Translations under genes and position numbers: made by a program
Assembly (NCBI GenBank): GCA_902767275.1
Contig: CACXGY010000037.1
Location: 1-33,022, forward strand
Length of the DNA: 33,022 nt
Direction of reading: 5' to 3'
From: an uncultured bacterium
GTDB taxonomy: Bacteria; Cyanobacteriota; Vampirovibrionia; Gastranaerophilales; Gastranaerophilaceae
In this document: positions 1-33,022 of the stretch, piece after piece
Layout of the letters: the number at the start of each line of letters is the position of its first letter
Numbering within the stretch: position 1 is the first letter of the stretch
The notes under the pieces: generated by a model
Seen by the model: only the letters and a program-made list of their open reading frames with translations
Database searches by the model: none
What the model was told of the DNA's origin: nothing

Positions 1-312
1 TAGGGTAGACTTTAGTCTACCGATACTTATTTATCGGCAACCCTTCCCTAACCCTTCCCTTGCTAAGGGCAGGGAATTCTGTCCTTGACAAGGGAAGGAC
101 AGAGGATGGGTTACTGATTTTGTAAATATGTGCTAAACATCGCACTCGACTGATACTTCATGTCTTTGAAATCGGCAACCCCTCCGGCTTTGTAATCACA
201 AAACCGCAACAAAGCCGACTCCCCTTGTTAAAGGGAGTTATTATAAAACATGACTTCAATAATCGGCAACCCTTCCCTAACCCTTCCCTTGCTAAGGGCA
301 GGGAATTCTGTC
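1..312. repeat. A-B-A palindromic intergenic repeat cluster
   Basis: Non-coding, hairpin-rich DNA. Unit A (33-83) recurs as an identical 51-base copy at 262-312; unit B lies between at 171-243. A third A copy (28907-28946, one mismatch over 40 bases) and a second B copy (28992-29060) lie near mscL. Both units open with ATCGGCAACCC or a close variant. Visible stems include 4-11/14-21 (8 bp, 2-base loop), 20-25/32-37 (6 bp) and 53-62/89-98 (10 bp). B contains arms CGGCTTTGT and ACAAAGCCG and a second stem ACTCCC/GGGAGT. There is no regular spacer pattern, so this is not a CRISPR; it is a modular REP/MITE-like family of unknown mobiliser. Confidence 0.85.
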
Positions 313-424
313 TGAACTGTACCCCAAAAAGTGGACAAAAATCTCGCTTGATATGATTTAATAAAAAAGAAAGGGTACAGAAATGAGATTTACAAAAAAA
401 CAATTAAAAAAATTGAGTTTTTAA
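313..424 (+). mobile_element. IS3-type left-end remnant in a repeat unit
   Basis: The sequence changes exactly after base 312 of the second A repeat, where the first copy continues differently. From 313 it reads TGAACTGTACCCCAAAAAG, which resembles terminal inverted repeats of IS3-family (IS150-like) elements. A reading frame at 383-424 (ATG AGA TTT ACA ... TAA) codes for MRFTKKQLKKLSF and stops after 13 codons, resembling the beginning of an IS3 OrfA helix-turn-helix protein. No OrfB, DDE domain or right end follows; the next gene ends at 433. It is read as a dead insertion remnant cut down by deletion or frameshift. Family assignment rests on the terminus only. Confidence 0.6.
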
Positions 425-432
425 ATGTCCTT

Positions 433-867
433 TTATGTCAAATAATCCAGAATTGCTCCGCCGATTTCTTCATTTGGATCAAATAATTGAGGTTCTTTAG
501 GCGGATTTATAGAGTTTTGAATAAGCATTTTTACTAATGGTCCGAATGCATCCGGAACTTTTGTTTTTCTATATATTCCTGCCAAAAATGTTTGGATGTT
601 AGGAGATTTTGTATCATTAAACCTGGAAAGTGCAGGATAAAGTTTGTCTACATTTTTAACTCCGTTTTCTGTTAATCTGTCGGCTATATAGATTGCTTCA
701 CATATTTCACCTTCATTATTAGAAGTTTTTAAGGTGTCATATAATAGCGGTAAAGTTTCTTCTTTTTTACTTATGTAATACAACACCTTTATTCCGTCAA
801 ATTCGCAGTGATTATCTTGCTTTGACGGCATTTTTATGTAATTTGATTGTATTGGTGTTATTGTCAT
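433..867 (-). CDS. hypothetical protein, helical-repeat-like
   Basis: 144 residues, not recognised. After a short N-terminus (MTITPIQSN, like other lineage-type proteins here) the sequence is mostly predicted helix with a leucine/alanine pattern that could form HEAT-like or Armadillo-like hairpins (about residues 25-120). There is no signal peptide or membrane segment. It is last in a minus-strand run with the genes at 880-2388 and 2378-3160, 12 bases after the stop of its neighbour, so probably cotranscribed. Only a weak purine stretch (AGAAAG) precedes the ATG. Its 3' end lies 9 bases from the IS remnant, so the native C-terminus may have been altered. Confidence 0.65.
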   Translation of the reverse strand: MTITPIQSNYIKMPSKQDNHCEFDGIKVLYYISKKEETLPLLYDTLKTSNNEGEICEAIYIADRLTENGVKNVDKLYPALSRFNDTKSPNIQTFLAGIYRKTKVPDAFGPLVKMLIQNSINPPKEPQLFDPNEEIGGAILDYLT

Positions 868-879
868 TATTTAATCTTT

Positions 880-2388
880 CTAACTGTATACATAAGGTGC
901 ACCGTTTTTAATTTCGTTGAGAATGTTATCTGCAACTATTTTAAGTTCTTCTTTTGGTTTACCGTTTTTCTTTTGTCTGTAAAATTCGTCGCATAACGGT
1001 AATATAGAAGCATCTTTTTTTGATTTAAAGTTTCTTAATTCTGTTGCGACAAGTCGTTTTTGCAGATTTAATTCGGTATCTGCATTATATTTTTTTACTT
1101 GAACATCTTTTATTGCATTGGCAGTCAGTTGCCCGAGATATGCAGTTGCGGTTGCTCCTGTTATTCCAAAAAATAGATTTTTAAACTGTTGATTTTTTGA
1201 ATCAATTAACCAGTTATAGAAAAATGCTTTGTAGTCTGAAACGTGCGAATAGAAAGTGTTTCTGTCTTTTCCCGAACCACCTAGTGCACTATTTGCATTT
1301 TCTGTGGATTTGTTTATATTGAATAGGCTGTCTTTTATAAACTGTTGTTTTTCTTCCTGATTATTCCATTTCATTTTTTCAGCGGTAGATGTGACAAAAT
1401 CTGTATCTGCTGAAATGTCGACAAACAAATTTCCAATTTTTTCTCTGTCAATTTTATTTGCCATATCATAACTTTCTTTTCCCATTGTTTCAGGGTTATG
1501 ATTGTTTGTCTTTTCTGCGATTTCAGTGATAACATCTTTTACTTTTTCAACTCCCCTTTTCATCGCTTCATTTCCGCTTCTGAGGTTTTTCATAGACAGG
1601 TATCCCAACCCTACAATTGCTCCGGTAGAAACAGCCCCAAGTACCATATATCCGAGATTTTTAAGAATATTTCCGGATTTTTTATTATTTGGGGTTCGTT
1701 CTCTTTTTTTGAAACTGATACTACTGCTGAAATTTTCTTTCGAGTTGTTATTTTCTTCATCAGATAAAGCACCGTTAAACTCTTTTGCTTTTTGTGCAAG
1801 CATACTTCTGATTATTTGCATTTTCCCTGAAAAAGATTGGGTTTCAACGGCGATTAAGTTTTCTTGTAAATCTTTGTGAATATCTGCTTCTTTCTTTTTA
1901 ACCCAAACATCCCTAAATCCTTCGCAGAAGGTTTTGCCCATAAATGCCATCGAACTGAATACGGCAAGTCCTGCCGCTGCCATTGCAGTCTTTTTCGTAG
2001 GATTAGCGACCATTCTGTATATAGCCTGATCTATTTCTTTATTAACGCAGACATTTCTGGTCATAGAGGGTAGTTTTTTAGGAAGTTCGACATCGACTGC
2101 ATCTTTTGCTGATTTTGCAAAAAGATGAGTTAGTCCTGCGAGTGCAGCCATAAACCCTACAGTTGCTCCTGCAATAGGCAGAAGTCCTTTTTCTTTTTTT
2201 GTATTCTTTTCGTATAATTTGTCAGGTAATTCAACCGTATCGGCTATCATAAGCGAGTTGTATGATTCGCTTAACGGAATATTTGAATTAACAAGTACTC
2301 CTTCTTTCACAGACTGAGCAATTTTTTGTTGTGTCTGTGTAAGGTTTCTGCGTATTCTTTGACTTTCTAAATCCTGATTAATATTCAT
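880..2388 (-). CDS. multi-pass membrane protein of unknown function
   Basis: 502 residues, not recognised. Four hydrophobic, Gly/Ala-rich segments are visible at about 69-91, 134-156, 247-266 and 408-428, separated by long charged loops; the 157-240 loop has a Ser/Asn/Lys-rich stretch (about 208-240). There is no N-terminal signal peptide; the first 65 residues are polar and rich in Gln/Asn/Thr. The ATG is preceded by AGAGGA about 12 bases upstream and overlaps the end of the upstream gene by 11 bases, which suggests translational coupling and a partnership with that product. Small-residue-rich helices fit oligomerising membrane segments, but no transporter or channel family is evident. Confidence 0.75.
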   Translation of the reverse strand: MNINQDLESQRIRRNLTQTQQKIAQSVKEGVLVNSNIPLSESYNSLMIADTVELPDKLYEKNTKKEKGLLPIAGATVGFMAALAGLTHLFAKSAKDAVDVELPKKLPSMTRNVCVNKEIDQAIYRMVANPTKKTAMAAAGLAVFSSMAFMGKTFCEGFRDVWVKKKEADIHKDLQENLIAVETQSFSGKMQIIRSMLAQKAKEFNGALSDEENNNSKENFSSSISFKKRERTPNNKKSGNILKNLGYMVLGAVSTGAIVGLGYLSMKNLRSGNEAMKRGVEKVKDVITEIAEKTNNHNPETMGKESYDMANKIDREKIGNLFVDISADTDFVTSTAEKMKWNNQEEKQQFIKDSLFNINKSTENANSALGGSGKDRNTFYSHVSDYKAFFYNWLIDSKNQQFKNLFFGITGATATAYLGQLTANAIKDVQVKKYNADTELNLQKRLVATELRNFKSKKDASILPLCDEFYRQKKNGKPKEELKIVADNILNEIKNGAPYVYS

Positions 2389-3160
2389 TTTCTATAGTTT
2401 CCTCTGTTGGTTCTTTTGATATTTTTTCTAATAAATTTTTAAGTTTATCTAATTGTTTTTCAAATGCTACCATTACTTCATTTTCATCTGATTCATTATC
2501 CGCTTCAAATAGTGTGAAGATTGAAAATAGTTTTTTCTTAATCCGTTTAGTGAAATCAGATACTTTTTTGTTAACAGCGGCTTTCAGTTCTCCGTATACT
2601 GCAGCGAGTTTATCAGAGATATCTGCCAATCTCCCCGATATACTAGCGAGAGTGTTAAGTACGGCTGACGGCATATTTTTAAGTGTGTTCACTACGGGAA
2701 GGACTAATCTTTGTGCAACAAAAGCAATCGGTTTTGTCAACACATTTTGACTCATTGCTTGAATAAATTGAGTCAATTTTTCTGCGGATTTTGCCATATT
2801 TGCTTCAAATTTAGCCATATTAATAAGGTGCTGTTGATAGTCTGCTTCTTTTGCCATTCTGGCATTTTTAAGTGATTTGAGAAATGCACCGATAGCAGCA
2901 CACTCGTTCCAACTCATTTCTCCGGGTTTAGCGGAGAAGTCGGCAGTTTTAGGCTGTGTACTCATTCCTCCGGAACAAATGGGACAAGCCCCCGGCGGCA
3001 GACCGTGCGGACATAACCCTGCACGGGTAGAGTTGACTGAAGATACTCCTACACTCACTATTATCCTTTCTGTGATAGTTTGGGCAATGTTTTGTTCCGA
3101 AACATTGCTAATTTTAGGTATTCCGACTTTTACGGCTGCGGCACAGTTGAAGATATTCAC
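2378..3160 (-). CDS. hypothetical protein with CPHG-CPIC knuckle
   Basis: 260 residues starting at GTG (reverse complement of CAC at 3158-3160), with AGGG about 9 bases upstream. Residues 49-64 contain CPHGLPPGACPIC: C50, H52, C59 and C62 could bind one zinc ion (C-x-H-x6-C-x2-C), unusual spacing for a classical zinc ribbon. The rest is alpha-helical: an amphipathic region (about 95-150), a more hydrophobic stretch (145-180) and a charged, coiled-coil-like C-terminus ending in an acidic Glu-rich tail. It overlaps the next gene by 11 bases. A putative promoter lies at 3178-3205. The family is not recognised; metal binding is inferred. Confidence 0.72.
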   Translation of the reverse strand: MNIFNCAAAVKVGIPKISNVSEQNIAQTITERIIVSVGVSSVNSTRAGLCPHGLPPGACPICSGGMSTQPKTADFSAKPGEMSWNECAAIGAFLKSLKNARMAKEADYQQHLINMAKFEANMAKSAEKLTQFIQAMSQNVLTKPIAFVAQRLVLPVVNTLKNMPSAVLNTLASISGRLADISDKLAAVYGELKAAVNKKVSDFTKRIKKKLFSIFTLFEADNESDENEVMVAFEKQLDKLKNLLEKISKEPTEETIENEY

Positions 3161-3177
3161 TTCATTTCCCTGCTTTT

Positions 3178-3205
3178 ATTCTAGATAATCAATTTGTATA
3201 ATCAA
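3178..3205 (-). promoter_or_regulatory. putative promoter for 3160-433 run
   Basis: On the minus strand TTGATT (3200-3205) and TAGAAT (3178-3183) are separated by 16 bases, a plausible sigma-70-type promoter 18 bases upstream of the GTG at 3160. The TGTAAC repeat cluster lies just upstream of its -35 element. Confidence 0.4.
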
Positions 3206-3210
3206 TAAAA

Positions 3211-3266
3211 TGTAACGATAGTGTAACGATTAGGAGTGTAAAATTTTCGATTGTAACGAATGTAAC
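3211..3266 (+). promoter_or_regulatory. TGTAAC direct-repeat cluster (operator-like)
   Basis: TGTAAC occurs at 3211, 3222, 3252 and 3261, with the near match TGTAAA at 3237; three of the copies continue as TGTAACGA. Spacings are 11, 15, 15 and 9 bases, all in one orientation. The cluster sits in the only intergenic region shared by two divergent genes, so it may be a regulator-binding array or an AT-rich upstream element. Regulator unknown. Confidence 0.4.
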
Positions 3267-3341
3267 AATTTCTCGACATGCTGAAACTGCATGGGTTTTG
3301 AACAACTTTATATACATGACGTATTAGAGAGTTTTATTACC

Positions 3342-5807
3342 ATGGTAGATTTTTCAAACAGAGATTTAAATTTAAATAATTCTACGTCCGTTCAACCAAC
3401 CAACCAACCAACAACGGAACAGCAGGAGGTCGTAAAAAAAGACCTTCCAAAGGCTATTTTTGCCAATATGACTAAATTTGAGGCAAAAGAAGCAGGTTTA
3501 CTCGATACGTTTATTGCGGCTAATAGTGATGGAGATGATGTGTTGACTCAAGAAGAAGTTGAGTCTTATAATGCGAAAAATCCATCGGCAGAAACTGCTG
3601 AATATACCCCTGTTCGTGTTAAAAATAGTATAGATTATTTGGTACCGTATTTGGAAATAGAAGATTTAGATATTGCAACAGAAGAAGTACGAGAGCATTT
3701 TAAACAAGCCGATACAGATAATGACGGTAAAATTTCTGAAGAAGAATTCGTTATTTTCCATATAAAAAATCAATTATGGAAAACTCGTGTTAAAGATGAC
3801 CAACTTGGTCTTAATAATGTACAATTACAAGGTGGTTACTATACTGTTCAAAAGGGTGATACTATCGAAGATATTGCAAAAGTATTTGGGGTATCTCCTC
3901 TTGATATTTATAATTTAAATAAAGATGATATAAGTGATTTTACAAATTTGGCAGCCGGACAAAAAATAAAATTGTCAGGTTTGAAACATGAAAATGATGA
4001 AGAACAGATAAAAATAGATACAAAAATTTTTAGAATAATTACATCAAAAGATGAGAAAAATACAAAAGAAAAAATAGCAAATTTTGTAAAAACACAAAAG
4101 CCTATAGGAAATTTAAAAATCTTTGTTGGAATGACATACGAACAGGCAGAAAAAATAGGTGGAGAAACTCTTGCTCAATATAATGCTATAACTAGCAATA
4201 CAAAAATAACAATAACTGAAAAGATGTTTGCTCAATATAAAAAGAATATGTATAAAATAACATCTGAGCAGATGCTTGATTTCGCAAAAGATGTTATTGG
4301 TAATGAATTTGATGTTGAGGACATTAAATTCATGGTTGATACATTTGTGCCGACTCTCATTGACAATACAAACATGTCTAAATCAGAGACGGCTAAACAA
4401 ACAAAACAAAATATAGACAATTTGGTTGCTAAAGCAACAGGTTCTGCAAAAGAGAATTGGCAAACAAATAGTTCTGAAATAAGCCATCAGTTTTATTCTG
4501 ATATACAATCATTGTTTGCAGAAGATTTAAAGAGTGAAAACGGTACTTATGCAACTCATAAAAAGAGATTAAAAGACGGTAAATATACTACTTTTGAAAA
4601 AACACAATTAGGTCTTAACGGAGAATTAACCGATGAACAAGTTGAACTCTATGCTAAAAAAGCGGCAAAAGGGGAGTATATTGTTGCAGTTATTCAATCG
4701 TTAAGAGAAGCAATTAATAATCATGATGATGATCAGATTATGGTTTTGATTGCAAACACAAGCAGTCAATTCTTTGAAGATCCTGACGTTCAAGCAATAG
4801 TTGAAACATACGGTTTAAAAAGCATTGTAGATGAAGCAAAACGTATGTTTGCAGCAAATTCAATAGCAAGAAATAATGACAGAAGTCTTGGCGAAATGAA
4901 TACGTTTGTTGCTAGTGTGTATACTGCAACATTGGCTGAAAATGCTGATGCTGAATCATTCCAAATTTTCGCCGAAAATCATGCAAATGATATTGATTTA
5001 ATTCAAGAAGTTACTCAAGTTGTAATAGATAAACTCCCTGAAGGAGAAAAGAAAACCGCATTGCAAACAGCAATAAATAATGCAATAGAAACTGTTCAAC
5101 AAAATGGCGGTGCAACTTCTTCCGGCCGATCTGTTACTAAAGCAGGTAACGCAACTCAATCAGGTAATGCGGTTACCGGAAACCATACGGCTGTGGGCAA
5201 TAATGCCGGAAGATATTCTGCGGCAGACATTGCTCAGTTTGTTACCAATCCGCAACAATTAGTCGAAGCAAAAAAAGTTGCTGATTTAAGATATCAGTCT
5301 GAAACATTCTATAAAACGCCATCAAGTGTAGTGAAACAACCAACCAAGTCTGAGATTCAAAAACAACAATTTATTGCACTTCAACAAGAAATGCATGCAA
5401 GAAGGGTTAAGATGAGAGCATCTCTACAAAGCAAATCTCTTTCTGAAGTGATTGGAGTGATGTTTGATCATTATAATCAAATGCCTGCAGATATTAAGTT
5501 AAAGTTCGTTGCTCACATTCAAGCACTCGATCCTGATACTCAATGTGAAACCTATATTAAAGGTTCTGATGATCTTAAAAAATTCATGAGAAAAAATAAT
5601 GCAATGAACAATGAAAAAATGATAAATTATTTCAAAAAACATCCTGCTGAATTAGCAAGAGCAAATAAATCCGTTCAAGTTGAATATATGAAAGCACAAG
5701 CAGAACAAATAAAACATGAAACCGGTGCAACTTTAACAAGTACTTTAAGCAGTCAAGATCCTAAAAAGGTATCTCACTGGCATGAATATCCGTTCTGGAA
5801 TAAATAG
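3342..5807 (+). CDS. EF-hand and LysM domain protein
   Basis: 821 residues from the ATG at 3342. An in-frame ATG at 3291 would add 17 residues but has no ribosome-binding site, whereas 3342 follows GAGAG by about 11 bases. Two EF-hand loops are visible: one near residue 59 (NSDGDDVLTQEE) and a canonical one near 124 (DTDNDGKISEEE), so calcium binding is likely. A LysM domain follows at about 166-212 (TVQKGDTIEDIAKVFGV), implying peptidoglycan or chitin-type glycan binding. The remaining 600 residues are helical, with a Gly/Asn/Thr linker around 600-625. No signal peptide or membrane segment is seen, which is odd for a LysM protein; export by a non-Sec route is possible. Confidence 0.8.
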   Translation: MVDFSNRDLNLNNSTSVQPTNQPTTEQQEVVKKDLPKAIFANMTKFEAKEAGLLDTFIAANSDGDDVLTQEEVESYNAKNPSAETAEYTPVRVKNSIDYLVPYLEIEDLDIATEEVREHFKQADTDNDGKISEEEFVIFHIKNQLWKTRVKDDQLGLNNVQLQGGYYTVQKGDTIEDIAKVFGVSPLDIYNLNKDDISDFTNLAAGQKIKLSGLKHENDEEQIKIDTKIFRIITSKDEKNTKEKIANFVKTQKPIGNLKIFVGMTYEQAEKIGGETLAQYNAITSNTKITITEKMFAQYKKNMYKITSEQMLDFAKDVIGNEFDVEDIKFMVDTFVPTLIDNTNMSKSETAKQTKQNIDNLVAKATGSAKENWQTNSSEISHQFYSDIQSLFAEDLKSENGTYATHKKRLKDGKYTTFEKTQLGLNGELTDEQVELYAKKAAKGEYIVAVIQSLREAINNHDDDQIMVLIANTSSQFFEDPDVQAIVETYGLKSIVDEAKRMFAANSIARNNDRSLGEMNTFVASVYTATLAENADAESFQIFAENHANDIDLIQEVTQVVIDKLPEGEKKTALQTAINNAIETVQQNGGATSSGRSVTKAGNATQSGNAVTGNHTAVGNNAGRYSAADIAQFVTNPQQLVEAKKVADLRYQSETFYKTPSSVVKQPTKSEIQKQQFIALQQEMHARRVKMRASLQSKSLSEVIGVMFDHYNQMPADIKLKFVAHIQALDPDTQCETYIKGSDDLKKFMRKNNAMNNEKMINYFKKHPAELARANKSVQVEYMKAQAEQIKHETGATLTSTLSSQDPKKVSHWHEYPFWNK

Positions 5808-5808
5808 T

Positions 5809-6405
5809 TTATTTTACCGCACTTTCGTTAAAGAACCCTGAATGATGGTACTCGAATCCTTTCAAGTTACCTTTTTTGCTATATATAGGGGTAAAAGCAA
5901 TTCCGAAGGCTTGACGTTCGCCATTTTTATAGACTGCTTTTGATTCTGCATAAGCAGGTGCATTATCCACATATCTTGATACAGCATCTTTTGTTTCAAA
6001 AGTTTGTGTAGTGCCGGCACGTTTCAGGCTAACATGTTTTGCTTTTCCAATCGGTTTACCATATTTTTTATTAACAATATTTACATGTTCTCCGGATACT
6101 ATGTTTATGAACCCTTGAATTTTGTCTTTTGTATTATCAATAACTGCTCTTATCTTAGGAATGTTATAATAATCTCTATCTCCGCCTGTATACTTTCCGT
6201 TAGCATCTTTTTGCCCAAATTTAAACGTATCTACTAAATCTTGATTTCTGACTTTTACTCTTTTAGAACCGTTAAGATGTGCTTCCATATAGTGTAAACA
6301 TTTTTTCATGTTTTCATCGGAAACTATGCGTTTACCGTCTGTTGTATAAAAATAGACATGGTAACCCGCTTTGAAAGTTGGACTGTTAACTGCTTTTGCA
6401 TCCAT
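5809..6405 (-). CDS. hypothetical protein with N-terminal TFKAG
   Basis: 198 residues, not recognised. The N-terminus MDAKAVNSPTFKAGYHVYF carries the short F-K-A-G signature also seen in modified form in three other proteins of this window. The body is a mixed alpha/beta, Lys- and Tyr-rich sequence without membrane segments or signal peptide; the beta-rich C-terminal third ends in FEYHHSGFFNE. A strong site AAGGAG lies 8 bases before the ATG and overlaps the stop region of the upstream gene, so the two are an operon. Its stop lies one base from the stop of the convergent EF-hand/LysM gene, with no terminator between. Confidence 0.65.
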   Translation of the reverse strand: MDAKAVNSPTFKAGYHVYFYTTDGKRIVSDENMKKCLHYMEAHLNGSKRVKVRNQDLVDTFKFGQKDANGKYTGGDRDYYNIPKIRAVIDNTKDKIQGFINIVSGEHVNIVNKKYGKPIGKAKHVSLKRAGTTQTFETKDAVSRYVDNAPAYAESKAVYKNGERQAFGIAFTPIYSKKGNLKGFEYHHSGFFNESAVK

Positions 6406-6417
6406 TTGAATTACTCC

Positions 6418-6936
6418 TTAAACAGCATCGTGACCTGTTTGCCATCTGTGGTCGATTTGTGCTTTTTTCTCGTTAACATTCAAATATGATTGGAATAAAT
6501 TTATTGCTAATGCACCTGCAGCCGCTAAACCAGCAAAGACTTTTCCTTTTTTAGAGAATGTTTTTTCTGATTTTTGAACTTTATTTGCTATAGCATCTAT
6601 TCCTAAAACACTTGCAGCAGCAACAACACCGTAGGCTGCTCCCTTTATTGTTCCTTTTGTATATTCAACAGAAGCAACCACACCTTTTTTGAAACTTGCG
6701 TATGCTCCTCTCATTTTTGCCCAGATTGATTTTTTAGGCTTCTTCTCAACAGCAGGTGTTTCTGCTTGTTCTTGAGGTTGTGCCTGAGGTGTGATTTGGA
6801 CTTCATCTGCTTGAGGTTCTGTATTTACAGTCGGTTTAGGACTTGGTTGTGTTTGATGAGGTACTCTTGTTCTAAAATCATCAAACCCTGTGTAGGTTGT
6901 ACCTGTGTTAGCATTTAATATTACTGTCATATTCAC
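6418..6936 (-). CDS. small membrane-associated hypothetical protein
   Basis: 172 residues. An N-terminal region (to about 75) rich in Pro, Gln, Thr and Glu looks disordered, then a basic KKPKKSIWAK stretch leads into a Lys-rich segment and two hydrophobic, Ala/Gly-rich helices (about 108-127 and 140-158). The product may be a hairpin membrane protein with a long soluble N-terminus. GAAGGTG precedes the ATG by about 9 bases. It is the first gene of a two-gene unit with 5809-6405 and is divergent from ssb. No family recognised. Confidence 0.65.
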   Translation of the reverse strand: MNMTVILNANTGTTYTGFDDFRTRVPHQTQPSPKPTVNTEPQADEVQITPQAQPQEQAETPAVEKKPKKSIWAKMRGAYASFKKGVVASVEYTKGTIKGAAYGVVAAASVLGIDAIANKVQKSEKTFSKKGKVFAGLAAAGALAINLFQSYLNVNEKKAQIDHRWQTGHDAV

Positions 6937-7021
6937 ACACCTTCATTTGATACTTTGCAATTACATTAAAACATTTCAAGGTTTAAATTTGCTTAATTAT
7001 TAACAAAATTTTACAATAATG

Positions 7022-7050
7022 TTAAGCGAAATTTAGGTCTATGATACAAT
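7022..7050 (+). promoter_or_regulatory. putative promoter of ssb operon
   Basis: TTAAGC (7022-7027) and TACAAT (7045-7050) are separated by 17 bases, 30 bases upstream of the ssb ATG. The -35 match is modest. Confidence 0.4.
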
Positions 7051-7079
7051 GTTTTTATCAATATAATTAAGGAGAAAAC

Positions 7080-7406
7080 ATGAATACAGTTGTTATCGTT
7101 GGCAGAGCAGGCCGTGATGCTGAAATAAAGTATTATGAATCAGGCAAAAATCGTGCTACTTTTTCGCTTGCCGTAAACAGATGGGATAGTAAAACTTCAT
7201 CAGAAGTGACTGATTGGTTTAATATTGAAGTTTGGGATAAACAGGCAGAATTTGCAAGCAATTATCTTAAAAAAGGCAGACTTGCCGCAATAGAAGGTCG
7301 AATCAGAACAAGCAATTGGACTGATCAGTCAGGCGAAAGCAGACAGTCTTATATAGTTACTGCTACCAATATTCGTTTGTTAGGTTCTAAGAAAGATGCT
7401 GAATAA
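7080..7406 (+). CDS. ssb: single-stranded DNA-binding protein
   Basis: 108 residues forming one OB-fold: MNTVVIVGRAGRDAEIKYY at the N-terminus, then FSLAVNR and WFNIEVWDKQAE, and GRLAAIEGRI, all characteristic SSB segments. It coats single-stranded DNA in replication and repair. The protein ends right after the OB-fold (GSKKDAE) and lacks the acidic DDDIPF-type tail that recruits partner proteins in most bacterial SSBs, so it may be a short cyanobacterial-type or accessory paralogue. AAGGAG precedes the ATG by about 6 bases. Its stop TAA overlaps the next ATG by one base (TAATG), coupling it to a sugar-acid kinase, an unexpected partner. Confidence 0.88.
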   Translation: MNTVVIVGRAGRDAEIKYYESGKNRATFSLAVNRWDSKTSSEVTDWFNIEVWDKQAEFASNYLKKGRLAAIEGRIRTSNWTDQSGESRQSYIVTATNIRLLGSKKDAE

Positions 7407-8725
7407 TGATTATATCTAATTTAGTCGGAATTATTGCGGATGATTTGACAGGTGCTAATGATACGGCATTACAGTTCAGAAAGTGTGATGCAAAAACTAA
7501 GATTTTGCTCGATTATTCTGTACCGCCTGAAAATGATTCCGACACGGAAATATGGGCAATCTCTACCGAATCAAGAAATGTTGATTCAGAGGTTGCAAAA
7601 TGCAGAATAATTGAAACGATTGAGAATTTGAATAAAAATCTTAATCTGGAGTATTTTTATAAAAAAATCGATTCAACCGTTAGGGGAAATATTGCGATTG
7701 AAACTCTTGCTATGGTTGAAAAACTAGGATATGACGCTTCTATTATTATTCCTGCATTTCCGTCTGAGGGCAGAATCACGGTTGGCGGTTATCATTTATC
7801 AAAAGGTGTTCCAATCGGCAGAACAGAAATGGCAAGAGATCCGCATTCTCCGATTACGGAATCTCATATCCCGTCGTTGTTCAAATCTCAACTTCCGAAT
7901 GAAGAACAAGAAATTGTTGGTTCTATCGGACTTAAAACGGTTATGAACGGTGCAGGCCCTATATTGATGAAAATAAATGAACTTATCAAAGAAGGAAAAA
8001 AACTCATTGTTGCAGATTCTTCAAGTTTAACAGATATTGAACAGGTTGTTCTTGCAATAAATAAATCAAATTATAAAATTCTTCCGGCAGGCACGGCTTC
8101 TACGGCAACGATAATTGCCAAACAATGGCTTCCTGAAACTGAAGATGAAGATTGCTCCTGTAAAGAAGTCGTAATACCTAAGTTACCTCGATTGATTATT
8201 TCAGGTAGTGCCACTCAAATCAACTCTAATCAAATAGAACAGTTAGAAAAAAGTTATGATTACGATAATATTTGTTCTATCCCTTTAACAGCAGATGTTG
8301 TTGTTGAAGAAATTGATGAGAATCTGATAAATAAGATTATTGAAAATTTGGATAATAATAATACCGTATTAGTGCATTCTTCAAAGTTACTGGAAAATTA
8401 TGACGGATTCTCTGAAGATTGTTTAAAAGGTGATTATACAAGAGCAAAATTCGCAAGCAGGATAACTGATTTTCTTGCTGAATTAACTCAAGAAATAGTT
8501 AATCGCAGAAAAGTTGTTTTGATTACTTTAGGCGGAGAAACTTCTTATAAATGTTGTAATGCGATATTATCAAAAGAACTCACTATGCAAGATGAAGTTG
8601 CTCCGGCGATTGCATTATGCGTCGACCATAAAGGACAATGGATTATTACTAAATCCGGAAATTTGGGAAATTCAAATACACTAATTGAGATTTTGAATTA
8701 TATAGACAGACATGAACAACAATAA
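7406..8725 (+). CDS. DUF1537 four-carbon acid-sugar kinase
   Basis: 439 residues, full length for the four-carbon acid-sugar kinase family (DUF1537; DtnK/OtnK type). The N-terminal domain opens with GIIADDLTGANDTA (residues 8-21), the family's substrate-side motif. The C-terminal nucleotide-binding domain has VLITLGGETSYK and TKSGNLGNSNT, matching the family's glycine-rich ATP loops. Family members phosphorylate D-threonate, D-erythronate or 3-oxo-tetronates at C4. The start overlaps the ssb stop, and its 3' end overlaps the PdxA-family gene by 14 bases. DUF1537 kinase with a PdxA2-type dehydrogenase is the established D-threonate/D-erythronate pathway yielding dihydroxyacetone phosphate. The exact substrate cannot be read from sequence. 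Confidence 0.85.
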   Translation: MIISNLVGIIADDLTGANDTALQFRKCDAKTKILLDYSVPPENDSDTEIWAISTESRNVDSEVAKCRIIETIENLNKNLNLEYFYKKIDSTVRGNIAIETLAMVEKLGYDASIIIPAFPSEGRITVGGYHLSKGVPIGRTEMARDPHSPITESHIPSLFKSQLPNEEQEIVGSIGLKTVMNGAGPILMKINELIKEGKKLIVADSSSLTDIEQVVLAINKSNYKILPAGTASTATIIAKQWLPETEDEDCSCKEVVIPKLPRLIISGSATQINSNQIEQLEKSYDYDNICSIPLTADVVVEEIDENLINKIIENLDNNNTVLVHSSKLLENYDGFSEDCLKGDYTRAKFASRITDFLAELTQEIVNRRKVVLITLGGETSYKCCNAILSKELTMQDEVAPAIALCVDHKGQWIITKSGNLGNSNTLIEILNYIDRHEQQ

Positions 8726-9629
8726 AATAGCAATTACAACAGGAGATATTAACGGAATAGGTATTGAAATTACGGTAAAGGCTTTAAGGTCTTTGAAAGT
8801 TCCTGCTGATAAAATTATAATTCTGACTAATAAATCGGAGTTTGAAAAATTTTATCCTGAAAATAAATACGAAATAATTGATATTCCGTTTGAGGGAAAT
8901 ATTGAATACGGAAAGGTTACCAAAAACTCTGGAGAGTTTGCATTTCAGTGTTTGAAAAAAGCGTGTGAGATTAAACCTAAAGCAATTGTTACAGCACCGG
9001 TGTCAAAAGAAGGTTTACATCTTGCAGGACACAAGTTTAACGGTCAGACAGAAGTTATAGAAAATTTTCTTGCTCGAGACGGGCAGAAAGCGGAGATGTT
9101 ATTCGTTTCAAAAGGGTTTAATGTGTTGCTTTTAACAAGACATTGTGCATTAAAAGATGTTTGTATAACAAAAGAATTGATAGTTGAAAAAGTCAGAAGA
9201 TTAAAAGAATTTTATAAAAAATATTATAAAAATTCCGAACCAAAGTTTGCACTATGTTCTCTTAATCCGCACGCAGGAGAAGGCGGGATATTAGGTCAAG
9301 AAGAAGTAGATACAATAATTCCTGCTGTTGAGATTTTGAGAAAAGAGGGAATAAATATAACTGAACCGTTACCATCCGATACCTTATTTATTGATGCAGC
9401 AAAGAATTATTTAAAAGGAGAAAAAGCACCCTATGACTGTTATATAGCGATGTACCATGATCAAGGGTTAATACCTATAAAGACTGTCGCAGGAGATAAA
9501 ACCGTTAATATGACAATCGGGTTAGATATAATCCGAACCTCTCCTTCACACGGCACGGCTTTTGATATCGCAGGTAAGAATATCGCTGACGAATCTTCAA
9601 TGATTGAAGCAATAAAATGTGTTTTATAA
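8712..9629 (+). CDS. pdxA: PdxA-family 4-phospho-acid dehydrogenase
   Basis: 305 residues, slightly shorter than E. coli PdxA (329). The family signature is clear: TTGDINGIGIEI at the N-terminus, TAPVSKEGLHLAGHKFNG, LTRHCALKDV, LNPHAGEGGILG and AMYHDQGLIPIK, then RTSPSHGTAFDIAG. The three metal-binding histidines map to H144, H187 and H249. The usual GHTE substrate motif reads GQTE (Q112), an uncommon change. The enzyme oxidises and decarboxylates a 4-phosphorylated C4 acid with NAD: 4-phosphohydroxy-threonine in vitamin B6 synthesis (PdxA), or 4-phospho-threonate/erythronate (PdxA2). The 14-base overlap with a DUF1537 kinase favours the catabolic PdxA2 role, though a B6 role cannot be excluded. 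Confidence 0.87.
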   Translation: MNNNKIAITTGDINGIGIEITVKALRSLKVPADKIIILTNKSEFEKFYPENKYEIIDIPFEGNIEYGKVTKNSGEFAFQCLKKACEIKPKAIVTAPVSKEGLHLAGHKFNGQTEVIENFLARDGQKAEMLFVSKGFNVLLLTRHCALKDVCITKELIVEKVRRLKEFYKKYYKNSEPKFALCSLNPHAGEGGILGQEEVDTIIPAVEILRKEGINITEPLPSDTLFIDAAKNYLKGEKAPYDCYIAMYHDQGLIPIKTVAGDKTVNMTIGLDIIRTSPSHGTAFDIAGKNIADESSMIEAIKCVL

Positions 9630-9764
9630 GAAGTTATTCCTTGACAAAGAAAAGCCCTGGAATAGTTAAATGATTTTGAAGGAAAAAAGTATTTGTATAC
9701 ATAATAATATATGTTTTTTACCTGAAAATATCTCAATACTTTTAAAATAAAAACTTTTATGTTA

Positions 9765-9794
9765 TTATCAATATATTAAAAGGTTAAGTATAAT
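9765..9794 (+). promoter_or_regulatory. putative efp promoter
   Basis: TTATCA (9765-9770) and a consensus TATAAT (9789-9794) are separated by 18 bases, 24 bases upstream of the efp ATG. The preceding 9630-9764 stretch is AT-rich without a clear terminator. Confidence 0.5.
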
Positions 9795-9817
9795 TATAGT
9801 GAACATAAGGAGCATAT

Positions 9818-10375
9818 ATGATTTCTGTAAACGATTTTAAAACAGGATTAACATTACAATTAGACAATGGTCTTTGGTCAGTTGTTGAATTTTTACACGT
9901 AAAACCGGGAAAAGGTGCTGCATTTGTACGTTCAAAACTTAAAAATGTTGAAACAGGACAAGTTGTTGAAAAGACATTCAGAGCCGGAGAAAAAGTTGCA
10001 AAGGCTACTCTGGACAGACGTGAAATGCAATATTTATACAAAGAAGGTAAAGATTTCGTTATGATGGATAACGAATCTTATGAACAAATGCAATTAACAG
10101 AAACACAAATTGGAAGTGGTATCAAATATTTGAAAGAAAATATGATAGTTCAAGTACTTATGCACGATGGAAATATCATTGGAGTAGATATTCCTGCTCA
10201 CGTTGAACTTGAAGTAGTTGATACTCCTCCTGCTGAAAAGGGTAACACCGCTCAAGGCGGTTCTAAACCTGCAACGTTAGAAACAGGTGCGGTTGTAAAC
10301 GTTCCATTCTTCGTTTCTAACGGTGATATAATCAGAGTTGACACACGAAGCAACGAATATTTAGATAGAGTTTAA
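9818..10375 (+). CDS. efp: translation elongation factor P
   Basis: 185 residues, the normal EF-P length. The N-terminal KOW-like domain has [21 protein letters not shown] with the tip residue K32, the position modified in many EF-P proteins; the OB domains follow, with the C-terminal signature [24 protein letters not shown] binds the ribosomal E site and relieves stalling at polyproline stretches. AAGGAG precedes the ATG by about 6 bases. It lies directly upstream of accB-accC in the same direction, an arrangement common in many bacteria. No modification enzyme gene (epmA/epmB, earP, ymfI) is visible nearby. No anomalies. Confidence 0.97.
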
Positions 10376-10463
10376 TAAACAACACTAAGAAACTAATGCT
10401 CTGTTTTTAGTTTTATCGTACTATGTTTTATTGGCTTAGTATTTTAAGTAAAAGAGGAAAACT

Positions 10464-10919
10464 ATGAAATTTGAAACTGAATATATAGAAAAATTAGCAA
10501 AAATTATTGCTGATAACGAATTAACTGAAATCTCATTAGAAGATGGAGAACAGGCAATTACAATACGTAAAGATTTACCTGAGGTAATAAATGCAGGAGT
10601 TCCGGTTGCTGCACCGACAGTGGCACAAGCACCTGTCAGTCAAAACACTACACCTAATGCAGAACCTGCAAAAGAAGTTAAAAAAGGAAACGCGATTGTT
10701 TCTCCAATGGTAGGAACTTTTTATAGCAAACCTTCTCCTGATGCAGAACCGTTTGTAAAATTAGGGGATGTTATTTCAACAGGTGACGTCGTTTGTATAG
10801 TTGAAGCAATGAAAATGATGAATCAAATTGAATCGGAATTTTCAGGTAAAATAATTGAAATCTGCGTAGCAGATGGTGATGCGGTTGAATACGGACAACC
10901 TATTATGTATGTAGAATAA
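10464..10919 (+). CDS. accB: biotin carboxyl carrier protein of acetyl-CoA carboxylase
   Basis: 151 residues. An N-terminal helical region (1-45) is followed by an Ala/Pro/Val-rich flexible linker (about 46-75) and a C-terminal biotinyl domain (76-151). The biotin attachment motif VEAMKMMNQIE places the biotinylated lysine at K117. The domain shuttles carboxylated biotin between AccC and the carboxyltransferase (AccAD, not in this window) to make malonyl-CoA. GAGG precedes the ATG by about 7 bases. The gene follows efp by 88 bases and precedes accC by 73 bases, the latter gap holding a strong hairpin. Length and order are normal. Confidence 0.96.
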   Translation: MKFETEYIEKLAKIIADNELTEISLEDGEQAITIRKDLPEVINAGVPVAAPTVAQAPVSQNTTPNAEPAKEVKKGNAIVSPMVGTFYSKPSPDAEPFVKLGDVISTGDVVCIVEAMKMMNQIESEFSGKIIEICVADGDAVEYGQPIMYVE

Positions 10920-10925
10920 ATAGTG

Positions 10926-10968
10926 AATAGTGAACAGAAAATAGTGAATAGAAACTCTGTTCACTATT
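10926..10968 (+). promoter_or_regulatory. 13-bp inverted repeat between accB and accC
   Basis: AATAGTGAACAGA (10926-10938) and TCTGTTCACTATT (10956-10968) are perfectly complementary, with a 17-base loop containing another ATAGTGAATAG. AATAGTGAA-type units occur three times in 10919-10950. The 3' side runs into TATTTATTT and then the accC ribosome-binding site, so the hairpin could act as an attenuator, a weak terminator or an RNA-processing site that sets the AccB:AccC ratio. Confidence 0.6.
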
Positions 10969-10992
10969 TATTTATTTGGTGAGGATAGAAAA

Positions 10993-12351
10993 TTGTTTAA
11001 AAAAGTTTTAATAGCAAATCGAGGCGAGATAGCAGTAAGAGTAATCAGAGCGTGTCGAGAACTGGGGATACCTACAGTTGCAATATACTCTACCGCAGAT
11101 GCGGAATCATTACACGTCAGACTGGCAACAGATGCATATTGTATAGGACCGGCACCAAGCAGTGAAAGTTATTTAGACATTAGTCGTATTATGGCAGCGG
11201 CAGAAGTTTCCGGTGCAGATGCTATTCATCCGGGCTATGGATTTTTATCTGAAAGAGCGGATTTTGCCGAAATTTGCGAACAAAGCGGAATTAAATTTAT
11301 AGGTCCTACATCTGAAGCAATGCGAAAAATGGGTGATAAAGCGACTGCTCGTAAAACAATGATTGAAAACAAAGTCCCTGTAACACCCGGGACAGGAATT
11401 GTAAAAACGCCGGAAGAAGTTAAGGCATTCGGGAACAAAGTCGGCTATCCTGTTATTCTTAAAGCAACTGCAGGCGGCGGTGGTAAAGGTATGAGAGTAT
11501 GCCGCTCTGATGAAGATGTTGATACTAATTTAACTTTATGCCAACAAGAAGCACAGAGTTTCTTTGGAAATCCTGATGTATATGCTGAAAAATTCCTTGA
11601 AAACCCAAGACATATTGAAGTTCAAGTTTTAGGAGATAGTTTCGGCAATGTTATTCACCTCGGAGAAAGAGATTGTTCTATCCAAAGACGACATCAAAAA
11701 CTTTTAGAAGAAGCACCTTCTCCTGCTATAGATGAAAAAACCAGAAAAGAAATGGGTGCTGCTGCTGTTAGAGCGGCAAAAGCAATCAATTATGAAGGGG
11801 CTGGAACTTGTGAATTTTTACTTGACCACGACGGGAAATGGTATTTTATGGAAATGAATACCCGTGTACAAGTTGAACATTGCGTTACAGAAATGATTTC
11901 TCGTGTTGATATTGTGAGAGAACAAATTCGTGTTGCGGCAGGGGAAAAATTAAGTTATACCCAAGACGATGTTCAATTAAGGGGTCACGCTATAGAATGT
12001 CGTATCAATGCTGAAAATCCTGAAAAAGATTTTATGCCTTGTCCCGGTAAAATTGACGGATATTTTGCTCCCGGCGGATTTGGTATAAGAGTAGATTCTC
12101 ACGTATATCCCGGGTATTCTATTCCGCCTTATTATGATTCTATGATTGGGAAACTCATCTGTTGGGGCGAAACAAGAAATGAAGCAAGAAGAAGAATGTA
12201 TCAAGCGCTAAAAGAATACGTTATTACGGGAATTTCTACAACTATTCCGTTCCACCAAGATATTATTGAGGATGAAGTATTTATAAGCGGAAACTTTAAT
12301 ACAGGGTTTATTGAAGAGTACTATAATAGAAAAAAAGAAGATTCTAAATAG
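10993..12351 (+). CDS. accC: biotin carboxylase subunit of acetyl-CoA carboxylase
   Basis: 452 residues, normal for AccC. The start is TTG at 10993, giving MFKKVLIANRGEIAVRVIRA, with GAGGAT about 6 bases upstream; this N-terminal segment is the family's invariant beginning. The ATP-grasp domain shows the glycine-rich loop GGGGKGMR, and FMEMNTRVQVEH carries catalytic and metal-binding residues. It carboxylates the biotin on AccB using ATP and bicarbonate, the first step of fatty-acid synthesis. The rare TTG start may lower translation relative to accB. The gene ends 3 bases before the convergent acyltransferase gene without an intervening terminator. Confidence 0.97.
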   Translation: MFKKVLIANRGEIAVRVIRACRELGIPTVAIYSTADAESLHVRLATDAYCIGPAPSSESYLDISRIMAAAEVSGADAIHPGYGFLSERADFAEICEQSGIKFIGPTSEAMRKMGDKATARKTMIENKVPVTPGTGIVKTPEEVKAFGNKVGYPVILKATAGGGGKGMRVCRSDEDVDTNLTLCQQEAQSFFGNPDVYAEKFLENPRHIEVQVLGDSFGNVIHLGERDCSIQRRHQKLLEEAPSPAIDEKTRKEMGAAAVRAAKAINYEGAGTCEFLLDHDGKWYFMEMNTRVQVEHCVTEMISRVDIVREQIRVAAGEKLSYTQDDVQLRGHAIECRINAENPEKDFMPCPGKIDGYFAPGGFGIRVDSHVYPGYSIPPYYDSMIGKLICWGETRNEARRRMYQALKEYVITGISTTIPFHQDIIEDEVFISGNFNTGFIEEYYNRKKEDSK

Positions 12352-12354
12352 TAA

Positions 12355-13425
12355 TTAAAGTTCTATTATTTCTTTCTTTTTATCAGGTAATCTTTCGAGA
12401 GCCTCATCTTTGCATACCCTTAGATTTTCACAAAGAATACCGTTGATATAATAAGGGATTTCTTTCCCTTCAACAGGTATACCCTTTTCAGTCAAAATAG
12501 CCTCTTTTCTTGAATTAAAAAAAGAAACAAATTCTTTATCTGTATGTCTCGATGTTAAATTTGCCACATTTGAATATATATGATTATCTTCTTTTCTAAA
12601 AGTAACTGTTTCTCCTATATAGATACTGTTTCCCTTTGATTTATTAAACAAACCTTTTTTTGGATACCCAAACCCTATAGGTACAATGTTTACTTCCGGC
12701 ATTTTATCCGTGAGTTTATTAACAATTTCTCCTGTTCCGAGTGCAAATTTGTTCTTTAAAGGCATATTTTTCCATATTGCATTTTTACCCTCAGGAAAAA
12801 TGAATATATTACTCTCCCCACGAATAAATTCTCTGACTAAAGATAAAAATTGAACAGCATTTTTTCTTGAATCAGGGGAATTTAAACTAGCATCAATCGG
12901 AACAGCACCCATTTTTTCAAAAATTTGCTTATTTTGTTCGTCCATAGAAAGAATAATATCTTCATTCAGAATAATTCTGGGACGAGGACAACTATGTGCT
13001 TGTCCTGTCTTAACATATTCCTCCGAAAGCAAAGTAGTAAAGAATGCCAACATTTGAGGATCTTGAGTTTGCCTGTCATGATTCATAATAAAAATATGAG
13101 GTTTTCCGGATTTTGCAATCTTTTCAATCCTTTTATCCTCAAGATTTATTTCAAGTTCTTTCGGGGTAGATAACAATCTTCCGACCTGCGACATTATTCG
13201 CATATATTGCGGAGATTTACGCTCAACGGTTAACAAATCATTATATAATTGTTCATTATTTTGTTTTTGAAAATAATCACTGAACGTATTAACAACTTTC
13301 CGAGCGCAGAATTCTATTTTTCTGAAATGTTTTTCAGCATTAGAAGATAAACCGCCCCTAAATGTTGGTTGAAAAGTTGATGGATGTTGTTGATTGTAAT
13401 AGTTGTTTTTAATAGGTGTTATCAT
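12355..13425 (-). CDS. PlsC-like acyltransferase with variant HX5D
   Basis: 356 residues. The acyltransferase core (about 108-275) shows the PlsC/lysophosphatidate acyltransferase blocks in order: FIMNHDRQTQDP (113-123), GAVPIDAS (173-180), IFIFPEGKNAIW (207-218) and IVPIGFGYP (247-255). These proteins transfer acyl groups to glycerolipid acceptors at the membrane. The catalytic block has five residues between H116 and D122 instead of the usual four, so activity or geometry may differ. The N-terminus contains PTFRGG (20-25), the signature shared with other lineage-type proteins here. No membrane helix is obvious. It is last in a run after 13429-13821, three bases downstream, and no good ribosome-binding site is seen, suggesting coupling. 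Confidence 0.72.
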   Translation of the reverse strand: MITPIKNNYYNQQHPSTFQPTFRGGLSSNAEKHFRKIEFCARKVVNTFSDYFQKQNNEQLYNDLLTVERKSPQYMRIMSQVGRLLSTPKELEINLEDKRIEKIAKSGKPHIFIMNHDRQTQDPQMLAFFTTLLSEEYVKTGQAHSCPRPRIILNEDIILSMDEQNKQIFEKMGAVPIDASLNSPDSRKNAVQFLSLVREFIRGESNIFIFPEGKNAIWKNMPLKNKFALGTGEIVNKLTDKMPEVNIVPIGFGYPKKGLFNKSKGNSIYIGETVTFRKEDNHIYSNVANLTSRHTDKEFVSFFNSRKEAILTEKGIPVEGKEIPYYINGILCENLRVCKDEALERLPDKKKEIIEL

Positions 13426-13428
13426 ATA

Positions 13429-13821
13429 TTAATTTGGTGTTTTAGTATTAATTTTTACTTTCCCCATATTGTGAAAGAAGTTACCGACAGAACTGAAAAA
13501 TGTTCCGATGACACTCGGATGATTATTAACAGTAGCAACAGTAGCAGGAGTTAACTCCGGTGCAGCACTTTGCATTATAGCAGGTACAATTCCTGATGAA
13601 TTTATACCGGATGCTTGTGCGGAAAATGCTGTTGCTGCAACATCAGATGTAGTACCGATTGTATGAACTGCACTAAACCCTGAACCGGTTGAAGTTGCAC
13701 TACCAAGAGTTGAAGATCCGATAGAAACTTCAGGAGTTAATAAATCTCTATAGACAGGAGAAAGTTTTTTCATTTTTACTCTTGCACGAAAAGATGTGTT
13801 ATTAACCGGTTGTATACTCAT
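13429..13821 (-). CDS. Ser/Ala/Thr-rich small protein with TSFRAR
   Basis: 130 residues, not recognised. MSIQPVNNTSFRARVKMKK carries the short N-terminal F-R-A-R signature; the rest is low-complexity Ser/Thr/Ala/Gly (about 33-95) followed by a hydrophobic-aromatic segment, VIGTFFSSVGNFFHNMGK. There is no signal peptide. AGGAG lies 7 bases before the ATG. It sits between a 68-residue protein and the PlsC-like gene in the same direction with short gaps, so the three probably share a transcript. Low complexity suggests a structural or adhesive role, but nothing supports a specific function. Confidence 0.6.
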   Translation of the reverse strand: MSIQPVNNTSFRARVKMKKLSPVYRDLLTPEVSIGSSTLGSATSTGSGFSAVHTIGTTSDVAATAFSAQASGINSSGIVPAIMQSAAPELTPATVATVNNHPSVIGTFFSSVGNFFHNMGKVKINTKTPN

Positions 13822-13839
13822 TATTTACTCCTATATTAT

Positions 13840-14046
13840 TTACATTAACGAATCTAAATAAAGTCCGGGATTACTTTTTTTACGGTGATAACAATTATCA
13901 CCCACCATTTCAAACCATTCTTCTTGAACAGTTTTAGTATTTTCAATTCCGTGAGAAAACTCTGTTTCTAATTGTTTCGATGATGAAACAGCAGCATTTC
14001 TTAATGTAGTCTTAACTAATTTTGGAGTAATTGCTCCGACTTTCAT
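13840..14046 (-). CDS. small hypothetical protein, 68 residues
   Basis: 68 residues, not recognised. It is polar and probably helical, with the segment EEWFEMVGDNCYHRK near the middle. AAGGGG precedes the ATG by about 8 bases and a promoter-like sequence lies at 14081-14109, which supports it as a real gene rather than a chance frame. It begins a run with the genes at 13429-13821 and 12355-13425, 85 bases after the atpC stop. No signal or membrane segment. Function unknown. Confidence 0.6.
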   Translation of the reverse strand: MKVGAITPKLVKTTLRNAAVSSSKQLETEFSHGIENTKTVQEEWFEMVGDNCYHRKKSNPGLYLDSLM

Positions 14047-14080
14047 ATTTATACCCCTTATGTTTTAAACCGTAATATTG

Positions 14081-14109
14081 ATACTACACTTAAAATTATC
14101 AGATTTCAA
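14081..14109 (-). promoter_or_regulatory. putative promoter for 14046-12355 run
   Basis: On the minus strand TTGAAA (14104-14109) and TAGTAT (14081-14086) are separated by 17 bases, 34 bases upstream of the ATG at 14046. It suggests that the three genes after atpBE can be expressed independently. Confidence 0.5.
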
Positions 14110-14131
14110 CAAATGTTAAGCAACATTAAAC

Positions 14132-14527
14132 TTAATCCTTTCCAAGAGCGGCTTTTAATCTTGCTTTTGCTCTTGCAAGAGCGGCTTCTGCACGCTTAGC
14201 ATCAATTTCTGCTTTGCTTTCTGAAAGTCTTGCTTCTGCACGTTCTTTTGCGGATTTTGCTCTGGTTACATCGATATCATTTCCATCTTCAGCCAAGTCC
14301 GTAAGAATTGTCGCCACATTATCTTTAAATTGAAACACTCCGCCCATTGTTGTAAAAGTACGTGTAGTATTATCCTGAACAACTTTTGTTATTCCAATGT
14401 CAAGAGCCGTCATTACGGGAACGTGGTCTTTTAATATTCCAAACTCTCCGTCTACACCACGTGTGTATATCTCATTTACATCCTCATCAAAAACTACTTT
14501 ATCATGAGTTATTATTTTTAAATGCAT
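14132..14527 (-). CDS. atpC: ATP synthase epsilon subunit
   Basis: 131 residues. The N-terminal beta-sandwich (1-85) shows FDEDVNEIYTRGVDGEFGIL and HVPVMTALDIG, the family signature, and the C-terminal part is a two-helix, Ala/Glu/Arg-rich hairpin (90-131). Epsilon sits in the F1 central stalk, couples rotation and can inhibit ATP hydrolysis. AAAGGA precedes the ATG by about 5 bases. It follows atpD by 19 bases, and the genes for a, b, c, delta, alpha and gamma are absent, reproducing the separate beta-epsilon unit of cyanobacteria and plastids (named atpE there). Confidence 0.95.
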   Translation of the reverse strand: MHLKIITHDKVVFDEDVNEIYTRGVDGEFGILKDHVPVMTALDIGITKVVQDNTTRTFTTMGGVFQFKDNVATILTDLAEDGNDIDVTRAKSAKERAEARLSESKAEIDAKRAEAALARAKARLKAALGKD

Positions 14528-14546
14528 ATAATCCTTTCAGAATTGA

Positions 14547-15977
<1,431 letters not shown>

Positions 15978-15998
15978 TTATTAGTACTTATGGAATAT

Positions 15999-16027
15999 AT
16001 TGTACGATTAATTTAAAATTTTAGCAA
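15999..16027 (-). promoter_or_regulatory. putative atpD-atpC promoter
   Basis: On the minus strand TTGCTA (16022-16027) and TACAAT (15999-16004) are separated by 17 bases, 36 bases upstream of the atpD ATG, in the AT-rich gap after the TonB-like gene. Confidence 0.5.
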
Positions 16028-16052
16028 ACAATTTAAAATACTTATTAAATTA

Positions 16053-16913
16053 TTAATGTCTAATATGCTCATAATCGTGATAATTCTCCGGAGTACTGTA
16101 TTGTGTTGAACGTGACATTGTAAAACCGCCTTCTACATTAGTAATTATACGACGTGTTCCTTCGGGGAAATTTAAAATTGGTTTATTACGATAACCCATT
16201 AGCACCGGTTTTATTCTTGATACAGCCAAATCATTGAACATAGGTGTCGTACACCAAACTTTTACATTGGACATATTACCATATTTATCAACAGTAAAGG
16301 TAAACTTAAAAGTTGTACCCAGAGGAGCACTGATTTTCGTGTCCATCATAACCTGATTTTGAAGTCGGCTTCTCCAACGATTCCATGCAATAATTTCTTC
16401 TTGTTCCGTCAAAATAGGTTTCTCTTTATGAACAATCGGAGTTTGTTCACTCATTTTAATTTGTTTTGTTTGAGGGACTGATTGTTGTTTAGATGTTTTT
16501 TGCTTTTGCGGAACAGCATTTTGTACGGTTGTATTATTTTGAGATTTTTGAGTATTTGATTTTGAAACCTGTTGAGGCTTTGAAACTTGCTGCCGTTGAA
16601 CATTCTGAGATTTCACAGGTTGTCTTACCGATTGCACAGGTTTGTTTGAATATTGATTATTATTGGTTACAAGTTTTTGTTGTTCAATATTATATCCGGA
16701 AGAAACAATCGGCTTATTTGCGGTTTGTACGGGTTTAACCTCCATATTTGCATCGGATGGTTGTAATTGTGCAGGCGGAAGTATAACCTGAGCAAATTCA
16801 TATTCTGAATCCGTTATAATAGCCTGCTTATGCATTTCAGGTTTAAAAACAATAATAAAGAGGCTTATTAATGCTAATGAAACAAGATATATAATACTCT
16901 TTATATTCAACAT
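16053..16913 (-). CDS. TonB/TolA-like envelope protein
   Basis: 286 residues. One N-terminal membrane segment (about 5-23) is followed by a long Gln/Pro/Ser/Lys-rich, probably disordered linker (45-160) and a compact C-terminal domain (about 176-265) with WNRWRSRLQNQV, FKFTFTVDKYGNMSNVKVW and a final beta segment. This is the layout of TonB/TolA-type proteins: an inner-membrane anchor, a periplasm-spanning linker and a small alpha/beta domain that contacts outer partners. AGAGGCG precedes the ATG by about 5 bases. It is the last gene of the envelope cluster, 19 bases after the FHA-membrane gene. ExbB/ExbD-type motor genes are not visible here. Function is inferred from architecture and weak C-terminal resemblance. 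Confidence 0.65.
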   Translation of the reverse strand: MLNIKSIIYLVSLALISLFIIVFKPEMHKQAIITDSEYEFAQVILPPAQLQPSDANMEVKPVQTANKPIVSSGYNIEQQKLVTNNNQYSNKPVQSVRQPVKSQNVQRQQVSKPQQVSKSNTQKSQNNTTVQNAVPQKQKTSKQQSVPQTKQIKMSEQTPIVHKEKPILTEQEEIIAWNRWRSRLQNQVMMDTKISAPLGTTFKFTFTVDKYGNMSNVKVWCTTPMFNDLAVSRIKPVLMGYRNKPILNFPEGTRRIITNVEGGFTMSRSTQYSTPENYHDYEHIRH

Positions 16914-16932
16914 AATTCGCCTCTAAATATTA

Positions 16933-18450
16933 TTAATCTCTGTCAACCCTTGCAATTAGTTCATCACAAGCATAAATATCAAACTTAGTTTGACTAAGCA
17001 TATATGTTTCAGCAATAAGCAACGCTGTAGGAACAAGTGCTGCAATAATACTTAAAAATATACCTTGTAAATCGCCGCCTATTTCACTAAAGAAATAAGA
17101 TGTATTCATAGTAAACTCTATCAAAATAATTGCACAACCAATCATAAGAGAACGATTTTTTTCACTGTCCAGTTTTCTAACACCTTGAATACCGTATATG
17201 TTCACACCGTGAGTAAGGAAATTGCTAAATCCGTCTTGTTTAATCTCGTTTGAACCTTGAATTTTTCTGATAGTAAAGAATGCGTTAACAAATGCGAAGA
17301 ACGCAAAAACAATCATAAATGTTGCCAACACAAGAAAAACAGGACTGAATCTCAAGCCTGAAATACGAACCCATCCTGCTGCTTCAGGAAAGCACATAGC
17401 CAATGTATTTGATACACCATATGCAAGGAACGGTGCTGTAATAAATCCTAATACCGTTTCGCCCACAGATTTCAGTTGAAGATTGAATAATTTATCCTTT
17501 ATATTTGATATTTTAGTATTACTTATTGAATTGATATATTTATCAATCCATTGTCTGTATTCATTGAGTACAACTTCAAAATCTTCTCTGTATTCGTTTT
17601 GATCAAGATTATATGTCATTTGATGACCCGTAAATTTAAAATATCCGCAGGACATAGAACAAATGACTGCTAATCCTACAAAGAATAAAGATACAAGAAT
17701 TGAAAAAATAACGTTTATATTAACATAATATAGCAAATTTATTATATAAATTCCTGTAAAGAAAAATGAAGTTGATGCTAACATAAAATGCTGAGCGGAT
17801 ACAGATGTCGGTGTAGTTTTAACTTTATTTTGAAAATACAAATATACACCTTGTTTTAAAATCAAGCATAAGCCGTACACAACAACCGTAAAAGCAAGCA
17901 ATATTTTAATATTAGTAGGAAGATGAATAAAATTCTTTGTTTCTTCGATCTCTAAACCTGTCAAATAATTAGCGACCCCAAATGCGGTAACTAATGAAGT
18001 TAAGAATAAAGCAATATGTAAAAATATTGATGTTCTGTAATTAAGAGTTAATTTTGTTTTTAAATCATTTATAACAAAACCTGTTTTTTTAACTACACTA
18101 ACTCTTGCTTTTTCAAGTTCTGCCTTTTTTTGTTCAAGAACACCTACTTCATAATTTTGTTGTTCTGTAATTTTTATAGAAATAAACTCGTCATTTATAC
18201 CTGACATTAACTTACAAACCTTATCAATATCAATCTTTTGAGCCAACGGTTTACCCTTGAATAATATATTTTGATTGTTAAATGTGTTTAAAACGGTACA
18301 TTTATTAGCCTGACCGTTGCATTGCAAAGTAAGCATATATTCGGAACCCATATCGACAACAAAATCACAACTCGGATTTGAGCCGATATTAATTATTTCT
18401 TTATCCGTAAAAGTTTTTTCATTGTTTTTAGAAACTAAAGTTATAATCAT
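16933..18450 (-). CDS. FHA-like domain, polytopic membrane protein
   Basis: 505 residues from the second of two adjacent ATGs (18450), which is better spaced from AAAGGA than the ATG at 18453. Residues 1-97 resemble an FHA domain (INIGSNPSCDFVVD is the iG-S-x-D-type core), a phosphothreonine-binding module. A Lys/Glu linker follows, then roughly eight hydrophobic segments between about 143 and 490. Two are in the 183-208 and 331-357 regions, and further ones fall at 370-396 and near the C-terminus. The membrane part matches no transporter family that I recognise. It lies between the vWA gene (25-28 bases upstream) and the TonB-like gene. FHA plus vWA suggests phospho-signalling or assembly control; no kinase or phosphatase is adjacent. 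Confidence 0.7.
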   Translation of the reverse strand: MIITLVSKNNEKTFTDKEIINIGSNPSCDFVVDMGSEYMLTLQCNGQANKCTVLNTFNNQNILFKGKPLAQKIDIDKVCKLMSGINDEFISIKITEQQNYEVGVLEQKKAELEKARVSVVKKTGFVINDLKTKLTLNYRTSIFLHIALFLTSLVTAFGVANYLTGLEIEETKNFIHLPTNIKILLAFTVVVYGLCLILKQGVYLYFQNKVKTTPTSVSAQHFMLASTSFFFTGIYIINLLYYVNINVIFSILVSLFFVGLAVICSMSCGYFKFTGHQMTYNLDQNEYREDFEVVLNEYRQWIDKYINSISNTKISNIKDKLFNLQLKSVGETVLGFITAPFLAYGVSNTLAMCFPEAAGWVRISGLRFSPVFLVLATFMIVFAFFAFVNAFFTIRKIQGSNEIKQDGFSNFLTHGVNIYGIQGVRKLDSEKNRSLMIGCAIILIEFTMNTSYFFSEIGGDLQGIFLSIIAALVPTALLIAETYMLSQTKFDIYACDELIARVDRD

Positions 18451-18478
18451 CATAATCCTTTCATAAAATTATTTATCA

Positions 18479-19147
18479 TTAACGACCGATGGCATTTATA
18501 AATCTTCTAAGGGCCTTATCAACATTTTGTTCAGGAGCGAGAATCAATTTATTTTCGCCTAAAATAGCACCCAGTTTTTCTTTAACCATATCCAATTTTT
18601 GCGGATGAGCATATAAAAACATCATTGCAATATCAGGAGCATATTTTTTTACATTTTTAATGTTTTGAGGGAACGTATTCCAATCAATTTGTTTTTCAGT
18701 AGCACCTTCATTTTCCAAGTCGCCCATAACAACAACTGCAGGAACATAACCATCTTTCTTCATAGTTAAAGCATAAGACAAAGCCTTTTTAACCCCATCC
18801 CCATAAGCAGTTCCTAAATCCTCCGGAGCATATTGTGTAAATGCTTCCATAGATTTTGTAATCCCGCCGGTGTTTTGAGGAGACCCTTCATAAATTATGT
18901 ATGCATCTTGAGATACTTTTATAATCTTTATTTGATCTTCCGGATCAAGTTGAGCACAAATTTGTTTAAGAAATCTTTTTTGTTCGGTTAATTTTGCCTG
19001 ATTAGAAGCAGATGAGTCGACAACAAACATAACTGCCGCCGGATGAAAATCGTCTACTTTAATATTCTTTAATCCTGCCCATATAAGTTTGATACCTATA
19101 CACACAAGTAAAATCACTATTCCTAAAGTTATTAATCTTTTATTCAT
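18479..19147 (-). CDS. membrane-anchored vWA domain protein
   Basis: 222 residues. An N-terminal membrane segment (about 6-24) leads into a von Willebrand factor A domain (about 35-218). The metal-ion-dependent adhesion site looks complete: DSSAS at 44-48 (DxSxS), T113 in GTAYGDG and D143 in GDLENEG. Such domains bind protein partners through Mg2+ and often work in envelope assembly machines. AGAGGA precedes the ATG by about 6 bases. It is third of five genes in a minus-strand cluster, with an FHA-membrane protein and a TonB-like protein after it. It is close to a bare vWA domain, so its role is probably ligand binding by complex formation. Confidence 0.8.
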   Translation of the reverse strand: MNKRLITLGIVILLVCIGIKLIWAGLKNIKVDDFHPAAVMFVVDSSASNQAKLTEQKRFLKQICAQLDPEDQIKIIKVSQDAYIIYEGSPQNTGGITKSMEAFTQYAPEDLGTAYGDGVKKALSYALTMKKDGYVPAVVVMGDLENEGATEKQIDWNTFPQNIKNVKKYAPDIAMMFLYAHPQKLDMVKEKLGAILGENKLILAPEQNVDKALRRFINAIGR

Positions 19148-19196
19148 TATTTCCTCTGTATTTTGTCTTTACCTACAAATTAATAATAACATAATA

Positions 19197-20003
19197 TTAA
19201 TTATACGGCACAACTTCAATCGGTTGAACCAACTTTACAATGATAGCAGTACCGGCAGGAACTTCAGCACCTTCTCCTTTGTGAGCGACGGCAGAAACCA
19301 TACCGCCGGCAGCACCAACAGCAGAACCTATTGCTAAGCCACCTACTATATCACCGCCGGAAATAAGTGAATACAATGCCCCTGTTACAACACCGCCTAT
19401 TGCACCTACAAGAACATTTCCTGCTATTTTTAATGCACGTTTATCCTTTATTTCAATATAAACTTTATTAGACGTTAATCTGATTCTATCTCCGTTAGGA
19501 GTTAATATTTCATCAAAAGTCATTGCTAATTTACCGTTTGCATAAGCATATCCTGCTTTTTTCACATCTGTGGCTTTGCCGTATAGTACACTTCCTTGAG
19601 GAGCAACCAGAACGCCGTTATAGTACCAGTCATCACTTAAAACTGCTGCAATTATATCATTGTTTGCAAGACTCTCCGAACTTATAGAAGATTGTAAAAC
19701 CGCCTCAAAAGACTCCCCCTGCGGAACGACAAAAACGGTTCCGTGAACAGTTTTTGGCTGTGGCTCATATATTTTTTGCGGTTGATAAGAGGGTTTTTCT
19801 TTTGATTTTTGTTTTTCCAATCTTGGATCAGTTTTTACGGATGTCTTTGCATCCTCATTTCTTATACGTTCTTTTTCAAGTATTTCTTGTCTGTCAAATT
19901 CTGCCTGTGCTTCATCACTAAAATCATACACATCAGCATACGCAGGAATTATTTGTATACCAAGTAAAAAAACGGCTAAAATCAGACAAATTACTTTTTT
20001 CAA
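19197..20003 (-). CDS. exported protein, VirB10-like outline, glycine zipper
   Basis: 268 residues from a TTG at 20003. GGGAG lies 7 bases upstream, and this start avoids a 38-base overlap with the upstream gene. The first residues form a good signal peptide (LKKVICLILAVFLLGIQII, cleavage near AYA-D). A charged, Pro-rich linker follows, then a beta-rich domain with FVVPQGESFEAVL and LVAPQGSVLYGKATDV. Next come GKLAMTFDEILTPNGDRI and a Gly/Ala-rich segment (IGGVVTGALYSLISGGDIVG) before AGTAIIVKLVQPIEVV. Order and spacing resemble the beta-barrel part of VirB10/TrbI secretion proteins, with a glycine zipper that could insert in a membrane. The resemblance is by eye. It belongs to the 16053-20682 envelope cluster. 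Confidence 0.6.
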   Translation of the reverse strand: MKKVICLILAVFLLGIQIIPAYADVYDFSDEAQAEFDRQEILEKERIRNEDAKTSVKTDPRLEKQKSKEKPSYQPQKIYEPQPKTVHGTVFVVPQGESFEAVLQSSISSESLANNDIIAAVLSDDWYYNGVLVAPQGSVLYGKATDVKKAGYAYANGKLAMTFDEILTPNGDRIRLTSNKVYIEIKDKRALKIAGNVLVGAIGGVVTGALYSLISGGDIVGGLAIGSAVGAAGGMVSAVAHKGEGAEVPAGTAIIVKLVQPIEVVPYN

Positions 20004-20022
20004 CGTATCTCTCCCGTGAAAA

Positions 20023-20682
20023 CTACTTGAACAGTACTTGTATTTTTTCGTTAGTTTCAAACGTTACATATCCGACAACAGCCTTTTTCTTTGCACTTGT
20101 CGTTTTTAAATATACCGTAAAATGACCGAATATTCCGGTAGTGTCACTATTTGCGGTTCTCTTAAGATTAATTATATCAATATAGTCTATTTTATTCAAG
20201 TCATAATCCTTCTTTCTATCATTGACAAGAAGGGTTCCGTTTTTGTCCATTCTAACGAATCTGATACCTGCTTTTTTTAGTTCATCCGGACTTAATTTAG
20301 AATAATCTCCGTCAGAATTCAAACTCAACAAAGATTGAAACCTGTTTTCTTTAGGATCATCAATTCCTAATAAATCCTTTTCTGACCAATTTAAGTCACA
20401 TCTGTCCTTTACTAAAACATAATTTTGTCCGTCAATTTGAACAACATAAGGATCAAATAACAATGCAGGAGTGATAACCGCAGCAGCGGCTGTAAGACCT
20501 AAAAAGGTTTTTGCAACATTAAAAGGTTGTTTTGACGGAATAGAAACATATTCCGTTCCGCCTTTTATACGCACATTGTTGCTTAAATCATTTAGTGCAG
20601 TTCCTTTATATGGGAACACATTTTGTGCCATTGCTGTTGTTGAACACAAGAATAAACATAATACCGCTAAAAATTTTTTCAT
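20023..20682 (-). CDS. exported protein of unknown function
   Basis: 219 residues. A signal peptide is clear (MKKFLAVLCLFLCSTTAMA, cleavage before QN). A short Ala-rich hydrophobic stretch follows at about 60-75. Residues near 120-145 include NSDGDYSKLSPDEL, an EF-hand-like loop of doubtful completeness, and a beta-rich C-terminal third ends the protein. AAGGAC precedes the ATG by about 7 bases. It is the first gene of the minus-strand cluster that continues with the VirB10-like, vWA, FHA and TonB-like genes; the next start (TTG at 20003) lies 19 bases past its stop. No family recognised. Confidence 0.7.
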   Translation of the reverse strand: MKKFLAVLCLFLCSTTAMAQNVFPYKGTALNDLSNNVRIKGGTEYVSIPSKQPFNVAKTFLGLTAAAAVITPALLFDPYVVQIDGQNYVLVKDRCDLNWSEKDLLGIDDPKENRFQSLLSLNSDGDYSKLSPDELKKAGIRFVRMDKNGTLLVNDRKKDYDLNKIDYIDIINLKRTANSDTTGIFGHFTVYLKTTSAKKKAVVGYVTFETNEKIQVLFK

Positions 20683-20789
20683 CAGATAGTCCTTATAAAT
20701 ATTACACCTTACAATATTTTAACGATAAATATTAAATATTGTTCATTTTATATTAAGTTTCATTAAGAATAATTTATACAAAAGTAATA

Positions 20790-20822
20790 AAACAAAATAG
20801 AAAGGGGCTTTTCGCCCCTTTC
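20790..20822 (-). terminator. intrinsic terminator of flavodoxin gene
   Basis: Minus-strand stem GAAAGGGGC (20814-20822) with GCCCCTTTC (20800-20808), 5-base loop, followed by the T-rich TATTTTGTTTTATT. It lies about 120 bases past the flavodoxin stop. On the plus strand no T run follows, so it is directional. Confidence 0.85.
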
Positions 20823-20939
20823 CATTCTACAAAATAATGAACTTAATACAGTATTTTTAACTGTTATTAATATAGTTCCCATAATTGTTAAATAAATAAC
20901 CCGACTTGTGCAAAAAGACATGACTTAATATTTATCTGA

Positions 20940-21431
20940 TTATGCAATAATCAAATCAAGGCTTTTTATCCAATCTGTCAATTCGTCTAATGACGGATTA
21001 TAGTTTAGCAGTTTTCCATCTGTAAATGTAGTGGTAGAAGGAACACTTTTTTTCAAATATTCAACAGTTCCGCCGAATCCGCTGCCACCAGAAGTTGCAA
21101 ATAAAACAATCTTTTTATTTGCAAAATCGTATGCTTCAAGAAACGTATTAATAATTGTCGGAGCGACATACCACCATATAGGGAAGCCAAGAAAAATCGT
21201 ATCATATTTACTTGTATCTAAATCATCCATAATAATCGCAGGTCTGGATGATTTGTCCTCCATTTCAATTGTGCTTCTTGAGGATTTATCCATCCAATTC
21301 AAATCAGCATTTGTGTACGGAACTTCAGGTTTTATTTCATAAATATCTGAGTTTAGAACTTTTGATAAGTTTTCTGCAACTTTTTTAGTAACACCTGATG
21401 CTGAAAAATAAGCAACTAAAGTTTTTGACAT
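20940..21431 (-). CDS. flavodoxin family protein
   Basis: 163 residues. The N-terminus AYFSASGVTKKVAENLSK is the FMN phosphate-binding loop of flavodoxins, followed by the IFLGFPIWWYVAPTIINTFL and FATSGGSGFGGT segments that bound the isoalloxazine ring. The length and WW motif fit flavodoxin-4-type proteins, which bind FMN and act in electron transfer or as flavoenzymes such as quinone or nitro reductases. AGGAG precedes the ATG by 9 bases. It is a single-gene unit with a promoter (21476-21505) and a terminator (20790-20822), divergent from the DUF4234-like gene. Physiological partner unknown. Confidence 0.88.
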   Translation of the reverse strand: MSKTLVAYFSASGVTKKVAENLSKVLNSDIYEIKPEVPYTNADLNWMDKSSRSTIEMEDKSSRPAIIMDDLDTSKYDTIFLGFPIWWYVAPTIINTFLEAYDFANKKIVLFATSGGSGFGGTVEYLKKSVPSTTTFTDGKLLNYNPSLDELTDWIKSLDLIIA

Positions 21432-21475
21432 AATTCATACTCCTATTTTATGTGTCAGTTGGTTTTTATATCTAT

Positions 21476-21505
21476 ATATAACACCCTAAACCTATGTTTT
21501 GTCAA
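21476..21505 (-). promoter_or_regulatory. promoter of flavodoxin gene
   Basis: On the minus strand a consensus TTGACA (21500-21505) and TTATAT (21476-21481) are separated by 18 bases, 45 bases upstream of the ATG. It is the best promoter match in the window. Confidence 0.6.
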
Positions 21506-21571
21506 GAGAAAAGAATTTTATGTTAAAATAAAACTATAATATAAAGTGCGATTATAAATAACGGAGGCTGC

Positions 21572-22111
21572 ATGTTTGATTTAAGTAATGTTGTAAAAGG
21601 CGAATATACAGATGCTATGAACGAAAATTTGTGGTTTAAAACAACATCTGTAAAAAAAGTTGTTATTTTAAGTATATTAACTTGCGGGTTATACCAAGTC
21701 GTTTGGTTTTATAACTATTGGAAAACTCTTGAAATCAAGTTTGGATATAAATTAAGTCCTTTTTGGAGAGCGTTATTCGGTGGAATCACATGTTTCTGGC
21801 TGTTCCCTATTCTGGAAAAATATGTAGATGCTTTTAAACAAAAAACTTTTTCAGGAATAACTTATGCGATATTGTATTTACTTCTCAACTTTATATATGG
21901 ACTCAACGGTGTATTATGCTTGATTGGATTTTTACAATTAGTAATAATCGCTGATATACAAAATCGTATCAATGAAATCAACGCACAATATTATCCAATG
22001 GCGGAAAACAATAAATGGAGCGTTGCAAACACTTTATGGTCATTACCTTTTGGTATATTAATTTCCTTATTTATATTGGGTATAATTATTGAAATTAGTC
22101 ATATTTTATAA
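21572..22111 (+). CDS. DUF4234-like multi-pass membrane protein
   Basis: 179 residues. After a short cytoplasmic start there are about four hydrophobic segments; the first carries KKVVILSILTCGLYQVVWFY, the LTxGxYxxxWxY pattern of DUF4234 membrane proteins. An amphipathic segment near 55-70 and a Gln/Asn-rich stretch (DIQNRINEINAQYY) separate the later helices. Function of the family is not established. GGAGG precedes the ATG by about 5 bases, and a TATAAT at 21535-21540 marks a probable promoter. It heads a plus-strand run of five genes. Confidence 0.72.
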   Translation: MFDLSNVVKGEYTDAMNENLWFKTTSVKKVVILSILTCGLYQVVWFYNYWKTLEIKFGYKLSPFWRALFGGITCFWLFPILEKYVDAFKQKTFSGITYAILYLLLNFIYGLNGVLCLIGFLQLVIIADIQNRINEINAQYYPMAENNKWSVANTLWSLPFGILISLFILGIIIEISHIL

Positions 22112-22134
22112 ATTTAAACAGATAGGAAATTTTT

Positions 22135-22395
22135 ATGAAAAGAACATTAGCAATTATATTCAGTTTAATAGTATTCAGCGGATATTCTTATGGATATTAT
22201 GATTTCAGAGTATCTCCTCAGGATTATGAAATGTTTAAAGAGTATTATGATTCTTTAAATGAATTTAAGTTGTTACCTGATGAAGAAGATGAAGAACCCG
22301 TTATGATATTAAAAGACAATACAAAAAGAAAAAATCAAAATAAAGAAATAAAAGTTCCTGTGGAAGAAAAAGACGGAATTATACATATTAAATAA
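22135..22395 (+). CDS. small exported acidic protein
   Basis: 86 residues. A signal peptide (MKRTLAIIFSLIVFSGYSYG) is followed by a Tyr/Asp/Glu-rich mature part (about 66 residues) with YDSLNEFKLLPDEEDEE and a Lys-rich C-terminus. AGGAAA precedes the ATG by about 6 bases. It lies 23 bases after the DUF4234-like gene and 39 before the PilZ gene. No family recognised; its exported, acidic nature is all that can be said. Confidence 0.65.
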   Translation: MKRTLAIIFSLIVFSGYSYGYYDFRVSPQDYEMFKEYYDSLNEFKLLPDEEDEEPVMILKDNTKRKNQNKEIKVPVEEKDGIIHIK

Positions 22396-22434
22396 TTGCT
22401 TGCAATTTTCCCCTGTATTATCTAAAATATATTT

Positions 22435-23031
22435 ATGGGTTTACTGGGTGAAAAACAGAAAACAAAAATCTTTTCAGACACCGGTCTTGATGATATTGAA
22501 TTAGATTGTTTCATAAAAAAATGTACCTCCGACAAAATATTGTTGGGTATTTCTCCCGTGCAAAGAGATGATTTTTCTGATTTAGGAATAGGCTTTGACA
22601 TAGATGTAAAAGTTTTTACCCCGAACGGAATTGCGATTTTTAAATCAAAAGTTACTAAAATAAATACACAAAAAGAAATAGAAATCACATACAACGAATC
22701 AGAAGTAAAAGTTGAAAATACAAGACAAAACCCACGTTATGAAACAAATTGTCCTATTACAATATTCAGACCGTTGTTAGGGAATATTGACTCACATTTA
22801 TTGGATATAAGTGTAAGAGGATTAAGATTTTATTCTGAAATACCGCTAAAAGAAAATTCAGAATTTGAAATAATGTTGTATTTATCGGATACTGTTGGTA
22901 AAATATTACTTACGGGAAAGGTTCTTGATAAAACAGGGTTGCCTGACGGTGTTCATCGTATGATAATAGAAAAAATATCATATAATGACAGACAAAAGTT
23001 AATAGATTATTGCATGTCACTTGCAAACTAA
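22435..23031 (+). CDS. PilZ domain c-di-GMP-binding protein
   Basis: 198 residues. The C-terminal half carries the PilZ signature: RQNPR at 97-101 (RxxxR) and DISVRG at 124-129 (D-x-S-x-x-G), the two c-di-GMP-binding elements. The N-terminal half (1-92) is a beta-rich domain like the YcgR-type N-terminal domain of flagellar-brake proteins. It is therefore a probable c-di-GMP receptor that relays the second messenger to a partner, perhaps the adjacent TPR protein. No good ribosome-binding site precedes the ATG. Diguanylate cyclase or flagellar genes are not seen nearby. The TPR gene follows after 15 bases. Confidence 0.85.
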   Translation: MGLLGEKQKTKIFSDTGLDDIELDCFIKKCTSDKILLGISPVQRDDFSDLGIGFDIDVKVFTPNGIAIFKSKVTKINTQKEIEITYNESEVKVENTRQNPRYETNCPITIFRPLLGNIDSHLLDISVRGLRFYSEIPLKENSEFEIMLYLSDTVGKILLTGKVLDKTGLPDGVHRMIIEKISYNDRQKLIDYCMSLAN

Positions 23032-23046
23032 AGAATGGAAGAAATA

Positions 23047-24639
23047 ATGGCTAATATGTTAGAAAACGATTCATCAGACGAAATGAATAAAAAACAAGAC
23101 AAGGTAAAAAAAGCAATTGAACGATGTCAATTAGATTTGCAAAAAGAACCAAATAATGCAAAATTGCACATACGATTAGGAGATTTATACCTTGAATGGC
23201 ACCTTGATATATTCAATTCATGTCAGTATATAGATGAGGCTATAACAGAATATCAATGTGCATTAGAAACAGCCATTGATTCGTATGAAATCTATTACAA
23301 GATAGGTAAAGCCCAATTTTATAAAGGGGATTTAGATAAGGCAATAAACTATCTTAATATGGCATTAGAGCAAAACAAAGAATATGCGGATGCATATTAT
23401 GTATTAGCAGAAACATATACCAGAAAGGCATATTTCTTTGAAGCAATTCAAGCGGCAAAACAAGCAGTAAAATATAAAAGATTCAGAAACTCAAGAGCAC
23501 ACTTTTTGCTTCATAAATTATATCAAGCATCCGCATTTAAAAATTTCAAGGTAGGATGCCAATCAAAATTTGAACATCTATTGGCTATTCTAACCTTCCC
23601 GTTTGATAAAATGGCTATTTTAACAGCACTCAGAACAATATCATATTTACAATTCATGCCGGTATTATTTTTAACATTTTATTATATTCAATTAAGAAGA
23701 CTGGATGTTGCAGTAGATTTGTATATAAAAACAATCGATAAAGCCCCAGGATTTGTTCCGTTGTATTGTTTGTTGGGCGATGCATACCTTGCAATGGGGC
23801 ATTTTGAAGATGCTATAACCGAATACAAAATGGCAATTTGGTTGGATAGTTTAAACATTCCTGCATACAGACATCTTTCACAGGCTTATGAAGAACAAGG
23901 AGATTATGACAGAGCAATAGAAACATATCAAAAACTTATTTCTATTATGCCAACAGTACCTGATTTTCATTCAAATCTTGCAAATTTATACTATATTAAA
24001 GGAGAGTTTAAACTTGCGGTTGCACAATACCAAACAGCGATAACATTAAATCCAAATAAACGTTGGACAAGTATAATTGCACAAACTCTCGGATTTGTGT
24101 ATCAAGAAAATCAAAACGATTTAGATGCAGCAATATGTGCATATCAAAACGCATACACTATGACTCCTGAAGATATTGATATTTACATAAATTTAGGTAG
24201 TGCGTTTTATGATAAAGAAGATTTTGATAATGCTTTATCAGTATACAGAAAAGCGTTAGAACTAGACCCTACGAATGCAAAAATTCATTGTAATTTAGCA
24301 TTCCTTCACTGGGGTAAAGGGAACACGAACGAAGCAATAAAAGAATACGAACTTTCAATAAAATATGATGAGAATTATGATATCGCATATAACAATTTAG
24401 GAGTTATATATCTTGATGATTTAGGCAGAGTACAAAAAGCAATAGAATTATTCAAGAAATCAGCAGAATGCAACCCTAATTATGCTTTGGCACATTTTAA
24501 CCTTGCAAGAGCAGTAACAATTGTAGGCGATAAAATTGAAGCAGCAAAATTATATCAAATTGCACAAGATATTAACAAAGTTACCAATGAAATTGATCCG
24601 CAAGATATTGTAGATAAAATAAACGGATTATTCTCATAA
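23047..24639 (+). CDS. large TPR-repeat protein
   Basis: 530 residues from the ATG at 23047, preceded by GGAAG; an in-frame ATG at 23035 has no site. About nine to ten tetratricopeptide repeats are visible: three or so in the first third, then an insertion near 150-205 with a hydrophobic stretch (LQFMPVLFLTFYYIQL), then a regular block to the C-terminus. Typical repeat cores are LGDAYLAMGHFEDAI, LSQAYEEQGDYDRAI, LGSAFYDKEDFDNAL and LAFLHWGKGNTNEAI. TPR arrays are protein-binding scaffolds. The gene follows PilZ by 15 bases and precedes an ACT protein by 18, suggesting a shared transcript. Confidence 0.85.
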   Translation: MANMLENDSSDEMNKKQDKVKKAIERCQLDLQKEPNNAKLHIRLGDLYLEWHLDIFNSCQYIDEAITEYQCALETAIDSYEIYYKIGKAQFYKGDLDKAINYLNMALEQNKEYADAYYVLAETYTRKAYFFEAIQAAKQAVKYKRFRNSRAHFLLHKLYQASAFKNFKVGCQSKFEHLLAILTFPFDKMAILTALRTISYLQFMPVLFLTFYYIQLRRLDVAVDLYIKTIDKAPGFVPLYCLLGDAYLAMGHFEDAITEYKMAIWLDSLNIPAYRHLSQAYEEQGDYDRAIETYQKLISIMPTVPDFHSNLANLYYIKGEFKLAVAQYQTAITLNPNKRWTSIIAQTLGFVYQENQNDLDAAICAYQNAYTMTPEDIDIYINLGSAFYDKEDFDNALSVYRKALELDPTNAKIHCNLAFLHWGKGNTNEAIKEYELSIKYDENYDIAYNNLGVIYLDDLGRVQKAIELFKKSAECNPNYALAHFNLARAVTIVGDKIEAAKLYQIAQDINKVTNEIDPQDIVDKINGLFS

Positions 24640-24657
24640 ATAAAATAGGAATTAATT

Positions 24658-24942
24658 ATGGACTCAAACGATAAAATAATAATAACCGTATCAGGAGCAG
24701 ACAAAGTTGGAATTGTAGCAAAAGTTTCAACACTCTTAGCAGAATGTCAGGTCAATATTGAAGATATAAAACAAACGCTAATGCAAGGTCATTTTGTAAT
24801 GTTTATGCTTTGTGATATATCAAAATCAAATAAAACGCTAAACGAGTTTCAAACCCTTTTAAAAGAAGAATGTAATAAAATGGGAATGGAAGCGTGGGTT
24901 CAAAGAAAAGAAATCTTTGACAGCATGCACACGGTATCATAA
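24658..24942 (+). CDS. ACT domain protein (UPF0237-like)
   Basis: 94 residues, essentially one ACT domain: SGADKVGIVAKVSTLLAE and VNIEDIKQTL match the first strand-helix of UPF0237-type ACT proteins, and FVMFMLCDIS is the central strand. ACT domains bind small ligands, often amino acids, and regulate enzymes or transcription. AGGAA precedes the ATG by about 6 bases. It is last in the plus-strand run and ends 17 bases from the convergent metallopeptidase gene. In many genomes such a protein is paired with a PFL/DUF711 protein, which is absent here. Confidence 0.85.
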   Translation: MDSNDKIIITVSGADKVGIVAKVSTLLAECQVNIEDIKQTLMQGHFVMFMLCDISKSNKTLNEFQTLLKEECNKMGMEAWVQRKEIFDSMHTVS

Positions 24943-24959
24943 AAATATAAAATTAAAAA

Positions 24960-25868
24960 TTACCACGCACCGAATTTTTTATCGGCATATTGTGCAGAAC
25001 GAATATAAGCATCCATTTCAATCGGATTTCTTAAATATTCCGGAGATTCCACCGGAGGGTAGTTTCTAATGGCTTCAAGCCAAACGTGTGCAATCTGAGC
25101 GGTTTTTGACTCTTTGGGTATTTTTTGTTCAGTTGGTTCTTGATTTGCCCAATAAGAATTTGAATATTGTTTTTCTATAAAGTGGTTTAAAATATAATTA
25201 TCAATTAGATTTTGAGGTTTGTAGTGACTCCATGCTTTTAAGACTTCTTTTTCACCAATTCCTTCGGTCTGACGCAAAATCATGTGTTGTTGAGAATGAA
25301 TTATTTCATGTGCCAGTTTTTGAGAAATAAATTTTCGTTGCTCGTTCTCTGTGACAGGTTCGGCTACAAGTTGATCAAATCCTAAATTTCCGTTTTGTGA
25401 ATGTAGTTTCAAAAATTCTTCCGCACTCTTTTTATCTACAAATAACGGCAGTTTAACACTCGGAGAAGTTAATACAGTTCGTTTTCCGTTTTTTATACCG
25501 ACAATTTTCGTATCCGAACCCAGTATATCTTCATAATTAAGCGTTATTTCGTTCTTGTAAAATTGATACCCCCCACCTGTCACACCATCATACTGACTTA
25601 CGAGTTTAACATTTGCAGGGTTATCAATATTGAAATCTTTGTTGATTTCCTTACATAAAACATCAAATCCCCCATTTGGAAAAAGTTTATTTAATTGTTC
25701 TTGATATAATATTTTTTTATCTGTTTGTATGAATTGGTCGGAGGTTATTCCGATATTATTGGAAAGGAATCGTGGACTGCTATTGAGTTTAGCAGCATTA
25801 GTACTGTATTGTACATTGTAATTGCACAATGGTTTCGACACACAACTATACGAATTAACCTTTTCCAT
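24960..25868 (-). CDS. putative HExxH zinc metallopeptidase
   Basis: 302 residues. The segment KLAHEIIHSQQH contains a zinc HExxH motif at 187-191, and E284 in NPIEMDAY (281-288) near the C-terminus is a plausible third ligand, giving a gluzincin-like layout. There is no signal peptide or membrane segment. The N-terminal 45 residues are Asn/Ser-rich and include SPRF, possibly a weak form of the lineage signature. No good ribosome-binding site is visible at the ATG. The gene is solitary, convergent with ACT and divergent from the MgtE-N-like gene. Peptidase activity is inferred from motif geometry only. Confidence 0.7.
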   Translation of the reverse strand: MEKVNSYSCVSKPLCNYNVQYSTNAAKLNSSPRFLSNNIGITSDQFIQTDKKILYQEQLNKLFPNGGFDVLCKEINKDFNIDNPANVKLVSQYDGVTGGGYQFYKNEITLNYEDILGSDTKIVGIKNGKRTVLTSPSVKLPLFVDKKSAEEFLKLHSQNGNLGFDQLVAEPVTENEQRKFISQKLAHEIIHSQQHMILRQTEGIGEKEVLKAWSHYKPQNLIDNYILNHFIEKQYSNSYWANQEPTEQKIPKESKTAQIAHVWLEAIRNYPPVESPEYLRNPIEMDAYIRSAQYADKKFGAW

Positions 25869-26010
25869 ATATGATATAAGGTATTTTGTCTTAAAAAATT
25901 GCTATTTCTTGACGTTTTATGAAGAAAATATTTTTTGTAATTAACTTGAAACTTCTCTATTCCCATATTTTAAGAAAAATGTTAAAATAACTTAATAAAA
26001 AAAGCAATTT

Positions 26011-26040
26011 TTGAATAATTATTTACTTATTATATATATA
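26011..26040 (+). promoter_or_regulatory. putative promoter of 26062 gene
   Basis: TTGAAT (26011-26016) with TATATA (26033-26038 or 26035-26040) at 16 or 18 bases, 22-24 bases before the ATG, in the AT-rich divergent region. Confidence 0.4.
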
Positions 26041-26061
26041 GTATATACCTAGGAGAAAATT

Positions 26062-26988
26062 ATGACTATTTCATTAAATACTGATCAATATCATTTGATG
26101 AACAAACTGAATATAACGACATCAAGGATGCGTGATTATTCAGACAAATCGGTAGATGAAATAATAAATGCAGAGGCAGAAAGCGGAAATACGGTCGCCA
26201 AAGATTACGGGCGAAAACTTTTCGGGAATGTTGATGAATTGATTGAAACATTCCAACTTTCTGATCCTTCAAACAAATATAATATTTTGAATCAAATGTC
26301 GGCAGAACAGCGTGAAAAAGTTTTAGAGTTGCTTGACGACGAAGATATGGTAATAGGACTTAACTTCTTCACACAAGAAAAACTTGAACAAATGCTTGGA
26401 AAAGTATCCGTTGCAGAGTCGGCAGGCGTTGCACTGGAGGCATTTTCGCTGCCACAGATAATTGCAATGATGCCGGAAGAAGAATTAGAACAATTCTTTA
26501 TGAGTTCAGATATACCAAAAGAGTCATTCACAGCACAACTCAAAAATCTGGATCCTGAACTATTAATTCAGTTAGCCGAAGGTATAACAGGCAAAGCGGC
26601 TGATCAAAGTGATGCTTCTAAGTTAATACATCAAATCTCATCTCTGCCGGATAAACAGTTTAAAGAGATAATGGCATCTCTTGACGGAGAAATACAACAG
26701 TCTGTCATCTATCAAATGGCAAATGAAGATAAGAATGTCTTGCTACATTTTAGTAATCAGGCATATACAGATATGGTTGCAAATTTGCAAAAACCTGATA
26801 TGGTCAAATCAATGATTGCACTTGATTCGGAATCTTTACAAAGAATGACGAAACAGTTACCTGAGGACTTATTCTCAATTGTTGCAACACAAATAGATAC
26901 AAGACAATTTGCGCAACTGTTAATTGACAGATGTCCTGATTTATTAGAAAAATTCACATCAATGGCAAATTCAAGCACTAGCCATTAA
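26062..26988 (+). CDS. MgtE-N-like helical protein, soluble
   Basis: 308 residues, entirely helical and acidic. Repeated short units such as QMSAEQREKVLELLDDED, IAMMPEEELEQFF and MTKQLPEDLFSIVATQ resemble the superhelical MgtE intracellular N domain or FliG-like armadillo repeats. No CBS pair or membrane channel follows, so this is not a complete MgtE magnesium channel. No signal or membrane segment is present. AGGAG precedes the ATG by about 6 bases. The gene overlaps the convergent pncC gene by 11 bases. Its role is probably protein binding; the assignment is by resemblance. Confidence 0.65.
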   Translation: MTISLNTDQYHLMNKLNITTSRMRDYSDKSVDEIINAEAESGNTVAKDYGRKLFGNVDELIETFQLSDPSNKYNILNQMSAEQREKVLELLDDEDMVIGLNFFTQEKLEQMLGKVSVAESAGVALEAFSLPQIIAMMPEEELEQFFMSSDIPKESFTAQLKNLDPELLIQLAEGITGKAADQSDASKLIHQISSLPDKQFKEIMASLDGEIQQSVIYQMANEDKNVLLHFSNQAYTDMVANLQKPDMVKSMIALDSESLQRMTKQLPEDLFSIVATQIDTRQFAQLLIDRCPDLLEKFTSMANSSTSH

Positions 26989-27490
26989 TATCTGATAAGA
27001 AATCGAGAAGCATTTCTAAGGCACATTGTGTAAATTTGTATTTCATTTTGTCTCGTTTAAGTTTAGGGTTAAGTCTAAATTCTTGAACGACTGCTTTATA
27101 TTTTGATTTAATAGCAACATACATCAACCCTACAGGTTTGTTAGGTGTGCTGCCTGTCGGGCCGGCAATACCGGTTGTGCAAACTACAACATCGGCATTC
27201 GTTCTCTCGTGGAGTCCAAGAGCCATTTCTGCGGCACATTCCTTACTTACTGCCCCGAATTGTTCAAGAGTTTCTTCTCTGACACCAAGCAAACTTTGTT
27301 TTACATCATTTGAGTATGTTACAAAATTCAATTTTGTATATCGTGAACTGCCTGATACGTCTGTAAGACGAGAACTAAGCAACCCACCGGTGCATGATTC
27401 TGCAGTTGAGATTACAAGAGAATTATCAAATAAAATTTTTGCAATTTTTTGTTCAACCGGTTCTTTTTTCTTTCCAAATATATTAAACAT
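26978..27490 (-). CDS. pncC: nicotinamide-nucleotide amidase (CinA C-terminal)
   Basis: 170 residues, a stand-alone CinA C-terminal domain. TAESCTGGLLSSRLTDVSGSS at 29-49, TYSNDVKQSLLGV and TTGIAGPTGSTPNKPVG at 105-121 are family hallmarks. The enzyme deamidates nicotinamide mononucleotide to nicotinate mononucleotide, recycling NMN in NAD metabolism. The N-terminal CinA (COG1058) domain is absent, as in PncC. No strong ribosome-binding site precedes the ATG. It overlaps the convergent gene at 26062-26988 by 11 bases. Activity depends on family conservation. Confidence 0.92.
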   Translation of the reverse strand: MFNIFGKKKEPVEQKIAKILFDNSLVISTAESCTGGLLSSRLTDVSGSSRYTKLNFVTYSNDVKQSLLGVREETLEQFGAVSKECAAEMALGLHERTNADVVVCTTGIAGPTGSTPNKPVGLMYVAIKSKYKAVVQEFRLNPKLKRDKMKYKFTQCALEMLLDFLSDING

Positions 27491-27576
27491 AATTTCTTAC
27501 TCTTTCCATAAAATACTTTATATAACTACTACAATTTATTTCATCAAGGATTATTTGTCAATAAACGATTTAGATG

Positions 27577-27613
27577 AAATTAAATAAAAAGAAAGAACCG
27601 AAAAAACGGTTCT
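27577..27613 (-). terminator. intrinsic terminator of the AMIN gene
   Basis: Minus-strand stem AGAACCG (27607-27613) with CGGTTCT (27594-27600), a 6-base T loop, followed by the T-rich TTCTTTTTATTTAATTTC. It lies about 50 bases past the stop of the gene at 27659-28669. Confidence 0.85.
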
Positions 27614-27658
27614 GTATTAGTTTAGTGATAAATAGATTTATGTTTTTATATGTGTGAT

Positions 27659-28669
27659 TTAGTATATTTCATTCAATCTTCTTTTTAGTTCAGTATTAGT
27701 TTCTTGAGGAGTTGCTTCATTTTTATAAAGAGCAGTCATTTCTTCAAGATATTTCAAATTTGCTTTTAATTTAGCGGTTGGTATCGGATTAGATACGTTA
27801 GACTTAGGAAGTCTGCCTTTTAAAAGGCTTGAAAATTCAACTTTTGGCGGAGTATTTTCATTAAGATTTATATTTGAAAGTTCTCCGAAAACAGGTTTGT
27901 TATTTATGATTTTATCAATAATTTTAGTTTCCTGATTATTATTGTGTAACAGAGTATTTAATGTAACGATTTCCGGAGTACGGATTTGTTTTAAATAATT
28001 AGCATGAATAGTTGCAGGATTTGTAGATGTTCCGTATATCGGTGTTGTATACGGTTTTTTCAGTCCTGCACGACCGTATCCCGGCAGATAGTCTTTAAAG
28101 TCATTAGTGTTAGTTATATTCTTATACATTTCTTCTCTTTCAGTTTGCAGTTCAGAATATTTAGATTTGATAAATCTTATTTCTCCGATAAGAATTACTA
28201 AGAATACAAATAGTATTGCAAATTGAACAACTCTGTTTGGGATAGAAGAAGCAGAAAAGAAACCGAACAATGAAGTAAAGGAAGTTTTAATATTTTCCTC
28301 CATATTCTCAACGGTTGTCGGTTCTTTAAATTCTATATCTGAATAAGCGATGTTATCACCTTGAACCATAATATTAATATTATTTCTTCCGCAAGGTTCA
28401 ACCATTACATTATCAACGACAGTATTTCCATTGAATTTTGTTGAAAGATTAGAGGAGATTGAAACATCTTTAAGATTGATAATAACCCGATTAGATGAAA
28501 CAATAGTTTTCGTCATACGAGCAGGAGCAGTTGAAGTCAACTCAACGGTGTAAGCGTTATTATTTTTTTTAACGTTTACCCCTCTCAAGACATTATCAGC
28601 GGCTTGTGCCGACAATACATTAACCGTAATAATCAAAACCGATATGAATATCGGTAATAATTTCTTCAT
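27659..28669 (-). CDS. AMIN domain, single-pass membrane protein
   Basis: 336 residues. A signal peptide (MKKLLPIFISVLIITVNVL, cleavage after AQA near 23) leads to an AMIN domain (about 27-115: LRGVNVKKNNNAYTVELTST and RVIINLKDVSIS). One membrane segment (147-164, VVQFAILFVFLVILIGEI) then separates a long, basic C-terminal region (165-336) of low homology. AMIN domains bind peptidoglycan or target proteins to secretin and division sites and usually precede an amidase or PilQ; here none follows. The C-terminal part would be cytoplasmic if the N-terminus is exported, an inverted-looking arrangement. GAGAGGG precedes the ATG by about 5 bases, and a terminator follows. Confidence 0.75.
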   Translation of the reverse strand: MKKLLPIFISVLIITVNVLSAQAADNVLRGVNVKKNNNAYTVELTSTAPARMTKTIVSSNRVIINLKDVSISSNLSTKFNGNTVVDNVMVEPCGRNNINIMVQGDNIAYSDIEFKEPTTVENMEENIKTSFTSLFGFFSASSIPNRVVQFAILFVFLVILIGEIRFIKSKYSELQTEREEMYKNITNTNDFKDYLPGYGRAGLKKPYTTPIYGTSTNPATIHANYLKQIRTPEIVTLNTLLHNNNQETKIIDKIINNKPVFGELSNINLNENTPPKVEFSSLLKGRLPKSNVSNPIPTAKLKANLKYLEEMTALYKNEATPQETNTELKRRLNEIY

Positions 28670-28825
28670 TATTCCCTCTCTCCATAATCAAGGATACAGT
28701 TTTTTAACGGAGAGGACATCAATAATATGGTTGAATTTCAAATAGACCGAACGGACTATTTAAAACTATTTAATAGAGTAATCTTATCCATTTATGTGAT
28801 TTGTCAAATCATCAGTAGGAATGCG

Positions 28826-28862
28826 ATGTTTCACACCGATTTGATAAATCGGTGCGAAACAT
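28826..28862. repeat. 17-bp near-perfect hairpin
   Basis: ATGTTTCACACCGATTT (28826-28842) and AAATCGGTGCGAAACAT (28846-28862) pair over 17 bases with one mismatch and a 3-base loop. No T run follows on either strand, so it is not an intrinsic terminator; it may be a REP-like element or a protein-binding palindrome. Confidence 0.75.
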
Positions 28863-28906
28863 AGTAATCTGTAATACTTAATGCCTTAGTGCCTTAGTGT
28901 CTTTAT

Positions 28907-29060
28907 ATCGGCAACCCTTCCCTAACCATTCCCTTGCTAAGGGCAGAAAACATTCATTTATTGCCTTATTGTTCTATTGTCATTAACAATTAGCAACCCT
29001 CCGGCTTTGTAAATACATAACCGCAACAAAATCGACTCCCCTTGTCAAAGGGAGTTATAA
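28907..29060. repeat. second A-B repeat locus
   Basis: Unit A (28907-28946) matches 33-72 with one change over 40 bases. Unit B (28992-29060) matches 171-243 closely, including ccggctttgtaa and gactccccttg. The order A then B equals that at the left end, although the intervening distance differs. Confidence 0.85.
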
Positions 29061-29098
29061 TCACTTCCTTCCATTTCTATGGGCTGGGATTAAATTCT

Positions 29099-29578
29099 TT
29101 ATGCTACATCTGCTGTACAGTTAGGACACTTTGTCGCTCTCTTATCTATTGTTGAATAACAATAAGGACATTCCTTCGTTGTGTCTTCTGCTTCTGTTGC
29201 ATCTTGTGCTTTTTCATCTGCTTTTAATTTATTAATACCTTTGATTAGCAAAAATACAGCAAATGCTACCATAATAAAACTTATAATAGTATTTATGCAA
29301 GCACCATAGTTTATTGTTACTGCTCCTGCTTGTTGTGCCGCTTCTAATGAAGGGTATTGTACAAATTTTCCGTCCATTGGCAGTGCAAAGAATAATTGTG
29401 AAAAATCTACTTTTCCTAATAACCATCCTAACGGAGGCATTATAACATCGTTTACTAATGAGTCTACTATCTTCCCGAATGCTGCACCTATTATGATACC
29501 AACTGCCATATCTATGACATTCCCTCGCATTGCAAAGGTTTTAAATTCATCTCCATACTGTTTTAATTTTTCAAACAT
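29099..29578 (-). CDS. mscL: MscL mechanosensitive channel with zinc ribbon
   Basis: 159 residues. Residues 1-118 are a standard Msc[21 protein letters not shown] with the first helix, [14 protein letters not shown], a short periplasmic loop and a second helix (95-114). MscL releases solutes under osmotic shock. Residues 119-136 form an acidic/Ala linker in place of the usual C-terminal helix bundle, and 137-154 make a zinc ribbon ([20 protein letters not shown]137, C140, C151, C154). The zinc module is an appended extra. Only a weak ribosome-binding site is seen. The gene is isolated, beside the repeat locus. Confidence 0.92.
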
Positions 29579-29923
29579 AATACCACGCTTTCTTTATTTC
29601 CTACTTCTTAATTATATAAAGAGGACTTTTTTTCTGCAACTTCTTACCAAAAATATTATATTGATATCCTTATTGATTAGTCGTTTGGTTCAATATTATT
29701 ATGTGTAAAATTAAACCTTTGTTCGATGTTTTCTTAATATATCATTATATTATTAATATGTCTATGTTGTAGTAATAATTGGTTTTTTGCCCCAAATTAA
29801 ATTTGTTTTATTAACAATTGTAAATAAACTCTATCAATTTTCTAAAGTTTTAAAAAAAAGTGTCGTTATTACAATCAAGGAATTAGATAAGTAAATAAAA
29901 TCAACCAAATAAGGATGTGTATT
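29579..29923. other. AT-rich intergenic region without gene
   Basis: About 345 bases separate mscL from the HExxH gene. It is strongly AT-rich with T-runs and no open frame of note. A TTACAAT-like -10 at about 29868-29874 could serve the downstream gene, but no good -35 pairs with it. Confidence 0.5.
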
Positions 29924-30502
29924 ATGTTTGTTAGATTGTTATCTGCACTTGTGTGCTTATGTTTGTTTAGTTCAAATTTAGCCTTCTCGTGGAATGTGCG
30001 AAGTTTTTCCAAAGATGATAATATTATCTCCGCTTTGAGGTTATTAGAAAATATAGGTGCTGATGAAGTCTTTGAAAATTTGCAAGAAAACTCGGTTAAA
30101 ATTATCTTTTATGATTTAACAATGATTAATTATAAATATCGAAATGTACACGCAATTAACTCGGTAGATAACTGGGGCGAAAGATATATCTTAATAAATT
30201 CGAAATATCGAAATACCTCGAAAGAAGAATTAGCCTGTTTAATCGCTCACGAAAGTTTTCATAAATCCGCTAAAGCAACTATGAGAGAAGAAACTCTCGC
30301 CACTCAAAAAGAAGCATACTATTGGTCTATCCTTAAAATACCAGGGAAAATTTATTCTAAAACCGCTCTAAATCTTAGATTAGATAATTTGCTCGCTCTG
30401 CAAAATGAATCAACCGACTCATATGATTTAATTGAACAAAAAATTCATAACAGTAAGTTTTATCAATCTCAACTCGCTGTTTCATCAAGAAGAAGGTTTT
30501 AA
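29924..30502 (+). CDS. exported HExxH metallopeptidase-like protein
   Basis: 192 residues from the ATG at 29924, which lies 8 bases after AAGGA; the in-frame ATG at 29915 overlaps that site and is unlikely. A signal peptide is present (FVRLLSALVCLCLFSSNLAF, cleavage near AFS-W). The zinc motif HESFH lies at 109-113 within CLIAHESFHKSAKATMREE, and E122/E123 or E130 in the following helix (REETLATQKEAYYW) could be the third ligand, a compact minigluzincin-like layout. Substrate unknown. It is solitary, convergent with the GT9 gene. Confidence 0.72.
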   Translation: MFVRLLSALVCLCLFSSNLAFSWNVRSFSKDDNIISALRLLENIGADEVFENLQENSVKIIFYDLTMINYKYRNVHAINSVDNWGERYILINSKYRNTSKEELACLIAHESFHKSAKATMREETLATQKEAYYWSILKIPGKIYSKTALNLRLDNLLALQNESTDSYDLIEQKIHNSKFYQSQLAVSSRRRF

Positions 30503-30555
30503 TGTGTAGAAGATTTTAACCAACTCACAAAGTATTTTATAACCAATCCAAAGTA

Positions 30556-31554
30556 TTAACCATTACAATTTAAAAGTTTCATTTTGATTATTTTGTCCAT
30601 GACCATCCATGGAGATATAGTCTCCATGCACGGAGTGTATGTACTTTCTTGACCGAGGTATGTACACTTTTTTTTCCAACAATACTTACATTCGCCTTCG
30701 CCTGATATATAATGTCCGTTTTTTCCGTATGGTTTGATTTTATCAGGTGATGTTGAACCTAATAATGCAAGTGTCGGTACGTTGTGTGCGGAAGCAATAT
30801 GTAACGGTCCTGTATCTCCTGATACTACCAAGTCTGCGTGGGACAATAGTGCACTGCTCTCTGCTAATTTATGTTCTCCTGTACATATAATTACACCTTC
30901 TCGTTTTAGTGTTTCGTGCAATTGTCTTTCTTTCTTACTCCCAATTGTAAAGATTGTTCCGCCGTATTCCTTTAACAACATATCATTTAATTGTTTCCAG
31001 TTGTCTATGTTCCATACCCTACCTTGTCTATTATTGTTTGTTCCTCCTCCCGGAACTATCATTATATGTGGTTTGGGGTATGCGTCTAAATACTCTTTTA
31101 TATTTTTGTCAAGTTTTTCATCTACTCCTAAATATAAACGCTCCGGTAATTCTATATCTTTTATTACTGTTTGTGCTGTCTTAAAATAATCTTCTACCCA
31201 TAAGCCACATTTCATCTTTTTATGTACTACTTTTTTTGGAAATGATAAATATGCGTATAAATCGTTTCTTATCGCATTCGTTAGATTAAAAATGATATCA
31301 TATCTTTCTTTTAGTAGTTTCTTTTGAAAATCTATATAATACCTGAATGAGTCCTTTTTATCTCTGTCCCACATATATATTTTATCAATATACGGGTTGT
31401 TTTTTAATAGGGGTGCTATGGTTTTCTCTGTCATGTAATGAACTTCATAATTAGGATGCTTTTGCTTTATTGCTTCTGCGATTATTGTTGTATGTACTAC
31501 ATCCCCTATCGCTCCCAATCTTAATATTAATACTTTCTTTTTTTTATCTTTCAT
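30556..31554 (-). CDS. GT9 heptosyltransferase-like glycosyltransferase
   Basis: 332 residues, typical for glycosyltransferase family 9. LILRLGAIGDVVHTTIIAEA at the N-terminus and VVSGDTGPLHIASA (243-256) with PTLALLGSTSPDKIKPYG are the family signature. The Cys cluster C289, C292, C297, C309 (with PCMETISPWMVM) also occurs in lipopolysaccharide heptosyltransferases. It likely transfers ADP-heptose or a related sugar onto an outer-membrane glycolipid core, implying an LPS-like surface. No ribosome-binding site of strength is seen at the ATG. It is not clustered with other LPS genes in this window. Confidence 0.88.
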   Translation of the reverse strand: MKDKKKKVLILRLGAIGDVVHTTIIAEAIKQKHPNYEVHYMTEKTIAPLLKNNPYIDKIYMWDRDKKDSFRYYIDFQKKLLKERYDIIFNLTNAIRNDLYAYLSFPKKVVHKKMKCGLWVEDYFKTAQTVIKDIELPERLYLGVDEKLDKNIKEYLDAYPKPHIMIVPGGGTNNNRQGRVWNIDNWKQLNDMLLKEYGGTIFTIGSKKERQLHETLKREGVIICTGEHKLAESSALLSHADLVVSGDTGPLHIASAHNVPTLALLGSTSPDKIKPYGKNGHYISGEGECKYCWKKKCTYLGQESTYTPCMETISPWMVMDKIIKMKLLNCNG

Positions 31555-31851
31555 ACTACTTAAATTATAACTTAAAAAAGTTTTTTGTACCTTCTTATTT
31601 TTTTGTCGAAAATTTTATCCGCTTATATCAATGCTTTTGACGATTTTTGTAACAGTTTCTTAATATTTTATGACAAATGATTTTAAAATCTTTAGAATGA
31701 AAAATGTAGTCAGTTCGGAAACAAAATTTTAAGTAATTGCGTAGGAAGAACATTCTTGACACTACGGGGAACTACGTTCTTTTAAGGATATACATTTGTG
31801 CCTTTATTATTACCCTGATTTAATATAAGGCTGTTTCTATTGGAGGTTGCA
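31555..31851. other. intergenic region without recognised gene
   Basis: 297 bases between divergent genes. The sequence is AT-rich. A TTGACA at 31755-31760 has no matching -10 at 16-18 bases. Nothing further is seen. Confidence 0.5.
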
Positions 31852-32232
31852 GTGCGTCATTGTTGTGAATTTGATGCTTTTGATATTTGGTATCTTAAAG
31901 ATTGTGATGATTTTACAAACAGAACTTTATTTATTGGCGAATGTCCAATCTGTCACAAGCATGTTTCTTTGTTATATCAGAAAAATATTAATACAAATGT
32001 TATTCTCTCAATCAAAAAAGTCGGAGAAGCATCTATCACTTTTACTAAAGAGTTGATAAAACATCGATTATATTCAAGAAATTCTATCAATAAAATGAAT
32101 CTGAAACCTAAACCTTACGGATGGAGGTTCGGTGTTAATAAAGAAAAATTTACTAAAAACGGGCAATCTTATGTTCATCAATATGCTGTCGATTTTTATG
32201 GTAATTCAGAATTTATAAAAAAATGTAATTAA
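31852..32232 (+). CDS. small Cys-rich hypothetical protein
   Basis: 126 residues from a GTG at 31852, with GGAGG 5 bases upstream; a longer frame from TTG at 31840 would start inside that site. The N-terminal part has HCCEF and, near residue 32, ECPICHKH (C-P-x-C), so a single metal-binding knuckle is possible. The remainder is basic, with PKPYGWRFGVNKEKF and a C-terminal DFYGNSEFIKKC. There is no signal or membrane segment. No family is recognised. Confidence 0.6.
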   Translation: MRHCCEFDAFDIWYLKDCDDFTNRTLFIGECPICHKHVSLLYQKNINTNVILSIKKVGEASITFTKELIKHRLYSRNSINKMNLKPKPYGWRFGVNKEKFTKNGQSYVHQYAVDFYGNSEFIKKCN

Positions 32233-32342
32233 TTATTCTTTATACTTCCTTTACACTATTCTTCATATTTGGGGGTTATCTTTATATCTTACTCTCTGAT
32301 ACCCCCTTTTTATAAAATAGTGGTATCTATAGAAAAAAATAA

Positions 32343-32774
32343 TTAAGTGAACATTTTATCTATATTTTTTAAAAAGAATTCTCTGCTATATATAGGTTCC
32401 TTTGTATAATCTATTCTATCATAAGCGGCTTGTATTGATTCATGAACAGCAGGTGTTGTCCTTCTTTTTACAGAACTCATTTCATTGACTATCTTTCGTG
32501 CATCATCTGCCATTACAATATTCGCAACCCTTTGGTTACTTATTCTGCCGTAATAATATGTTCTGTCATTTGCTGCTATAATTTTTGAGCCTTTTTTTAG
32601 TCCTTTGGAAACAGCAATTGCTGCCAATCCGGCAAGTGCCATTGCTCCAAACGCTCTCGATACACCTAAACTTAGGAAATTGTCCGAGTCAGTTTTTTTT
32701 GACTCGGCTCTATTATATGTGTTTCGCCCGAAGGCTACTGTATTCATTCTGTTTGTAACTTGAAAGGATATCAT
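32343..32774 (-). CDS. hypothetical protein with N-terminal VAFGR
   Basis: 143 residues, not recognised. MISFQVTNRMNTVAFGRN carries the lineage-type F-G-R signature near residue 15; one Ala/Gly-rich hydrophobic segment (about 41-57, FGAMALAGLAAIAVS) suggests membrane association. The C-terminal 80 residues are charged and helical. A weak site (TAGGTT) precedes the ATG. It is isolated between a plus-strand gene and a terminator at 32877-32900. Confidence 0.6.
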   Translation of the reverse strand: MISFQVTNRMNTVAFGRNTYNRAESKKTDSDNFLSLGVSRAFGAMALAGLAAIAVSKGLKKGSKIIAANDRTYYYGRISNQRVANIVMADDARKIVNEMSSVKRRTTPAVHESIQAAYDRIDYTKEPIYSREFFLKNIDKMFT

Positions 32775-32876
32775 TTATAACCTACTTTTAATGTCCTGTG
32801 TCTATATAAAGCATTGAAAGAATATTTTTTGCTAGTTTATTTTATGCTTTTACAAATTGTTACAACAAATAATATC

Positions 32877-32900
32877 AAAAAAAAACGACCCCTCGGTCGT
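32877..32900 (-). terminator. minus-strand terminator near right edge
   Basis: Minus-strand stem ACGACC (32895-32900) with GGTCGT (32885-32890), 4-base loop, followed by a run of eight T. It would end a transcript entering from beyond the right edge. Confidence 0.85.
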
Positions 32901-32980
32901 TAATTTTGTTCCTAATTTGTCCCTATCCTTTTGTCGGATTCCTAATTTATTGTCCCTGTCCTTTTCTCTACCACAATACT

Positions 32981-33022
32981 TTATGCGATAAAGTTATTTC
33001 CAAATCTGTTTGAACCGTAGAA
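32981..33022 (-). CDS. possible C-terminal fragment of a gene
   Basis: Reading leftwards from the right edge, one frame ends at TAA (32981-32983) after FYGSNRFGNNFIA. It lies about 80 bases before the minus-strand terminator, the expected place for a gene end. Only 13 codons are visible and other frames are also open near the edge, so this is tentative. Confidence 0.25.
   Translation of the reverse strand, partial: FYGSNRFGNNFIA

Follow-up and report, generated by a model that had tools for sequence, protein, structure and literature searches.

TolA and TonB are transducers of ExbBD-type proton motors. The Tol-Pal and Ton systems combine a TM segment, a disordered linker and a C-terminal domain of the TolA-III/TonB type with an exported partner encoded alongside and a trans-envelope topology, and the locus described here resembles them in each of these respects. 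In Myxococcus Agl-Glt (GltG, GltJ, CglB) FHA, TonB-type and vWA modules occur together, as they do here, and a zinc-ribbon module is also present in GltJ. A third point of likeness is an inner-membrane-tethered periplasmic vWA protein at a putative force-transducing locus; the vWA force-transducer families proposed in Mol Biol Evol in 2025 (PMC12204202) adjoin tolQ-like genes and carry either a transpore Asp or SHLS docking residues. Tol/Ton, the vWA force transducers and Agl-Glt are the closest systems, and the cluster misses a defining feature of each. A literature search of partial coverage found no description of this gene combination.

The Gastranaerophilales are a non-photosynthetic cyanobacterial order of gut bacteria. 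A diderm envelope has been described for the lineage (PMC3787301). The cluster was found in a 33,022-nucleotide stretch of DNA from this order, referred to below as the window. The reading preferred here, held with about even confidence, is that the product of the cluster is a trans-envelope assembly of derived Tol/Ton-like type, acting as a tether or force transducer, which belongs to one Gastranaerophilales family, has an 8-TM hub and works without ExbB/ExbD.

Gene layout and conservation of the cluster

A preliminary description of the window had proposed a cluster of five closely spaced envelope genes with ribosome sites of their own. The ORF listing agreed with it for all five frames, which lie on the minus strand and encode an exported protein of 219 aa (20023..20682; signal peptide by inspection), a VirB10/TrbI-like glycine-zipper exported protein of 268 aa (19197..20003), a vWA protein of 222 aa (18479..19147), an FHA-8TM protein of 506 aa (16933..18453) and a TolA/TonB-like protein of 286 aa (16053..16913). 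The intergenic gaps were 19, 25-28, 49 and 19 bases, and a purine-rich ribosome-site-like stretch was present ahead of every gene. The 16933 gene has a tandem ATG ATG at 18453/18450, whilst the start of the 19197 gene is most plausibly the TTG at 20003, which is preceded by GGGAGAG; its longest frame reaches 20060. The upstream border of the cluster is a strong hairpin resembling an intrinsic terminator (20792..20830, minus strand; 17 pairs, then a T-rich tail), which belongs to the flavodoxin gene upstream and sets the cluster apart from it. Downstream, atpD is 90 bases from the end of the last cluster gene. The atpD-atpC pair (14132-15962) directly follows the cluster in the window, and in another genome (G003, locus L022) an ATP synthase subunit a-like gene occupies this place instead. 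A functional tie to atpD-atpC as a property of the unit was rejected, different neighbours being found in other relatives.

The core order TrbI-like, vWA, FHA-8TM, TolA-like was found again in approximately 100 loci of one Gastranaerophilales family, indicating that the arrangement is not due to chance. A vWA search gave matches in 19/38 genomes, every one of the window's family, and the FHA-8TM profile matched 128 of the 386 genomes of the phylum, all again in that family. A scan of 84,980 species yielded 80 loci with labels that were mostly Gastranaerophilales, Melainabacteria or uncultured bacterium. Spacing was counted over loci L068-L147 plus the window with a criterion of 60 nt; within this distance were 53/57 TrbI-vWA pairs, 72/76 vWA-FHA pairs, 77/82 FHA-TolA-like pairs and 40/59 pairs of the TolA-like gene with a zinc-ribbon gene. 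The latter, encoding a zinc-ribbon/TM/TonB_2 protein, comes next after the TolA-like gene in most loci and in the window's genome is present on contig C99. The comparison with relatives that had been suggested thus revealed a conserved order, although of the five genes proposed as a cluster only four form the conserved core. The 20023..20682 gene is not part of this unit: its product had no Pfam match, and full-length relatives at the same place were found solely in 6/8 genus members searched, with weak partial matches elsewhere, consistent with a lineage-specific gene. A conserved neighbourhood alone is no proof of one complex. At one locus (L134, 3438-10599) the cluster was doubled with its two copies side by side, and many other genomes had a second FHA-8TM gene at another place. 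The source genome of the window is 1.8 Mb in size and 88.5% complete, so that absences noted below for this genome alone are soft.

The FHA-8TM and vWA proteins

The preliminary call of an FHA-like domain was supported by the predicted fold. In an AlphaFold2 model generated from 59 sequences (mean pLDDT 83), residues 1-96 of the FHA-8TM protein matched 6ccd with Z 12.6 and rmsd 2.3 over 93 aligned residues; a coiled-coil and eight hydrophobic helices, predicted by both hydropathy and the model, complete the protein. No Pfam match was obtained by sequence and a PDB sequence-profile search with the alignment returned nothing, so the FHA call rests on the modelled fold. Three acidic residues in or beside the membrane helices (E331, E445 and E481) were invariant in 59/59 sequences, and a segment between TM5 and TM6 (residues 338-372, around TAPFLAYGVSNTLAMCFPEAAGWVRISGLRFSP) was strictly conserved.

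Eight TM helices, invariant acids and the conserved segment are features that might be expected if this protein moved a lipid, glycan or ion across the membrane, as a transporter or channel, with the periplasmic proteins carrying its product to the outer membrane. However, no transporter family in Pfam or NCBIfam matched above chance and a nucleotide-binding domain is absent. ABC exporters and transporters retrieved by Foldseek for the TM part, within the full model, superposed at rmsd 15 A or more and were rejected. The preliminary description had allowed that the 16933 or 19197 protein might prove to belong to an ordinary transporter or secretion family; no ordinary transporter match was found for either, and we regard a transporter role as rather unlikely. 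The same acids could instead make the protein an ion-driven motor of a new type, standing in for ExbB/ExbD and setting the TolA-like and zinc-ribbon/TonB_2 proteins in motion so that they act on the outer membrane; we likewise attach a low probability to this proposal.

The vWA call was borne out by a PF13519 match above the cut-off (E 1.9e-9), and the complete MIDAS reported previously (D44, S46, S48, T113 and D143) was invariant in the first 19 aligned sequences. A simple MIDAS pattern was failed by 13 of 92 vWA sequences, several of which had altered MIDAS residues, and at 7 loci the vWA gene was absent while the remaining core genes persisted. This inner-membrane-anchored, periplasmic protein is therefore best seen as accessory. 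The SxxxH docking motif was found in 0/62 vWA proteins, and the vWA helix had no conserved intramembrane Asp, the only acid (1/62) being due to a mis-set boundary. The window vWA protein thereby differs from the published force transducers (PMC12204202) in having neither SHLS nor a transpore Asp, in the lack of tolQ from its cluster and in adjoining an 8-TM FHA protein.

These data also bear on the suggestion that the locus encodes an apparatus whose state is read by the FHA domain, through phosphothreonine, and by the vWA domain, through an extracytoplasmic ligand. Phosphothreonine-reading FHA domains conserve an Arg (GR) and bind through the residues S-R-x-H. At FHA position 24, the site of the phosphothreonine Arg, S, T, N or A was present in 59/59 sequences and Arg in none, and SRxH was absent from positions 36-42. 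The PF00069 protein kinase had no match in the window's genome and exceeded the cut-off in just 3/22 relatives. The FHA fold indicated by the model and a MIDAS that is complete in the window and many relatives would be compatible with signalling, but loss of the Arg, the missing kinase and the loss or degradation of vWA in some relatives argue against it, and this state-reading part of the preliminary description was not upheld. We consider such a signalling apparatus very unlikely.

A focal-adhesion or gliding-type machine resembling Agl-Glt, with a motor linked to the surface by FHA, zinc-finger, TonB-like and vWA components, would account for the similar module set. GltG consists of FHA plus TonB (PMC3169522), and CglB is a vWA adhesin (PMC12204202, PMC12288465). 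The zinc-ribbon protein gave a weak NCBIfam match to GltJ (E 2e-3), which was set aside because it falls in a proline-rich linker. In contrast to Agl-Glt, the FHA domain of the cluster is located on a polytopic protein and is unfused to TonB, the vWA protein is dispensable and anchored in the inner membrane rather than being an outer-membrane lipoprotein, and neither the AglRQS motor nor other glt genes are present in the cluster. A machine of this kind appears highly improbable.

TolA-type proteins and the ordinary Ton system

The TonB/TolA-like protein had been named as such from its sequence, and this too is consistent with the predicted fold. The AlphaFold2 model consists of a single N-terminal TM (helix 4-23), a low-pLDDT linker up to residue 168 and a C-terminal domain (170-267); residues 169-267 matched TolA-III (1lr0) with Z 8.2 and rmsd 2.7 over 95 aligned residues, and the best 18 VIA rows were all TolA or TonB proteins, which also headed the Foldseek matches. 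By sequence the protein matched no family, and a PDB sequence-profile search with its alignment returned nothing. Descent from the local TonB was unsupported, there being no profile match to ordinary TonB, and the likeness is one of fold. A weak profile relation (probability 73) was detected with the zinc-ribbon/TonB_2 protein. The TonB_2 domain of the latter scored 31.9 bits against a cut-off of 22 in the window's genome and was present in 9/10 members, and a CxxC-x10-CxC pattern was present in 59/59.

An ExbB-ExbD-ExbD set was present in each family genome searched, with a single set elsewhere in the window's genome. The TolA-like, zinc-ribbon and vWA proteins might therefore use this set and so extend the ordinary Ton/Tol motor as an accessory branch, and for other phyla a coupling of inner-membrane-tethered vWA and TolA proteins to motors of the TolQ/TolR type has been proposed (PMC12204202). 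All three anchored proteins, however, lack the SxxxH docking motif. It was present in 7/7 ExbBD-linked TonB proteins; in TolA-like proteins it occurred in 2/55, both as SPKMH outside the hydrophobic stretch, and in zinc-ribbon proteins in 0/10. The missing intramembrane Asp of the vWA helix and the absence of ExbB/ExbD genes adjoining the cluster at the loci examined also speak against an accessory branch, which we consider possible but improbable.

The VirB10-like call on the 19197 protein was justified in part. The similarity is real (PF03743, E 7.8e-6) but under the family cut-off (26.3 bits against 35). A match to NCBIfam T4SS_VirB10 had E 1.1e-3, the NF038091 score of 18.6 against a curated 220 places the protein outside that family, and a PDB sequence-profile search with the TrbI-like alignment gave just weak matches to CagY and ComB10 (E 0.15). 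The weak Pfam/NCBIfam similarity covers the first part of the VirB10/TrbI C-terminal domain, and the glycine-zipper hairpin comes next, probably at the position where VirB10 bears its outer-membrane antennae. Unlike VirB10/TrbI, the window protein has a signal peptide and no inner-membrane anchor, and it belongs to an unusual expansion of VirB10/TrbI-like glycine-zipper exported proteins, of which most genomes of the family encode 7-11, and is thereby less special than it first appeared. No T4SS gene was seen to recur beside the cluster in the window and in relatives, whose neighbours were scanned against families in part.

Exported proteins of this type are also associated with the ordinary Ton system. 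In the window's genome, as in other families of the order, TonB and TrbI-like exported proteins precede ExbB-ExbD-ExbD, and a VirB10/TrbI-like partner of TonB-ExbBD seems to be a trait of the lineage. In the own genome the genes stand in the row TrbI-like, TrbI-like, TonB, ExbB, ExbD, ExbD (locus L156, 726-5034, on contig C92, outside the window), and a similar order was observed in other families of Gastranaerophilales. By hhalign (100%, 1.3e-48) the TrbI-like protein of the window and one adjoining TonB are paralogues. Against the profile of the ExbBD-linked TrbI the window protein and its orthologues gave values of 1e-40 to 1e-28 and other family members about 1e-18, which by sequence comparison puts the window protein in the branch nearest to the TonB-linked one. 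A YDFSDEAQ motif was found directly behind its signal peptide. The strict pattern Y-x-F-[SDE]-[DE] occurred in 49/67 TrbI-like proteins, against 0.2 expected in shuffles, and in 0/8 of the ExbBD-linked version. A search of the window's genome for the plug domain of TonB-dependent receptors was negative.

A candidate bridge between the two membranes

Of the two alternatives offered in the preliminary description, a trans-envelope assembly is thus the one that fits the parts encoded. Its support comes from three proteins that are anchored in the inner membrane and have domains in the periplasm, one of them with a predicted TolA/TonB-type fold, and from an exported VirB10-like glycine-zipper protein with a paralogue adjoining TonB-ExbB-ExbD. 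The cluster differs from Tol-Pal and Ton in having no TolQ/ExbB, TolR/ExbD or SxxxH, in the missing receptor plug of its genome and in the presence of the FHA-8TM and the optional vWA protein in place of motor genes. Given cluster transducers free of the docking motif, the TrbI paralogy and the lack of a receptor plug, the cluster looks like a Tol/Ton-derived bridge without an ExbBD motor.

In such an assembly the core would comprise the TrbI-like protein, presumably on the outer-membrane side, the FHA-8TM protein as an inner-membrane hub, the TolA-like protein and the zinc-ribbon/TM/TonB_2 protein, with the periplasmic vWA protein as an accessory. The TolA-type domains would span the periplasm and make contact with the TrbI-like protein; its conserved Y-x-F-[SDE]-[DE] peptide may be bound by strand addition, by analogy with TolA-III, which binds the N-terminus of TolB. 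The FHA and zinc-ribbon domains would be cytoplasmic protein-docking modules that do not read phosphothreonine. Such an assembly may do without ExbB/ExbD in tying the two membranes together or pulling the outer one towards the inner, either passively or driven by the 8-TM protein. It would then either show that TolA-type proteins lacking the docking motif can be passive inter-membrane tethers, or hint at another energy source. The locus also provides a defined gene set for envelope study in common, barely cultured gut bacteria.

Several further features were observed nearby or at related loci. Small TM proteins of about 60-100 aa are often encoded before the TrbI-like gene (L037, L112, L113 and others); they carry PxMHKPF and a K-x-N-x-DG-S tail, and the PxMHK stretch after the helix is common to the TolA-like protein. 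Short N-terminal stretches (for example QPTFRGG, NNTSFRA and NLSFKGL) were seen repeatedly near the start of unrelated proteins (12355-13425 and 13429-13821 in the window; 5843-8251 in L029) and are perhaps a lineage-specific tag. In the window, 22435-24639 encodes a PilZ-domain protein followed 3 bases on by a TPR-repeat protein, a pair possibly linked to c-di-GMP.
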